Origin: Actinomycetes bacterium
Lineage (GTDB): Bacteria > Actinomycetota > Actinomycetes > Streptosporangiales > Streptosporangiaceae
Direction of reading: 5' to 3'
DNA length: 64,000 nucleotides
NCBI GenBank assembly: GCA_021793235.1
Contig: JAJYTD010000001.1
Span: 1-64,000 of the forward strand
Below are positions 1 to 64,000 of this stretch, in pieces (the first letter of the stretch is position 1; each line of letters begins with the position of its first letter). Below the pieces are notes generated by a model. That model was not told where the DNA came from. It saw nothing but the letters and a program-made list of their open reading frames with translations, and ran no database searches. The position numbers and the translations under genes are program-made.

Positions 1-91
1 GGTCTCATTCCGAACCCGGTCGTTAAGCCTTCCAGCGCTGATGGTACTGCCTCCATGGTGCGGGGTGGGAGAGTAGGTCGCCGCCGGACAT
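1..91 (+). rRNA. rrf: 5S ribosomal RNA, 3' part
   Basis: The window opens inside a 5S rRNA. The text shows the conserved 5S 3' half: a CCGAACCCGG loop, GTTAAG, the TGGTACTGC segment, GGGTGGGAGAGTAGGTCGCCGCC, and a 3' end near ACATC. The 5' part lies outside the window, so this is presumably the end of a 16S-23S-5S operon. The exact 3' end is uncertain by a few bases. A terminator follows at once. Confidence 0.93.
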
Positions 92-100
92 CTTTTTTGT

Positions 101-137
101 GGGGGGTTCCCGTTTTCGGGGACCCCCCTCTTTTTTT
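101..137 (+). terminator. rho-independent terminator of the rRNA operon
   Basis: A 12-bp stem (101-112 with 117-128, one G-U pair) closes a TTTT loop and is followed by a run of seven T. It sits about 10 bases after the 5S rRNA and is a textbook intrinsic terminator. Confidence 0.9.
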
Positions 138-175
138 GTGCGCCTGTTTGTGAGCGTGTGAACGTGGGGTGGTGG

Positions 176-233
176 TGATCTTGGCGTTGTACACCCCTTG
201 CGCGCCATTTCGAGGTGTGTAACGTCAAGATCA
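176..233. repeat. imperfect palindrome, intergenic hairpin
   Basis: The left arm TGATCTTGGCGTTGTACACC (176-195) pairs with the right arm ending in AACGTCAAGATCA (to 233). 17 of 20 positions match, and the rest can form G-U pairs in RNA. The outer GATCTTG and the GTNCAC-type inner sequence are shared with the perfect palindrome at 45714-45777, so both may belong to one family of intergenic hairpins. Role unknown; secondary termination is possible. Confidence 0.55.
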
Positions 234-245
234 GCGGTGTCTCCT

Positions 246-462
246 CGCGGGGGTTGCGGCAATGGGGCTCTCCGAGCGTAGCGAGGGGTGCCGGCTTGCC
301 GCTGGGCATGTCGGAGGCCGAACAACTAGACCGTTACCGCGGTTTCGGGGCCTGCTTTTTTGAGGGGGGTGGGTCTGCTCGCCGGCTTGCCGGCGTGCTC
401 GCTGCGCGAGCCGCGCCCCATTGCCGCAACCCTCGCGACCGCCCCCGCCGACTATAGAAGCG
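246..462. repeat. two inverted copies of a dispersed intergenic repeat
   Basis: The plus strand at about 246-353 and the minus strand at about 462-370 both read a unit containing GGTTGCGGCAATGGGGC. The minus-strand copy starts with GACGCTTCTATAGTCGGCGG. A third copy lies at about 17892-18030 after the ABC transporter operon. By eye the plus copy and the 17.9-kb copy agree at roughly three quarters of positions over about 108 bases, including the shared end ACCG-TACCGCG-TTTCGGGG. No reading frame is conserved. Boundaries are approximate. Confidence 0.6.
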
Positions 463-822
463 TCGGTGCGGAGTGCGAGCAGGCTGGTTTGCCGCCGCGC
501 ACACCAGACCCCTGGAGTCGGTACGGACACAGGGTAGGGAGTGTTCAGTTCTGGACTCTTGCGGGAGCTGAGGCCATGAGCGGCACGTTGGGTGAATGGT
601 TACCTCTTGTAACGGGCGTATACGGGGGGCGGGTAAGAATCCTCTCTATTGCGCATACAGGGCGGTGCCAGAGGTGGTAGGGGCGGGTATCGTGTTGTCC
701 GGGATCTCGGCGATTCCCCCGCAGCGCCGGTCCCACCCGATTTTTACTGAAACGATTCGGCCCACGTTCGCGTCACGTATGTATTCGCATGGTGGGGATC
801 GAGAGTTCCAGGGGGCCACCAA
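463..822. other. gene-free stretch upstream of the penicillin-binding protein gene
   Basis: No convincing gene is seen here. It presumably holds the promoter of the downstream penicillin-binding protein gene; the AT-richer block around 738-790 is the likeliest place, but no clear -35/-10 pair can be named. AGGGGG at 810-815 could be a ribosome binding site for a CTG start at 823. Confidence 0.4.
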
Positions 823-906
823 CTGAGTGAGAGCACCTATGGCGGCGGAGGGACAGGACCGCGCCACGAAGATGATACGCCCGATGATAGTGCTGCAGAG
901 GACGCC

Positions 907-3900
907 GTGGAATCCCGGAGGAACTCTGGTGATGGTACTGGTGAGGACACCAATGACCATGCTGGAGAGGGCGCTGGTTCGCCCATGACCGATCAGGCCG
1001 ATGCCGGCACGCCCGAGGAAGGCGCTCCCGAGCCTGCTGAAGAGCAGGAGACGACTGCGTTTCCCGTGGTTTCCGCTGACGATGCCCCTGCGGATACCGA
1101 TGATGGGGATGAGGGCGATGCGGACGAGGACACCGGAAGCGAATCCGCTCCGGTGGGTGATGAAGCATCCGCCGAGACGGAGGGCGCCGCCGAGGCCGCT
1201 GCCACGAGCGCGTTCAACGACAGTGGAAGTTTCTTTCGGGAACGAGTCGCGCGTACTCTCGCCGAGCAGGGGTTCGACTTCAGGGAAGACGGGACCTGGG
1301 GCGAACAGGAACCTGTAGAACCCCGGTCCAAGGCCGAGGAACCGGGTTCTGCGAGTGCGGAGGAACCCCAGATCAGAGGGTGGTTCGAGGCCGGCGCCAG
1401 CTCTGCTGCTGATTCTTCCGCCGCCATCGGCCGGAGCGCCGACGAGGACTCCGCGGATTCATCCCAGCAATCGACTCCTCCGCTCGCCGCGGAGGCGGAT
1501 ACATCCGCTGACGATGAACCCGCCACGGCTGACGCCGATGCTCAGGCGGTCAGCGAGGAGCATGCCGATTCCCTCGCGGAACCCGAATCCAAAGCCTGGC
1601 ATGCCCCCGTCAGTGAGCCGGCCCCCGAGCCCGAACAGGAAGCAGAGCAGCCGGCCGGCGGTGCGGACCCCCATGTCCACGACGAAGCCGGCGATGATGT
1701 CTGGGACCCCGAAGGTACTGCGGCGTTCACCCCCGTCTTCGATGACGACTTCGATGACGACCCCGGTGCCGAGCCTGAGGCCGAGACGCGATCCGACATG
1801 GGGGCGCCGCCGACCGAGTCGATGCCGGCGGCCGCTGAACCGGTGTCCGAGCCGTCTACTGAATCGGAACATTCCGCGGCCGCCCCGCCCACAGCCGCTG
1901 AGCCCGGCACCGCTGAGACCGCGCTGTTGAACTCTTCTCCTGCGGATGGCCCCAAGGCTTTCGGGAACGCAGGGCAGGGCGGGGCGATGGACCCGGGCTC
2001 GTTGGCCGGTCCGGGGGGCATGGCCGCCAGTGCGGCGGAGAGCGGTGGTGCAGCGGCGAAGGGGACGCCGCCCGGTGGCGGCAGTCCCGATGGCGGAGGC
2101 GGTTCCTCCGGTGGGGGAGGCGACGAGCCTCCCTCTTCTGCGGCTCAGTCCGGTGGCGACGGCGGTGGGTCGGGTAAGCGCCCCAAGGGTGCTAAGCCGA
2201 AGAAGCCCTTGTGGTGGCGTATCACCCGAGGGGGACTCATCGGTATGGGTGTCTGCATGCTGCTGGCGATCGTCGGTTTCGGTGTCGCCTATGCCACCAT
2301 TCCTGTTCCCGATACCGCCAAGCAGGAAGCCCAGGACCAGGGAAGCACCTTCTACTACGCCGACGGCGAGACCAAGTTCGCCGAGCGCGGGGTCGACCGT
2401 GATCCCGTGAAATACGAGGAGATCCCTGAAGAGGTCCAGGAGGCGGTCATCTCCGCTGAGGACCGCGGCTTCTGGGAGGAGCCCGGCGTCTCCATTACCG
2501 GTACCGCACGAGGCGTGTGGTCCACGATCACCGGACAGCAGGTTCAGGGCGGATCGACCATTACCCAGCAGTTCGTGCGCAACTACTTCGAGGGTGTGAG
2601 CAAGGAGCAGACGGTCTCCCGGAAACTGCAGGAGATCATCATTTCGCTCAAGGTGGACCGCTCTCCGAACATGGACAAAGAATGGGTGATGGAGCAGTAC
2701 CTGAACACCATTTACTTCGGTCGCAACGCCTATGGCATCCAGGCGGCGGCGCAGGCGTACTACCACAAGGACGTAGGCGAGCTTAATGCGTCGGAAGCCG
2801 CGTTCCTGGCGGCGGCGATCCAGCAGCCGACCAAGTTCGGTGAGGCCGACAGCAAGACCACGCCCGAAATGGAGAAGCGCTGGCAGTACGTGGTGGACGG
2901 GATGGTCGAGGAAGGCACCATCTCAGCGGCCGACGCAGAGGGCCTTGAGTTCGCGGTGCCCGAAAAGGCGCGTCCGGCCGACAGTACCGACATCAGCGGC
3001 TACAAGGGGTACATGCTCCAGCAGGCCATGAAGGAGATGGAGAGCCTCGGCTACACCGAGGACAACATCAACCGGGGCGGTTACAAGGTCGTCACGACGT
3101 TCGACAAGGACGTCATGGATATGGCCAAGGACGCTGTCGAGAGCACCGTCGACGTCGACTCCCTTCCCGAGGGCGTCCAGGCGGGGCTGACCACCATCGA
3201 ACCCGAGACCGGTGAGGTCGTCGGGTTCTACGGCGGCAAGGACTACATAGAGAACCAGTTCGACAGCGCGTTCAGCGGGTCGGCACAGGCCGGCTCCGCG
3301 TTCAAGCCCTACGTGCTGGCGACGGCCCTGGAGGACGGCTACAGCCTGGACAGCATTGTGGACGGCAGCTCGCCGATCTTCGTGTCAGGTAGCGAGATCG
3401 GCAACGCCGGCGGAGCGGACTACGGTCCGATGAACCTCGTCCAGGCGACGCAGAAGTCCATTAACACCGGATACGTCCAATTGGCGCAGGAAGTCGGGGT
3501 GGAAAACGTCCGAGACACCGCCTACTCCGTCGGTATCCCCGAGAACAAGATCACCGACAATCAGGTGGTGCCGACGATCGCGCTCGGTGTCTCCGATGTG
3601 AGCCCAGTGGATCAGGCCAGCGGGTTCGCGACATTCGCCAACAAGGGCCAGTACATCGAGGCGCACGTCATTCGCGAGATCGTGAAGGACGGCGAGAACG
3701 AGCGCCCGGAGCCGGAGAAGAACCAGGCCGTCAGCGAGGAGACGGCGGCCAATGTCACCTACGCTCTGCAGCAGGTGGTCAATGGCGGAACCGGGTCGAC
3801 GGCGGCGCTGCCCGATGGCCGCCCGGTCGCGGGCAAGACGGGAACGACCGACAGCAGCGTCGCGACCTGGTTCGTCGGGTACACACCGCAATTGTCCACG

Positions 3901-4266
3901 GCCGTGGGCGTCTACAACGGCAATAACCAGCCGTTCAGCGTCCCCGGGTGGGGGTCGTTGTCCGGCGGCACATTGTCGGCGACCATCTGGCGCAACTTCA
4001 TGGCACAGGCCATGGAGGGCAAGGAGCACGAGCAGTTCCCGGGGCGGACCTACGGCGGCAACGTGCAGAACTGGGCCCCGGAACCGCCGCCGGAACCCGA
4101 GGAGGAGACGCGGCCCGAGGAGGAAGTCTCTGAGGAGCCCGAGGAACCGGAGGTCCCCCCGGAACCGGAGACCCCCCCGGAACCGGAAATCCCCGAGACC
4201 CCCGAGATTCCGGATGACCCTGGCATTCCGGAAAACCCGGAGGAGCCGTTCTTTCCGGACGAGTAG
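907..4266 (+). CDS. class A penicillin-binding protein (transglycosylase/transpeptidase)
   Basis: A bifunctional peptidoglycan synthase that polymerises lipid II and crosslinks stem peptides on the outer face of the membrane. From the GTG start at 907 it has 1119 residues. Residues 1-435 are an acidic, low-complexity cytoplasmic tail, followed by one transmembrane helix (about 442-465). The GT51 domain carries EDRGFW (518) and QGGSTITQQF. The transpeptidase domain has GSAFKP (SxxK near 796), KSIN (SxN) and KTGTT (977). The C-terminus is a Pro/Glu-rich extension rich in PEPE repeats. The frame stays open upstream to a CTG at 823 preceded by AGGGGG, which would give SESTYGGGG at the N-terminus; the true start is uncertain. 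The gene stands alone and ends at a strong hairpin. Confidence 0.93.
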   Translation: MESRRNSGDGTGEDTNDHAGEGAGSPMTDQADAGTPEEGAPEPAEEQETTAFPVVSADDAPADTDDGDEGDADEDTGSESAPVGDEASAETEGAAEAAATSAFNDSGSFFRERVARTLAEQGFDFREDGTWGEQEPVEPRSKAEEPGSASAEEPQIRGWFEAGASSAADSSAAIGRSADEDSADSSQQSTPPLAAEADTSADDEPATADADAQAVSEEHADSLAEPESKAWHAPVSEPAPEPEQEAEQPAGGADPHVHDEAGDDVWDPEGTAAFTPVFDDDFDDDPGAEPEAETRSDMGAPPTESMPAAAEPVSEPSTESEHSAAAPPTAAEPGTAETALLNSSPADGPKAFGNAGQGGAMDPGSLAGPGGMAASAAESGGAAAKGTPPGGGSPDGGGGSSGGGGDEPPSSAAQSGGDGGGSGKRPKGAKPKKPLWWRITRGGLIGMGVCMLLAIVGFGVAYATIPVPDTAKQEAQDQGSTFYYADGETKFAERGVDRDPVKYEEIPEEVQEAVISAEDRGFWEEPGVSITGTARGVWSTITGQQVQGGSTITQQFVRNYFEGVSKEQTVSRKLQEIIISLKVDRSPNMDKEWVMEQYLNTIYFGRNAYGIQAAAQAYYHKDVGELNASEAAFLAAAIQQPTKFGEADSKTTPEMEKRWQYVVDGMVEEGTISAADAEGLEFAVPEKARPADSTDISGYKGYMLQQAMKEMESLGYTEDNINRGGYKVVTTFDKDVMDMAKDAVESTVDVDSLPEGVQAGLTTIEPETGEVVGFYGGKDYIENQFDSAFSGSAQAGSAFKPYVLATALEDGYSLDSIVDGSSPIFVSGSEIGNAGGADYGPMNLVQATQKSINTGYVQLAQEVGVENVRDTAYSVGIPENKITDNQVVPTIALGVSDVSPVDQASGFATFANKGQYIEAHVIREIVKDGENERPEPEKNQAVSEETAANVTYALQQVVNGGTGSTAALPDGRPVAGKTGTTDSSVATWFVGYTPQLSTAVGVYNGNNQPFSVPGWGSLSGGTLSATIWRNFMAQAMEGKEHEQFPGRTYGGNVQNWAPEPPPEPEEETRPEEEVSEEPEEPEVPPEPETPPEPEIPETPEIPDDPGIPENPEEPFFPDE

Positions 4267-4302
4267 GCCGCCGACGTCCGGCGCCGGCATTCACCGGCTT
4301 CC

Positions 4303-4337
4303 CGCCATCCTCCCGGCCTTGGGCCGGGAGGATGGCG
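4303..4337. terminator. bidirectional terminator hairpin
   Basis: A perfect 16-bp stem (4303-4318 with 4322-4337) with a 3-base loop lies between the convergent penicillin-binding protein gene and the prenyltransferase-fold gene. There is no T-run, so its strength as an intrinsic terminator is inferred from position and stem. Confidence 0.65.
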
Positions 4338-4367
4338 CGGTTGGCAGGTAGCTGCGAGCTCGGCCTT

Positions 4368-5459
4368 TCAGGGCCGCGAGGCTGACCCCACCGGCGTGGT
4401 GCAACCGCAGGAGTCGGGAGCCGGCGGGCCGGTCTCACCGGCGGTGCCGGTGAAGACGCCGGAACCGGGGGTGGCGCCGCACAGCGCGTCGGCGGCGAGG
4501 ATCACCGCGGCAGCGGTCCAGGTGCTGCGCTCCACCGGCCAGTTCACCTTCTCCGCGAATTGGTAGCCGGTCCAGTAGGCACCGTCGTCGGGGTCGCGCA
4601 GGTGCTGGATGTCGGCCAGCAGCCGGGCCCCCAGGTCGGTCTCGCCGATGGCGGCGAGCGCGAGTACGAGCTCTGATGTCTCCGCGCCGGTCACCCAGGG
4701 CTGGTCGCTGACGCACCGGATGCCCAGCCCCGGGACCACGAACGTGTCCCAGCGGGCGTTGATGCGCTCCTTGGCGGCGTCGCCGCGCACCGCGCCGCCG
4801 AGGACGGGGTAGTACCAGTCCATCGAGTAGCGGCTGCGGTCGGCGAACACCGTTTCGTGCTCGGCGATGAGGTGGCCGAGCCGCGCGGCGGCGAGCTCCC
4901 AGTCGGGTTGGGCGCGCCCGAGCCGGTCGCCGAGGGCCGCGGCGCAGCGGAGCGCCTGGTAGATGCTGGCGCACCCGGTGAGCAGCGCGTGGTCGCCGGG
5001 GCTGCCGTCGGGGTCGCGCGCCCATCGGATTTCGCCGCGGTCGGTCTGCAGGCCCAGCACGAACCCGATGCCGTCGCGCACCATCGGCCACATTGATTCG
5101 GCGAACTCCTCGTCGCCGGTGATCAGCAGGTGGTGCCACACGCCTACGGCCGGGTAGGCGGCATGGTTGGCTTCGCGGATCGGGTTCACGATCCGGGTCT
5201 GGCGGAGCTTGGCGGGCCAGGAGCCATCGGGGTTCTGAATGGTCGCCAGCCACCGGTAGGCGCGGTGTGCGGCGTCGGTGTGCCCGGTGGTCGACAGCGC
5301 CATTGCGCACTCGACGTGGTCCCAGACGTCGAGGTGGCCTCCGGGGAACCACGGGATGGCGCCGTCAGGTGTCTGGGACCTCAGCAGGTACCCGGCGGAG
5401 TGGGCGATGTCGTCGGCGGTCAGTACCCCCGGCAGTTCGGGAAGGTCGCGTGGGCTCAC
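4368..5459 (-). CDS. prenyltransferase/squalene-cyclase-fold protein
   Basis: 363 residues from a GTG whose last two bases are part of the methyltransferase TGA (GTGA overlap). The protein is an all-helical repeat protein with QxPDGAIPWFPGG, QNPDGSWPAK and a third DPDDGAYWTGYQ segment. These are the QW-like turns of the alpha/alpha-barrel prenyltransferase and terpene-cyclase superfamily. No DXDD cyclase motif was noticed, so a terpene cyclase role is not supported, and the activity is unknown. Its position at the end of a glycosyltransferase-methyltransferase operon suggests processing of a glycosylated or lipid-linked product. An open frame extends further upstream but only inside the methyltransferase gene. 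Confidence 0.75.
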   Translation of the reverse strand: MSPRDLPELPGVLTADDIAHSAGYLLRSQTPDGAIPWFPGGHLDVWDHVECAMALSTTGHTDAAHRAYRWLATIQNPDGSWPAKLRQTRIVNPIREANHAAYPAVGVWHHLLITGDEEFAESMWPMVRDGIGFVLGLQTDRGEIRWARDPDGSPGDHALLTGCASIYQALRCAAALGDRLGRAQPDWELAAARLGHLIAEHETVFADRSRYSMDWYYPVLGGAVRGDAAKERINARWDTFVVPGLGIRCVSDQPWVTGAETSELVLALAAIGETDLGARLLADIQHLRDPDDGAYWTGYQFAEKVNWPVERSTWTAAAVILAADALCGATPGSGVFTGTAGETGPPAPDSCGCTTPVGSASRP

Positions 5460-6208
5460 CGGCCGTCCCCTGCGCCGGTGCTCTGGTGCGTACTGTTGAG
5501 CGGCTTGCGCAGGTAGACGACGACACTCTTGCCGATGACCGGGTTGAGCAGGCGTTCGGTGACCCGTGTGATCCTGGGCGCCTTCAGGATGTCCCAGATC
5601 AGCATCTGGTGGTAGGCCCTGGCGAGGGGGTGGTCGTTTTTCTCGGTGCCCACGGCGCACTTGATCCACCAGTAGGGGGAGTGCAGGGCGTGTGCGTGGT
5701 GGTGCGGGCCGATCTCGAATCCGGTGGCCTTGAGCTTGGCCTCCAGTTCGGCGCGGGTGTAGATGCGGACGTGGCCCCCTGCGGCGGTGTGGTACTCCTC
5801 TGAGAGCGCCCAGCACAGCCGCTCGGGGAGCCAACTGGGGACGGTGACGGCCGCGATGCCCCCGGGTTTGAGAACGCGGTACAGCTCGGCCATGCCCGCG
5901 GTGTCGTGGGGGATGTGTTCAAAGATCTCGGCGGCGATGACCCGGTCGAAGGAGGCATCGTCGAACGGCATGTCGAGCGCGTCGCCCTTGACCGTCTCGG
6001 CTTGGGCTTCGGCGGAGGCCTCACCTTCGGCGCGCATGGCGGTGAACATGGCGGCCACGTCAGCGAGGTCGTTCTCGCTCTGGTCGAAGGCCACGATGTC
6101 CGCGCCGCGACGGTAGACCTCGAACGCGTGTCGGCCGCCGCCGCAGCCCAGATCCAGGACGCGGTCACCTGGTCCGACGGGGAGGAGGGTGAAGTCGACG
6201 GTGATCAG
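5456..6208 (-). CDS. class I SAM-dependent methyltransferase
   Basis: 250 residues. Motif I, VLDLGCGGGRHAFE, lies at about residues 17-30. It is followed by an acidic residue at the end of strand 2 (VAFDQSE), GDALDMPF and the post-motif FDRVIAAEIFEHIP. The substrate is unknown. I place the start at a CTG at 6208 because AAGGAG lies about six bases upstream and the resulting N-terminus, (M)ITVDFTLLPVGPGDR, is compact. No ATG/GTG/TTG start exists between there and motif I, and earlier starts overlap the glycosyltransferase gene. Its end overlaps the next gene by GTGA, so the two are translationally coupled. Confidence 0.82.
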   Translation of the reverse strand: MITVDFTLLPVGPGDRVLDLGCGGGRHAFEVYRRGADIVAFDQSENDLADVAAMFTAMRAEGEASAEAQAETVKGDALDMPFDDASFDRVIAAEIFEHIPHDTAGMAELYRVLKPGGIAAVTVPSWLPERLCWALSEEYHTAAGGHVRIYTRAELEAKLKATGFEIGPHHHAHALHSPYWWIKCAVGTEKNDHPLARAYHQMLIWDILKAPRITRVTERLLNPVIGKSVVVYLRKPLNSTHQSTGAGDGR

Positions 6209-6242
6209 TGCTTGCTCCTTCGGGTCGTGCTGGTCGCAGGCG

Positions 6243-7508
6243 TCAACGTGGGGCGGGGGGTGCGTGCCGGATCGTCTCGGCGTATTGGTCGGCGGTGGCT
6301 TTGGCGACCGCGCGCCAGGTGAACCGCTGTTGGACACGCTGCCAGGCGGCGGCGCCCATACGGGCGCGTTCGGTGGCGTCGTCCAGCAGGTCGGAGATGG
6401 CAAAGGCCAGCTCTTCGGGATCGCCCGGGGTGACGAACCGCCCGGCGACGCCGTCGTCCCCGACGACCTCGGGAATCGCTCCGGCGCGGCTGGCCACTAG
6501 AGGGGTCGCGCAGGCCATGGCCTCAACGGCGGGGAGGGAGAATCCTTCGTAGAACGAGGGGACGACCGCGACCTGTGCGGTGGACAGCAGGCGGGCGAGT
6601 TCGGTGTCGTCGATGCCGTTGACGAACCTGACGCGGTCGCGCAGGCTCAGTTCGTCGACGAGCCGGTCGGTGGGCCCCCCTGACTTGGGTTTGCTGACGA
6701 TCGTCAGGGAGATGTCGCGTTCGGTGCCGAGCTTGGCGGCGGCGCGCAGCAGGGTGGCGACACCTTTGAGCGGGCTGTCGGCGCTGGCGACGCAGACCAG
6801 TCTGCCGGGGACGCGTTCGACTTCGGGTTGTGGGCGGAAGAATCGGGTGTCCACGCCGAGCGGGACGACGTCGATGGCGGAACGGTGTACGCCGAACTCC
6901 CGGACGATGTCGTCAGCGGAGGAGTTCGAAGGCACCAGAATCGGGCGCAGTCGGCGGGCGACGCGGCCCTGCATGCCGACGAAGCTGTACCACCTGCGTT
7001 TGGACAGCCGCTGCCATCCGGTGGCCTGTTCCAGTTCGATGCGGCGGTCCACGGTGATCGGGTGGTGAATGGTGGTGACCATCGGGATGCCGGCGGCGCG
7101 CAAGCCGAGTTGGCCGTACCCGAGGGTCTGGTTGTCGTGCACGACATCGAATTCGGTGCGTCGGCGGTGGATCTCGCGTAGCGCCCGCAGGGAGAACGTG
7201 AGAGGTTCGGGGAATCCGGCGGTCCACATGGTGCCGACTTCGAGGACGTCGATCCAGTCGCGCCACTCGCGTAGCGGCGGTGCTGTGAAGGGGGCGGTGT
7301 CGTTGTAGAGGTCGAGACTGGGGACCTTTTCCAGAATGACCCCGGCGTCGAGTTCGGGGTAGGGCTGGCCGGAGAAGACGGTGACCCGGTGTCCGAGCGC
7401 GGCGAGTTCGCGTGAGAGGTGGCGGACGTAGACGCCTTGGCCGCCGCAGTGCGGTTTGCTGCGGTAGGACAGAAGCGCGATGCGCAGGGGGCGGTCGGAG
7501 TGCGGCAT
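6243..7508 (-). CDS. glycosyltransferase family 4
   Basis: 421 residues with a GT-B fold. The N-terminal domain begins RIALLSYRSKPHCGGQGVYV and has the GGQGVYVRHL loop typical of family 4. The C-terminal domain carries the nucleotide-sugar site FYEGFSLPAVEAMACATP (about residues 317-334), whose first Glu is the conserved EX7E residue. It should be a retaining cytoplasmic transferase using an activated sugar; donor and acceptor cannot be read. It is first in an operon with the methyltransferase (34-base gap) and the prenyltransferase-fold gene, pointing to joint action on one glycoconjugate. Confidence 0.88.
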   Translation of the reverse strand: MPHSDRPLRIALLSYRSKPHCGGQGVYVRHLSRELAALGHRVTVFSGQPYPELDAGVILEKVPSLDLYNDTAPFTAPPLREWRDWIDVLEVGTMWTAGFPEPLTFSLRALREIHRRRTEFDVVHDNQTLGYGQLGLRAAGIPMVTTIHHPITVDRRIELEQATGWQRLSKRRWYSFVGMQGRVARRLRPILVPSNSSADDIVREFGVHRSAIDVVPLGVDTRFFRPQPEVERVPGRLVCVASADSPLKGVATLLRAAAKLGTERDISLTIVSKPKSGGPTDRLVDELSLRDRVRFVNGIDDTELARLLSTAQVAVVPSFYEGFSLPAVEAMACATPLVASRAGAIPEVVGDDGVAGRFVTPGDPEELAFAISDLLDDATERARMGAAAWQRVQQRFTWRAVAKATADQYAETIRHAPPAPR

Positions 7509-7899
7509 ATGACTACTAACCCATCGGCGGCGGGGCGTGGAGGAGAGCGCGGCCGGGGGCGCCTAGGAAAGGTGTATCGGGCGCCGTTGCCGGGCACGCG
7601 AACGGGACGTAGGTGGGGCGCGGTGGCGCCGGTCCGGCAGGCAGAGTCAATGATGCACCTCGTTCGTCAATGACAGTATCCGCCACCGTTGCCCACCGGG
7701 CAGGAACATTCGAGAGGTGGGTTCCCGCCTCACACGTCCTCGTATGTTACTTATCAGTTTAGTACTTGGTGTTAAGTCACGAATTGGCGGTACCCGAATA
7801 TCATGGCGGACGTTCTGACCGGAAGGCCCGATCCTGGTTTCCTCAGGGCCGTGCGGCTCGATCGCGGCGGAGGCATGCCGAGGCCGGTGTAGAAAGGCG
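7509..7899. other. gene-free stretch upstream of the glycosyltransferase operon
   Basis: No gene is supported here. The block 7741-7790 is clearly AT-richer than its surroundings and, read on the minus strand, contains TTAACA and TAAACTGATAAG. It is the best candidate for the operon promoter, although no optimally spaced -35/-10 pair is obvious. Confidence 0.35.
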
Positions 7900-8919
7900 C
7901 TACCTGGTATCGGCGGAGGGGCGGGAGGCGGTCCACTGCACCACGCCTCCGGCTCCGAGGCGGCGGGTGGCCAGGCCGCGCCGTTCCAGGGTCCGCAGAT
8001 GAGCGGCGGTCTCGGCGGCCGCCATCCGTCGGGCAGCGATGGGCAGGGATTCCCACCCGTGCCGCCAGGGCATCGCGGAGCTGAGTTCCCACAATGTGGC
8101 CGGCCGCGTGGTGAGCAGGTCGGCCAGGCGCTCCAGCTTCGCCTCGTGGTGTTCGATGATCGCGGCTGTCCGTTCCGCGATACCGGTGAACCGGCGCTCG
8201 TGCGCGGGCAGCGCCTCGGCCGCTTTGATCTTTGGGATCTGCTCAAGGGAGTCGAGGAAGGTCCCCAGCGGGTCGCTGTCCTCGTCGTCGAAGGAGTAGA
8301 GGCCGATGTGGGGTGTGATGCGCGGCAGCACGTGGTCGCCGGTGAACAGGTGGCCGCTGTCCTCCAGATACAGGCAGATGTGACCAGGGGAGTGTCCGGG
8401 GGTCCAGACCACGCGCAGTTCGCGGCCGGGCAGGTCGACCAGTTCCCCGTGGGAGAGTGCGCGATCCGGTAGCGCCGGCGGGTCCATTCGAGGAGCCTTC
8501 GGGAAGTCGGCGAGCTCGGCGGGAGATGCGCCTGCTCTGCGTAACTGGCCGATCTCAAAGTCGTGTCGCTCTGTGCCGACGAAGGAGCCCATGCGGCGGA
8601 CCATCTCGATGTCGGCATGGTGCATGGCGATCCACGCGCCTGATGCCTCCCGTACACGCCCGGCCAACCCGGAGTGGTCGGCGTGGAAATGGGTGACGAC
8701 CACTCCGTGGATGTCACTGATGCTGATGCCGATTTTCTCCAGGCCGCTGGTCAACGTCTGCCATGAGTCCTCATGCTCCCATCCCGCGTCCACGAGCACT
8801 GGCCCGCTCGGGCTCTCCAGGACATAGACAAGGGTGTACCCCAAGGGGTTGTCGGGAATCGGGACCGGCACACTCCACATGCCGCTACCGAGATCCTCCA
8901 CCGGTGGCATCTCCCGCAT
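7900..8919 (-). CDS. MBL-fold metallo-hydrolase
   Basis: 339 residues. The metal-binding signature HFHADH is at 77-82, followed by the downstream His in TPGHSPGH and the Asp in FTGDHVLP. These are the ligands of a binuclear metallo-beta-lactamase-fold hydrolase. The C-terminal part (from about residue 260) resembles the winged-helix extension of LACTB2-type enzymes. The substrate is unknown; thioesterase, glyoxalase and lactonase activities all occur in this fold. A start at the second Met (MPPVEDLG) is equally possible. It is transcribed away from the KstR-like regulator. Confidence 0.85.
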   Translation of the reverse strand: MREMPPVEDLGSGMWSVPVPIPDNPLGYTLVYVLESPSGPVLVDAGWEHEDSWQTLTSGLEKIGISISDIHGVVVTHFHADHSGLAGRVREASGAWIAMHHADIEMVRRMGSFVGTERHDFEIGQLRRAGASPAELADFPKAPRMDPPALPDRALSHGELVDLPGRELRVVWTPGHSPGHICLYLEDSGHLFTGDHVLPRITPHIGLYSFDDEDSDPLGTFLDSLEQIPKIKAAEALPAHERRFTGIAERTAAIIEHHEAKLERLADLLTTRPATLWELSSAMPWRHGWESLPIAARRMAAAETAAHLRTLERRGLATRRLGAGGVVQWTASRPSADTR

Positions 8920-9145
8920 GCGCCTGCCCTCTCACCTGGGGACCGAATCGGGTTCTAGGTTACGGTCCGGTGAAACGCGCGGCACCACTCGGGTGGTGGG
9001 ATCTCCTCTTCCTGCTGTCCGGCAAAGGGCGGTGCGTGGTTCTCCCTCAGAGCAGCGCTAGAATGAGTGCAGTGGGTAATCAGTTCATCACTTGCTGTTT
9101 TGGTGGGGGTGTCCGCGGCTTTCCCCGCGGAGTCGGCCGCCAAGG

Positions 9146-9159
9146 TAGAACGTATTCTA
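9146..9159. promoter_or_regulatory. candidate KstR-type operator 1
   Basis: The sequence TAGAACGTATTCTA matches the remembered KstR consensus TNNAACNNGTTNNA at all fixed positions but one (A for G in the second half). It lies 259 bases before the KstR-like gene. Confidence 0.4.
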
Positions 9160-9273
9160 TTCTGATCGGTCGGTGGACGCAGGGCAACGGGGGTCCGTAG
9201 GCTGGTACGGCTTCCACATCGAATAATGAGGCGTTCTCCACAGTTGCCGAACACTGATCTTGTGGGCGACTCT

Positions 9274-9289
9274 TAGATAACGTGTTCTT
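9274..9289. promoter_or_regulatory. candidate KstR-type operator 2
   Basis: The core AACGTGTT (9279-9286) fits AACNNGTT exactly, inside TAGATAACGTGTTCTT; the outer T and A of the consensus are not met. It lies about 130 bases upstream of the regulator start, a usual place for autoregulation. Confidence 0.4.
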
Positions 9290-9417
9290 GCTGGTATCGG
9301 GTCCGGTTCGAGGCTTGGGCAAGCGGGTGACAAAGCGCGGCCGATGGGCCCGGCAGGGCGCGGCGGAACCAGCCGAGGGCGGACAGGCCCGCGGACGAAG
9401 ACGATAGGAGAGGCACC

Positions 9418-10044
9418 GTGGCGGTCCAGGCGCCGATCGGAATGCGGTCACGAAGCCAGAATCAGCGCCGCAAGCGGATCGTGCAGACAGCGGCCGCGCT
9501 CGCGCTACGCGGCGGAGTCGAGGCCATGCAGATGCGGGCGGTGGCCGAACGTGCCGGTGTCGCACTGGGCACCCTCTATCGCTACTTCCCCTCCAAGATG
9601 GACCTGGTCGTAGCGGTCGTCACCGAAGAACTCGATCTCCTTGAGAGCAGCATCAGCCGTCGCCCGCCCAACGCCGAGACGGCGGCGGGGCGCGCGGTCG
9701 ACGTGCTGATGCGCGCCACCCGCGGGCTGATGCGGGAGCCGGAACTGGCGGACGCGCTGGTTCGGTCATTGATCATGGCCGAGGTCAAGACGGAGCTGGG
9801 GACCCGCATTACCGATCTGCTCTGGCGGGTGGTGACGGACACTCCCGCATACGGTGAAGACGCCGCCGAGCCCGACCGGGAGGAGGTCGACTATATACTC
9901 GTCAGCTCGCTGGCGAGCATCTGGATATTCGAGCTGCTGGAGAACTTGAAGGGGGACCGCAGCCTCGATCGGGTGCGCGAACGCCTGGAGGTCGCGGCCG
10001 AGCCGCTACTCGCCGGGTTTCCGGTGGCCGCCGCCAACGCTTGA
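9418..10044 (+). CDS. TetR family regulator, KstR-like
   Basis: 208 residues. The GTG start has AGGAGA seven bases upstream. The N-terminal helix-turn-helix (about 38-60, QMRAVAERAGVALGTLYRYFPSK) is very close to what I remember of KstR, the repressor of sterol/cholesterol catabolism in mycobacteria and rhodococci. The C-terminal two thirds is the variable ligand-binding and dimerisation domain. No sterol catabolic genes are in view, so the regulon may be different or distant. KstR-like palindromes lie upstream. Confidence 0.85.
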   Translation: MAVQAPIGMRSRSQNQRRKRIVQTAAALALRGGVEAMQMRAVAERAGVALGTLYRYFPSKMDLVVAVVTEELDLLESSISRRPPNAETAAGRAVDVLMRATRGLMREPELADALVRSLIMAEVKTELGTRITDLLWRVVTDTPAYGEDAAEPDREEVDYILVSSLASIWIFELLENLKGDRSLDRVRERLEVAAEPLLAGFPVAAANA

Positions 10045-10065
10045 TTCCGCCGGTCAACGGGCCGG

Positions 10066-11472
10066 TCAATCCTTTGCACCGAAAAGTTCCGCCAGGTCGG
10101 TCAGAAGGCGTGACACCGGCCCTCTCCGGTCGTCGTCCTCACCTTCCTCGTTCTCATCACCCGGTGGCTCTTGTGTGGGAACGGTGTCGCCTGGTTCCCC
10201 GGATGCGCTGGGCTGGGGGGCGGGCGGTGCCTTGGGCGCAGAATCCGGCTCCGCCGGCGCAGCGGAGCTGGGAGAGGGGGACGCGGTCGGCGCGTCTTCG
10301 GCAGGAACGCCGGCGTTCTCGCTCGGAGCGGAGAGGGACGGGGAAGGCGCTGCGGGCAGCCCCGGACTGTAGGTGGACTTCCCCAGCCGTTCCCCGGCCA
10401 CGGGCGAGGTGGAGGCCGGGCCGGGCGGACCGGGATCGGTGACCATGCCACTGGAGTGACCCGTGGCGACGAGCCCCCCTACGGCCGCTGCGACGGCCGC
10501 GGTGGCCAGGCCGGCGACGACCGGTGCCGGCCACCTCCTCCGGCGGCGCGTTGTGCCGTCCTCCGGGGCATCCTGCAGCGGCGGGCCAAGCTCGGCGATC
10601 TGCTCGGGGCCGACTTCAGCGGGGACGTCGCGGGTGGTGACCCGGTCGGTGGGGACGGCAGCAGGCTCCTCCGGGAAGAGGTCGGGGCCGCCGCTTTCCG
10701 CGTTTGGCGCCGTCGATGGCGAAATGTGTGGTCTTCCCTGTAGTGGGAACCCGTCGGAGCCCAGAGGCAGCAGTGCCATGGCGGCGGCGCTGCGCTCCTG
10801 TGCCAGGAGCGGATCAGTGCAGTCGTGGAGTACACGCTCACGCAATCCGCTCGGAGGGCCGGGAGGTTCGAGCCTGTCCAGCCATGCGCGGACCTCGGAC
10901 TCGGTCGGCGTTTCGGGGGCCGGGCCGGGCGCGTGGTGTGCGCCCGCGCCGCGTTCGGCCAGGACGGCGGCTGCGCGGCGCACGGCCGCGTGGCAGAGCT
11001 CGCGCGAGGTGTCGGGGGCGAGCCCGAGGACCGTGCCGATCCGCGTGGCCGGCAATCCGTGCCTCAGGTACAGCTCCAGCAGCTCGCGGTGGCTCGGTGG
11101 CAGCCGCAGCAGCAGTTCGACGACCGGGCGTTCGCCGGGGACCGTGGCAAGCTCCGCATAGGGCGATTCGGGGGCGAATCCCCGTTGTCGGCTCGTTGCT
11201 CTGGCCAGGGAGAAATACCAGGGACGCAGGTCCTCGGGGTCGTGGAGTTCACCGATCAGCTCAGTGGAGGCCAAGAACACCTGGCGGACCGACGCCGCGG
11301 CGCGGTCGAATCCGTCGTCATCCCACCGGTGGCCGACAAGGGACCAGCAGTAGCGGTAAAGCTGCGGGGCGAAGGCGTCATAGCAGCGTTCGTACCCGGT
11401 GCCATCGCGTAGCAGCACGGCCAGCCATCCCCATGGCTCAGCCGGTTCGGTCTTGGATTGTTGCGTGGCCAC
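10066..11472 (-). CDS. ECF sigma-like protein with a C-terminal membrane anchor
   Basis: 468 residues from a GTG with GGGAGGGG just upstream; a TTG 12 bases earlier is the alternative. Residues about 20-95 resemble sigma region 2 (YERCYDAFAPQLYRYCWSLVG, then LRPWYFSLAR). Residues about 115-165 resemble sigma region 4 (LLLRLPPSHRELLELYLRHG followed by an HTH). A disordered linker, a basic RRRRW stop and one transmembrane helix (about 316-338) follow, with a Pro/Ser-rich outer segment ending in an acidic patch. It looks like a sigma factor fused to its own membrane tether. No separate anti-sigma gene is adjacent. Activity as a sigma factor is inferred. Confidence 0.72.
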   Translation of the reverse strand: MATQQSKTEPAEPWGWLAVLLRDGTGYERCYDAFAPQLYRYCWSLVGHRWDDDGFDRAAASVRQVFLASTELIGELHDPEDLRPWYFSLARATSRQRGFAPESPYAELATVPGERPVVELLLRLPPSHRELLELYLRHGLPATRIGTVLGLAPDTSRELCHAAVRRAAAVLAERGAGAHHAPGPAPETPTESEVRAWLDRLEPPGPPSGLRERVLHDCTDPLLAQERSAAAMALLPLGSDGFPLQGRPHISPSTAPNAESGGPDLFPEEPAAVPTDRVTTRDVPAEVGPEQIAELGPPLQDAPEDGTTRRRRRWPAPVVAGLATAAVAAAVGGLVATGHSSGMVTDPGPPGPASTSPVAGERLGKSTYSPGLPAAPSPSLSAPSENAGVPAEDAPTASPSPSSAAPAEPDSAPKAPPAPQPSASGEPGDTVPTQEPPGDENEEGEDDDRRGPVSRLLTDLAELFGAKD

Positions 11473-11638
11473 GACCCCTCCCAAAGCGCGACACGCGTTC
11501 TCCGGCCGAGCACCGAGCCGCGGTGATAAGCCGGAGTTGCCCGCTTCACGCTAGCGATCGGAGCAGGCCTCTGTCCGACGGCTGGACCACCTGTGGCGGG
11601 AAGGTAAGGGCCCTGTTACCTGTATCGGAGCCGGTGCT

Positions 11639-12637
11639 TCATTCCCCTCCCCGTGAGGGCGAGCCTATGGCGACCATTCGCTCCACTGATCTGCGCGCTT
11701 TGGCCGCGGTTTCGTCGTCGACGACGATCTCGGTGCTCCCCTTCCGCAGCGCGGTCAGCAGCTTGTCAGCGGTGATCATCTTCATGTAGTGGCATTCGGC
11801 GCGCGGGTTCACCGGCTCGAAGACCGTGGCCGGGTTGGCCGCGCGCAGCTGGTGCAGCATGCCGGTCTCAGTGGCGATGAGGACCTTCTTTGACGTGGTC
11901 TTCTCGGCGGCCGAGAGCATGCCGCCGGTCGACAGCACTTTGACGCGCTCTTGCGGAACAGCGCCCGTGCCTACGAGGTACAGCGCCGAGGTGGCGCAGC
12001 CGCATTCGGGGTGCACGTACAGCTCTGCGTCGGGGTCGGCGGCTGCGCGTTCCCGCAGGGCCGCACCGTCGATGCCGGCGTGCACATGGCATTCGCCCAT
12101 CCAGACATGGATGTTCTCCCGTCCGGTGACCCGCTTGACGTGGGCGCCGAGGAACTGGTCGGGCAGGAACAGGATCTCCCGGTCCTCGGGAATGGACCGG
12201 ATCACATCAGCGGCGTTCGAGGAGGTGCAGCAGATGTCGGTCTCGGCTTTGACCGCCGCGGTCGTGTTGACATAGGCGACCACAACGGCGTCGGGGTGTT
12301 CAGCGCGCCAGGCACGCACATCCTCGGCGGTGATGGTGTCGGCGAGGGAGCAGCCGGCCTCGGGTTCAGGGAGGAGGACGGTCTTCTCGGGGGAGAGGAT
12401 CTTGGCTGTTTCGGCCATGAAGTGGACGCCGCAGAAGACGATCGTGTTCGCCTCGACACTTGCGGCGAGGCGGGACAGCGCGAGGGAGTCGCCGGTGTGG
12501 TCGGCGACGTCCTGGATCTCGGGCCGCTGGTAGTTGTGCGCGAGGATGACCGCGTCGCGCTCCTTCGCGAGGCGGCGGACCTCTGCCGCCCACTCCGCCC
12601 TGGTCATGGAATCAGAGGTAGCCGTGGCCGTTGCCAT
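11639..12637 (-). CDS. nadA: quinolinate synthase
   Basis: 332 residues. It condenses iminoaspartate with dihydroxyacetone phosphate to quinolinate in de novo NAD synthesis. The three-domain fold is recognisable from [20 protein letters not shown] at the N-terminus. The three cysteines for the [4Fe-4S] cluster sit in [15 protein letters not shown] and HPECGC. nadB and nadC are not next to it here. It is divergent from nrtR, and an NrtR-type palindrome lies 82 bases upstream, so NAD-responsive repression is likely. The start could also be the internal Met at MTRAEW. Confidence 0.96.
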
Positions 12638-12718
12638 GTGTCCGTTCTTCCTCCGGCTGGGGCGCCGATCTGCGGGGCGCCGATCGGCGGCCTGGTGTGT
12701 GGGGGTTTCCCCGAACCT

Positions 12719-12743
12719 AGTTTATGCCTTGTAGGCGAAAACT
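12719..12743. promoter_or_regulatory. NrtR operator between nadA and nrtR
   Basis: The arms AGTTTATGCC (12719-12728) and GGCGAAAACT (12734-12743) agree as an inverted repeat at 8 of 10 positions around TTGTA. NrtR operators are known as such palindromes upstream of NAD genes, and the site lies between the two expected partners. Confidence 0.7.
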
Positions 12744-12812
12744 CGAAAGAGCCTAACATGGGAATCCGGGGGAGGGATAGGGGCAGACATCAACGACACC
12801 AGAGGGCAGCCG

Positions 12813-13514
12813 GTGCAGGATTCCCGGGCCGAGACGCACACCTCCATGGCCGCCCACGAGGTGCTGGCCGTGGTTCTCCAGATACGCCAAGAGCGGCTGA
12901 GCGTGCTGCTGTGGCGGCGTGCGCGGCCGCCGTTCGAAAAGTGTTGGGTGCTTCCCGGAGGAAGGCTCGGCACAGCCGAAGGGCTGGGCGAGTCCATCCG
13001 GCGCCAGCTTGCGCAGAAGGTCGATGTGCGCGACCTCGCCCATCTGGAGCAACTGGAGACCCGGGGAGACCCGGGCCGCCATCCCCACGGCCGTACGCTG
13101 GCAACCGCCTACCTGGGGCTGGTTCCCGCCGACATCGATCCGGTCATACCCGGCGACACCGCGTGGCACCCCGCCTCAGACCTGCCGCCGATGGGATTCG
13201 ACCACGCGGCCATCGTGCATTCCGGGCGCCGCCGGCTGCGCGCGAAACTCTCCTACACCAATATCGGCTTCGCGCTCGCACCCCCCGAATTCACCATGTC
13301 GGAGCTGTCCCGCTATTACCGGGCCGCCCTCGGGCACGATGTCGCCGCTACCAACCTGCGGCGGGTCCTGCTGCGACGGGGCCAGATCGAGGAAACGGGA
13401 GAGTCGGTGCCGTCGGGGCGCTCGGGCGGACGCCCGGCGGCGCTCTTCCGCTTCCGCGTCCGGAGGCTGGAGATCACCGACGCGTTCGCGGTTCTGCGGC
13501 CGCCGCAGGTGTGA
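12813..13514 (+). CDS. nrtR: NrtR-type transcriptional regulator with a degenerate Nudix domain
   Basis: 233 residues. The N-terminal Nudix domain keeps GGRLGTAEGL, but the catalytic REUXEE part reads RRQLAQK, so the metal-binding glutamates are gone. This is expected for the ADP-ribose-sensing domain of NrtR. The C-terminal part (from about residue 150) is the winged helix of that family (FTMSELSRYYRAALG, NLRRVLLRRGQIEETG). It should repress NAD genes when ADP-ribose is low. It is divergent from nadA with a shared operator. The GTG start has AGAGGG upstream; MAAHEV at residue 12 is an alternative. Confidence 0.88.
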   Translation: MQDSRAETHTSMAAHEVLAVVLQIRQERLSVLLWRRARPPFEKCWVLPGGRLGTAEGLGESIRRQLAQKVDVRDLAHLEQLETRGDPGRHPHGRTLATAYLGLVPADIDPVIPGDTAWHPASDLPPMGFDHAAIVHSGRRRLRAKLSYTNIGFALAPPEFTMSELSRYYRAALGHDVAATNLRRVLLRRGQIEETGESVPSGRSGGRPAALFRFRVRRLEITDAFAVLRPPQV

Positions 13515-13582
13515 CACCCCGCTCTCCGGGGGTGCGGTCGCCCGGAGAAAACAGCCGCACGCGTGTTAACGTCACTTTTGTG

Positions 13583-14236
13583 ATGATCCGCAGTGTGGTG
13601 TTCGACGTCGGCGAGACCCTGATCGACGAGACGCGTATCTTCGCGCGCTGGGCCGACCGGCTCGGCGTGCCGCAGCTGGCCTTCTTCGGTCTCATGGGCG
13701 CAGTCCTCGCGGAGGGCCGCCAGTTGACAGATGCCTTCCGGCTGGTCAAGCCGGATTTCGAGATAGACGCCGAAACCGCCGCCTGGCTTGCGGAGGAACC
13801 CGAGTCGCTGCGGGAGAACTTCGGCAGCGAGGACCTCTACCCCGACGTCCGCCCCGCACTGGCCGCATTGCGCGAGATGGGGCTGGGCGTGGTCATCGCG
13901 GGCAATCAGCCCCTGCAGGCCGCCTCCGCTCTGGAGCAGATGCGCCTGCCGGTGGACGCGATCCACGTTTCCGAGGCCTGGGGTACGGCAAAACCCGATC
14001 CGGCCTTCTTCGTCCATGTCCTGGAGGCGGCCGGCCGTGCCCCCGAAGAGATCCTCTATGTCGGCGACCGCGTCGACAACGACGTGATCCCGGCCAAGGA
14101 AGCCGGTATGCGCGCCGCTCTGCTGCGCCGCGGCATGCTGGGCTACCTGCACAGCGGTCGCCCCGAAGCCGAGCGTGCCGATGTGGTCCTCGATTCCCTG
14201 GAAGAGCTGCCCTCCTGGATCGCCGAACAGCGATGA
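13583..14236 (+). CDS. HAD family hydrolase
   Basis: 217 residues. Motif I is FDVGETLIDE (residues 6-15) and provides the nucleophile Asp, but the second Asp of the usual DxD is Gly. Motif II is VIAGNQ, with Asn-Gln where the usual Thr/Ser should be. Motif III/IV is TAKPDPAFF and YVGDRVDNDV. The fold is a Cof- or phosphoglycolate-phosphatase-like HAD hydrolase with a helical cap. The substrate is unknown, and the loss of the second Asp suggests an altered reaction. A GTG three bases upstream is an alternative start. It lies 68 bases after nrtR on the same strand and may be co-transcribed. Confidence 0.82.
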   Translation: MIRSVVFDVGETLIDETRIFARWADRLGVPQLAFFGLMGAVLAEGRQLTDAFRLVKPDFEIDAETAAWLAEEPESLRENFGSEDLYPDVRPALAALREMGLGVVIAGNQPLQAASALEQMRLPVDAIHVSEAWGTAKPDPAFFVHVLEAAGRAPEEILYVGDRVDNDVIPAKEAGMRAALLRRGMLGYLHSGRPEAERADVVLDSLEELPSWIAEQR

Positions 14237-14349
14237 CGAACCGATAATCGGCGGGAGACGCAGAGTTCGGGGCTCTTTGGGTAAGAGGAGCGGCGCGACC
14301 GCGTAATTGATCGGAGCGCAATGCCCGGACGAGAGATACGGCCATACGC

Positions 14350-15501
14350 ATGATCACATTCGAGGGGGCCGGCAAACGCTACCCTGACGGCACAGTCGCC
14401 GTTGATCAGCTGGATCTGAAGATCCCGAGCGGGCGCACCACCGTTCTCGTGGGTTCATCGGGCAGCGGTAAGACCACGGCCCTGCGGATGATCAACCGCA
14501 TGGTGGAGCCGACTCAGGGCACAGTCGCCATCGACGGCACCGACGTCCGCAGCCGCGACCCCGTTCTCCTGCGCCGCTCCATCGGGTATGTCATCCAGCA
14601 GGCCGGGCTTTTTCCGCACCGCACCGCCGTGGACAACATCGCTACCGTGCCGCTGCTGCTCGGCTGGCCCAAGGCCCGGGCGCGCGCCCGGGCCCGGGAG
14701 CTGATGGAGCTGGTCGGTCTGGAGCCCGGGCAGGGGCGACGCTACCCGCACCAGCTCTCCGGAGGGCAGCAGCAAAGGGTCGGCGTGGCACGCGCCCTTG
14801 CCGCGGACCCGCCCATCCTGCTCATGGACGAACCGTTCAGCGCGGTCGACCCACTGGTACGCGCCGGCCTCCAGGACGAATTGCTGCGCCTGCAGGCAGA
14901 GCTCCACAAGACCATCGTCTTCGTCACCCACGACATCGACGAGGCGGTCAAGCTCGGCGACACCATCGCGGTACTCCGGCCCGGCGGTCGGCTCGCCCAG
15001 GTGGACACGCCCGAACGGCTGCTCGCCGAGCCGGTCGACGAATTCGTGGCAGGCTTCATCGGCTATGACCGCGGTGTACGGCGGCTCTCGTTCTTTCCCG
15101 CCCGCGACCTGCCGCTGCGCAGCGACATCGTCCTCAGTGCCGAGACCACCGCTGAACAGGCGAGGTCGGTGGCCGCGGCATCGGGGCAACCATGGCTGTT
15201 CGTCGTCGACAAGGACCGGCGCCCAATCGGGTGGATCGGCTCAGCAGGGTTGGCCGGGGAGGAGGGCCCGCGCCCCCTGGGCACGATGGGCGTGATCGGC
15301 TATGGCCACGGCTTCACCGTGTCCACGGATTCGTTGCGCGCGGCCCTCGACGCCGCTGTCCTCTCACCCGCCGGCGGTGCGGTCGGTGTCGACACTGACG
15401 GCACCGTCATCGGTGTCGTCACCCAGAGCGACCTCGGCGCGGCCATCTGGCCGCTCGGCGACGCAGGCGGCGTTCTCGCAGCGACGAGCGACAATGGGTG
15501 A
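14350..15501 (+). CDS. glycine betaine/choline-type ABC transporter ATP-binding protein
   Basis: 383 residues of ProV/OpuCA type. Walker A GSSGSGKTT is at about 36-44, the signature is LSGGQQQR, Walker B is ILLMDEPFSAVD and the switch His is in VFVTHDIDEA. The C-terminal 120 residues form CBS-like repeats, which in OpuA sense ionic strength. It energises import of quaternary ammonium or related solutes. It is the first gene of a four-gene operon, overlapping the next gene by 8 bases. Confidence 0.92.
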   Translation: MITFEGAGKRYPDGTVAVDQLDLKIPSGRTTVLVGSSGSGKTTALRMINRMVEPTQGTVAIDGTDVRSRDPVLLRRSIGYVIQQAGLFPHRTAVDNIATVPLLLGWPKARARARARELMELVGLEPGQGRRYPHQLSGGQQQRVGVARALAADPPILLMDEPFSAVDPLVRAGLQDELLRLQAELHKTIVFVTHDIDEAVKLGDTIAVLRPGGRLAQVDTPERLLAEPVDEFVAGFIGYDRGVRRLSFFPARDLPLRSDIVLSAETTAEQARSVAAASGQPWLFVVDKDRRPIGWIGSAGLAGEEGPRPLGTMGVIGYGHGFTVSTDSLRAALDAAVLSPAGGAVGVDTDGTVIGVVTQSDLGAAIWPLGDAGGVLAATSDNG

Positions 15502-16261
15502 AGGGACAACGGCGAGCAGGGCAGCCGACGCGGTCGCCGCGGTGGCCGAGGTCTGGGACTGGACGGCCGCCAACCTGGACGATCCGATCGGCCCCAAACT
15601 CCTCGAGCACGCGCAGTTGTCGTTCACATCGGTCCTGCTCGGCCTGCTCATCGCGCTACCGCTCGGGCTCGCCGGAGCTCGTTGGCGGCCGCTGTATCCG
15701 CCGATGCTCACCGGAGTGAACGTACTCTATGCGGTTCCTTCGCTCGCGCTGTTCTTTTTGCTGCTGCCCTACACCGGCTTCAGCCCGTGGACCGCGATCA
15801 TCCCGCTGGCGCTCTACACGCTCGCGATCCTGGTGCCCAACGTCGTCGACGGCCTGAACCAGGTTCCCGACCACGTTCGGCAGGCCGCAGCGGCCATGGG
15901 CTTCGGCCCGCTCCGTCGACTGCTGCAGGTCGAACTGCCGATCGCCCTCCCCGTTATCGTCGCGGGTCTGCGCGTGGCCTCGGTCGCCACCATCAGCATG
16001 GTCAGCGTGGCCTCCCTCGTGGGGCTGGGCGGGCTCGGCCAACTGATCCTCACTCACGGGTTCAAGCGGAACTTCCCGGCACCGGTCATCGTCGGCATCA
16101 TCCTCTCGGTGGCGCTGGCGTTCCTTGCCGACGCGGTCCTGGTAGCGCTGCAGCGGTGGCTGACACCGTGGGCACGCGGGCGCGAGAGCGGGGCGACGAC
16201 CACAAGGAATCGACATATCGCCCGGGCGGCGGTGGCCAGGTCGAGAAAGGCGACGACGTGA
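15494..16261 (+). CDS. ABC transporter permease (ProW/OpuCB type), first
   Basis: 255 residues, starting at the ATG inside the end of the ATPase gene. About six transmembrane helices are present. The EAA-type coupling loop follows VPNVVDGLNQVPDHVRQAAAAMGFGPLRRLLQVELP. This is the membrane channel of the osmolyte-type transporter and probably pairs with the next permease. It ends in a GTGA overlap with that gene. Confidence 0.9.
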   Translation: MGEGTTASRAADAVAAVAEVWDWTAANLDDPIGPKLLEHAQLSFTSVLLGLLIALPLGLAGARWRPLYPPMLTGVNVLYAVPSLALFFLLLPYTGFSPWTAIIPLALYTLAILVPNVVDGLNQVPDHVRQAAAAMGFGPLRRLLQVELPIALPVIVAGLRVASVATISMVSVASLVGLGGLGQLILTHGFKRNFPAPVIVGIILSVALAFLADAVLVALQRWLTPWARGRESGATTTRNRHIARAAVARSRKATT

Positions 16262-16938
16262 ACATCGTCACTGGAGTGGTGGACTGGTTCGCCCAGCCGG
16301 AGCAGTGGGCCGGGCCCAGTGGGATCCCCGCGCGCTTCGCCGAGCATGTCCACTACTCCGTGCTGGCATTGCTGATCGCCGGGGCGATCGCGGTCCCCAT
16401 CGGTCTGGTCACCGGCCACACAGGCCGCGGAGGCTTCCTCGCCATCACTTTGGCCAATATCGCCCGCGCCCTGCCGACGATCGGCGTACTCACGCTCGTC
16501 GTCCTGGGTATGGGGCTCGGCCTCGCCCCGGTTCTCGCGGCGCTGGTCGCGCTGGCGGTACCACCGATCCTGGTGAACACCTACGAGGGAGTACGCGGTA
16601 CAGACCCCCAGCTCAAGGATGCGGCCCAGGGCATGGGCATGCGCGGCGGCGATGTCCTGTTCCGGCTGGAACTGCCGATCGCGTTGCCGCTGATCCTGCT
16701 GGGCCTGCGCACCGCGGCCATCCAAGTGGTCTCCACAGCCACGATCGCGGCCTACGTCGGCATAGGCGGGCTCGGCCGTTTCATCGTCGACGGCCAGTCC
16801 CGCAGGACCATCGAAATGATCGTGGGCGGGGCACTGCTCGTCGTCCTGCTCGCGCTGGCCGTCACAGCGCTGTTCGCCCTGCTGCGCCACATGGTCGTGG
16901 CACGCGGATTGCGCCGGCGTCCGGCGCCGGCCACCTGA
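16258..16938 (+). CDS. ABC transporter permease (ProW/OpuCD type), second
   Basis: 226 residues from a GTG overlapping the previous stop. Several transmembrane helices are present. The coupling loop is NTYEGVRGTDPQLKDAAQGMGMRGGDVLFRLELP. It is related to the first permease and probably forms a heterodimeric channel with it. The solute-binding lipoprotein follows after 46 bases. Confidence 0.9.
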   Translation: MNIVTGVVDWFAQPEQWAGPSGIPARFAEHVHYSVLALLIAGAIAVPIGLVTGHTGRGGFLAITLANIARALPTIGVLTLVVLGMGLGLAPVLAALVALAVPPILVNTYEGVRGTDPQLKDAAQGMGMRGGDVLFRLELPIALPLILLGLRTAAIQVVSTATIAAYVGIGGLGRFIVDGQSRRTIEMIVGGALLVVLLALAVTALFALLRHMVVARGLRRRPAPAT

Positions 16939-16984
16939 CCCGGATCCACTACCCCCGAAAACCCGGCGAGAGAGAAGGTGCATC

Positions 16985-17875
16985 ATGCGTGCAGCGACGC
17001 GACTGGCGATCGCCGCGACCCCCCTGATGATGGCGCTCAGCGCGTGCGGCGACCCCTATACCGGCGACGATGGAGGCGAAGGAGGCATCGTCGTGGGGTC
17101 GGCCGATTTCCCCGAGAGCACCCTGCTCGCCCAGATCTACGCCCAGGCACTGGAGGCCGAAGGGGTGGAGGCCACCACCCAACTGGACATCGGCAGCCGC
17201 GAGGTCTACTACGACCAGATCGCCGAAGGGAACCTGTCGGTGTTTCCCGAGTACAACGGGGCCATGCTCTACTACCTCGACCCGGAAGCGGTCTCCGGCG
17301 GCACCGAGGAGACCAACGAGGCGCTACGGGAGATCCTGCCCGAGGGCCTGGAGATCCTGGACTCCGCCGAAGCCCAGAACAAGGACTCGGTGACGGTCAC
17401 CAAGGAGACCGCCGACAAGGAGGACCTGACGACCATCGGCGACCTGCAGGACGTCGCAGAGGACATGGTCCTCGGAGCCCCCGCGGAGTTCGAGACCCGT
17501 CCGCAGGGCGTCCCCGGCCTCGAAGAGACCTACGGGGTGACATTCAAGGAGTTCACGGCGTTGGAGGGCAACCTGCTCGTCGAAGGGCTCAAAGGCGGTG
17601 ACATCCAGGCGGCGAACCTGTTCACCACCAACGCCGTCTTCACCTCCGGCGACTACGTCGCTCTGGAGGATCCAAAGAACCTCTTCGGATCGCAGAACAT
17701 CACACCGCTGATCCACAGCGACACGGTCGACCAGACGGCCCGCGACGTCCTCAACGCCGTATCAGCCGGACTCACCACGGACGAACTGATCGAACTCGAC
17801 AAGCGAGTAGAAGTGGACCACGAGGAGGCCGACGAGGTGGCCGCCGACTGGCTGCGGCAGGTCGGCCTCGCCTGA
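16985..17875 (+). CDS. OpuC/ProX-type substrate-binding lipoprotein
   Basis: 296 residues. The signal peptide MRAATRLAIAATPLMMA is followed by the lipobox LSAC (Cys about 19), so the protein is lipid-anchored outside. The mature part begins IVVGSADFPESTLLAQIYAQ, the standard start of OpuAC/ProX-like proteins. It also contains EYNGAML and the hinge segments expected of this fold. It delivers the solute to the two permeases. The ligand could be glycine betaine, choline, carnitine or, as shown for some relatives, ergothioneine; the sequence alone does not decide. Confidence 0.92.
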   Translation: MRAATRLAIAATPLMMALSACGDPYTGDDGGEGGIVVGSADFPESTLLAQIYAQALEAEGVEATTQLDIGSREVYYDQIAEGNLSVFPEYNGAMLYYLDPEAVSGGTEETNEALREILPEGLEILDSAEAQNKDSVTVTKETADKEDLTTIGDLQDVAEDMVLGAPAEFETRPQGVPGLEETYGVTFKEFTALEGNLLVEGLKGGDIQAANLFTTNAVFTSGDYVALEDPKNLFGSQNITPLIHSDTVDQTARDVLNAVSAGLTTDELIELDKRVEVDHEEADEVAADWLRQVGLA

Positions 17876-17891
17876 TTCGGGACTTTCCGCT

Positions 17892-18030
17892 GACGCTTCT
17901 ATGTCGGCGGGGGCGGTCGCGGGGGGTACGGCGATGGGGCATCCCGAGCGCAGCAAGGGATGCCGGCGTGCCGCCGGACACGCCCGGTGCCAAGAAGTCA
18001 GACCGTCACCGCGATTTCGGGGACGGCCCG
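17892..18030 (+). repeat. dispersed intergenic repeat, third copy
   Basis: Starts GACGCTTCTATGTCGGCGG and runs through GGCGATGGGGC to CACCGCGATTTCGGGG. It matches both copies at 246-462. It lies directly after the transporter operon, as the others lie after the rRNA operon. No coding capacity is evident. Confidence 0.6.
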
Positions 18031-18056
18031 GAAAAGGTACCGGTCTGCCGCAGGCG

Positions 18057-18095
18057 GCCGGCACCGCGGCCGCCCGGACGGCCGCGGTGCCCGGC
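18057..18095. terminator. terminator-like hairpin after the transporter operon
   Basis: A 15-bp GC-rich stem with one bulged C (18057-18071 with 18080-18095) encloses an 8-base loop. There is no long T-run. It sits between the transporter operon and a minus-strand gene block, where a bidirectional terminator is expected. Confidence 0.5.
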
Positions 18096-18136
18096 TCTTC
18101 GATTCTGTTCGGCTACCAGGGCGGAGGAAGATGGGC

Positions 18137-18202
18137 TCAGAGGATCATGGCCAGGATCAGCCCGGCCACCAGGATCCCCAGAACCGTGTAGAAACCGTCC
18201 AT
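18137..18202 (-). CDS. possible 21-residue membrane peptide
   Basis: The frame encodes MDGFYTVLGILVAGLILAMIL, a single hydrophobic helix, with GGAGG directly before the ATG (spacing is unusually short). Small one-helix proteins often look like this, but the short length makes chance possible. It lies downstream of the flavin reductase on the same strand. Confidence 0.25.
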   Translation of the reverse strand: MDGFYTVLGILVAGLILAMIL

Positions 18203-18303
18203 ACCTCCATTGGACTGCGAGCCCGGCCGAGGGTGAACTAGCGCGCACGCAGGAAAAGGGTCACCACCAGAGTTCGAAGAGTTACTTCTGCAGAGAGTTT
18301 CGG

Positions 18304-18798
18304 CTACCCCAGAGCGCGGTATCTCGATGCGTATCTGATCAGCGGAGAGTCTGCCACCTGCGGCCCTGCAGTGCCGGGCAGTGCCACCACCTCCGCGAAG
18401 TAGGCGACATGGTCGCCCGCCTCCACACGCTGTGTGACCGAACACTCAAAGGCCGCGATGGCGGTATCGAGGATCAGCGCGCCACTGTGCTCACCCCGGT
18501 GGTGGGCCTCTCCGGCCACCAGCAGGCGGGCGCTGGGCCGGCCTGCCGCGGCGAACCGCCCGGCGATCGCCCTGTGCCGGGCGCCGAGCACGTTCACAGC
18601 GAAGCGTCCCTGTCGGTCGACGACTTCGCAGAGATAGCCGGTGCGCATCAGGGCGACCATGACAATGGGCGGTTCAACAGAGATCGACGCAAAGGCGTTC
18701 ACCGTGCTGCCGACGTCATCGCGTTCGTCCTGTACCGTCACCACGGTCACGCCGGTGGCGAACCGCGCCATCGCCTCGGTGAACTCCCCGGCGTTCAC
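18304..18798 (-). CDS. flavin reductase-like FMN-binding protein
   Basis: 164 residues from a GTG in a GTGA overlap with the sppA stop. The core matches the flavin reductase-like domain: FATGVTVVTV, STVNAFASISVEPPIVMVAL, RFAVNVL. Proteins of this family bind FMN and use NAD(P)H to supply reduced flavin to a partner oxygenase, but no oxygenase is adjacent. Coupling to sppA is positional only. Confidence 0.87.
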   Translation of the reverse strand: MNAGEFTEAMARFATGVTVVTVQDERDDVGSTVNAFASISVEPPIVMVALMRTGYLCEVVDRQGRFAVNVLGARHRAIAGRFAAAGRPSARLLVAGEAHHRGEHSGALILDTAIAAFECSVTQRVEAGDHVAYFAEVVALPGTAGPQVADSPLIRYASRYRALG

Positions 18799-20519
18799 CT
18801 GGCCTCCCAGGGCCCGGGCAGCGCCAAGGGGCCCGCTTCGGGCAGGCCGAGGCGGGCGGACAGCTCGGCCAGCGGCCCCCATGCCCGCACATCGGATTGC
18901 GGAGCAGCCGCCCTGTCCTCGCTCGAATCGGCGGGAACCAGCAGCTCCAGCGGGTTGGGCTGCGGAAACGGGCGGAGCTGCGCGCCCGGCAGCCCGGCCT
19001 TCTCACGGGCCAGCCGCACCGCTGTCTCCAACCCGCCGAGTTCGTCCACGAGCCCCCGGGCGTGGGCGTCGCGGCCGGTCCACACCCGTCCGCGGGCGAC
19101 CTCGTGTGCCTGTTCGCGGGTCATACCGCGTGCCTCGGCCACCTTCGCCGTGAAGTCGTCATAGACCCAGTCGAGCATCGCATTGACGCGCTCCCACTCG
19201 GACTCGGTGAAACCGCGGTCGGTGTTGAACATGCCGGAGTGGGCGCCGCCGTCGATGGAATCACTGGAGACCCCGAGCTTGCCCATGAGGCCGGACAGCA
19301 CGGGTTTGCCGATGTAGACACCGATGGATCCGGTGAGCGTCCCGGGCTGGGCCACAATGAGATCGCCGCCCAAAGCGATGTAGTACCCGCCGGACCCGGC
19401 GACATCGCCCATCGACACGATGACGGGTATGCCGGATTCACTGGTCAGCCTGGCCTCGCGGCGGATGATGTCGGAAGCGACGGCGGAGCCGCCGCGGCTG
19501 TCCACCCGGAACACCACCGCTCGCACGGCCGGGTCGCGGCGTGCGGCGCGAAAGGCCGCCGCCACTGTGTCGGAGCCCATGGTGGTGCCGCCACCCAGTG
19601 GGGAGCGGCGGCTGCGGCCGGTCATGATCATTCCGATACCGGAAATGAGCGCGATATAGCCGCCGCGGCGCGCGACGGGGACCCGGCCGGCCAGGGCGTG
19701 CCGGTGCCGGTAGCGCGAGATGTACTGCAGGTGCGGCTTTGCGGCGCTGCCCGCTTCTTCGGGAGTGCTGAAGCGATCGAGCAGTTCGGTATAGATCTCA
19801 TCACGGTAGGCGAGGCGGTCGACGAGCCCGGACTCCAGGGCCTCGGAGGCGAGGAACGGGCCCTGCTCGATGAGTTCTCGGACCCTTTCGGCGGTCAGCC
19901 CGCGCCCTTCGGCGATCCCTTCGGTGATCTGTTCACTCAGCGATTCGACGATGCGTCCGGTCGCTTCACGGTGGGGGTCGGTGAAGCCGCTCTGGGTGAA
20001 CGTGTTGGCGGCGGTCTTGTACTCGTGCCTGGCACCGACCTGGTACTCCACACCGAGCTTGTCGACCGCGTCGCGGAGGAACGTGGTGCTGAGGCTCAGA
20101 CCGGTCAGCCCGACCGTACCCGTGGGCAGCAGTACGATCTCCTCGAAGGCGGTCGCCAGGTAGTACGGGACGGTTCCGGGGCTCAGGTCGCCGAAGGACT
20201 CGCTCCAGGCGACCGCGGGCTTGCCCGCGGCGCGGAACGCGGCTACCGCGGCTCGTATCTCCTGTACTTTGGCAAACCCCAGCGGTTTGCCGTCGATCTT
20301 GGCGATCAGTGCCTTGACACGGGGATCCAGTGCTCCTCTGCGGATGCCTTCGATGATGTCGGACAGCCGCTGGCGTCTTCTGGCCATGATCTGCCCGATG
20401 GGGTCGCCAGGGGCCTCGTCCATGAGACCCTCGGTGAGATCGAGTTCGAGTACCAGCGGGGCGCTGCGCCGCTGGCGGATCTGGGACACGGGGTCGAGCA
20501 GCTTCGCGACATCCACCAT
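18795..20519 (-). CDS. sppA: signal peptide peptidase SppA, long form
   Basis: 574 residues, the tandem (67K) arrangement of two ClpP-like domains. The general-base Lys is in HEYKTAAN (near residue 169) and the nucleophile Ser in VAGSGGYYIAL (near 375), as expected for the Ser-Lys dyad. It degrades cleaved signal peptides or membrane proteins at the membrane. No strong N-terminal transmembrane helix is seen, unlike E. coli SppA. I chose the ATG at 20519 (MVDVAKLLDP) over an upstream start that would add 27 arginine-rich residues. It is coupled to the flavin reductase gene. Confidence 0.9.
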   Translation of the reverse strand: MVDVAKLLDPVSQIRQRRSAPLVLELDLTEGLMDEAPGDPIGQIMARRRQRLSDIIEGIRRGALDPRVKALIAKIDGKPLGFAKVQEIRAAVAAFRAAGKPAVAWSESFGDLSPGTVPYYLATAFEEIVLLPTGTVGLTGLSLSTTFLRDAVDKLGVEYQVGARHEYKTAANTFTQSGFTDPHREATGRIVESLSEQITEGIAEGRGLTAERVRELIEQGPFLASEALESGLVDRLAYRDEIYTELLDRFSTPEEAGSAAKPHLQYISRYRHRHALAGRVPVARRGGYIALISGIGMIMTGRSRRSPLGGGTTMGSDTVAAAFRAARRDPAVRAVVFRVDSRGGSAVASDIIRREARLTSESGIPVIVSMGDVAGSGGYYIALGGDLIVAQPGTLTGSIGVYIGKPVLSGLMGKLGVSSDSIDGGAHSGMFNTDRGFTESEWERVNAMLDWVYDDFTAKVAEARGMTREQAHEVARGRVWTGRDAHARGLVDELGGLETAVRLAREKAGLPGAQLRPFPQPNPLELLVPADSSEDRAAAPQSDVRAWGPLAELSARLGLPEAGPLALPGPWEAR

Positions 20520-20623
20520 GCCCCTCAGGCTAGTGCTTCGGCCTCCGCTCAGGGGCCATGGCGCACGGAGCCGGATTCTCCCGATATCGTCTGTCATCAA
20601 GCCCGTATTCAGGAGGGAAGCCC

Positions 20624-21331
20624 ATGTCCGGCACGTCCGGCCGAGCGCGTTTCAAAGCGAGCGCACCGTGGTTCGGCGCAGTGGCCGCCGCAGTGTTGAT
20701 GCTGGTCGCGTCCGGGTGCGGAGGTGACGACACGGAGTCTTCCGATTCCTCCGATAGCGGCGCGCCCAAACCGGAGTCGACCTACAGCGAGGTCGTCCCG
20801 GCCGCGGAGGCACCGGCCCCGGACGGTTTCAGTCCTGTCGAGATCCAGGGCGTCAAAATCAACGCTCCCGAGCACTGGAGCATCGACAAGGCCGATGGCC
20901 GGTTGTGCATGCGCCCACCGGGCCAGGACGCCTGTGCCTACGGCGCCCTCCAGGTCATCCCCAAGGTCGCCAAGAACGACCCGAACAGTTGGCCGAAGAA
21001 GAAGAGCGCCTACAACAAGGCCGACGGATGGGCCGCCGAACCTGACGTGTGCCGCAGTCTGGCCACAGCCGAAGCCGGGGACGTGGGTGTTACCGGTGCG
21101 CAGCAGGAAGAGGTGCCCGAGCCGAACCAGGTGACCGAGCACGCCGACGGCCGCAAGTCCCATCACAGGGTATGGACGGTGGACTGTGCGAACGGCGACA
21201 CCTTCGAGGTCAGGCTGTGGTTCCTGCCGGAGAGCGATGTCGCCGTGTACGTGTGGTCGGCCGATACCCAGTACAGCGCCCTCTACGACGAGATCGCCAA
21301 GTCGATGGACGTCAGCGACTACAAGAAATGA
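20624..21331 (+). CDS. putative lipoprotein of unknown function
   Basis: 235 residues. ATG with AGGAGGGA upstream. The signal peptide ends in the lipobox VASGC (Cys about 28), followed by a Ser/Asp-rich linker. The rest is a soluble domain with several Trp and Cys residues (KINAPEHWSIDKADGRLCMRP, VWTVDCANG). I do not recognise a family. It is divergent from sppA. Confidence 0.8.
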   Translation: MSGTSGRARFKASAPWFGAVAAAVLMLVASGCGGDDTESSDSSDSGAPKPESTYSEVVPAAEAPAPDGFSPVEIQGVKINAPEHWSIDKADGRLCMRPPGQDACAYGALQVIPKVAKNDPNSWPKKKSAYNKADGWAAEPDVCRSLATAEAGDVGVTGAQQEEVPEPNQVTEHADGRKSHHRVWTVDCANGDTFEVRLWFLPESDVAVYVWSADTQYSALYDEIAKSMDVSDYKK

Positions 21332-21341
21332 CGCCGCGGAA

Positions 21342-21359
21342 CGGGGCCGGCCGGCCCCG
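21342..21359. terminator. palindrome between convergent genes
   Basis: The perfect 18-base palindrome CGGGGCCGGCCGGCCCCG lies between the lipoprotein gene and the end of glgB. It could act as a bidirectional terminator. Confidence 0.45.
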
Positions 21360-21376
21360 CCCGCTCTTCGACCGGA

Positions 21377-23545
<2,169 letters not shown>

Positions 23546-23675
23546 GGGATTCCCGGGTGGTGTTGTGGTTCAGGGCTGGCGGGCGGAAGGGGGCATGCGG
23601 GCGGGTGCTGCGATCGGCGCGGCGGCCCCGTGTTCGCGTGCGGCGGTGACCGGACTTCGCAAAACGGTGGTCTTG

Positions 23676-25058
23676 TCATGGTGCGGCCCCTGCCAGCGCC
23701 GCGATCGACTCCAGCGGGATCCGCAGCCACGAAGGCCGGTTGCGCGCCTCGTACATCACCTCATAGACCGCCTTGTCGTATTCGAATGCGCGCAGCACCG
23801 TCTGGTACTTCTCTGGGTTGACACCGCCGCCGAAGGCGTAGCCGAGGCAGAACGCTTCACGGTTGCGCCGTGCCCACGCGCGCGCCACCGGGGCCAGGCT
23901 CTTTTCGCACGCCTTGCCGATGAGCTGGTGCCGTGCCGCATAGTCGAAGGAGCGCAGCATGCCGGCTACGTCGCGCAACGGGCTGGAGGGGCGCTGTCGC
24001 TCACCGACCGGGGCGGCCGGCTCGCCTTCGAAGTCCAGCAGTACCCATCCGCTGTCGGTGCGCACGACCTGGCCCAAGTGGTAGTCACCGTGCACCCGCT
24101 GGACCGGAAGCGGCTCCTCCACCCGGGCGAACGCCTCATAGGCCGTGCGCAGCGCACCGGCATAGGGAGCGAGTTCGGGGACCTCTGATATGGCCAGCCG
24201 CAGCCGGTCCAGCATCGATCCGGCGAGTTCGCGCAGCCCCCGAGGGGTGAGCACATCGGTGGGCAGCTCCCGGGCCAGGGCGCGGTGGACCGACGCGGTG
24301 GCCGCTCCCAGGCGTTCGGCCTCGCCTGCGAAGTCCCCTCCGGCTTCGCCGGGCGCGATATCGGGTGCGGCATAGAGGTCGCGCACGCTGATGGCGGCCA
24401 GCGCCCAACCGTCGGTCGCGCTGCGCAGGTACTGCTGCAGCATCGCGAGCGTGGTGGGCACCGCTTGCCCGTCATCGGTCAGATCGGCCTCGATCCAGCC
24501 GTGCGGGCGGGCGACGAACGGACATCCGGACAGTGCGGAGGTGAGTTCGAGGTCGGGGTTGCGGCCGGGCCACAGGCGGCGGAACGTCTTCAGCACGTAG
24601 TCCTCGCCGTAGACCAACGAGGTGTTGGACTGTTCACCGGTGAGGACAAGGCTGCGCAGCCCGGTGCGGATCGCGGTACCGGGCAGGCGGTGGAAGCGGA
24701 CGGAGCCGCTGACGGCCCCGACTGCGATGCGCTCCAGCAGCAGCCCGGTCAGCTCGGGATCGTGAGCGGCATCGTAGACGGTACATGCGGTTCCGTGTCC
24801 GGGCAGTTCGCATACACCGATCGCGGCGTGGGTGAGCTCCTCGCGCAGCGTTCCGGGCGGACGTGATCCGAGAAGTACCTGGTAGCGGGAGATCGAGCCA
24901 CGTTGGCCAACGTCCACGACCAGTACCCGCATCCCGGGTTCGCCTGGAACGACCGAGTGCTCCGCCTCGACCACCACCTTCTCGATCGGTATCCCCTTCC
25001 CGGCGAACCACCGCTGCCGCGGGATCCAGCCGGCGAGGAGCTCCTCAAGCTGGGTCAT
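23676..25058 (-). CDS. mak: maltokinase
   Basis: 460 residues. It phosphorylates maltose with ATP to alpha-maltose 1-phosphate, the GlgE substrate. It begins MTQLEELLAGWIPRQRWFAGKG, the usual Pep2/Mak start. The kinase-like fold is seen in RVHGDYHLGQVVRT (catalytic loop) and WVLLDFEGEP (metal site). An upstream start at 25139 would overlap the end of treS and is not needed. It lies between treS and glgB. Confidence 0.94.
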   Translation of the reverse strand: MTQLEELLAGWIPRQRWFAGKGIPIEKVVVEAEHSVVPGEPGMRVLVVDVGQRGSISRYQVLLGSRPPGTLREELTHAAIGVCELPGHGTACTVYDAAHDPELTGLLLERIAVGAVSGSVRFHRLPGTAIRTGLRSLVLTGEQSNTSLVYGEDYVLKTFRRLWPGRNPDLELTSALSGCPFVARPHGWIEADLTDDGQAVPTTLAMLQQYLRSATDGWALAAISVRDLYAAPDIAPGEAGGDFAGEAERLGAATASVHRALARELPTDVLTPRGLRELAGSMLDRLRLAISEVPELAPYAGALRTAYEAFARVEEPLPVQRVHGDYHLGQVVRTDSGWVLLDFEGEPAAPVGERQRPSSPLRDVAGMLRSFDYAARHQLIGKACEKSLAPVARAWARRNREAFCLGYAFGGGVNPEKYQTVLRAFEYDKAVYEVMYEARNRPSWLRIPLESIAALAGAAP

Positions 25059-25086
25059 GTCGGAAGGGCCTGTTTCCTCTCTGGTC

Positions 25087-27000
<1,914 letters not shown>

Positions 27001-27051
27001 CGCGACTACTCCACCAGTTGGCGTTCCAGTGCGTACCGCGGATCGGCCCGG

Positions 27052-29043
27052 CTATTGGCTCGGGCGGGTCATTTCCGCGGGAGTGACTGTGAATACGTGT
27101 GCGGTCTGGGCAAGCGGGTCAAGGCGGACATAATTCGCCTGTCCCCAGGTATACGATTCCCCCGACAATTCGTCGGTGACGGATATGGTGTCGCCGGGAG
27201 AGAAGCCGAGGGCGGCCATATCGAGCCACACCGTCGCTTCCTGTGCACGGTGCGGATCGAGATTGGCGACAACGAGGACGATATCGTCGTTCCCCTGGGC
27301 ACCGCCTCCGGCCAGCCGTTTCGAGAAGCAGATGAGCTCTGGCCGGTCGACATGATGGAACCGCAGGTTGCGCAGCTCCTGTAATGCCGGATGGTGTCGC
27401 CGCAAGTAGTTTAGCTTGCGTATTAGGGGGGTGATCGTCGTCCCGGCGGATTCCGCCGCGGTCCAGTCGCGCGGTTTGTACTCGTATTTCTCCGAATCGA
27501 GGTATTCTTCGCTTCCGGGGTGGGACGGGGTGTTCTCGCACAGTTCGTACCCGGAATAAATACCCCAAGTCGGGGAAAGGAGGGCGGCCAGTACCGCCCG
27601 GACCTCGAACGCCGGGCGCCCCCCGTGCTGCAGGTATTCGCTGAGGATGTCGGGCGTGTTGACGAAGAGGTTGGGCCGCATATAAGCGGCACTCTCGGTA
27701 CTGAGCTCGGTGAGGTAGTCCGCCACCTCTTCCTTGCTGTTGCGCCAGGTGAAGTAGGTGTAGGACTGGTGGAAACCGGCCTTGGCGAGTGTGTGCATCA
27801 TCGCCGGCCGGGTGAACGCCTCTGCCAGGAACAGCACGTCGGGGTCTGCGGCGGCGACCTCGCCGAGCAGCCGCTCCCAGAAGGCCACCGGCTTGGTGTG
27901 CGGGTTGTCCACACGGAAGATCCGCACACCGTGTGCGATCCAGTGCCGCACGATCCGCAGGACTTCCGCGTAGATGCCCTCGGGGTCGGTATCGAAGTTG
28001 AGCGGGTAGATGTCCTGGTATTTCTTCGGCGGGTTCTCGGCATAGGCGATCGAGCCGTCGGCCCGGACGGTGAACCACTCCGGATGCTCACGCACCCACG
28101 GATGGTCGGGCGAGCACTGCAGCGCGAGATCCAGGGCTACTTCCAGGCCGTGCTCGTGCGCGTCGGCGACGAAATCGTCGAAATCGTCGATGGTGCCGAG
28201 ATCGGGGTGCACGGCGTCGTGGCCGCCCATGTGCGAGCCGATGGCCCACGCCGAACCGGGATCTGTGGGGTCGGCGTGCAGGGAGTTGTTCGGGCCTTTG
28301 CGGAAGGTGTGCCCGACGGGGTGGATCGGCGGCAGGTAGACGACATCGAAGCCCATGTCGGCGATGGCCGGCAGGCGCTTGGCCGCAGTGGCGAAGGTGC
28401 CCGAGCGCCATGCGCCATCGGGGCCGTCCAGTACCGCCCCTTCCGAGCGGGGGAAGAACTCGTACCAGGAGCCGTACAGCGCGCGCCTCCGATGCACGGC
28501 CACAGGAAACCGCTTGGAGCGTGTGACGAGCTCACGCAGCGGATTCTCGGTGAGTTCAGCGACGACCTCGGGCGCGGTGGCCCGTGCCAGCCGCTCGGCC
28601 GCGGGCAGGGAGGCATCGCGCATGGACGCCGCGACCCGGGCCAGGAACGGGCGGCGCGGCACGCGCCGGGCCGCGCGGTCGAGGAGCCGGGCGCCCTCCT
28701 CCAGCATCAGTTCGCAGTCCTGGTCCAGCGGGATCTTGATCCCGGCCGTGCGGCGCCAGGTGGCGAACGGATCACTCCACGCTTCGACCGCGAAGGTCCA
28801 GCGCCCTGTGCAGGCCACGGTGACCTCGGCGGTATAGCGGTCGGTGCCGGGCGCGAGTTCGCGCATGGGGTGCATGGCCTGTCGGCGCCCCATGGGGTCG
28901 TAGAGCGCCACGCCCGCCGCGAGGGAGTCGTGTCCTTCGCGGATCACCGTCGCACTGACGGGAAAGGTCTCCCCGGCGGCGGCCGTGGCCGTTCCGAAGT
29001 CGAGAACGGGCGAGACATCGAGAATAGGAATACGTCCGATCAC
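27052..29043 (-). CDS. glgE: alpha-1,4-glucan:maltose-1-phosphate maltosyltransferase
   Basis: 663 residues. It extends alpha-glucan using maltose 1-phosphate. GH13 segments are recognisable: VYLPPIHPVG, FRVDNPHTKPVAFWE (nucleophile Asp), LAEAFTRPAMM (acid Glu) and PDILSEYLQHGG, all typical of GlgE. The GTG start has AGGTG six bases upstream. It is the first gene of the operon, divergent from glgP. The 500-base gap to glgP holds a Crp-type palindrome. Confidence 0.97.
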   Translation of the reverse strand: MIGRIPILDVSPVLDFGTATAAAGETFPVSATVIREGHDSLAAGVALYDPMGRRQAMHPMRELAPGTDRYTAEVTVACTGRWTFAVEAWSDPFATWRRTAGIKIPLDQDCELMLEEGARLLDRAARRVPRRPFLARVAASMRDASLPAAERLARATAPEVVAELTENPLRELVTRSKRFPVAVHRRRALYGSWYEFFPRSEGAVLDGPDGAWRSGTFATAAKRLPAIADMGFDVVYLPPIHPVGHTFRKGPNNSLHADPTDPGSAWAIGSHMGGHDAVHPDLGTIDDFDDFVADAHEHGLEVALDLALQCSPDHPWVREHPEWFTVRADGSIAYAENPPKKYQDIYPLNFDTDPEGIYAEVLRIVRHWIAHGVRIFRVDNPHTKPVAFWERLLGEVAAADPDVLFLAEAFTRPAMMHTLAKAGFHQSYTYFTWRNSKEEVADYLTELSTESAAYMRPNLFVNTPDILSEYLQHGGRPAFEVRAVLAALLSPTWGIYSGYELCENTPSHPGSEEYLDSEKYEYKPRDWTAAESAGTTITPLIRKLNYLRRHHPALQELRNLRFHHVDRPELICFSKRLAGGGAQGNDDIVLVVANLDPHRAQEATVWLDMAALGFSPGDTISVTDELSGESYTWGQANYVRLDPLAQTAHVFTVTPAEMTRPSQ

Positions 29044-29226
29044 GGGTACACCTGTCGCAGTGGGCGATTTGCGGTATTAGCGGCGTTTGTGGGGCCAACT
29101 GAAATGGGCATAACGGAGTACCTGAAAAGCCGCGTAAAGGGCGTTCAGGTACCGGGTCCGGTACACGCTCTTGTCTATCGTCGGTCCGGAACGGTGTATC
29201 TCCGACAGTCCGAGACCGGCTATTTT

Positions 29227-29242
29227 TGTGACTGTCATCACA
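29227..29242. promoter_or_regulatory. Crp-family binding site
   Basis: The sequence TGTGACTGTCATCACA is an exact TGTGA-N6-TCACA palindrome, the Crp/GlxR consensus. It lies 184 bases upstream of glgE and about 305 upstream of glgP. Confidence 0.65.
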
Positions 29243-29387
29243 GTGAGCAAAACGCCACATGATGTGCTGTTTCACCGCCTAGCAATGGTAATCACGGCAA
29301 ACCGGGCGCCTCTCCCATGAACGCCTCGCAACACACGATTCCCGGCAGGCGGGCGCGAGAAAGAATTAGTGTTACTTATTCCGTGTA

Positions 29388-29404
29388 TGCATAGAATCCA
29401 TGCA
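29388..29404. promoter_or_regulatory. inverted repeat in the glgP upstream region
   Basis: TGCAT and ATGCA are separated by seven bases and overlap a TAGAAT that could be a -10 box. It is a possible operator of an unknown regulator. Confidence 0.3.
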
Positions 29405-29547
29405 ACAGGGGTATCCGGTGGAACTTCTGCCCTATGGCGGACATGGATGACAAAGGGAGGAGAATCAGGGCGCATTATTTCTGGCATGGCCGAAGAAAGC
29501 CCCGTCAGGGTCGCGCAATCGATGTTCTTTGGATAATCTCACGCTGC

Positions 29548-32190
29548 GTGAAGGCGATTCGCAGGTTCACCGTCCGTACTGTCCTACCCGAAGAACTCGC
29601 TCCACTGGGGCGGCTTGCCGCCAACCTCCGGTGGGCTTGGCATACCCGCACCCGCGACCTATTCACCGCGATCGACCCCGACGTGTGGGAGGCCACCGGG
29701 CGCGACCCCTTCCGCATGCTGGGAGAAGTGAGCGGTGAACGGCTGGCCGAGCTCAGCCGCGACACGGCGTTCCTCTCCGAGCTGCGGGCCGTAGACGCCG
29801 ATCTCGACGCCTACCTCACGGGCCCTCGCTGGTACCAGCAGCACACGCACGGGGCCGAGCCTCCGACGGCGATCGCCTACTTCTCCGCCGAATACGGGCT
29901 GACGTCGGCGCTGCCGCAGTATTCCGGAGGCCTGGGCATCCTCGCGGGCGACCACCTGAAGAGCGCCAGTGACCTCGGCGTTCCGCTGATCGGCGTAGGC
30001 CTGCTCTACCAGCACGGATACTTCACCCAGAGCCTCTCCCGAGAGGGCTGGCAACAGGAGGACTACCCCGAGGTCGACCCGCACGGGCTGCCGATGGCGC
30101 GGTTGCGTGACGCCGCAGAGGAGTTGGTGCTGATCAGCATCGACCTGCCCGGCGGGCGCGCGCTCACCGCACATGTGTGGGTGCTCCGGGTCGGCCGCGT
30201 ACCCTTGCTCCTCTTGGACGCCTGCCACGAGTCCAACACCCCCGAGCTGCGCGGTGTGACCGACCGTCTCTACGGTGGCGGCCCCGAGCACCGGCTGCGC
30301 CAAGAGCTGCTGCTCGGCGTCGGCGGGATGCGGGCGGTGCGGGCCTACTGCGAGACCACCGGCCACCCGGTGCCCGAGGTGTTCCACATGAACGAAGGGC
30401 ACGCCGGCTTCCTCGGCCTGGAGCGTGTGCGCGAGTACATGAGGAACGGTGGCCTGACCTTCAATGAAGCGGTCGAGGCCGCGCGTGCGGGCACCGTCTT
30501 CACCACACACACGCCCGTGTCCGCGGGCATCGACCGGTTCCCCCGCGCCTTGGTCGAGCGGCACTTCAGCGGGTCCGCCTCCGCGGTCGACGGACTGCCG
30601 ACGGGCCGGATCATGGAGCTGGGAACCGAGGATTACCCGGACGGCGACCCGGATGTCTTCAACATGGCCATCATGGGTATGCGGCTCGCGCAGCGGGTCA
30701 ACGGCGTGAGCCGACTGCACGGCGCGGTCAGCCGGGAGATGTTCCGCGGGCTGTGGCCGGGCTTCGACACCGCCGAAGTCCCGATCACCTCCGTCACCAA
30801 TGGTGTGCACGCACGCACCTGGGTCGCCGACGAGGCACAGGAGCTGGCTCGGAGCATGGTCGCCGACTCCGGCGAGTTCAGCGGGACCGAAGGATGGCGC
30901 AAGCTCACCGGCGGTGCCTCCGGGGCACAGCTTTGGAAAATGCGGCGCATCCTGCGGGAGCGGCTGGTCGCTGACGTCCGAACGCGCCTGCGCGCCTCCT
31001 GGCAGCGGCGCGGGGCCAGTGAGGCCGAGCTCGGCTGGATCGACGACGTCCTCGATCCGGAGGTGCTCACTGTAGGGTTCGCCCGGCGTGTGCCCTCGTA
31101 CAAACGGCTCACCCTGATGCTGCGCGACCGCGGCCGGCTGAAGTCGATGCTGCTGCATCCGGACCGCCCGCTGCAGATCGTCATCGCGGGCAAGGCGCAC
31201 CCGGCCGACGAGGGCGGCAAGCGGTTGATCCAGGAGATCGTGCGTTTCACCGACGACCCCGAAGTACGGCACCGAATCGTCTTCCTGCCCGACTACGACA
31301 TGGCCCTCGCCGCCTCCCTGGTGCAGGGCTGCGACGTGTGGCTGAACAATCCGCTGCGCCCGCTGGAGGCGTGCGGCACCTCGGGGATGAAGTCCGCCCT
31401 GAACGGCGGGCTGAACCTGTCGATCCGCGACGGCTGGTGGGAGGAGTGGTATGACGGTTCCAACGGCTGGGCCCTCCCCACGGCCGACGGCGTGGCCGAC
31501 CCGGACCAGCGCGACGGGATCGAGGCGGCCGCCCTCTATGACCTGATCGAGGAACAGGTCGCGCCGTTGTTCTACGACCGCGACGACGAAGGCCTGCCCG
31601 GACGCTGGCTGGAAATGGTGAAGCACACCCTCGTCTCACTCGGCCCGAGGGTGCTGGCGACCCGCATGGTGCAGGAGTATGTGACCGGCCTGTACCAGGG
31701 TGCGGCCGACTCCACGCGCAGGCTCGTGGACGGCGACATGGAGGGTGCTCGGCAGCTCGCGGCCTGGAAGCAGCGGGTGCGGCGCTCCTGGCCCGATGTG
31801 CGCATCGAACACGTGGAGGTGGCGGGGGAGGACCCGCCCCAGATCGGATCAGAAGTGGCGGTGCGTGCCACGCTTGCTCTCGGCGGCCTCACCCCCGGCG
31901 ATGTCGAGGTCGAAGCCGCGATCGGCGGGGTCACCCCCTCGGACGAACTGGTGGAGCCGGTGTTCGTCGCGCTGGAGGCAGCGGAGCCGGATGGGGCCGG
32001 CGCGGACGCCAAGGACACGGGCCCGCTGGTCCGCTACGGGGGTTCGCTTCCAATGCCGCGCGCCGGAGACTGCGGCTACACCGTGCGGGTCATGCCCGTC
32101 CACCCTCTGCTCAGCGATAACGCGGACATGGGTCTGGTCGCCGTACCGCAGCCCCCGAGCAGCATGGAAGGCGGAATGGTGCTGCGTTGA
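29548..32190 (+). CDS. glgP: alpha-glucan phosphorylase
   Basis: 880 residues, GT35. It releases glucose 1-phosphate from the non-reducing ends of glucan. It carries the actinobacterial-type N-terminus (M)KAIRRFTVRTVLPEELAPL. The PLP/catalytic region is LEACGTSGMKSALNGGLNLSIRDGWW, and the phosphate/glucan site is near HMNEGHAGF. The GTG at 29548 is chosen because it gives the family N-terminus; the frame is open 38 codons further up, but that peptide looks random. No Shine-Dalgarno sequence is visible, and GATAAT ends 11 bases before the GTG, so the mRNA may be leaderless. It opposes the synthetic operon across the shared control region. Confidence 0.94.
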   Translation: MKAIRRFTVRTVLPEELAPLGRLAANLRWAWHTRTRDLFTAIDPDVWEATGRDPFRMLGEVSGERLAELSRDTAFLSELRAVDADLDAYLTGPRWYQQHTHGAEPPTAIAYFSAEYGLTSALPQYSGGLGILAGDHLKSASDLGVPLIGVGLLYQHGYFTQSLSREGWQQEDYPEVDPHGLPMARLRDAAEELVLISIDLPGGRALTAHVWVLRVGRVPLLLLDACHESNTPELRGVTDRLYGGGPEHRLRQELLLGVGGMRAVRAYCETTGHPVPEVFHMNEGHAGFLGLERVREYMRNGGLTFNEAVEAARAGTVFTTHTPVSAGIDRFPRALVERHFSGSASAVDGLPTGRIMELGTEDYPDGDPDVFNMAIMGMRLAQRVNGVSRLHGAVSREMFRGLWPGFDTAEVPITSVTNGVHARTWVADEAQELARSMVADSGEFSGTEGWRKLTGGASGAQLWKMRRILRERLVADVRTRLRASWQRRGASEAELGWIDDVLDPEVLTVGFARRVPSYKRLTLMLRDRGRLKSMLLHPDRPLQIVIAGKAHPADEGGKRLIQEIVRFTDDPEVRHRIVFLPDYDMALAASLVQGCDVWLNNPLRPLEACGTSGMKSALNGGLNLSIRDGWWEEWYDGSNGWALPTADGVADPDQRDGIEAAALYDLIEEQVAPLFYDRDDEGLPGRWLEMVKHTLVSLGPRVLATRMVQEYVTGLYQGAADSTRRLVDGDMEGARQLAAWKQRVRRSWPDVRIEHVEVAGEDPPQIGSEVAVRATLALGGLTPGDVEVEAAIGGVTPSDELVEPVFVALEAAEPDGAGADAKDTGPLVRYGGSLPMPRAGDCGYTVRVMPVHPLLSDNADMGLVAVPQPPSSMEGGMVLR

Positions 32191-32251
32191 CGCAGGTGAG
32201 ATGTCCGCCTCTTGACCATGTGTGGCCGATGTCGGCCATAATGGGGGGAAC

Positions 32252-32337
32252 CGACAGGGGAGCGCTTCGGCGCTGAGAGTGCGGTACCGACCGCAGACCC
32301 TCACACACCTGATCTGGATAATGCCAGCGAAGGAAGT
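32252..32337 (+). promoter_or_regulatory. TPP riboswitch
   Basis: The conserved THI-element parts are in order: AGGGGAGC, GCTGAGAG, GACCCT, then ACCTGATCTGGATAATGCCA and GCGAAGGAAG. It lies in the leader of ykoE and should shut down the thiamine-precursor importer when thiamine pyrophosphate is high. About 107 bases separate it from the GTG; no obvious intrinsic terminator is seen, so control of translation is more likely. Confidence 0.95.
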
Positions 32338-32444
32338 CATGGACCCGCCAGCCGGTTCTCCGCCGCGAGGTGCGCGCACTCGTCCGGGAACCAGGCGGCG
32401 CTCTCGGCCTGAGCCCTCTCAAATCCTGGGAAGGGACATCCGCT

Positions 32445-33047
32445 GTGAGTACAGCACCGCGCGGTGCGGAGACCGGTACGGCTGATCGCCCCCGCTTCCG
32501 CACCGTCGACACCGTTGTCGCCGCTGTCCTCGGTGTCGCCAACGGCGTCATCTTCTGGTTCTGGGGCATGCTGTGGACCGCCACCGACCCCGTTTTCCTC
32601 TTCTTCCCGCCCGCACAAGCGATCATCTACGGCATGTGGCTCCTGCCCGGTGTGCTGGGCGGGCTCATCCTCCGCAAGCCCGGGGCCGCCGTGCTGACCT
32701 CTGTCGCGGCCGCCTGCGTATCCATGCTGCTGGGCACCCCGTGGGGGGTGGGGGTCGTCATCGCCGGCTTCACGCAGGGGCTGCTTCCCGAACTCGTCTT
32801 CGCGGCGGGCCGGTACCGCCGCTGGGGAATGGGCGTCTCGGTCCTGGCCGGAGCCGCGGCCGGGGTGTCCCCCGCGATCTGGGACAACATCGCCTACTAC
32901 GCCACTTGGCCGCTGGGCTTCCAGCTCGCCTACGGCGTAATCCTCGTGGTCAGTGCGGCCGTTATCGCCGGTGCCGGTGGCCGGCTTTTGACCACCGCAC
33001 TGGCCCGGGCCGGTGCGCTCACCTCGTTCCCGTCGGCCCGCGGGTGA
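32445..33047 (+). CDS. ykoE: ECF transporter S component, YkoE type
   Basis: 200 residues with about five transmembrane helices (TVVAAVLGVANGVIFWFWGM, then AQAIIYGMWLLPGVLGGLIL). It is the substrate-binding membrane subunit of an energy-coupling-factor importer. With the TPP riboswitch and ykoDC it is assigned to uptake of thiamine or its hydroxymethylpyrimidine precursor. GTG start with AAGGGA eight bases upstream. It ends in a GTGA overlap with ykoD. Confidence 0.93.
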   Translation: MSTAPRGAETGTADRPRFRTVDTVVAAVLGVANGVIFWFWGMLWTATDPVFLFFPPAQAIIYGMWLLPGVLGGLILRKPGAAVLTSVAAACVSMLLGTPWGVGVVIAGFTQGLLPELVFAAGRYRRWGMGVSVLAGAAAGVSPAIWDNIAYYATWPLGFQLAYGVILVVSAAVIAGAGGRLLTTALARAGALTSFPSARG

Positions 33048-34612
33048 CGAGCGAGCGAGGCGCCCTCGTCGAGCTCTCGGACTGGGGGTGGAAGCACTCC
33101 GGCCGAGCCGATTGGTCGCTGCGCGGTGTCGACCTGACGATCGAGCCGGGCGAGCGTGTCCTGCTCCTCGGGGCTTCGGGCGCGGGCAAGTCCACTCTGC
33201 TGCACGCTATGGCCGGGCTCACCGGCGAGGGCGGGGCCATCACGGGTGAGCAGGAGGGCGCCCTGCTCATCGACGGTGCTCCGGCGGCCGCGAGCCGCGG
33301 TGTCGCCGGACTGGTAGGGCAGGATCCCGAGACCCAGCTCGTCATGGCACGGGCCGGCGACGATGTCGCGTTCGGTCTGGAGAACATGGCGCTGGCGCGC
33401 GAGGAGATCTGGCCGCGTGTCCGTTCCGCGCTGCGCGGTATCGCGTTCCCCTACGGCCTGGACCGCTCCACCGCGGCCCTGTCCGGCGGGGAGAAGCAGC
33501 GATTGGTCATCGCGGGCGCCCTCGCGATGCGGCCGCGCCTGCTGCTGCTGGACGAACCGACCGCCAACCTCGACCCCGAGGGGGCCGCGCTGGTCCGCGG
33601 ACTCCTCACCGAACTGGCGGCCACCACCGAGGCGACGCTGGTCCTGGTGGAACACCGTGTCGCGGACATGCTCGGCGCAGGCGGTGCGGGCGAGCACGGC
33701 AGGGGCCTGGTCGACCGGGTCATCGTGGTGGAGCCGGGGGGCGGGGTGATCGCCGACGGCGAGCCGCGGACCGTGTTCGCCGAACACGGCTCCCGGCTGG
33801 CCGAGCGGGGGGTCTGGGTGCCCGGGCACGAGCCCCGACCGCACATCCCACCCGCCTCCGGCGGCCCTCCGCTCATCGAGGCCGCCGACTGTACGGCCCA
33901 CGCGCCGCGGGAGATCGGTGCGCTGCGCACCGCGCCGCACACCGTCCTCGACAGCGCCGACGCAGTGGTCGACGCCGCCACCTCTACCGTCCTCACCGGG
34001 CCGAACGGGTCCGGAAAATCGACGCTGCTGATGCTGCTGGCCGGGCTGGCCCGGCCGGCCCAGGGCACGGTGGAGCCGCGCGGCCCCTTGGCCGCCGTCA
34101 GTGAAAGGCCGCTCTTCCGCTGGCCCGCGCGCAGGCTCGCCCGCCATGTCGGCACGGTGTTCCAGCACGCCGAGGACCAGTTCGTCACCGGAACAGTCCG
34201 CGACGAATTGCGGTTCGCGCCGCTGCGCGCCGGGATGGGGGAACACGCGACCGCGGCCTGGGTGGAGGAACTACTGGAGCGGCTCCGGCTCGGTGCGCTC
34301 GCCGACGCGCACCCGTTCACGCTGTCCGGTGGGGAGAAGCGGCGGCTATCGGTGGCGACGGCCCTGAGCTTTGGACCGGCACACGCACCCGATGTCCTCA
34401 TTCTCGACGAGCCCACGTTCGGGCAGGACACCAGGACCTGGAGCGAACTCGTGGAACTCATCGCCGGGCTGCGCGCCGAAGGCCGCGCCATCGTCATGGC
34501 CACCCATGACGAGCTGCTGCTTCGCCGCTTCACCGACGTCGAACTCCGCGTCCGCGCGGGCCGCGTCCACCGCGTCCCCGCCCAGTGCCCCACCGATGGG
34601 AGAAGCCGTTGA
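33044..34612 (+). CDS. ykoD: ECF transporter ATPase with two fused ABC domains, YkoD type
   Basis: 522 residues. The first ABC domain has Walker A GASGAGKST, signature LSGGEKQR and Walker B LLLLDEPTANLD. The second has GPNGSGKST, LSGGEKRR and VLILDEPTFGQD. The fusion replaces the separate A and A' subunits of other ECF modules. It energises YkoE/YkoC. The GTG overlaps the ykoE stop. Confidence 0.94.
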   Translation: MTSERGALVELSDWGWKHSGRADWSLRGVDLTIEPGERVLLLGASGAGKSTLLHAMAGLTGEGGAITGEQEGALLIDGAPAAASRGVAGLVGQDPETQLVMARAGDDVAFGLENMALAREEIWPRVRSALRGIAFPYGLDRSTAALSGGEKQRLVIAGALAMRPRLLLLDEPTANLDPEGAALVRGLLTELAATTEATLVLVEHRVADMLGAGGAGEHGRGLVDRVIVVEPGGGVIADGEPRTVFAEHGSRLAERGVWVPGHEPRPHIPPASGGPPLIEAADCTAHAPREIGALRTAPHTVLDSADAVVDAATSTVLTGPNGSGKSTLLMLLAGLARPAQGTVEPRGPLAAVSERPLFRWPARRLARHVGTVFQHAEDQFVTGTVRDELRFAPLRAGMGEHATAAWVEELLERLRLGALADAHPFTLSGGEKRRLSVATALSFGPAHAPDVLILDEPTFGQDTRTWSELVELIAGLRAEGRAIVMATHDELLLRRFTDVELRVRAGRVHRVPAQCPTDGRSR

Positions 34613-34652
34613 GTGCTCCTTTGCCCAGACCCCGCGGCCACAGGAGCCGCTG

Positions 34653-35414
34653 ATGGGCGGGGACGGCACGCCGCCGACACCCGGCGGAGAAGACGGGCGG
34701 CCCTGGCTGGTACGCGCCAACCCCGCGGCCAAAGTCGTTGCCGCGCTGCTGGTCGCGGCCGGGCTGATCCCGGTCGTCGACCCGGTCAGCGGTGGCGTCG
34801 TACTCGCGGCCGGACTGGTCCTACTGCCCTTCTCCGGCCTGCACCGCGGCGTATTCGTGACTCTGGGGCTGCCATTGCTGCTGATGGGCGCCTCCATCGG
34901 TGTGGTCAACCTGCTCTTCGGTGAAGACGGGACCGTCGCGGCGTTGGGCACGGCTGTGCGGCTGATGGCGATCGCGCTGCCGGGCATGCTCGTCGGAGTG
35001 ACCAGCGATCCCACCGAGCTGGCCGATGCCCTGGTGCAGAAACTGAAGGTGCCTGAGCGCCCCGCGATGGGCGTGCTCGCGGCGCTGCGGCTGATGCCGC
35101 TGCTGGCGGCGCAGTGGCGCACGCTGGGACTGGCCCGCAGAGCACGCGGCCTGGAGGCAGGCCCTAATCCGGTCGCGGCGGTCACGGTCTTCGCGGGCAC
35201 GGCGTTCGCTCTGCTCGTACGCGCCATCCGCACCGGAACACAGCTCGCGATGGCCATGGACGCGCGGGCGTTCGGCAGTGGCGCGCGCACCCGCGCCCGG
35301 GTGAGCCACTGGCGCGCCACCGACACATGGCTGATCGTCGCGACGCTCATACTGCTGGCCGTGGCGCACGGCCTGGCCATCTCCTTGGGCACATGGCGAC
35401 TGCTGTTCGGCTGA
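34653..35414 (+). CDS. ykoC: ECF transporter T component, YkoC type
   Basis: 253 residues, CbiQ-like, with several transmembrane helices and the coupling segments ALRLMPLLAAQWRTLGLARRARGLE and MDARAFGSGARTRA, whose Ala-Arg pairs contact the ATPases. I prefer the ATG at 34653 because AGGAG sits six bases before it. An ATG at 34596 inside ykoD would add 19 residues but has no ribosome binding site. Confidence 0.92.
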   Translation: MGGDGTPPTPGGEDGRPWLVRANPAAKVVAALLVAAGLIPVVDPVSGGVVLAAGLVLLPFSGLHRGVFVTLGLPLLLMGASIGVVNLLFGEDGTVAALGTAVRLMAIALPGMLVGVTSDPTELADALVQKLKVPERPAMGVLAALRLMPLLAAQWRTLGLARRARGLEAGPNPVAAVTVFAGTAFALLVRAIRTGTQLAMAMDARAFGSGARTRARVSHWRATDTWLIVATLILLAVAHGLAISLGTWRLLFG

Positions 35415-35511
35415 CGCCTTTGGCAAGACAGGCGGGAGCGGATGCGGGCCGGAGCAGCAGAGCATGGTAGAAGCGGTGGAAGAGAACCGGCGACCTGGAG
35501 AGGGAGCGAAC

Positions 35512-36300
35512 ATGGGCGAATTCGTGCGGGTGGAAAGCGATCCGGACCACCCGGCCGTTGCCGTGATCCGACTGGACCGGCCGAAGATGAACGCGTTGAA
35601 CGCGCAGGTGCAGCGCGAGATCGGGGCCGCCGCAGCGCAGGTCGGCGCTGATGACGGGGTGCGCGCTGTGGTCATCTACGGCGGTGAGAGGGTCTTCGCG
35701 GCCGGCGCCGATGTCAAGGAGATGGCGGACATGGGCTACGCCGAAATGGTGGAGCATTCGGGTGTCCTGCAGGATTCCTTCACCGCGGTGGCGCGGATTC
35801 CCAAGCCGGTCATCGCCGCGATCACCGGCTACGCGCTGGGCGGCGGCTGCGAACTGGCCCTGTGCGCCGATTTCCGGGTCGCCGCCGAAGACGCCCGCTT
35901 GGGCCAGCCTGAGATCCAACTCGGGATCATCCCCGGTGCCGGGGGTACGCAGCGCTTGCCCCGGTTGATCGGTCCGGCTCGGGCCAAGGACCTGATCTTC
36001 ACCGGGCGTCACGTCACAGCCGAGGAGGCCCTGTCCATCGGCCTGGTCGACTCCGTAGTACCTGCCGGGGACGTGTACGCCTCGGCCGTGGCCATGGCGG
36101 CGCGCTACACCAGTGGTCCGGCGATCGCGCTGCGCGCGGCCAAACAGGCGATCGACACCGGGTTGGAGAGCGATCTCGCCACCGGTCTGGAGATCGAGCG
36201 GCTGCAGTTCGCCGGCTTGTTCGCGACCGAGGACCAGAAGACCGGTATGCGCAGCTTCGTCGAGCAGGGGCCGGGCAAAGCACGGTTTTCCGGCCGGTAG
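35512..36300 (+). CDS. enoyl-CoA hydratase/isomerase family protein
   Basis: 262 residues, crotonase fold. The oxyanion-hole segments FAAGADVKEM and GYALGGGCELALCADF and the catalytic Glu region LGQPEIQLGIIPGAGGTQRLPRLIG are all present, so a hydratase acting in beta-oxidation is likely. The ATG at 35512 has GAGAGGGAG upstream and is preferred to an ATG 48 bases earlier. The YbaK-like gene follows after 23 bases. Confidence 0.93.
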   Translation: MGEFVRVESDPDHPAVAVIRLDRPKMNALNAQVQREIGAAAAQVGADDGVRAVVIYGGERVFAAGADVKEMADMGYAEMVEHSGVLQDSFTAVARIPKPVIAAITGYALGGGCELALCADFRVAAEDARLGQPEIQLGIIPGAGGTQRLPRLIGPARAKDLIFTGRHVTAEEALSIGLVDSVVPAGDVYASAVAMAARYTSGPAIALRAAKQAIDTGLESDLATGLEIERLQFAGLFATEDQKTGMRSFVEQGPGKARFSGR

Positions 36301-36323
36301 CCGAGTCGAGGGGAGACCGGGGC

Positions 36324-36869
36324 ATGTGGGGGCTGGACACGCGGCCGGTGACCGAACGGAGCGATCTGCTCGCCGCTCCAGTGGCGTATGCGGTCCAACA
36401 CTGGAAACAGGACACGCCGGTCGACGATCTGCTCGTGGCCGAGATCGACCCGGAGCTGGCCGACACCGCCGCCTGCTGCGCTGCCTATGACGTGCCCATG
36501 GCGGCGTCGGCCAACTGTGTGGTGGTCGCGGCCAAGCGCGCCGGCCAGGTGCGTATGGCGGCGTGCGTGGTGCTCGCGACCACACGGGCCGATGTCAACG
36601 GCGTCGTCCGTCGGCGCTTGGGGGCACGTAAGGCGTCTTTCGCGCGGCAGGAGGAGGTGGTCGAGGCGACAGGGATGGAATACGGCGGAATCACCCCCAT
36701 CGGGCTTCCTGCGGATTGGCCGATCCTGGTCGATCCCGCCGCGGCCGGGTGTCCGCACGCGGTGATCGGCAGCGGTCTGCGCTCCGCTAAACTGGTGGTC
36801 CCCGGGACCGTCCTGGCAGGCCTGCCAGGGGCCGAGGTCATCGAAGGGCTGGGCGTCCCCGTGGCGTGA
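36324..36869 (+). CDS. YbaK/EbsC family protein (aminoacyl-tRNA deacylase-like)
   Basis: 181 residues. The fold is indicated by GGITPIGLPADWPILVD and a Gly-Ser-Gly-Leu-Arg motif near the C-terminus. Relatives hydrolyse mischarged tRNA such as Cys-tRNA(Pro), or are related editing domains. The usual Lys is not securely placed here, so activity is uncertain. ATG with GAGGGGAG upstream. It is probably co-transcribed with the hydratase gene. Confidence 0.8.
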   Translation: MWGLDTRPVTERSDLLAAPVAYAVQHWKQDTPVDDLLVAEIDPELADTAACCAAYDVPMAASANCVVVAAKRAGQVRMAACVVLATTRADVNGVVRRRLGARKASFARQEEVVEATGMEYGGITPIGLPADWPILVDPAAAGCPHAVIGSGLRSAKLVVPGTVLAGLPGAEVIEGLGVPVA

Positions 36870-37274
36870 CCGGCTTCGCAATGGGGATGACAATCCGGTC
36901 CCCGCCTTGCTCGGCTCCCGCGAAACCGCATCTCCCCTGGTGGCAGTCTGTGCTGGGGCCTGTTTTAGGGTGGCGTCGGCATCCCGGCGGGAACCAGGAG
37001 CCGGTTTTTTCCGTCATAATCATGGAGTCGCTCAAAAGTCGTGCCGCGCACGGCAAGCGCGAAGCTTCGGCTTCCCGTGTCCGCGTATCCCGACTAGCGT
37101 AGTTCCAAGGAGACCGCGAACCGCGGCGGTACCTCCGCCCGGTGATCACCGGCGACCCGATCGCTGCGAACCAGAGACGTGACGGACCGGCCAAGGACAG
37201 CACGCCGGTACAGGGCCCGCCCATCCCCGGCCAATAGGCTGGCGGTATGTGGGGTGTGAGGGGATGAATTCACG
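36870..37274. other. intergenic region upstream of the Ser/Thr kinase gene
   Basis: No gene is supported. It contains GGAAC (36990-36994) separated by 18 bases from GTC (37013-37015), which fits an ECF sigma-type promoter. An AAGGAGA near 37110 is not followed by a start codon. Confidence 0.4.
36990..37015 (+). promoter_or_regulatory. possible ECF-sigma promoter
   Basis: GGAAC-N18-GTC with a T-rich spacer resembles actinobacterial SigE/SigR-class promoters. It lies about 260 bases before the kinase start. Confidence 0.3.
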
Positions 37275-39323
37275 ATGGCAATGACGGCAGGGTTCCCCGA
37301 GGGCGAGGAGCTGCCGGAACGCGTCGGCCCATACGTGATCCGCCGCCGTATCGGACAGGGCGGAATGGGTGTTGTGTACCAGGGACTGGATCCTCGACAG
37401 GATCGGCTGGTCGCCATCAAGGTACTCCGCTCCGAGGTCGCCGGGGACCACATCGCGCGTGCCCGGCTGGCGCGCGAGGTCGAGACCATGCGCCGGGTGC
37501 ACAGCGACAATGTCGCCGAGGTCATCGACGCCGACACCAGCGCCGAACTCCCCTGGGTCGTGACCGAGTACGTCCCCGGCCCGACACTGGACTCCACGGT
37601 CACCGATCACGGCCCGCTGCGCGGACGCGCGCTGACCCGGTTCGTGTCCGGGCTGGCCCGGGCGATCGAGAGCATCCATGCCGTCGAGGTCATCCACCGC
37701 GATCTCAAGCCGGGCAATGTCATCATCTCCAATGGCGAACCCATTGTCATCGACTTCGGTATCGCCCATGCGGTCGACGGTGCGAAGCTGACCCAGACCG
37801 GCACGTTCGTAGGCACGCCGAGCTACCTTTCCCCGGAAGTCATCGAAGGCACCGACCTCGGGTCGGCCACGGACATCCACGCCTGGGGCGCCACGGTCGC
37901 CTTCGCCGCAACGGGTAACGCGCCTTATGGGGCCGGCTCGTTCGAGGTCATCTTCTTCCGCATCCTCAACGGCGAGATCAATATCGACGGCATGCCGGAC
38001 GAGCTGAAGCCGTTGGTAATGGCCGCCGTATCCCGCGACATGGCGGCCCGGCCGACCGCCTCCCAACTGGTCGCCGAGACCAGTCGGCTCAACCTGGACC
38101 TGCCCTGGGCCGAGGACGCGGCCGCGCACTCCAGCAGCGGTCTGACCGGCAACCACACCGTTCAGGCCCCCACACCGGACCGGGGACGCACACAGGACCG
38201 CGGTGGCGGGCTCGGAGCGATCTCCGCGGGCGCCGCGGCCGGGGCCGGAGCCGGGGCGCTGGCCGGTGCGGCGATGGGGGGCGAGACCGATCCCCCCCAG
38301 TCCCACCGGACCGCCGCCGCGGACCCGCAGAGGACTGAGGCTGTTCGGGATCCGCAGCGGCCTGAGGCGGCTCACTCCGGCGGGGTCGACCAGACGATGG
38401 TGGCCGGCTCAGGCGAGGTCGACCAGATGATGGTGGCCGGCTCAGGTAGGACCGACCAGACGATGGTGGCCGCGTCGAACGATTCTCAGTCCACCGGTCT
38501 GCTGGCCGACAGCGAACCTGTCGGCGGCTCCATGGAACCCCACACCCAGTACTACGACTCCACGCTCCGCCCGGAGGATTTTCGCGACATCCTCACACCG
38601 GTCGATGACGATCGGGGCCGCGGTAGAGGATCGGCGCTCAGTGACGATTACGGGGAAGAAGAGAAGCCGGGATTTTTCGACCGCTTCCGCCGCTCGGGCG
38701 GCGACCGGCTCAGCGACTACCTCGGCAACGAGGACGACGACCCCTACGACCACTATGAGGAGCAGCCGCGACGGCTGCCGTCGCTGATCTTGATCCCGCT
38801 TCTGCTGCTGGTCGCCGGCCTGTGCCTGGCTGTTCCTACGCTGGGTCTGGTCATCGGCCTTCTGGCGGCGGCGGCCCTGGGCGCCCTGAACACCGTCAAG
38901 GCCGAGCATGCACGGCGGCTGCAGACGCGCGGCCCGCGCAGTTCCGACAACATGGTGATCGCCCTGAGCATGCCGTGGGCGCTGATGCGCAACCTGGGTT
39001 GGGCGCTGGCCTACGGGGTCGGCTATCTGCTGGCGGGTATCGTTGTCGGAATCGTCGTGGGAATGGTCACCGGCACTTTCACAGCGAATGATGTCGGTTC
39101 CTATGCCCTCTTCCTTGTTGTGCTGCTCAGCTTCCTCGGCCCCAAGGGCGGCGGTGCGCGGCGCGAAGCCATACAGCTGCTGGAGAAAGTCGGGATCCGT
39201 AATATCTATGTCTACTGGGGGCTCATCGTCGCGGTCGTTCTCTTCGCGATGCTGGTCATCTCGGTGGGCATCAACTCGGCACCCCAGTGGACCCCCTTGC
39301 CCGGCCCCTCTGACCTGGGCTAA
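37275..39323 (+). CDS. membrane serine/threonine protein kinase
   Basis: 682 residues. Kinase domain (about 17-275): GQGGMGVVYQG loop, VAIKVL Lys, IHRDLKPGNV, IDFG and GTPSYLSPE. A disordered region of about 225 residues contains three 11-residue repeats of the form VDQTMVAGSG (371-403). The C-terminal 180 residues (from about 500) contain several transmembrane helices with no extracellular PASTA or other sensor domain. It is a Hanks-type kinase with an integral-membrane C-terminus; target unknown. The start follows GTGAGGGG. Confidence 0.92.
   Translation: MAMTAGFPEGEELPERVGPYVIRRRIGQGGMGVVYQGLDPRQDRLVAIKVLRSEVAGDHIARARLAREVETMRRVHSDNVAEVIDADTSAELPWVVTEYVPGPTLDSTVTDHGPLRGRALTRFVSGLARAIESIHAVEVIHRDLKPGNVIISNGEPIVIDFGIAHAVDGAKLTQTGTFVGTPSYLSPEVIEGTDLGSATDIHAWGATVAFAATGNAPYGAGSFEVIFFRILNGEINIDGMPDELKPLVMAAVSRDMAARPTASQLVAETSRLNLDLPWAEDAAAHSSSGLTGNHTVQAPTPDRGRTQDRGGGLGAISAGAAAGAGAGALAGAAMGGETDPPQSHRTAAADPQRTEAVRDPQRPEAAHSGGVDQTMVAGSGEVDQMMVAGSGRTDQTMVAASNDSQSTGLLADSEPVGGSMEPHTQYYDSTLRPEDFRDILTPVDDDRGRGRGSALSDDYGEEEKPGFFDRFRRSGGDRLSDYLGNEDDDPYDHYEEQPRRLPSLILIPLLLLVAGLCLAVPTLGLVIGLLAAAALGALNTVKAEHARRLQTRGPRSSDNMVIALSMPWALMRNLGWALAYGVGYLLAGIVVGIVVGMVTGTFTANDVGSYALFLVVLLSFLGPKGGGARREAIQLLEKVGIRNIYVYWGLIVAVVLFAMLVISVGINSAPQWTPLPGPSDLG
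38385..38483 (+). repeat. three tandem 33-bp repeats in the kinase gene
   Basis: Three consecutive in-frame units encode VDQTMVAGSGE, VDQMMVAGSGR and TDQTMVAASND. The DNA is nearly identical in units one and two. Two of the three keep the Thr. Confidence 0.8.
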
Positions 39324-39549
39324 AGACTCTGCCTGGCGCGGGTCGGGGCAGCGCTTGCCTCCCCTCTACTAGTCAGTAACATCAAAGGAGAGGCAGAACA
39401 ACCAGTTGGGATGGCGTGACGGGAACGCCAGCCCCGATGCCGGATGACAGCAGAGCATTTGGCACCCTTTAGGGGACCACGGACGCGCCAGGCGTCCGCG
39501 CCGTCCGAGTGGGCGACGCATGGGAGTGCAGGGAGGTCGGCCACCGGCC

Positions 39550-40329
39550 ATGAATATTGTCGTTTTGGTCAAGCAGGTCCCGGACACCGCGACCGAGCGG
39601 AAACTCTCGTCGGATGACAACACGCTGGATCGGGCGGCGTCCGACGGAGTCATCAACGAGCTTGACGAGTACGCCATCGAGGAGGCGCTGCTCCTCAGGG
39701 AGAAGCACGGTGGCGAGGTCACCGTTTTGACGATGGGCCCTGACCAGGCCACGGATTCGATTCGCAAGGCGCTCTCCATGGGCGCCGACAAGGCCGTCCA
39801 CCTCAGCGATGAGGCGCTGCACGGCTCCGACGCGCTGCAGACCGCTTACGCGCTTTCGAAAGCCTTGGGCACAGTTGAGTTCGACCTGGTCGTCCTGGGA
39901 TCGGAATCCACCGATGCCCGTACCGGTGTCGTGGGCGCGGCCCTTGCCGAATACCTCGGTTTGCCGCAGCTCACCCTTGCGGGCAAGGTCGACGTGGACG
40001 GTTCCGCGATCAAGGTCCAGCGTCAGACCGACTACGGATACGACGTCGTCGAGGCGCAGCTTCCGGCCGTCGTCTCCGTCGTCGAGAAGATCAACGAGCC
40101 GCGTTACCCGTCGTTCAAGCTCATCATGCAGGCGAAGAAGAAGCCGGTGCAGAAACTGGCGATCGCTGATGCGGGAATCGACGCGGCCGGCGTGGGCCTG
40201 GCCAACGCTACGACCGAGACCGTGGATTTCGCCGCGGCCCCGCCGCGTGCCGCGGGTACCGTCGTCCAGGACGAGGGCGATGGCGGCGTGAAGGCGGCCG
40301 ACTTCCTCGCCGAGAAGAAGTTCGTCTAG
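39550..40329 (+). CDS. etfB: electron transfer flavoprotein beta subunit
   Basis: 259 residues starting MNIVVLVKQVPDTATE. With EtfA it carries electrons from acyl-CoA dehydrogenases to ETF-quinone oxidoreductase. The signature VQRQTDYGYDVVEAQLPAVVSVVEKINEPRYPS is diagnostic. An ATG 30 bases earlier is possible but gives a poor N-terminus. etfA follows after 33 bases. Confidence 0.97.
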   Translation: MNIVVLVKQVPDTATERKLSSDDNTLDRAASDGVINELDEYAIEEALLLREKHGGEVTVLTMGPDQATDSIRKALSMGADKAVHLSDEALHGSDALQTAYALSKALGTVEFDLVVLGSESTDARTGVVGAALAEYLGLPQLTLAGKVDVDGSAIKVQRQTDYGYDVVEAQLPAVVSVVEKINEPRYPSFKLIMQAKKKPVQKLAIADAGIDAAGVGLANATTETVDFAAAPPRAAGTVVQDEGDGGVKAADFLAEKKFV

Positions 40330-40362
40330 GTCCGGCGAAGACAACAGAGGGATTGAAGAGAA

Positions 40363-41307
40363 ATGGCTGAGGTCCTCGTCCTCGTCGACCACGTCGACGG
40401 AGAGGTGAAGAAAGTCACCACCGAGCTACTGACCGCAGCTCGCCGTATCGGCGAGCCCGCGGCCGTGTGGGTCGGTGCGGGCGCCGAAACCGGCAAAGCC
40501 AAGCTGGCTGAGTTCGGCGCCGAGAAAGTATATGTGGCTCCGGCGGAGCTGAACGACTACGTCGTCGCGCCCAAGGCGGAGCTGCTGGCCAAGCTGGCCG
40601 GGGAGAAGTCCGCCGCTGCGATTCTGGTCTCGGCCACCGCCGAGAACAAGGAGGTGGCCGGGCGGACCGCCGTCAAGCTGGGGTCGGGAGTCCTGACCGA
40701 TGTGGTCGACATCAGCGCCGAGCTGGTCGCCGAGCACAGCATCTTCGGTGGGGCCACCGTGACCCACGCGAGGGTGAAGACCGGTGTTCCGGTGGTCGCC
40801 ATCCGGCCGAACTCCATCCCGACAGAGGCCGCTGAGGGTGCCGCTACCGAAGAGGCGGTCTCCGTGGAGCTCTCCGACGCGGCCAAGACCGCCAAGGTCG
40901 TCGAGCGCGTCGTCCAGGAGAAGGGCGAGCGCCCCGAGCTCACCGAGGCCGCGGTCGTGGTCTCCGGTGGCCGCGGTGTCGGCTCCAACGACTTCTCCGT
41001 CGTCGAGTCCCTCGCGGACTCGCTCGGTGCTGCTGTCGGAGCCTCTCGGGCCGCCGTCGACTCCGGTTGGTACCCCAACCAGTTCCAGGTGGGTCAGACC
41101 GGAAAGACGGTCAGCCCGAACCTCTATATCGCTCTCGGTATCTCCGGTGCGATCCAGCACCGTGCCGGCATGCAGACCTCGAAGAACATCGTGGCGGTCA
41201 ACAAGGACCCCGAGGCACCGATCTTCGAGCTCGCCGACTTCGGTGTCGTGGGCGACCTGCACAAGGTGGCGCCGCAGCTGACCGAGGAGATCAACAAGCG
41301 CAAGTGA
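40363..41307 (+). CDS. etfA: electron transfer flavoprotein alpha subunit
   Basis: 314 residues. The C-terminal FAD domain has [41 protein letters not shown], and [19 protein letters not shown]. It is the partner of EtfB. The enoyl-CoA hydratase gene 4 kb upstream fits a fatty-acid oxidation context. A strong hairpin follows. Confidence 0.97.
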
Positions 41308-41328
41308 GCGCGCTCTGATCGGATCGCA

Positions 41329-41362
41329 CTGTGGCCCCGGACCCGGCTGTCCGGGGCCACAG
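41329..41362 (+). terminator. terminator after etfBA
   Basis: A perfect 14-bp stem (41329-41342 with 41349-41362) with a 6-base loop, followed by a T-rich but not continuous stretch. Confidence 0.7.
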
Positions 41363-41400
41363 CGCTTTGTGCTGTTTCAGCGCCGTATCCTTGGACTGCC

Positions 41401-42573
41401 ATGGTGTATCTGGATCACGCGGCCACGACAGCCGTCCGTCCCGAGGTCGTCGCGGACATGACGGAGGAGTTCGGCCATCTCGGTAACGCTTCTTCTCTGC
41501 ACGGCGCCGGCCGCCGGGCCCGCCGCGCGGTGGAGGAGGCACGCGAAGGCATCGCCGAAGCGCTTGGCGCCACCCCCAACGAGGTGGTGTTCACGGCCGG
41601 GGGCACCGAGGCCGACAACCTCGCGGTAAAGGGGCTGTTCTGGGCGCGCCACCAGGCCGATCCGAATCGTCGGCGGATTCTGGTCAGCGCGGTGGAGCAC
41701 CATGCCGTACTCGATCCGGCCCGATGGATGGCAGAGCACCAGGCGGCCGTCTACGAGGAGCTGCCGGTCGATGAGGTCGGCCGGGTCCATCCGGAGGTAT
41801 TGCGCGCCGCGATCGAACGTGACCCGAGCGATGTCGCTGTGATCTCGGTCATGTGGGCCAACAACGAAGTCGGCACGGTGCAGCCGATACACGAACTGGC
41901 GGCGATCGCCCGCGAGTACACGATCCCCTTCCACACCGATGCGGTTCAGGCGGTCGGTGCCGAACCGGTGGACTTCGCCGCCAGCGGAGTCTCGGCGCTG
42001 ACCATGACCGGACACAAGATCGGCGGGCCGGTGGGCGCCGGTGCGCTGCTGCTGACCAGAGACGTCGACCCGGTTCCTGTGCTGCACGGCGGAGGCCAGG
42101 AGCGTGAGGTGCGTTCGGGGACGCTTATGACACCGCTGCTGCGCGGGTTCGCGACCGCAGTGCGGCTGGCCGTTGAGGAACGGGAGGAGCACGCCTCCCG
42201 GCTGGCCGTCCTGCGGGACGACCTCGTGGCACAGGTCCGAGCCGCCGTTCCCGACATCACCCTCAACGGGGACCCCGCAGGCCGGCTGCCCGGAAACGCG
42301 CACATCTCGTTCCCGGAGTGCGAAGGTGACGCCCTGCTGATGCTGCTGGACGCGCGCGGTATCGAATGCTCGACCGGATCGGCCTGTTCAGCGGGAGTGG
42401 CCCAGGCGAGCCACGTACTGATCGCCATGGGCGCGACCCCGGACACGGCCCGCAGCTCGCTGCGGTTCTCACTCGGGTACACCTCGACCGCTGAGGACAT
42501 CAAGGCGCTCGGCGAGGCCATCGCGCCTGCGGTGGAGCGTGCCCGCGCGGCACTGCGCAAGCGCCGTCCCTGA
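41401..42573 (+). CDS. cysteine desulfurase, IscS/NifS family
   Basis: 390 residues. PLP enzyme: [12 protein letters not shown] at the N-terminus, the His of SAVEHHAV, the PLP Lys in [12 protein letters not shown], and the catalytic Cys loop [13 protein letters not shown]. It supplies persulfide sulfur, and mnmA 1.4 kb downstream is a natural consumer in tRNA thiolation. ATG at 41401 lies 38 bases after the terminator hairpin with no obvious Shine-Dalgarno sequence. Confidence 0.95.
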
Positions 42574-42593
42574 TTTGCGAGGAATGGCCGCGG

Positions 42594-43769
42594 TCAAGCC
42601 CCTATCTGCCGTTTGATGGGCTTTATGAGCCGGTTGATCTGCTCCCATTCCGGGTCGAGGCGGCTCTGGAACAGTACGCGCCCCTCGGGCCATTCGCGGA
42701 CGGCGGATTCCAGGTCGGGGAGGACGCCCGAATCCGGATCGAGGTAGAAGTGCAGTTGGCGATAGCCGCCCACCGTCTGCTGGGCGAAGAGCGCCCCGTT
42801 GTCTTCGAGGAGATCACGCAGGCGCATGGTGAAGGTGTCCAGCGCGGACGCGGATGGTTCACTGGGCAGTTTGTCCTCGTCGCTGTTGGAGTAGGGCAAG
42901 GCGACGTGCACATAGAGCGTCAGCGCGGGAAAGTCGCGGCGGTGGAGAGGATGGCGGACCATGATCTCGATGATTCCGCGTAGCGGTACGCGGCCCTGCA
43001 GGGTCACCCATCCGCCGTTGCCGCGGACGCCGGCGAGCTGCTGCACGACCGCCGGCATCGAGGTCGGCGGCAGCGGATCCAGCGGCTTTTCCACCAGCGG
43101 ATCGACCCGGCCGATCCACCGTACGTAGTCGTCCTCGCCGAGCGCCAGCATCACCACATGGTCGGCGACGCCGGTCTGAGTCTCCTCCGGAAGGAACATG
43201 AAGTCCGGATGGTAGACCCCCGCCTCGACCAGTCCGCGTTGCTGGTTGACCCGCAGTGCCACCGTGCAGTGCGAGAGATCGAGCTCATGGTCGTCCCACG
43301 TCACCGGTTTGCCGAGCTTGTCGTGGTCGGCCGGGAATGCTGGGAAGAACCGCCATCCGGGCTCCTCGGGCGCGGCGCGTGCCCAGCGTTCGGCCAGGAT
43401 ACGTGCCTGGTCGTCCGGTCCGGCGCTGAGGGTGAGCGCATAGCCGGTATCCGCACCGAGGGAGGCCAGCGGATCGTCCAGCTCCGCCATTCGCGCCATC
43501 AGCGCGACCGGGTCATCGTCGGCAGCTCTGCCCACGTCACCGAGGCCGCCACCGGGATCACGCGGGGCAGCGGATATCTCCCACTTCAGTGCGGGGTGGA
43601 TGCGCGCCACGTATTCGGTGAGACGGTTCGCGGTCTCGTCTGGGACGGGTGTCCCGGTGTCGATGGAGGCCGCCAGGAGGTCGCGGAGGTCGGGCCAGTG
43701 GGCCCAGAACTCGTCAAGGGCGGCGAAAGAATCGGAGTACGCGGATCGGCGGCGACGGAACAGAGCCAT
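42594..43769 (-). CDS. hypothetical protein, possibly DUF695-related
   Basis: 391 residues, soluble, no signal peptide or transmembrane helix. The C-terminal part (LFAQQTVGGYRQLHFYLDPDSGVL) resembles what I remember of DUF695 proteins, but this is a weak identification. The N-terminal half has a short basic start (MALFRRRRSAYSD) and an acidic middle. It is divergent from mnmA and convergent with the cysteine desulfurase gene. Function unknown. Confidence 0.82.
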   Translation of the reverse strand: MALFRRRRSAYSDSFAALDEFWAHWPDLRDLLAASIDTGTPVPDETANRLTEYVARIHPALKWEISAAPRDPGGGLGDVGRAADDDPVALMARMAELDDPLASLGADTGYALTLSAGPDDQARILAERWARAAPEEPGWRFFPAFPADHDKLGKPVTWDDHELDLSHCTVALRVNQQRGLVEAGVYHPDFMFLPEETQTGVADHVVMLALGEDDYVRWIGRVDPLVEKPLDPLPPTSMPAVVQQLAGVRGNGGWVTLQGRVPLRGIIEIMVRHPLHRRDFPALTLYVHVALPYSNSDEDKLPSEPSASALDTFTMRLRDLLEDNGALFAQQTVGGYRQLHFYLDPDSGVLPDLESAVREWPEGRVLFQSRLDPEWEQINRLIKPIKRQIGA

Positions 43770-43969
43770 GACAGTGATCGTACTTCTAGCGGCGTAGACC
43801 TCTGGCTTTAGCCGTGGGAGGAAACGCCGACTCGTGGCGTAGGGCGGTAGGCGCGCACACGGGGCCGCGACGCCCCGAGGCTGTGCGCCGGTCTATGCGT
43901 AGATCTGCTGCTCTGGCTGGACAGGCGTCGTCCCCCCGGGGGCTGTAGTGCTATTAGGCTGGAGAGGTT

Positions 43970-45055
43970 ATGAGTTTGCGTGTACTCGCCGCCATGTCGG
44001 GCGGCGTCGACTCCGCGGTGGCGGCTGCCCGTGCGGCCGAGGCCGGCCATGATGTGACCGGCGTGCACTTGGCCCTGTCCAAGAACCCGAAGTCCTACCG
44101 CACCGGCGCGCGCGGGTGCTGTACGGTCGAGGACTCCCGCGACGCCCGCCGCGCCGCGGACGCCATCGGCATCCCCTTCTACGTGTGGGACATGGCAGAG
44201 GAGTTCGACCGGGAGGTCGTGCAGGACTTCGTGGCCGAATACGCCGCCGGCCGCACCCCCAACCCGTGTCTGCGCTGCAACGAGAAGATCAAGTTCGAGG
44301 CGGTGCTGGACCGCGCTGTCGCGCTCGGCTTCGACGCCGTGTGCACCGGGCACCACGTGCGTATGGTCGACGGTCGACTGCGGCGCAGCGTGGACATCGA
44401 CAAGGACCAGTCTTATGTGCTGGGGGTGCTCACCCGGGAACAGCTGGCGCACGCCATGTTCCCGCTGGGTGACTGCACCAAGGCCGAGGTCCGAGCCGAA
44501 GCCGACCGGCGCGGCCTGTCGGTGGCGGACAAGCCGGACAGCCACGACATCTGCTTCATCGCCGATGGCGACACCGCCGGTTTTCTGAATCAGCGCCTGG
44601 GTGATGAGCCGGGTCCCATCAAGGACGAGTCGGGGGAGGTCCTGGGTACGCACAACGGGGCGCACACCTTCACCGTCGGCCAGCGCAAGGGGCTGAACCT
44701 CGGTGGTGCGGTCGAACGGCGCTACGTGCTCTCCATCGAGCCGGTGAACAACACGGTGACGGTGGGGCCGCGCGAGGCCCTTCAGGTCGACGAGATCATC
44801 GGGAGCCGTCCGGTGTGGAGCGGCTGCGATCCGATCACCGAGCCGATGGCGTGTGAGGTCCAGCTGCGCGCCCACGGTGAGGTGTACCCGTGCCAGGCCT
44901 GGCAGCACGATGACGAACTGGTCGTCCGGCTGGACGAGCCGGCCACCGGTGTCGCCACGGGGCAGGCGGCCGTGCTCTACGACGGCGATATGGTGCTGGG
45001 GTCGGCGACGATAGCGCGGACCGCCCGCCGCGAGGAGGCCGCCCCGGCGCACTGA
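43970..45055 (+). CDS. mnmA: tRNA-specific 2-thiouridylase
   Basis: 361 residues. It thiolates U34 of Lys, Glu and Gln tRNAs. PP-loop [10 protein letters not shown] starts at residue 9. The first catalytic Cys is in [12 protein letters not shown] (near 100) and the second in [11 protein letters not shown]. The C-terminal beta-barrel follows [13 protein letters not shown] with GGAGAGG upstream. The sulfur donor is probably the cysteine desulfurase just upstream. Confidence 0.97.
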
Positions 45056-45129
45056 CCCGGGCCCCGGCTGGGCCGGTCGGCCGGGAAGATCGCCTCCGCC
45101 ACATCCCCGACCCTCCCCTGTTGTGCAAG

Positions 45130-45148
45130 TTAGGTAAGGCATAGCATA
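45130..45148. promoter_or_regulatory. possible IdeR/DtxR iron box
   Basis: The sequence TTAGGTAAGGCATAGCATA fits the remembered 19-base consensus TWAGGTWAGSCTWACCTWA at 16 positions. The first half is perfect and the second poor. It sits 32 bases before the DedA-like start, overlapping where a promoter should be. Confidence 0.4.
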
Positions 45149-45179
45149 GTTTCCGGGTCAGAGTATGCGGAGGGGCGTC

Positions 45180-45704
45180 ATGGAGTACCAGTTCCTTGAG
45201 GGCCAGCCCTTCTGGATCGTGTACAGCGCGCTCTTCGCGATCGCTTTCGTACGGACCCAGACCATCTACTGGATCGGCCGCGGGCTGGGCGCCGGGCTGC
45301 ACCGCTCCCGCTGGGGGCACCGTATCGGCGACCGGATCCACCGTGCGGAGAAGCTGATCAACCGCTTCGGGCCGCCCGTCGTCACCGTCTCGTATGCGAC
45401 CATCGGCGTGCAGAGCGCCATCCACCTCGCCGCCGGTGCGATGCGCATGTCCTTCGCGCGCTACCTGATCGCCATGCTTCCCGGCTGCGTCGGATGGGCG
45501 GCCATCTACAGCCTCGGCGGCCTGGCGGTGATCGTGGCCTGGTGGAACCTTTTCCTGCGGTCACCGCTCCTCGCGGTCGCCGCCGCCGTACTGGCAGCCG
45601 CGGTGATCGCCGGGATCACGGTGCTCCGCCGCCGCGCGCGCAAACGCGCAGAAGCAGAGGACCCGCGCCGATCCCCGGAGGAAGCCCCCCAGAAGACCTG
45701 GTGA
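45180..45704 (+). CDS. DedA/SNARE-associated family membrane protein
   Basis: 174 residues with about four transmembrane helices. Family features are the conserved segment FVRTQTIYWIGRGLGAG, the Arg of RW, INRFGPPVV and AGAMRMSFARYL. DedA proteins are thought to act in membrane lipid recycling and ion balance. The ATG at 45180 has GGAGGGG upstream. The C-terminal tail is basic and disordered. It has a possible iron box upstream and a 24-bp palindrome after its stop. Confidence 0.82.
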   Translation: MEYQFLEGQPFWIVYSALFAIAFVRTQTIYWIGRGLGAGLHRSRWGHRIGDRIHRAEKLINRFGPPVVTVSYATIGVQSAIHLAAGAMRMSFARYLIAMLPGCVGWAAIYSLGGLAVIVAWWNLFLRSPLLAVAAAVLAAAVIAGITVLRRRARKRAEAEDPRRSPEEAPQKTW

Positions 45705-45713
45705 GGGGTTCCC

Positions 45714-45777
45714 CGCCGATCTTGACTTTGTGCACGTGTGAATGTGTTCGCTTACGTGCACAAAGTCAAGATCGGCG
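45714..45777. repeat. perfect 24-bp inverted repeat between convergent genes
   Basis: 24 bases (45714-45737) are repeated exactly in inverse orientation (45754-45777) around a 16-base loop. The arms contain GATCTTGACTTTGTGCACGT. The hairpin follows the DedA-like gene, and its right arm overlaps the last codons and stop of the acetyltransferase gene. It could be a bidirectional terminator, but there is no T-run. It resembles the hairpin at 176-233. Confidence 0.85.
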
Positions 45778-46344
45778 CGAAGCAGCATCACCGCACACCA
45801 CGGCCGATGGCCCGGGGAAGTCCTCCGGGACGGCATCCATCAGCAACTCATCGACAGGCTTCCCCAGCCAGTAGCCGGCCTTGCGCAGGCGCCCCGCATG
45901 GCGGAAACCCGCTCTACCATAGGCGGCGATTCCTGCGGTGTTGGGTTCCAGGACCTTGAGCCAGACCATGCGCAACGCGGCCAGGTGGAAAGCCCAGTCC
46001 AGGGTGAGGCGGGAGGCCTCGGCCGCATATCCCTTACCGCGCTCCTGCGGGGCCAGGACCATGACGAACTCGGCAGTGTGCACGAACCTGTTGATCTGTA
46101 GCGTTGTTATCCCGATCGGGACCATGCCGTCCAGACGTACCACCTCGAACTGCGGGTAGCTCTGGTTGCCGCGCTGGCGTTCCCACCCGGCAGCGCGGGT
46201 CTCCCAGGACTGGGGTGCTTGATTGCCGTACCCCAGGATGGTGCCCGGGTCGTTCTCCCAGGCGTGGTACTCGGGCAGCATCTCCCGGCGAGGCATCCCC
46301 AACGCGAGAATCTGACCGAACAGCAGGACGTGCGGCTCACTCAA
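45766..46344 (-). CDS. GNAT acetyltransferase of the lasso peptide cluster
   Basis: 192 residues from a TTG with GGAGAA six bases upstream, overlapping the stop of the preceding gene by eight bases, so the two are coupled. The GNAT core is present: FVMVLAPQERGKGYAAEASRL contains the acetyl-CoA loop (QERGKGYA). The C-terminal part LKVLEPNTAGIAAYGRAGF is typical too. In albusnodin-type clusters an acetyltransferase modifies a Lys of the lasso peptide. The candidate core peptide upstream has Lys at position 10. Substrate assignment is inference. Confidence 0.85.
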   Translation of the reverse strand: MSEPHVLLFGQILALGMPRREMLPEYHAWENDPGTILGYGNQAPQSWETRAAGWERQRGNQSYPQFEVVRLDGMVPIGITTLQINRFVHTAEFVMVLAPQERGKGYAAEASRLTLDWAFHLAALRMVWLKVLEPNTAGIAAYGRAGFRHAGRLRKAGYWLGKPVDELLMDAVPEDFPGPSAVVCGDAASRRS

Positions 46345-47482
46345 TGCCGTTCTCCAGGTTCTTACCCGGCAGCGCCGGGCCATCGGTTGTGTAGATAGGG
46401 GTGTAGAAGCTGATCGTGGGATCCTCTCCCACCGGGCGTCCACTGCTGTCCGTGATCCAGGCGTGCAGTCGTACCGGATCGGTAGCAACCCCGTGGCGCC
46501 ACTCGGCCCGCCGCCCGACCAGGGCGAGCAGCACCGCGACCGCCACGGACTGCTCCAGGCACGCCCAGCGGGCCGGGAGTAAGGCGGACATCCTCCTGAC
46601 AGCGTTCACCGCGGCGTGGGTGCGGGCGTCCTCGGCAGGTGTCAATCGGCGTCCGATGCAGGCCAGCCAGACCATCCGGGCGAACCTTCTGCGTCGGGGG
46701 CCGCACACCAGAGCGGTGACGGTCATCGCCATAGCAGGCAGCGAGGCCAGGCGCCACCCGATCCCGGCCTCGCTCGGGCGGGTGAGGGCAGCGTTCATCT
46801 CTCCAGTCCCCCAGGAGACACCGGCGCTCTCGTGCTGGACGACGAGTAGCCTGCCACGGTCGTCAGGTAGGGAGGGCCGCAGTTCGGTACGGCCGGTTCG
46901 GTAGTCGACGAGCACACAGGCGTGCTCGGTGAGCACCGCGACCGTGGACGACCGCGTCATACCGCGGCCTGCCGGGGAGCGTCCCATCGCGGTGGCGGGG
47001 TATTGCGTACGGCGTGCAGCCACATCTGGGTGCCCAACGTGGTAAGCAGGTGCGCCCATGGAACCCGGCACGAAACAGATTCGGTCTATGCCGGATCCGG
47101 TCAGGGCAGCCAGCGCACGCGAGCTGGAAGCCCACACCACCAAGCCCTCATTGGTGCGGGTGGTGTACACCGGGCACGCGCCGGAGATGTCGGTGATGAC
47201 CTCCACCGCCCTCCCCGCGTGGCGAACAGAGATGAAAGATCCGGTCCAGTCTGCGGTCGCGGCGGCAAGGTCAGGGTCATTAGCCGCGGCGGCCAACTCT
47301 GGACCACTCGCCGAGCAGGGACCAATAACGGCCAGGCGAGAGCCGGAATTGGAGAAGGTGCGGATGTATTGGTGCTGCCATGCGCCCACCGTCCATAGCG
47401 GAGGGTCGGTCCACAGCAGTCTGGCGTCTGCTGGGACAGGGGAGCGCGGCGCTCTCGGGGCGCAGCCGCCGATCCATCTCAT
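46337..47482 (-). CDS. fused lasso-type protein: cyclase N-terminal domain plus B1/B2-like leader processing part
   Basis: 381 residues. ATG with a full AGGAGGT upstream. Residues 1-130 (MRWIGGCAPR..., DWTGSFISVRHAG, TDISGACPVYTT, VWASSSRALAAL) match the N-terminal glutaminase-like domain of lasso macrolactam cyclases of the albusnodin/ikarugamycin type. Residues 180-200 (VAVLTEHACVLVDYRTGR) look like a remnant of a B1 (RRE) domain. Residues 290-365 are a B2 transglutaminase-like peptidase with ACLEQSVAVAVLL (Cys308), RLHAWITD (His340) and GRPVGED. The ATP-pyrophosphatase half of the cyclase, with its SGGxDS loop, is absent. The protein therefore looks like the result of an internal deletion, unless the cyclase is supplied elsewhere. 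Confidence 0.75.
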   Translation of the reverse strand: MRWIGGCAPRAPRSPVPADARLLWTDPPLWTVGAWQHQYIRTFSNSGSRLAVIGPCSASGPELAAAANDPDLAAATADWTGSFISVRHAGRAVEVITDISGACPVYTTRTNEGLVVWASSSRALAALTGSGIDRICFVPGSMGAPAYHVGHPDVAARRTQYPATAMGRSPAGRGMTRSSTVAVLTEHACVLVDYRTGRTELRPSLPDDRGRLLVVQHESAGVSWGTGEMNAALTRPSEAGIGWRLASLPAMAMTVTALVCGPRRRRFARMVWLACIGRRLTPAEDARTHAAVNAVRRMSALLPARWACLEQSVAVAVLLALVGRRAEWRHGVATDPVRLHAWITDSSGRPVGEDPTISFYTPIYTTDGPALPGKNLENGIE

Positions 47483-47545
47483 AAGACCTCCTGGAATCCC
47501 CGGGATGGCGGTCCAAGAATGGGCCGCCATCCCGGGGAGAACGGA

Positions 47546-47659
47546 TCAGTCGTAGGGCGACTGCTTGTTCTCGACGCTCTGGTCGTCGTTACCTTGAGTC
47601 AGCGCGGCCGCGTCACCGAGTTCGATCACGGCAGGGACTTCTTCGGGCTGCTCTTCCAT
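47546..47659 (-). CDS. lasso peptide precursor, albusnodin-like
   Basis: 37 residues, too short for routine gene calling. ATG with AAGGGG four bases upstream. The leader begins MEEQPEEVP and ends DAAALTQ, with Thr at the penultimate position as in lasso leaders. The predicted core is GNDDQSVENKQSPYD: Gly1 can form a macrolactam with Glu8, and Lys10 is the position reported, as I recall, to be acetylated in albusnodin. The gene ends 63 bases before the processing gene on the same strand. The AT-richer region upstream holds an inverted repeat. Confidence 0.8.
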   Translation of the reverse strand: MEEQPEEVPAVIELGDAAALTQGNDDQSVENKQSPYD

Positions 47660-47720
47660 GGGACCCCTTTCAGCGGACCTGGAGCCAACCTAGGAAGAGC
47701 GGAGGGCACCGACTATGAGG

Positions 47721-47785
47721 ATGCTCGATTATTCATCCCGGAATTTTTACCATGCGCGCTCGGAGAATAATCGCGAATAGAGCAT
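47721..47785. promoter_or_regulatory. inverted repeats upstream of the precursor gene
   Basis: CGATTATTC (47726-47734) and GAATAATCG (47765-47773) are exact inverse copies 30 bases apart; an outer ATGCTC/GAGCAT pair flanks them. The block is much AT-richer than the island. It is a likely operator or promoter of the precursor gene, possibly bound by the adjacent XRE regulator. Confidence 0.45.
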
Positions 47786-47825
47786 GGCGTGGCAGGGGCT
47801 CTGAATGCAGTCAGGGTCTGGCGTA

Positions 47826-48665
47826 TCAGCCGCCAACGTTCTCCGCGGCGCGCTTGAGTGTGGCGCGGGCCTCACCGTTGAACCGGGCTCCGGATGAGGC
47901 CATCTGGAAAACGTGGAGGTACTGTTCGACCTCACTCTGATGGGTCAGTGTCAGTTCAGCAGAAATCGTCTCAATAATTACTGATGCATCATCTTGTATC
48001 CAGAACCCGTGAAGGGGGAGGTAAGGTGGCGAGGCGTCGAAGGGAATGATTCCAAGAGAAACGTTGGGAAGGCCGGAAGCGGTTATCAACCGGTCGATCT
48101 GCCCCATCATCACGCCCCGGTCACCACGCCGGTGACATACGGCCGCCTCACTGACGAGGAAGCGGAACCGCTTATCTCGCCGGTAGAGGACACCCTGGCG
48201 TCTCATCCGCTGTTCGACCGCGTCCCCGACGCTGGAGGCGGACCCGTTTTTGCGGTTGACCGACTCCAAGACGGCGTGCGCGTAGCCGGGTGTCTGGAGT
48301 AACCCTGGGATGATCATCGGCTCGAAGACACGGAAGAGACGAACGCGCTCCTCGTCGGAGGCCAGGCGTGATTGGATGCCGTCCAACCCGCCATGGAGCT
48401 GGCGCTTCCACTCGACCCACATCGACTCCAGGGCATTGAGCCGGCTGATGAGGTCGGCGGCCGTACCAGTGTTGCCGCAGGCCTGCGCCCAGGCGGTGAC
48501 CTCAGCCACGCTGGGAGTCTGGCGGCCTGTTTCGATCTTGGAGACCTTCGGTTGGCTCCACGCCAGCCGCTCCGCGAGCTGTGTTCCGGTCAGCCCTGCT
48601 GAGTTCCGTAGCTCGCGGAGCCGTCTCCCCAGATCGTGGCGGGCGCGATCAATGCTGTAGGTCAC
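47826..48665 (-). CDS. XRE family regulator with DUF5753
   Basis: 279 residues from a GTG overlapping the stop of the previous gene (GTGA). The N-terminal HTH (about 12-65: LGRRLRELRNSAGLTGTQLAERLAWSQPKVSKIETG) is followed by the long DUF5753 domain with FEPMIIPGLLQTPGYA and GVMMGQIDRLI. Such WhiJ-like regulators are abundant in actinomycetes near small partner genes. It probably controls its own cassette and perhaps the lasso genes downstream. Confidence 0.93.
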   Translation of the reverse strand: MTYSIDRARHDLGRRLRELRNSAGLTGTQLAERLAWSQPKVSKIETGRQTPSVAEVTAWAQACGNTGTAADLISRLNALESMWVEWKRQLHGGLDGIQSRLASDEERVRLFRVFEPMIIPGLLQTPGYAHAVLESVNRKNGSASSVGDAVEQRMRRQGVLYRRDKRFRFLVSEAAVCHRRGDRGVMMGQIDRLITASGLPNVSLGIIPFDASPPYLPLHGFWIQDDASVIIETISAELTLTHQSEVEQYLHVFQMASSGARFNGEARATLKRAAENVGG

Positions 48666-49219
48666 CTAGGTATTGAACCGTTTGCTCGTGTCAGGGTGTA
48701 GTCGCTGTGCTGGATGGCGTAGTGCAATGCGATGTCCCGCCACTGACAGTACTGTGCGATCGCAGTCGGGTCGTCGATCCTTTCGAGCTCGCGGGGCACG
48801 TCATCACCATCGAAGTGCAGGATGCAGGCCCACCGGCTGTCGAACAGCCAGAAGTCGATCTCGGGAAGCTGTTTCACCGCGGGATGGTGGCGGGGAAGCC
48901 ACCGTATGTCCTCACCCGCTTCAACGTTGAACCGTGTGACCGCGTGTTCCCAGGTGATGTAGTCGCTCAGCGGTTCCGAGATGATGCGGACCCGCTGCCA
49001 GATCTTGCCCTCCTGGCGGCATGCGGTGACGTTTTGGTGCCAGGGGGAGGTGCGGGCGTGGTCCTCCTTGCGCCCGAGGTCGCCGGTGGAGAGGAAATGC
49101 CGGATGGTTTCCTCCTCCTCAGCGACGTTGTAACGGTCGCGGACTTCGAGCTTCCAAGCGGTGTGCTCGAACTCGGTGAACTGCCGGTCGAACTCATCTT
49201 CGGTGAGGAGCCTGCGCAT
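48662..49219 (-). CDS. DUF6879-type protein
   Basis: 185 residues. MRRLLTEDEFDRQFTEFEHTAWKLEVRDRYN at the start and FDGDDVPRELERIDDP near the end match my memory of DUF6879 proteins that accompany XRE/DUF5753 regulators. Function unknown. It overlaps the regulator by GTGA and follows the 66-residue gene after 3 bases, so the three genes form one transcript. Confidence 0.8.
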   Translation of the reverse strand: MRRLLTEDEFDRQFTEFEHTAWKLEVRDRYNVAEEEETIRHFLSTGDLGRKEDHARTSPWHQNVTACRQEGKIWQRVRIISEPLSDYITWEHAVTRFNVEAGEDIRWLPRHHPAVKQLPEIDFWLFDSRWACILHFDGDDVPRELERIDDPTAIAQYCQWRDIALHYAIQHSDYTLTRANGSIPR

Positions 49220-49222
49220 CCT

Positions 49223-49423
49223 TCACCCACTTCCGTCTGCGTAGCGGAGGAGTTCGCGGGGAACCTCCACGAGCGTCTCGTTGTCCGCGAGGTCGCGGAC
49301 ATCGTTCATGGCTTCGGCGTCGGTGACCGTGTAGCCCTGCACAACGATGGTGCCGCGGTCGGTCTTGTAGAGGGTCGGACACTTGCCGTTCTCACTGTCG
49401 GTACCCAGGAACGTCAACCGCAT
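49223..49423 (-). CDS. 66-residue protein upstream of the DUF6879 gene
   Basis: Starts MRLTFLGTDSENGKCPTLYKTDRGT and ends PRELLRYADGSG. It is soluble and I recognise no family by name. It heads the DUF6879-XRE operon, with a plausible promoter directly before it. Small proteins in this position are common next to such regulators. Confidence 0.75.
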   Translation of the reverse strand: MRLTFLGTDSENGKCPTLYKTDRGTIVVQGYTVTDAEAMNDVRDLADNETLVEVPRELLRYADGSG

Positions 49424-49436
49424 CAGCGCCTGCTTC

Positions 49437-49466
49437 CATATAGTCGCGAATATTCAATCCATCCAA
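49437..49466 (-). promoter_or_regulatory. promoter of the DUF6879-XRE operon
   Basis: On the minus strand TTGGAT (49461-49466) and TATATG (49437-49442) are separated by 18 bases. The start codon is 13 bases after the -10 box, so the transcript would have almost no leader. Confidence 0.45.
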
Positions 49467-49481
49467 ACGTGCCACAACACT

Positions 49482-49495
49482 CTGGATCGATCCAG
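49482..49495. promoter_or_regulatory. perfect palindrome, candidate operator
   Basis: CTGGATCGATCCAG is an exact 14-base palindrome 16 bases upstream of the -35 box of the minus-strand operon. It may bind the XRE regulator. Confidence 0.4.
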
Positions 49496-49623
49496 GTGTG
49501 ATCCGTGACCGGATGCGGCCGCAAGCTGCCGGAACGGGCCAGATGCCGCAATACCGCATCCCTGGGTGCGGGAGAGCCGTACCTGCCTGCGCCCCGGGGG
49601 CGCCTGCTCTAACCTTGGGGTTC

Positions 49624-50643
49624 GTGAGAGAGCACCGATACCCCTGGCCCGAAGCGAGCTCCACCGGTGTCGGCTCGTATCCGGGAGAGGCCCCGGACGA
49701 GGCGATGCGCGTCATCATGGGAGAGCTCCCCGACCTTCCGCACCTGCCGGAGCTTCCGGCGCGCGGCGCGGGCGCCGACATCATCGGACGCGCGGGCGCC
49801 GTCCTGGTCGATTTTCCGATCGAGGTGCGGCCCTCGGGGTGGCGGGTGGTGCAGCGCCCGGGGCGCGATATGAGCCGGGCGTCGAGCTTTCTGGCCTACG
49901 ACCTCGATGCTCTTGAGCAGCACGCGGGCGGCTACCGGGGGCCGCTGAAGATCCAGGTCGCCGGCCCCTGGACACTGGCCGCGGCGGTCGAGCTGCGCTC
50001 AGGGGAGAAGCTGCTCGCCGATCACGGCGCGGCCGCCGACCTGTGCGCGTCGCTGGCCGAAGGCGTTCGCGCGCACATCGCCGACATCGGCAGGCGCGTC
50101 CCCGGCGGTGAACTCCTGGTCCAGGTGGACGAGCCCTCGCTGCCCGCGGTGCTTCTCGGAGAGGTCCCGACGGCCAGCGGCTACGGGCGGCTGCGGGCGG
50201 TCGAACGGGTCACCGTCGAGGAGCGACTGCGCACGCTGTTCGCAGCCGTCGCCGATTCCGGTGCACTGCCCATGGTGCACTGCTGCGCCCCGGCCGTCCC
50301 CATCGACCTGCTGCGGCGCTCGGGGGCCCGCGCGCTGAGCCTGGACGCCGCCCTGCTGACCCGCCGATCCGACGAGCAGATCGCGGTCGCGGTCGAGGAA
50401 GGGGTCGGCATCTTCGCAGGTGTCGTCCCGAGTACGGATGCGGTTCTGTCCGACCCCGCAGATACTGTCGATCCTGTACGTGAGCTGTGGCACCGGATCG
50501 GCTTCGCCCCCGAGCTCCTGGCACGCGCGGTGGTCACCACACCCACCTGCGGGTTGGCCGGGGCATCACCGGGCCATGCCCGTGCCGCGCTCGCCGCCTG
50601 TCGCGCGGCGGCGCGGGTGCTGCGTGAGGAACCACAGCGGTAA
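49624..50643 (+). CDS. methionine synthase core, cobalamin-independent (MetE C-terminal type)
   Basis: 339 residues, corresponding to the C-terminal catalytic barrel of MetE without the N-terminal half. Zinc-ligand candidates are MVHCCAP and, near the end, TTPTCGLAG; QVDEPSLPA is the substrate segment. Such core-MetE proteins make methionine from a methyl donor that may not be methyl-tetrahydropteroyl-glutamate. The GTG at 49624 gives the compact N-terminus (M)REHRYPWPE. TAACCT ends about ten bases upstream, so a leaderless mRNA is possible. ligA follows closely. Confidence 0.83.
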   Translation: MREHRYPWPEASSTGVGSYPGEAPDEAMRVIMGELPDLPHLPELPARGAGADIIGRAGAVLVDFPIEVRPSGWRVVQRPGRDMSRASSFLAYDLDALEQHAGGYRGPLKIQVAGPWTLAAAVELRSGEKLLADHGAAADLCASLAEGVRAHIADIGRRVPGGELLVQVDEPSLPAVLLGEVPTASGYGRLRAVERVTVEERLRTLFAAVADSGALPMVHCCAPAVPIDLLRRSGARALSLDAALLTRRSDEQIAVAVEEGVGIFAGVVPSTDAVLSDPADTVDPVRELWHRIGFAPELLARAVVTTPTCGLAGASPGHARAALAACRAAARVLREEPQR

Positions 50644-52848
<2,205 letters not shown>

Positions 52849-53201
52849 GCGGCAACTCTCCCGAAGATAATTGCGCACGTCACAGCGGGTCACCATGCCA
52901 GTGCACCCGGCTCTACGATGTGCGATCATCGGGCTACATGTCGCAGTATTCTGGACTGAATCGGGCGATTGTCCCAGGCAAAATAGGCTTTACTTAAAGT
53001 CTTGGCGCGGCAACACTTTGTGATGAAGCGTCGTAAGCTGAATCCGTATCGACCGGGTGTACCCGTATTGCGCAGACGGAGCTGTAACGGTCATGGGGGT
53101 GACCGGAACGGTGGATGTGAAGACAGATTTCGTGAGGAGCCGCGGCATCACCAGCGCACCGGTTCGGCGCCGGGCTCCGTGAAGCACCCCTGAGGACGTC
53201 T
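52849..53201. other. intergenic region upstream of the GGDEF/EAL gene
   Basis: No gene is supported. The part 52975-53035 is AT-richer (AAAATAGGCTTTACTTAAAG) and probably carries the promoter. Confidence 0.35.
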
Positions 53202-55250
53202 ATGTTGGATCCCAATAGCACCCGGGATGTCGGCCCCCGGGTCGGGACACCGCTGTGGGTCTATCTCGCCAGCACCACCGCGGCTGGCTTCGCTCTTCTC
53301 GGAGTATCCCTGTTCAACTTCGGGCTGGACCGACTTCAGGAGCTCGCCGCGAAGCCGCTGATCTGGGTCATCCTGTGCATGGTGATCATCGGCGAGCTGC
53401 GCCCGATCGTCAGGTCGCGCATGCCCTCCGATGACGGCGTGCCGACCTCCCTCCCGTTCGGGTTCGCGCTGCTGATCTCCTACGGCCTGCCCGTGGCCGG
53501 CCTGGTTCAGGCGATCGCCACCGCCATCGCGGGTGTCGCGCGCGGCTACTCGACGCACAGGACCGTGTTCAACCTCGCCCAGTACACGCTGAGCTTCGGC
53601 GCGGCCAACGCAGTGCTGCTGCTCGCCTCCGGGGCGGCGCCGTGGGTCCCGCACGGCCCGGAACTGCTCATCGTCATGCTCAGCGGCGCCACCTACTTCG
53701 TGAGCAACCTGGTGCTGGTGGAATGCGCGGTGGCGATGCATGAACGTGTCCCGCTGCACTTGGCGTTCGGCAAGGACCTCGGGCAGCGACTGTTCGTGAA
53801 CGGTGTCCTGTTCAGTCTGGCGCCGCTGGTCGTGGTCGCGATGAACCACTCGGTGTGGCTGGTTCCGCTCTTCTCGCTGCCGCTGGTGGCCCTCTACACC
53901 AGCGCCACCCTGTCGGCCAAGCGGGAGTACCAGGCCAACCACGACGAACTCACCGGCCTGGCCAACCGCAAGCTGCTGATCCTGCGCACCCAGGAAGCAC
54001 TGAGCGAGGCTCAGCAGCGCAAGCAGCGTGTCGGTCTGCTGCTGCTCGACCTCGACCGGTTCAAAGAGGTCAATGACACCCTCGGCCATCCCACGGGGGA
54101 CCGGCTGCTGCAGACGGTCGCGCGTCGCCTCGCGCACAGCGTCCGCCCCGGCGATCTGGTGGCGCGTCTCGGCGGTGACGAGTTCGCCGTGCTGCTGCCC
54201 CAGGTGCGCGATGCGGCCTCGGCCCGCGAGGTCGCGGCGCGGCTGCGGGTCTCCCTGGCCGAACCGGTACGACTCGACGGTATGGATTTCGACCTCGAGG
54301 TCAGCGTGGGCATCGCGCTCTACCCCAACCACGCACCGGACTTCGAACTGCTCATGCAGCGCGCCGATATCGCCATGTACGTCGCCAAGGAGCGCCGCAC
54401 GGGCGTGGAACTGTACGCACCGCACAAGGACCGCAACTCCACGGCCCGGCTGAGCCTGTTCGGCGAATTGCGCCGTGCGCTTGCCGAAGGCGAACTGGAG
54501 ATGTTCTACCAGCCGAAGGTGAGCCTGGACGACCACCGCGCGGTGGGCCTGGAAGCGCTGGTGCGCTGGCGGCACCCGAAGCGCGGAATCCTGCCCCCGG
54601 AAGAGTTCGTTCCCCTCGCCGAGCAGTCCTACCTGATGCGCAGCTTCACGCATGAGGTGATGGAGTCGACCCTGCCGCGGATCTCACACTGGTGGTCCGA
54701 GGGGCACCGGTTGCCCGTCGCGGTCAACCTCTCGGCTCGTGAGCTCCTCGACCCGACTCTCCCCGAGATCGTCGCCGCGGGGCTGAGCCGCCACGGGGTC
54801 CCGCCCGAAGCGCTGCGCCTGGAGATCAGCGAACGCGTCATGGTGGCCGAGGCCGACGCGGTCACTCCGATCATTCTCACCCTGTCCGATCTCGGCGTGT
54901 CCCTCTCCCTGGACGACTTCGGCACCGGCTACTTCACCCTCGCCCGGATCAAGGGCCTGCCGGTGGAGGAGATCAAGATCGACGAGTCGTTCGTCCGGCG
55001 CAGTGTGGACGACCCCGACGGACGCGTCATCGTGGAATCGGCGGTCGATCTGGTCGGTACGCTCGGCATGCGCGCGGTCGCCGAAGGGGTGGAGACCGCC
55101 GGTGTCGCCGAGGCGATGCACGCCATGGGCTGCTACGCCGCGCAGGGCAGATTCTTCGCCCCGCCGCTGGAGGCCGCCGAAGTCGTCGACTGGCTGCTGA
55201 AGAACGGCGGTCTGGACCACTCCTCCGGAGAACGCACGACATCGGCCTAG
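53202..55250 (+). CDS. membrane GGDEF-EAL protein, RmdB-like
   Basis: 682 residues. The N-terminal 240 residues have about six transmembrane helices (a MASE-like sensor). The GGDEF domain has an intact RLGGDEFAVLL (GGDEF at 324-328), and the EAL domain an intact GLEALVRWRHP (EAL at 451-453) with DDFGTGY and KIDESFV. The gene lies between ligA and gatC, where Streptomyces has RmdB, a c-di-GMP phosphodiesterase (from memory). Both active sites look complete, so its net activity cannot be predicted. Confidence 0.95.
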   Translation: MLDPNSTRDVGPRVGTPLWVYLASTTAAGFALLGVSLFNFGLDRLQELAAKPLIWVILCMVIIGELRPIVRSRMPSDDGVPTSLPFGFALLISYGLPVAGLVQAIATAIAGVARGYSTHRTVFNLAQYTLSFGAANAVLLLASGAAPWVPHGPELLIVMLSGATYFVSNLVLVECAVAMHERVPLHLAFGKDLGQRLFVNGVLFSLAPLVVVAMNHSVWLVPLFSLPLVALYTSATLSAKREYQANHDELTGLANRKLLILRTQEALSEAQQRKQRVGLLLLDLDRFKEVNDTLGHPTGDRLLQTVARRLAHSVRPGDLVARLGGDEFAVLLPQVRDAASAREVAARLRVSLAEPVRLDGMDFDLEVSVGIALYPNHAPDFELLMQRADIAMYVAKERRTGVELYAPHKDRNSTARLSLFGELRRALAEGELEMFYQPKVSLDDHRAVGLEALVRWRHPKRGILPPEEFVPLAEQSYLMRSFTHEVMESTLPRISHWWSEGHRLPVAVNLSARELLDPTLPEIVAAGLSRHGVPPEALRLEISERVMVAEADAVTPIILTLSDLGVSLSLDDFGTGYFTLARIKGLPVEEIKIDESFVRRSVDDPDGRVIVESAVDLVGTLGMRAVAEGVETAGVAEAMHAMGCYAAQGRFFAPPLEAAEVVDWLLKNGGLDHSSGERTTSA

Positions 55251-55339
55251 ATCAATGATCTAGCCAAAGCGCTCTTCGCTCTGGCCGAACAGCCATAGGA
55301 TTGAGGTGTCCGAATCCGCCGAAGAAACGGTTTGCCTTC

Positions 55340-55635
55340 ATGTCCGCCATCACCCGTGATGAGGTCGCTCACCTCGCCCGGTTGTCGCGGCTGGCGCTGA
55401 ACGAGGACGAGCTGGACCAGCTCGCCGCCCAGTTGGATGACATCATCTCCGCTGTGGCCAAAGTGCAGGAGGTCGCCAAGGGCGACATCCCGCCGACCTC
55501 GCACGCCCTGCCGCTGACCAACGTCTACCGCACCGACGAGTCCCGACCGGGGCTGCCCCCCGAGCAGGCGCTGGCGGGCGCGCCCTCGGTTGAGGACCAA
55601 CGGTTCCGCGTACCGCGGATCCTGGGGGAGGAAGA

Positions 55636-55639
<4 letters not shown>
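55340..55639 (+). CDS. gatC: Asp-tRNA(Asn)/Glu-tRNA(Gln) amidotransferase subunit C
   Basis: 99 residues starting [20 protein letters not shown], the standard GatC N-terminus. It stabilises GatA. The stop overlaps the gatA start (ATGA). A start 39 bases upstream is less likely. Confidence 0.96.
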
Positions 55640-57138
<1,499 letters not shown>

Positions 57139-57174
57139 GCGGAGAACGGGTCCGGAACCGGCCGACCAGATCGA

Positions 57175-57212
57175 GGGGCGCGTGCGGCTTCAGCTGCACG
57201 CGCCCCTTTTTC
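57175..57212 (+). terminator. terminator of gatCA
   Basis: An 11-bp GC stem (57175-57185 with 57196-57206), then a run of T from 57207: a standard intrinsic terminator for the plus strand. Confidence 0.85.
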
Positions 57213-57240
57213 CGCTGCCGCGGAAAGGGCGGCGGGAAAC

Positions 57241-57282
57241 GGCAACGCCCGCCGCCGTATCACTACGGCGGCGGGCGTTGCC
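57241..57282. terminator. bidirectional hairpin between gatA and the thioester-protein gene
   Basis: A perfect 19-bp stem (57241-57259 with 57264-57282) with a TCAC loop. It probably terminates the minus-strand transcript of the thioester-domain gene. Confidence 0.7.
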
Positions 57283-57311
57283 CTCATCCGGTCACACGCC
57301 GGGGAGTACCC

Positions 57312-58541
57312 CTACTCCTCGGTCGTGTCGGCCGCGGCGCTGCGGCGCTTGCGGCTCAGGTACATCGCGGCGCCACCACCGCCGACGGCGGCGACCGCAG
57401 CGGCGACGAGACCGCCGAGCGCGACACCGGTGACGGGCAGCCCGCCCTTGTCGTCGTCGCCCTCGGGCTTCTCCGGCTTCTCCGGCTTCGGCTTGTCGTC
57501 ACCGGTCGGCGTGGGGCTGGGCTCCTCGGTGGGCTCCGGGGTCGGGCTGGGCTCCTCGCTGGGCTCCTCGGTGGGCTCCGGGGTCGGCTCGGGCTTGTCG
57601 CCCTCGGCCCAGGTGACCTTGATGCCGTCGGTGACGGTGGCCTCACCGGTCTCGGCGGTGATCAGGGTCTGGGTCGGCTTGTCCTCGGTGCCCTTGAACA
57701 GGCGGCCGGCGTGCACCTCGGTGGAGACGGAGGCGGAGACGGTGGCCTCGCCGGGGTCGGTGCCCTCCGGGACCTGCACGCCGAACGTGTCGCCGTTGCC
57801 CACGTTCTCAACGGCCTCGCCGGTCTCCAGGTCGACCAGTTCGACGCCCTCGGGGGCATCCAGCTCGAGCGGCAGGGACTCGGCGCTGGTCTCGACGGTG
57901 AACTCACCGATGGTCTCGCCGGCCTTGCCTTCGGCCGACTTCGGGCTGATCGCCAGCGACGCCTCGGGTTCCTCGGTCTGGGGGAGTTCCTCGGCGTTGT
58001 CGACCAGGTACTCGTAGAGCTTCTTGACGTTCGGCTGGTTCCTGCCCTTGAGTTCGACGTCGTTGCTGAAGTGCCAGATGGCGGCCTGGGTGCCGGCCAG
58101 GGCGTCCTTCTCGCTGAGGCGGGCGATGCCGCTGTCCTTGGCGAGCTCATCGACGCTGACGGTGGGGTAGGAGTTCTGCAGGATCCAGTGGACCTTGGCG
58201 GGCTCGGCGAATTTGCCCTTGCCCGGGTAGTTCGCCCAAGCGTCCTCCGCGTACTTCGCCCCCTTGCGGATACTCGTCTCGTAGTCGATGCAGTAGGCCT
58301 TCAAGACCGTGCCGTCGTCCAACTCCAGGTTGAACAGCGTGGTGTTGATCTGGCTCCCGCCCATGCTGACGGCGTGGCCGTTGGCGGCATTGTCGCCCTT
58401 GTACTTGCCCGTGGCGCCCTCGGCGAAGGCCGGCCCGGCGGAGAAGCCGAAGGCCAGGGCGGCCGCGGTGGCGGTGGCGGCGACCGTGGTCAGGGTGCGG
58501 CCGCGGCGCTTGGTTGAACGGGGGAGATTCGTGTCGATCAA
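57312..58541 (-). CDS. sortase-anchored thioester-domain surface protein, LPVTG type
   Basis: 409 residues from a TTG. The signal peptide (KRRGRTLTTVAATATAAALAFG) ends at AFAEG. Thioester domain: Cys84 in AYCIDYE and Gln152 in GTQAAIWHFSND can form the Cys-Gln thioester that bonds covalently to host or matrix amines. A PTPEP-rich stalk, the sortase motif LPVTG (368-372), a hydrophobic helix and RKRR follow. It is a cell-wall adhesin by family. It is paired with the related protein at 59003-60184. Confidence 0.9.
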   Translation of the reverse strand: MIDTNLPRSTKRRGRTLTTVAATATAAALAFGFSAGPAFAEGATGKYKGDNAANGHAVSMGGSQINTTLFNLELDDGTVLKAYCIDYETSIRKGAKYAEDAWANYPGKGKFAEPAKVHWILQNSYPTVSVDELAKDSGIARLSEKDALAGTQAAIWHFSNDVELKGRNQPNVKKLYEYLVDNAEELPQTEEPEASLAISPKSAEGKAGETIGEFTVETSAESLPLELDAPEGVELVDLETGEAVENVGNGDTFGVQVPEGTDPGEATVSASVSTEVHAGRLFKGTEDKPTQTLITAETGEATVTDGIKVTWAEGDKPEPTPEPTEEPSEEPSPTPEPTEEPSPTPTGDDKPKPEKPEKPEGDDDKGGLPVTGVALGGLVAAAVAAVGGGGAAMYLSRKRRSAAADTTEE

Positions 58542-59002
58542 ATTGTGTCCCGGTGAGTTTTAGGGGAACCGGACGATGCTGCTCCTCCTGTCCAGGAGGC
58601 GGCAGCGCATGGCCGACCGGAAGGGGCATCCGTGAAGAGCGATGCGCCAGGGGTCCGGTGCGGTGTTCGGCCAATGTGGTACTCGAGCGCCCCTTGGGGG
58701 CGTGCTACGTCGATGCGCCGGGGACGCGGTAAGCGGGATCCGCGTCGGCGCTTGGGTCAACTACCGCACCGCCAGATACTAGCGACCCTATTCCGGGCTT
58801 CCAACATGGTTGGCCAAATTGACATGAATCTGTTTGGTCTTCCCGGTTTCTGCCGGTTCCATGTGGGCACCCGCACCCGTTCAGCGGGGCGGTGCCGGGG
58901 GCGCGACCAGGGGGAGAAGGGCGGCTCTCCCAGCGGAACGGAAAGCACCCCGCACCATAAACCCGCAGTTATGTCCTTAATGACCTGCGAAAATACTGTG
59001 AG
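58542..59002. other. intergenic region between the two thioester-protein genes
   Basis: 460 bases without a gene. It holds a good minus-strand promoter (listed) and a small palindrome, CCAACATGGTTGG, beside it. Confidence 0.4.
58776..58804 (-). promoter_or_regulatory. promoter of the LPVTG-type thioester-protein gene
   Basis: Minus strand TTGGAA (58799-58804), exactly 17 bases, TAGTAT (58776-58781). It predicts a leader of about 230 bases. Confidence 0.45.
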
Positions 59003-60184
59003 TCACGGGCGGAATCGAGGTTTGTTCCGGATAAAGGACATCACCGCCGCTCCCGCGGCCAACAGGGTCAGACCGGTGATGACGATGGCCCCGACCCAGG
59101 TTCCGGTCCGCACCAAATTATTTTCAGGTTTGCGGTCGTCGGCGATGACGACCTCGCTGGGTGACGGTGACGGAGACGGAGACGCGGTCTCTGCCGGTTC
59201 TGTCGGCTCCGCCGGTGCCGTCGGCTCAGGCTCGGACTCGGCCCCGGACTCGGCGGCGGGGGCGTCGCGGAGCCAGTCGACCTTCACTACCGTCGTACTC
59301 TCAGCCGTGGCGGAATCGGCCGTGATCAGCGGCTGAGTCTGCACCCCGTCCCGCCCGGTGAACACCCGGCCCGGTTCGAGCGTGGCGTCGAGCGCGCGTG
59401 CGTAGACGGTCGCCACGCCCTCGGGGGCCGACGGATCCACCCGCAGGTAGAACTCTTCGCCATCGGATGCCTCGGCGAGAGGTGCGCCGTCAGCATCGGT
59501 GATCCGCAGCGAGGACGTGCCTTTGACGGAGAGCGCGACCGGTGAGGTGCTCGTTGTCCGCACCGCCAGAGGGCCGAGCGGTTCGGCGGGGTCGGCGCCT
59601 TTGATGCGCCCCGGTGTGACGGTCAAGGAGGGGGGCGGCTCGGCCGCGTCGTTCTCCCGCGCCTCGGTCACCAGGTAGGTGTACAGCTCCTGGACCCGGC
59701 GATGGTTGCCGTTCTCGGTCCCTGCCGCGGTGCTCAGGTCGGCGCCATTGGTGTGGTGCCAGATGGCGGCCTGGGTGGCGGCGATCGCCTGGTCCTTGGT
59801 CAGACCGGAAACGCCGCTTTCGGAGCGCAGCCGTTCCAGGTCGATATGGGGATAGGAGTTGCGCACGATCCAGTTCAGCTGCTGGGGGTCGGTGACGTGG
59901 GTGTCCGGGATGTCCGACCAGCCCCCCTCGATGTAGGCGGCCTGGTGGTCCACGCTCGTGCTGATGTCCGCGCAGTAGGCGGGCACCGATGCGTCCCCGT
60001 CCACAACCAGGTGGTACAGGGCGGTCTCAACGGCCTCGCCGTTGGTGAGGCGGATGACCTCGCCGGCCGTGGACGTGCGGTCCACCCGGGAGAAGTCCTC
60101 GGCCGCGGCGGGCGAGGCGATCCCCGTGCTGATGAGGAGCGCGACAAAGAGCGCCGCGGCACTGCGCCGCAGATGGCTGAACAT
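59003..60184 (-). CDS. thioester-domain surface protein with variant anchor LVRTG
   Basis: 393 residues. The signal peptide ends SPAAAED. Thioester pair: Cys71 in AYCADIS and Gln138 in ATQAAIWHHTNG. A central Ig-like region, a Pro/Ser-rich stalk and the anchor NNLVRTGTW (LVRTG 357-361) follow, then a hydrophobic helix and a basic end (NKPRFRP). The Pro of LPxTG is missing. It shares its overall plan with the neighbouring protein and the two look like diverged duplicates. Confidence 0.88.
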   Translation of the reverse strand: MFSHLRRSAAALFVALLISTGIASPAAAEDFSRVDRTSTAGEVIRLTNGEAVETALYHLVVDGDASVPAYCADISTSVDHQAAYIEGGWSDIPDTHVTDPQQLNWIVRNSYPHIDLERLRSESGVSGLTKDQAIAATQAAIWHHTNGADLSTAAGTENGNHRRVQELYTYLVTEARENDAAEPPPSLTVTPGRIKGADPAEPLGPLAVRTTSTSPVALSVKGTSSLRITDADGAPLAEASDGEEFYLRVDPSAPEGVATVYARALDATLEPGRVFTGRDGVQTQPLITADSATAESTTVVKVDWLRDAPAAESGAESEPEPTAPAEPTEPAETASPSPSPSPSEVVIADDRKPENNLVRTGTWVGAIVITGLTLLAAGAAVMSFIRNKPRFRP

Positions 60185-60563
60185 GTGTGGGACAGCGCTC
60201 CCTGGAGGAGGCGGGACAGGAAAAGGGAGGGCAGACGAGACAGTGATCGAAACGGATTGCGGTCAAGGATGACCAGGGAGGGATAGATCAAGAATAACCG
60301 GGTGCGCCTGCGTGGCTGAGGGCGGCTGCACGGGTGACGTCGAATCGTGCGTGTGCTGTTACATAACGAGACCGGCAGCAGAAACCCCCTCGCCACGGCG
60401 TCGTAGCGGCCGTATGTGTCCCGGCTGTTCCCGCGGCATCGGTAGGCTGCGAAGTGTGCCCCGGTCACCTGCCGATCGACGGGGCGCGGTGTCCATGTCG
60501 GGTGTCTCGTCGGCGGGCAGTGCGCGGCGAGGCTGTTCGGATACGGAAACGGGTTGTGCGGCG
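60185..60563. other. divergent region between the thioester-protein gene and gatB
   Basis: No convincing gene; the plus frame is open through this region but reads as Cys/Arg-rich random sequence before the GatB N-terminus. Promoters for both directions are expected, but none is clear. Confidence 0.35.
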
Positions 60564-62111
60564 ATGGTTGGCGCGGTAACGAATAGCCCTGCCACGAGCG
60601 GAGATCCCGCCCCGGTGGCATACGACGACGCCATGCGCAGGTACGAGCCGGTGCTCGGGCTGGAGACGCATGTCGAGCTGGGCACGGCGTCGAAGATGTT
60701 CTGCTCGTGTGCGACCGAGTTCGGCGCCGCTCCCAACACCCAGGTCTGTCCGGTATGCCTGGCCCTGCCCGGTTCGCTGCCGGTGGTCAACGGCACAGCG
60801 GTGGAGAGCGCGATCCGGCTCGGGCTGGCGCTGAACTGCTCCATCGCCTCGTGGTGCCGCTTCGCCCGGAAGAACTACTTCTATCCGGACATGCCGAAGA
60901 ACTACCAGATCTCGCAGCACGACGAGCCGTTGTGCACCGACGGCTACCTCGATGTCGTGGTCGACACGCCCGAGGGGCCGCGCGAGTTCCGCGTCGAGAT
61001 CGAACGCGTGCACATGGAGGAGGACACCGGAAAGACCTCCCACGTAGGAGGCGCGACCGGGCGCATCCACGGTGCCGACTACTCCATCGTCGATTACAAC
61101 CGGGCCGGTATCCCGCTGCTGGAGATCGTCACCAGGCCCATCGAGCACACCGGTGACCTCGCCCCCCAGGTGGCCCGTGCCTACGTCGCCGAACTGCGCG
61201 ACCTCGTCCGCTCCCTCGGGATCTCCGACGTGCGTATGGAAGAGGGATCGCTGCGTTGCGACGTCAACGTCTCGTTGATGCCGCGCGGAGCCGACGAGTG
61301 GGGCACCCGCAGCGAGACCAAGAACGTCAACTCGCTGCGTTCGGTCGAGCGGGCCGTGCGCTCGGAGATCGAGCGGCAGGCCGGGGTGCTCGACGCCGGC
61401 GGGCGTGTGGCCCAGGAGACCCGCCACTTCCAGGAGAACATCGGGCGTTCGATTTCCGGGCGGAGCAAGGAGGAGGCCCAGGACTACCGCTACTTCCCCG
61501 ACCCCGACCTGGTGCCGGTCGCCCCGAGCGCCGAGTGGGTGGAGGAGCTGCGTGCCGGGCTGCCCGAGCTGCCCGCGGCCAAGCGCTCCCGGGTGAAGCG
61601 GGAGTGGGAACTGTCCGACGAGGAGCTGCGCGACCTCGTCAACGCTGACGCCATCGACCTGGTGGCCGCTACGGTGGACGCCGGCGCGTCTCCGACCGAC
61701 GCCCGCAAATGGTGGCTGAACGAACTCTCCCGCCGCGCCACCGAGAGCGAGACCGAACTCTCCGCGCTGCCGATCACCCCCGCCCAGGTGGCGCGGGTCA
61801 TCGCGCTGGTCACCGAAGGCACGCTCACCAACAAGCTGGCACGTCAGGTCGTCGACGGGGTGCTCAACGGCGAGGGCGATCCCGACACCGTCGTCGAGGC
61901 CCGCGGACTCACCGTCGTCAGCGACGACTCCGCTCTCGGAGCGGCCGTGGACCAGGCCATCGCCGACAATCCCGACATCGCCGAAAAGATCCGCGGCGGG
62001 AAGGTGGCCGCAGCGGGGGCACTGGTCGGTGCCGTCATGAAGGCCACCCGAGGCCAGGCCGATGCCGGCCGCGCACGCGAACTCATCCTGGAAAGGCTCG
62101 GGGCGCAGTGA
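60564..62111 (+). CDS. gatB: Asp-tRNA(Asn)/Glu-tRNA(Gln) amidotransferase subunit B
   Basis: 515 residues. [23 protein letters not shown] with the Zn-binding Cys pairs (CSC ... CPVC) starts the catalytic cradle; [15 protein letters not shown] follows, and the C-terminal YqeY-like helical domain binds tRNA. It activates the misacylated Asp or Glu and transfers ammonia from GatA. I chose the ATG at 60564; a GTG at 60615 would also give a good protein. Confidence 0.96.
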
Positions 62112-62830
62112 GTCCGTACGTGGTGGACGGGAAGGACTGCGCACGTACGGTGATCGCGCTGTCGCCGTGTCTCTGCACGTTCTCTATCGGAGCGTGACAT
62201 TGACTGAATAGCGTGGCCGGGGGAATCCGAATCGTGCAGCGAGGGGTCGACAGATATCGCGGATCGTCACGCCAGGCGGGTTCGGTGCGGCGAGGCACCA
62301 TCGACCGGCGCGGTCTCCGCTGTTCGCGCCCTGTCTGAGCGCAGGACCGGTCCCGGGACCAGATCGCGTCCCTCTCGGGTGAGTCGGCCGAGCCTATGGC
62401 GCGGTGCAGGAGGAGGTGCAATTCGATGACCACGTTGCACAGACGCGCATGAACTCTCCTGAGATGGAGCGTCGGCGTCTGGACGAGGAGTCCACTACGG
62501 GCGGGTGTTCTGCGCCGTCGATGCGACGGTAGCGCGGGCCGGGATACGGATCCGCGCCCGGCCACGGGGCCGCCGCGATCACGTCCGGCAGACCGGTCGC
62601 GGTCGGCACATCCCACGCTGCCGCACGGGCCCCGTAGGGGCGTGCGGCACAGTCGGGTTCCGGCCACGGGCCTGTGAAGGTGTCCGTGCGGGAACACACC
62701 CCGGAAGGAGGCGGGTGCCGCTCCTCCGGCCTGAGCGCCGGGGCGGTTGCGCCCAACAACAGATGATGACCGCTGTCGTGGCGGGACACGGTTCCCACCT
62801 CGCCTTCATCGGATTCCGCGGAGGAACGCG
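62112..62830. other. gene-free stretch between gatB and the PAS protein
   Basis: About 720 bases. The frames open here are arginine/proline-rich and show no family signal or ribosome binding site. A GC-rich hairpin (GCCGCACG...CGTGCGGC) lies near 62619-62653. No RNA family was recognised. Confidence 0.4.
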
Positions 62831-64000
62831 ATGAAGGCCGACTCCCGCTTCTGGCTCGGGGGCATCGTAGCGATCACCCTGCTGTACGCCTCGGGGACGC
62901 TCATCGCCTCCGGGGACATGTCGCTGACCACACGGCTCGGAAGCTGGCCTACGGCTGTGGCGGCCGGTGCGGCGGCAGCCTCGCTGCTGTATGCGGCGCG
63001 GCGGCGCGCCGCGAGCGCGGCCGACAGCGAGGCCAACGCCGATGGCGCCGACGGTGCGGCTGCGCTGCGCTTCCTCGGCTTTGCCGCGCTGGCCTGGTGT
63101 GCGGGTGCCCTCACCTACGCCATTACCGGTCTGCTCAGCACCAACGCGGCGTTCTCCCTGACCTTCGGTGACCTGTTCGCGTTATTCGCGCTCCCCCTGT
63201 TCGTGCTGGGGTTCGTCCGTTTCGCGCCATTGCCGAGCGGATTCCGCTCAGCCATCCGGCATTTCACCGACAGCTATGTCTGCGCTGCCGCGCTGTTCTC
63301 GGTCGTGTGGCTGCTGCTCTTCGCTCCTCTCTACAGCGAGCTGGGGGAGGGGGCCGGGTTCCTGGCGTTCGCGCTCGTGTACCCGGTCGCCGACATCGCC
63401 GTGGTCTGCCTGCTGGCGCCACTGGTGTTAACCTCCCCGCACAGCACGCGCCGGGCGGTGCTGCTCGCGACCGGGGCGTTCGTCATCATCTGCGGTGCCG
63501 ACCTCATCGGCGCGGTCTCACGCCTCACGGGCGAGGCACTGGCCGGAGGCATCGAATACCCGGTGCGGTTGCTCGGCTTCGCGCTGCTGGGGAGCCTGCC
63601 CTGGCTGATCAGGGAGAGCGCCGGCACCGAACCGCGCCGGATCACCGGGCGCGGCCTCTACCGGTTCGCGCCGGAGATCGCCGCGTTGGGCGCACTGTCC
63701 ATCGCCGCGGTGGTGCTCACGGTCAGCGGGATACGGCTGGAGGGCCTGGCGCCGGTGCTGCCTCTGGCGGCGGGTTCGGCCGTGATCGTGCTGCTGGTCC
63801 GAATGGTCGGCCTGTTGGAGGAGAACGCGACGCTGACGCGCATGGTGGCAACGCGTGAACGGCACTTCCACGAGTTGGCCAGGAACAGTGGCGACGTCAT
63901 CCTGATCCTCGACTCCGATGCCCGGATCTTCTACGTCAGCTCGGGAGCAGCAGAGACGTTCGGCTACCGGCTGGACGATGTCCTTGCTGAGCCGATCACC
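62831..64000 (+). CDS. membrane PAS-domain signalling protein, CdgF-like (N-terminal part)
   Basis: 390 residues are visible; the gene runs off the right edge. ATG with AGGAAC upstream. About eight to ten transmembrane helices form a large membrane sensor, followed by a coil (LLEENATLTRMVATRERHFHELA) and the start of a PAS domain (SGDVILILDSDARIFYVSSGAAETFGY). By position after gatB and by architecture it matches CdgF of Streptomyces, a PAS-GGDEF-EAL protein (from memory). The enzymatic domains are not in the window. Confidence 0.85.
   Translation, partial: MKADSRFWLGGIVAITLLYASGTLIASGDMSLTTRLGSWPTAVAAGAAAASLLYAARRRAASAADSEANADGADGAAALRFLGFAALAWCAGALTYAITGLLSTNAAFSLTFGDLFALFALPLFVLGFVRFAPLPSGFRSAIRHFTDSYVCAAALFSVVWLLLFAPLYSELGEGAGFLAFALVYPVADIAVVCLLAPLVLTSPHSTRRAVLLATGAFVIICGADLIGAVSRLTGEALAGGIEYPVRLLGFALLGSLPWLIRESAGTEPRRITGRGLYRFAPEIAALGALSIAAVVLTVSGIRLEGLAPVLPLAAGSAVIVLLVRMVGLLEENATLTRMVATRERHFHELARNSGDVILILDSDARIFYVSSGAAETFGYRLDDVLAEPIT

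Follow-up and report, generated by a model that had tools for sequence, protein, structure and literature searches.

Lasso peptide cyclases need an ATP-using, asparagine-synthetase-like domain for activating the acidic side chain that closes the ring. The locus studied here raises the question of whether a cluster of about 1.9 kb can make a lasso peptide at all. It lies in a 64,000-nucleotide stretch of actinomycete DNA (the window), where three genes in a row on the minus strand encode a precursor peptide, a 381-aa open reading frame (ORF) and a GNAT acetyltransferase. A preliminary description had placed the three genes correctly and read them as a working cluster of the albusnodin type in a compact, unusual form. 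That last reading found no support, as the catalytic part of the cyclase is deleted and the genome holds no substitute. We consider it highly probable that an albusnodin-type (Lys-acetylated) lasso cluster recently lost its function through a single deletion of ~1.15 kb, a length not divisible by three, inside its cyclase gene. The locus is most likely a recently disabled remnant, not a compact working cluster; its acetyltransferase gene is intact and may serve in resistance.

Precursor, B1-B2 and acetyltransferase genes

The precursor gene (positions 47546 to 47659, minus strand) encodes 37 residues, which read MEEQPEEVPAVIELGDAAALTQ followed by the predicted core GNDDQSVENKQSPYD. The leader ends in ALTQ; its Thr at −2 and the Gly1, Glu8 and Lys10 of the core are as previously described. 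Assignment to the albusnodin family was also right: the precursor reaches 52.2 bits with the profile NF033525 ('albusnodin family lasso peptide'; cut-off 30), and alignment with the precursors of six Nocardiopsis clusters, to which it is 58–84% identical, shows the acidic residue 8 and Lys10 of this family. Upstream lies an HTH_31/DUF5753 regulator gene (47826 to 48665, minus strand; Pfam) whose product shows 68–75% identity to regulators at the equal position in the Nocardiopsis clusters. The regulator gene and a DUF6879 gene, overlapping by 4 bp, together occupy 47826–49219.

Read from its original ATG, the B1-B2 gene (46337 to 46960, minus strand) encodes a 207-aa protein combining B1 (leader binding) and B2 (cysteine protease), which scores 80.1 bits against NF033537 (cut-off 33) and is 53–66% identical to its relatives. 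The window protein retains the Cys, His and Asp residues that are invariant across the B alignment (RWACLEQS, RLHAW and ATDP). The AlbT-like GNAT gene (45766 to 46344, minus strand) is coupled, as had been claimed, its TTG start codon overlapping the stop codon of B; its product matches PF13302 (E = 8e-14) and PF00583, is 76–81% identical to the Nocardiopsis cluster GNATs and falls among cluster GNATs in our tree. Precursor, B1-B2 and GNAT genes are all complete. The conservation of all three genes of the locus in Nocardiopsis clusters is far beyond chance.

A near-perfect palindrome at 45714–45777, with 24-nt arms (CGCCGATCTTGACTTTGTGCACGT), a loop of 16 nt and an RNA fold z-score of −8.1, extends into the end of the GNAT gene. 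The arm motif has 40 matches in the genome at up to 2 mismatches, against 0 for a reversed control, and many of these are inverted pairs with compensating differences. The palindrome is one copy of a repeat dispersed through the genome, either REP-like or a terminator.

The fused reading frame and the missing part of the cyclase

Profile searches and alignment to relatives resolved the 381-aa ORF (46337 to 47482, minus strand) into a cyclase N-terminal fragment, an out-of-frame cyclase tail and B1-B2. NF033561 ('albusnodin/ikarugamycin family macrolactam cyclase') matches it only over positions 1–133 of 561, with 111.7 bits against a cut-off of 300, while NF033537 (lasso B2) matches its C-terminal end with 78.6 bits (cut-off 33). 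The ORF therefore lacks a complete ATP-dependent macrolactam cyclase with its asparagine-synthetase-like domain. The N-terminal fragment of ~134 residues (47081 to 47482, minus strand; boundary uncertain by a few bases) is 45–60% identical to relatives. Residues ~1–137 and ~139–381 of the window protein align ~1.15 kb apart in an intact related cluster (L016, positions 1905 and 3057). Reading across the joint in three frames recovered the end of the cyclase in a frame other than that of the fused ORF: the last ~40 codons (46957 to 47082, minus strand) read ESVSCRVPWAHLLTTLGTQMWLHAVRNTPPPRWDAPRQAAV followed by a stop and match the C-termini of the L016 and L028 cyclases. The deletion joint lies at the 5' end of this tail, near 47082, and its stop codon overlaps the original B start (46960) as ATGA.

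These alignments indicate that the cyclase has lost roughly residues 135–516 through a deletion of ~1.15 kb whose length is not divisible by three; the in-frame joining of the N-terminal fragment to B arose by chance. The cluster is short because this part of the cyclase gene, including the catalytic asparagine-synthetase-like part, has been deleted. Its size had been rightly described as below the usual, intact clusters measuring ~3.0 kb. The 381-residue product, described as a cyclase-N/B1/B2-like protein, does carry a cyclase N-terminus and B1/B2, but it is not a compact enzyme, since the catalytic domain is gone. The preliminary description had staked its reading on similarity of this protein to lasso cyclases or B2 proteins and on a homologous precursor in related clusters. 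Both were found, and neither probes for the missing cyclase domain.

We searched the whole genome (a draft assembly of 4.8 Mb in 119 contigs, completeness 99.97%) for a replacement. No asparagine-synthetase (Asn_synthase) domain was found anywhere in it, and NF033561 had no match besides the window fragment, in a search that matched 268 of 299 family genomes. The missing 387-residue cyclase stretch likewise had no match anywhere in the genome, in a search that had no positive control of its own. With no ATP-using cyclase domain anywhere in the genome, the predicted macrolactam cannot form. The deleted enzyme is needed for the predicted product, 15 residues long with one water lost and one acetyl gained, so that a threaded, Lys-acetylated peptide is not expected; genome mining guided by the precursor, B2 and GNAT matches would predict a product that cannot be made here, and a mass-spectrometry search of the strain would most likely find nothing.

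Elsewhere in the same genome (contig C14, L072 2126–2299) lies an isolated B2 fragment of 57 residues, ~64% identical to the B protein of another albusnodin clade, with no cyclase, precursor or GNAT adjoining; it is the remains of a second lost lasso cluster.

Cyclase loss and acetyltransferase retention in related genomes

The closest clusters are all in Nocardiopsis and comprise regulator, precursor, ~560-residue cyclase, B1-B2 and GNAT, spanning ~3.0 kb from precursor to GNAT. This gene order is common to six clusters, four with an uninterrupted cyclase of ~560 residues and two with a cyclase frameshift. The four intact ones, from Nocardiopsis alkaliphila YIM 80379 (L033), N. kunsanensis DSM 44524 (L034), N. 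algeriensis CECT 8712 (L035) and Nocardiopsis sp. FIRDI 009 (L036), share with the window an orthologous regulator, precursor, cyclase N-terminal part, B and GNAT in identical order; they differ in having the full cyclase and are ~1.1 kb longer. The window regulator, precursor, cyclase N-fragment, B and GNAT diverge from the six relatives about as much as the relatives do among themselves (N-fragment, 45–60% identity to relatives versus 42–69% among them; B, 53–66% versus 46–73%), and comparison with the six found no stop or frameshift in the remaining segments. Given this normal divergence and absence of decay, the loss of the cyclase looks recent; the deletion was seen in one genome, of a genus represented by one species in the comparison set. 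In N. kunsanensis the intact cluster is immediately followed by a second GNAT gene (L034 6596–7141), which belongs to another albusnodin clade and groups with an orphan GNAT.

In 343 species of the family we located albusnodin-type precursors, B genes and GNATs and mapped the cyclase, B and GNAT genes around them. Related loci were recovered with a GNAT alignment, peptide patterns from the 381-aa protein being too variable to find any. All three genes were intact at 25 loci. At 12 loci, the window among them, the GNAT is intact and the cyclase broken or missing, and at none is the cyclase intact and the GNAT broken. The 11 other loci retain a frameshifted cyclase (G263, and G289, which in addition is divided over two or more contigs), cyclase fragments (G271 contig 4), only a broken B or B fragments (G233 contig 202, G223, G093, G242, G260 and G283 contig 105) or the GNAT alone (G245 and G283 contig 418). 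Two identical GNAT copies in G260 were entered once, and two divergent GNAT-only loci on a long outer branch of the tree (G076 and G124) were left out of the orphan count. B and GNAT have similar lengths, and a broken B beside an intact GNAT occurred 8 times in the family, the reverse 0 times (two-sided sign test, p = 0.008). In the albusnodin clusters of this family the acetyltransferase repeatedly outlives the cyclase, and it is this recurrence, not the compact form, that gives the locus its interest.

Three further family loci have a truncated cyclase and no GNAT (G193 contig 16, G158 and G004). At the last of these (L089 4136–5727), a cyclase without its first ~225 residues and a partial B come immediately after an albusnodin-type precursor, a complementary kind of truncation.

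The trend is weaker in Streptomyces than in the window's family. A GNAT-anchored sample of 394 Streptomyces genomes contained 13 intact loci, one of which runs into a contig edge, and seven with an intact GNAT and a broken or missing cyclase (L039 from S. lichenis, L212, L213, L215, L221, L223 and L225); L213 has an internal in-frame cyclase deletion of ~209 residues. Five more loci (L231–L235) are GNAT-only and may represent a separate GNAT family. At L236 and L237 the GNAT is frameshifted and the cyclase truncated or fused. A second, B-anchored sample of 267 genomes yielded L255, with cyclase and B intact and the GNAT broken; it is one clear counterexample to the trend, in a genome with a second cluster whose GNAT is intact (L228). 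An 830-codon ORF at L237, joining most of the cyclase to B, was considered as a natural fusion and is read as decay, the GNAT there being frameshifted.

Our reading of the window as a cyclase deletion is supported by the cyclase match ending at 133 of 561, by the C-terminus in another frame and by the absence of a cyclase elsewhere, and further by the similar losses beside an intact GNAT at the 11 other family loci and seven in Streptomyces. The other explanations fare poorly. It is very unlikely that B1-B2 and GNAT make a linear, leader-free, Lys10-acetylated peptide for which the cluster is maintained. Precursor, B1-B2 and GNAT are intact and of normal divergence, and acetylation in albusnodin is thought to act on the precursor (PMC9266682); a recent deletion, however, predicts equal conservation, and other broken-cyclase loci usually lose B too, which argues against selection for a linear product. 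An assembly error at the joint, with a full cyclase in the living strain, is conceivable in a draft of 119 contigs but has a similarly slight probability: the missing 1.15 kb is on no other contig of this nearly complete assembly, the window is the start of a contig of at least 399 kb and not of the 8-kb level, and the cyclase losses that arose independently in relatives lend plausibility to a real deletion. That the fusion alone makes an acetylated lasso peptide is hardly credible, for although the ORF is open and the undecayed precursor, N-fragment and B would also fit a functional fusion, the entire ATP-using domain is missing from ORF and genome, the two halves are linked by cyclase sequence translated in the wrong frame, and no natural cyclase-N/B fusion was found among the 343 family genomes.

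Possible role of the acetyltransferase and comparison with known clusters

If the deletion reading is correct, a single frame-changing event of ~1.15 kb inside the cyclase gene would have inactivated the cluster, leaving at most leader removal and acetylation of the core lysine, which would give a linear peptide and no lasso. With lower confidence, selection may still keep the GNAT, which could protect a non-producer against the peptides of neighbours, just as the GNATs of the triculamin and lariocidin systems protect the producer by acetylating the peptide. Orphan GNATs branch from within the cluster GNATs at several points of the tree, and their pairwise dN/dS values (~0.05–0.2, ~0.1 between orphans) equal those of cluster GNATs. 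Purifying selection on the orphans is supported by these values, which fall short of proof because part of the signal predates cluster loss.

The repeated retention of the GNAT, together with lysine acetylation serving as self-resistance for triculamin and lariocidin (PMC13352647) and proposed as such for lariocidin (PMC11451635), suggests that the window GNAT may confer resistance, a role that would outlast production. One proposal, to which we give a little under an even chance, is that acetyltransferases of the albusnodin type generally persist as stand-alone resistance genes once their clusters have decayed; the window would be an early stage, in which a former producer is now a resistant non-producer. 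Somewhat more doubtful, yet a serious contender, is the explanation that GNATs survive in broken clusters not for resistance but by chance, as mutations hit the longer cyclase more often, or because they serve some unrelated function. The cyclase is three times the length of the GNAT, L236, L237 and L255 in Streptomyces pair a broken GNAT with an intact B, and the resistance role of this GNAT clade is only putative; the one-sided family comparison with the similar-sized B and the cluster-like dN/dS between orphans count against it. Should the resistance proposal be true, an orphan GNAT of this clade would be a marker of a resistant non-producer, and tests of the intact clusters for antibiotic activity would be worthwhile.

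The nearest described system is the albusnodin cluster of Streptomyces albus DSM 41398 (albA, albC, albB and albT; Zong et al. 2018, as summarized in PMC9266682). The window shares with it B1-B2, a coupled GNAT and the precursor family, in which residue 8 is acidic and residue 10 is Lys, and has Nocardiopsis relatives with the same gene order; unlike it, the window retains only the first ~134 residues of its cyclase and an out-of-frame tail, and ring closure is lost. The window cluster descends from this kind and is not a functional member of it. Removal of albT abolished albusnodin production (PMC9266682); acetylation, described as required for production, is suggested here to serve also as resistance. 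The triculamin and lariocidin clusters differ from the window in their precursors, and the resistance role of an albusnodin-type GNAT is only putative, but in these clusters too a GNAT is encoded with the lasso genes, and there the producer is protected by lysine acetylation (PMC13352647; PMC11451635).

Follow-up and report, generated by a model that had tools for sequence, protein, structure and literature searches.

The window analysed here, 64,000 nucleotides of a Streptosporangiaceae genome (GenBank assembly GCA_021793235.1, contig JAJYTD010000001.1, positions 1 to 64,000), carries on its minus strand a lasso peptide precursor gene (A), two remnants of a cyclase gene (C), a leader peptidase gene (B) and an acetyltransferase gene (T) (Table 1). 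Precursor A occupies 47546-47659 of the minus strand, a strand that the earlier note had not given, and translates as MEEQPEEVPAVIELGDAAALTQGNDDQSVENKQSPYD followed by a stop; its ATG start is immediately preceded by the purine-rich stretch GAAAGGGG. The plus-strand frame of the same positions held nothing of interest by eye. A profile search matched A to NCBIfam NF033525 'albusnodin family lasso peptide' with 52.2 bits (E 5.8e-14), above the curated cut-off of 30 bits, and the residue pattern that was looked for, Thr at -2, Gly1 and an acidic residue with Lys at 8 and 10 (or at 9 and 11), is present in its 8/10 form. Judged by its sequence, the peptide is a genuine and typical albusnodin-family precursor, and the coordinates, core and Glu8/Lys10 numbering that the earlier note had assigned to an albusnodin-like peptide are borne out by the translation and the NF033525 match.

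Table 1. Features of the locus, in window coordinates, from upstream to downstream on the minus strand; L039, L040 and L041 are orthologous Nocardiopsis loci.
Feature	Position	Strand	Evidence
DUF6879 protein, encoded upstream as in the orthologous clusters	48662..49219	-	Pfam; 67-71% identical in L039, L040, L041
XRE/DUF5753 regulator, encoded upstream as in the orthologous clusters	47826..48665	-	Pfam; 70-76% identical in L039, L040, L041
Leader peptide of lasso precursor A, MEEQPEEVPAVIELGDAAALTQ, Thr at -2	47594..47659	-	Translation; NF033525 and lasso_leader_L3 matches; relatives
Core of lasso precursor A, GNDDQSVENKQSPYD: Gly1, Glu8, Lys10	47549..47593	-	Translation; conservation
Stop codon of precursor A	47546-47548	-	
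Strong RNA hairpin in the gap from A to the cyclase remnant; stem of 15 bp and a further 3 bp inside	47497..47538	-	-47.1 kcal/mol over 73 nt, z -6.8
5' remnant of cyclase C, covering residues 1-136 of some 556	47072..47482	-	tblastn with L039 cyclase (47479-47072); NF033561 1-133 of 561
Cyclase C 3' remnant, residues 517-556 and original stop	46957..47079	-	tblastn with L039 cyclase (47079-46960); DNA read
Leader peptidase B, RRE-like N-terminal part (label presumed from family knowledge, no model match) and B2 transglutaminase-like protease; complete when read from its own ATG	46337..46960	-	NF033537, PF13471; alignment
AlbT-like GNAT acetyltransferase T; its TTG start overlaps the last bases of B	45766..46344	-	PF13302, PF00583, matched with the longer ORF 45766-46488
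Long inverted repeat running from the end of T to just beyond it, probable terminator	45714..45777	-	91-nt stretch -50.1 kcal/mol, z -8.8

Conservation of the core was followed in two sets of relatives. The first came from two overlapping genome searches, which held family members in 14 of 394 and 28 of 341 genomes; 36 rows were read, and after removal of a chance match (L034) and a different lasso core (L074) there remained 34 albusnodin-like cores, of which 28, the window included, had Glu8/Lys10 and six had Glu9/Lys11, the search pattern itself demanding acid-x-Lys. The second set was gathered through the cyclase and comprised 78 loci, 76 of them with a precursor; here the start of the core was set by T-x-G (with S or A allowed for T), a rule blind to residues 8 and 10. 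Acid8/Lys10 was found in 69 of these 76 cores and acid9/Lys11 in six, and the one misparsed core (L139) read Glu8/Lys10 by eye, which brought the former class to 70, one of them with Asp8. Relatives outside the 8/10 pattern had both the acid and the Lys moved by one position. Such acid9/Lys11 cores form a subgroup across the family (e.g. L032, L069-L073, L093, L156, L170 and L171), mostly of the GTSSRSG-EDKRYKY type with some G-S-K-rich cores, in which a nine-residue ring would form with the acid-x-Lys spacing unchanged. The cores nearest to that of the window were GSDDQSVESKQSPYD (L035, L064) and GSDDQSIESKQSPYD (L066, L067). Loss of Glu8 and Lys10 among homologues was the outcome that had been set beforehand as speaking against the earlier note, and both residues proved conserved. 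Its placing of the core start after ALTQ agrees with the T-x that precedes Gly in nearly all relatives read, and the conserved positions favour Gly1 and Glu8 as the predicted ring closers, with Lys10 just outside the ring. The note had also pointed out the C-terminal Asp as a departure from albusnodin; the difference is there, but it is no anomaly, since 14 of the 76 relatives end in Asp and 10 in Cys.

Four orthologous clusters were compared with the window, those of Nocardiopsis kunsanensis DSM 44524 (L039), N. algeriensis CECT 8712 (L040), N. alkaliphila YIM 80379 (L083) and Nocardiopsis sp. FIRDI 009 (L041). The gene order DUF6879-XRE-A-C-B-T is common to L039, L040 and L041, in which the cyclase has about 556-561 residues, and the precursor of the N. 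kunsanensis locus (L035/L039) lies in the same place and is 84% identical to that of the window. The hairpin between A and C, which probably serves to set expression of A above that of the downstream genes, a predicted function, has a weaker counterpart in L041; none was seen by eye in L039 and L040, where A and C overlap. The N. kunsanensis cluster carries a second GNAT gene directly after T (10749-11330 of L039), 52% identical to T.

The open reading frame that follows A (46337-47530, 397 residues) is not a cyclase: it matches positions 1-133 of the 561 of NF033561, the albusnodin/ikarugamycin cyclase model, and then the lasso B2 model. With the L039 cyclase as tblastn query, residues 1-136 and 517-556 were found adjoining, in frames -3 and -1 respectively, and residues 137-516, about 1.14 kb, are absent, a loss that takes in most of the ATP-dependent Asn-synthetase-type domain. 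By comparison, two full orthologous cyclases match the whole of NF033561 with 577.8 and 594.1 bits, and their Asn_synthase domain (PF00733) spans residues 216-536 in L040 and 192-536 in L039. No complete macrolactam cyclase, that is, NF033561 with an Asn_synthase domain, is therefore encoded in the window cluster. The joint C'-B frame is best taken as a product of chance, because the 5' remnant passes the old C terminus in a frame not its own and then continues in the frame of B; an open frame upstream of B is ordinary, extending more than 180 bases 5' of B in L039 and L040 also. A natural, functional C-B fusion was considered and set aside as first choice, since the remnants lie in different frames and B has its own start at the conserved overlap with the stop of C.

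The remaining genes are undamaged, with no stops or frame shifts in A, B or T. Read from its own ATG, B is a leader peptidase that matches NF033537 with 80.1 bits against a cut-off of 33; its start at 46960 overlaps the old cyclase stop exactly as in three orthologues, and it retains the residues invariant among five aligned B proteins, including Cys134 and His166. The GNAT acetyltransferase T follows B directly, is 74-78% identical to three orthologues and has no internal damage. In a four-sequence comparison, a count and not a formal test, the amino acid changes private to the window numbered 1 in A, 7 in the C remnant, 3 in B and 7 in T, against 0-5, 3-22, 11-18 and 8-11 respectively in the other three sequences, so that A, B and T of the window display neither faster evolution nor an excess of private changes. 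That these genes are intact and have not evolved faster suggests that the deletion is most likely recent; by itself, the absence of excess changes would fit a recent deletion or continued constraint alike.

A census of cyclases covered 36 precursor-led loci with flanks read, five of 41 distinct rows (G175, G489, G504:C6:138444, G491:C128 and G497:C26) having been dropped, all below the family cut-off. A full single-frame cyclase was present in 28 of the 36 and absent from six, the window with its missing residues 137-516 among them. In the other five, the cyclase reached only to about residues 362-372 (L045, without B or T), carried a frame shift (L050 and L085), lacked its N-terminal part (L054, with a partial B and no T) or had a C-terminal part that was not found (L077, without B or T). 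Two loci were set aside: L086, with a frame-shifted cyclase cut by the contig end, and L087, in which the core is frame-shifted and neither C, B nor T lay within reach. Some of these frame shifts may be sequencing errors. A search of other genome contigs for the C'-B fusion, with the window protein as query, gave 24 stretches that matched the patterns and none that was confirmed, and this was a weak search, because a 60%-identical Nocardiopsis cyclase was missed as well. A literature search at listing level, with most subscription papers outside its scope, found no report of a cyclase-deleted albusnodin-type cluster.

A substitute for the lost enzyme was sought in the source assembly, a draft of 4,817,083 bases in 119 contigs that is 99.97% complete. 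A profile search of the whole 4.82 Mb gave no match to Asn_synthase (PF00733), the cyclase model matched the 5' remnant alone, and a full orthologous cyclase as query returned the 5' remnant and one marginal match (E 0.024, residues 4-103 only). As the domain is absent from the assembly, the known route would be unlikely to close the ring, and formation of a mature ring or lasso in the source organism is not supported. With no Asn_synthase domain in a genome of this completeness, asparagine synthesis in the organism presumably takes a different path. Contig C14 (L038), of 8.6 kb, holds at about 2138-2308 the relic of a second lasso B2 protease, covering model positions 126-184 of 220, and no cyclase was found on it; the fragment indicates that another lasso locus probably once existed.

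In an intact cluster of this kind, family knowledge most likely assigns to T the acetylation of Lys10, to B the binding and then the removal of the leader, and to C the ATP-dependent activation of Glu8 and its joining to Gly1 around the tail. The window holds such a cluster, orthologous to the intact Nocardiopsis clusters; we think it likely that it was inactivated when about 1.14 kb was lost from within C, and that it most likely yields no lasso peptide. This deletion would have taken out almost the whole Asn-synthetase-type catalytic domain and put the two remnants out of frame, the 5' one running by chance into B, and the products would be at most a cleaved or acetylated linear peptide. An alternative, namely that misassembly created the deletion and that the strain has an intact cyclase and makes the acetylated lasso peptide, is unlikely: the draft state of the assembly and the lack of further decay in A, B, T and the C remnants would be in keeping with it, but the missing 1.14 kb lies on no other contig, the window has no Ns, the junction falls inside a contig of 524,755 bases, and no obvious repeat that could explain a false join was seen by eye at the junction in the tblastn alignment.

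The locus might also work without ring closure, with Lys10 acetylated by T and the leader cut by B, either by itself or within the C'-B fusion, to release a linear acetyl-lysine peptide; or T might persist because it shields the cell from albusnodin-like peptides that neighbours make. The intact A, B and T with no increase in rate would agree with this, as would the accessible part of PMC8498205, in which AlbT is allowed to act before folding and acetylation is proposed as self-resistance, and that of PMC13352647, which gives Lys acetylation as self-resistance for triculamin and lariocidin. A recent deletion, however, accounts for the same intactness, the passage of the fusion frame across the old C terminus out of frame bears the mark of accident, and the same form was found in no second genome in searches that were weak, and we regard this reading as highly improbable. 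It is very unlikely, too, that albusnodin-type clusters repeatedly lose the cyclase with the precursor staying readable, and that A, B and T persist here under selection without ring closure, the outcome being either a linear acetyl-lysine peptide or a strain that makes no product and retains the acetyltransferase for immunity. Closure of the ring in trans by a cyclase encoded elsewhere would find some support in the B2-like fragment of contig C14, but that fragment is a short relic on a contig without a cyclase, for which reason the candidate was rejected, and with no Asn_synthase domain in the assembly we hold a trans-acting enzyme to be extremely improbable.

Inactivation by deletion therefore remains the reading that we prefer, and the cluster is probably dead or dying; as assembled, it does not stand as a working pathway, because the ring-forming enzyme is gone. 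For the same reason the window locus is ill suited as a source of the product, and the intact Nocardiopsis orthologues, whose cores are almost the same, would serve better. For genome mining, it illustrates that a cluster may present a convincing lasso precursor, followed by a plausible 'biosynthetic' ORF, and yet have no ring-closing enzyme. Should A, B and T nonetheless be shown to work in the absence of C, nature would have provided a test of whether folding comes after AlbT-type acetylation, a question described as unclear in the accessible part of PMC8498205.

The ring of albusnodin is closed between Gly1 and Glu8, and the core GQGGGQSEDKRRAYNC, found among the second set of relatives, is one that we take to be albusnodin's own. 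The window shares with albusnodin of Streptomyces albus and with NF033525 the Thr at -2, Gly1, Glu8, Lys10 and a Tyr near the C terminus, as well as the A-C-B-T order and the GNAT acetyltransferase; it differs in a core that ends in Asp and in a cyclase without its catalytic domain. As far as the accessible portion of PMC9266682 goes, albusnodin bears its acetyl group on Lys10, a highly conserved residue, isolated albusnodin is without the C-terminal Cys, and no product was seen without albT; a BLAST search with AlbT gave 43 similar clusters in the accessible part of PMC8498205, where the mechanism and timing of acetylation are called unclear. The four Nocardiopsis clusters resemble the window in their A-C-B-T order and similar cores, with DUF6879 and XRE genes upstream shown for L039, L040 and L041, and L039 and L083 have a core, GSDDQSVESKQSPYD, near-identical to that of the window. 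In all four, unlike the window, the cyclase is complete, in a single frame and about 556 residues long. The orthologue of Nocardiopsis sp. ATB16-24 (L085/L099), with the core GSDDQSIESKQSPYD, is similar in that its cyclase gene is broken in the assembly, and differs in the kind of damage, a frame shift at about residue 440 by which no large part is lost.
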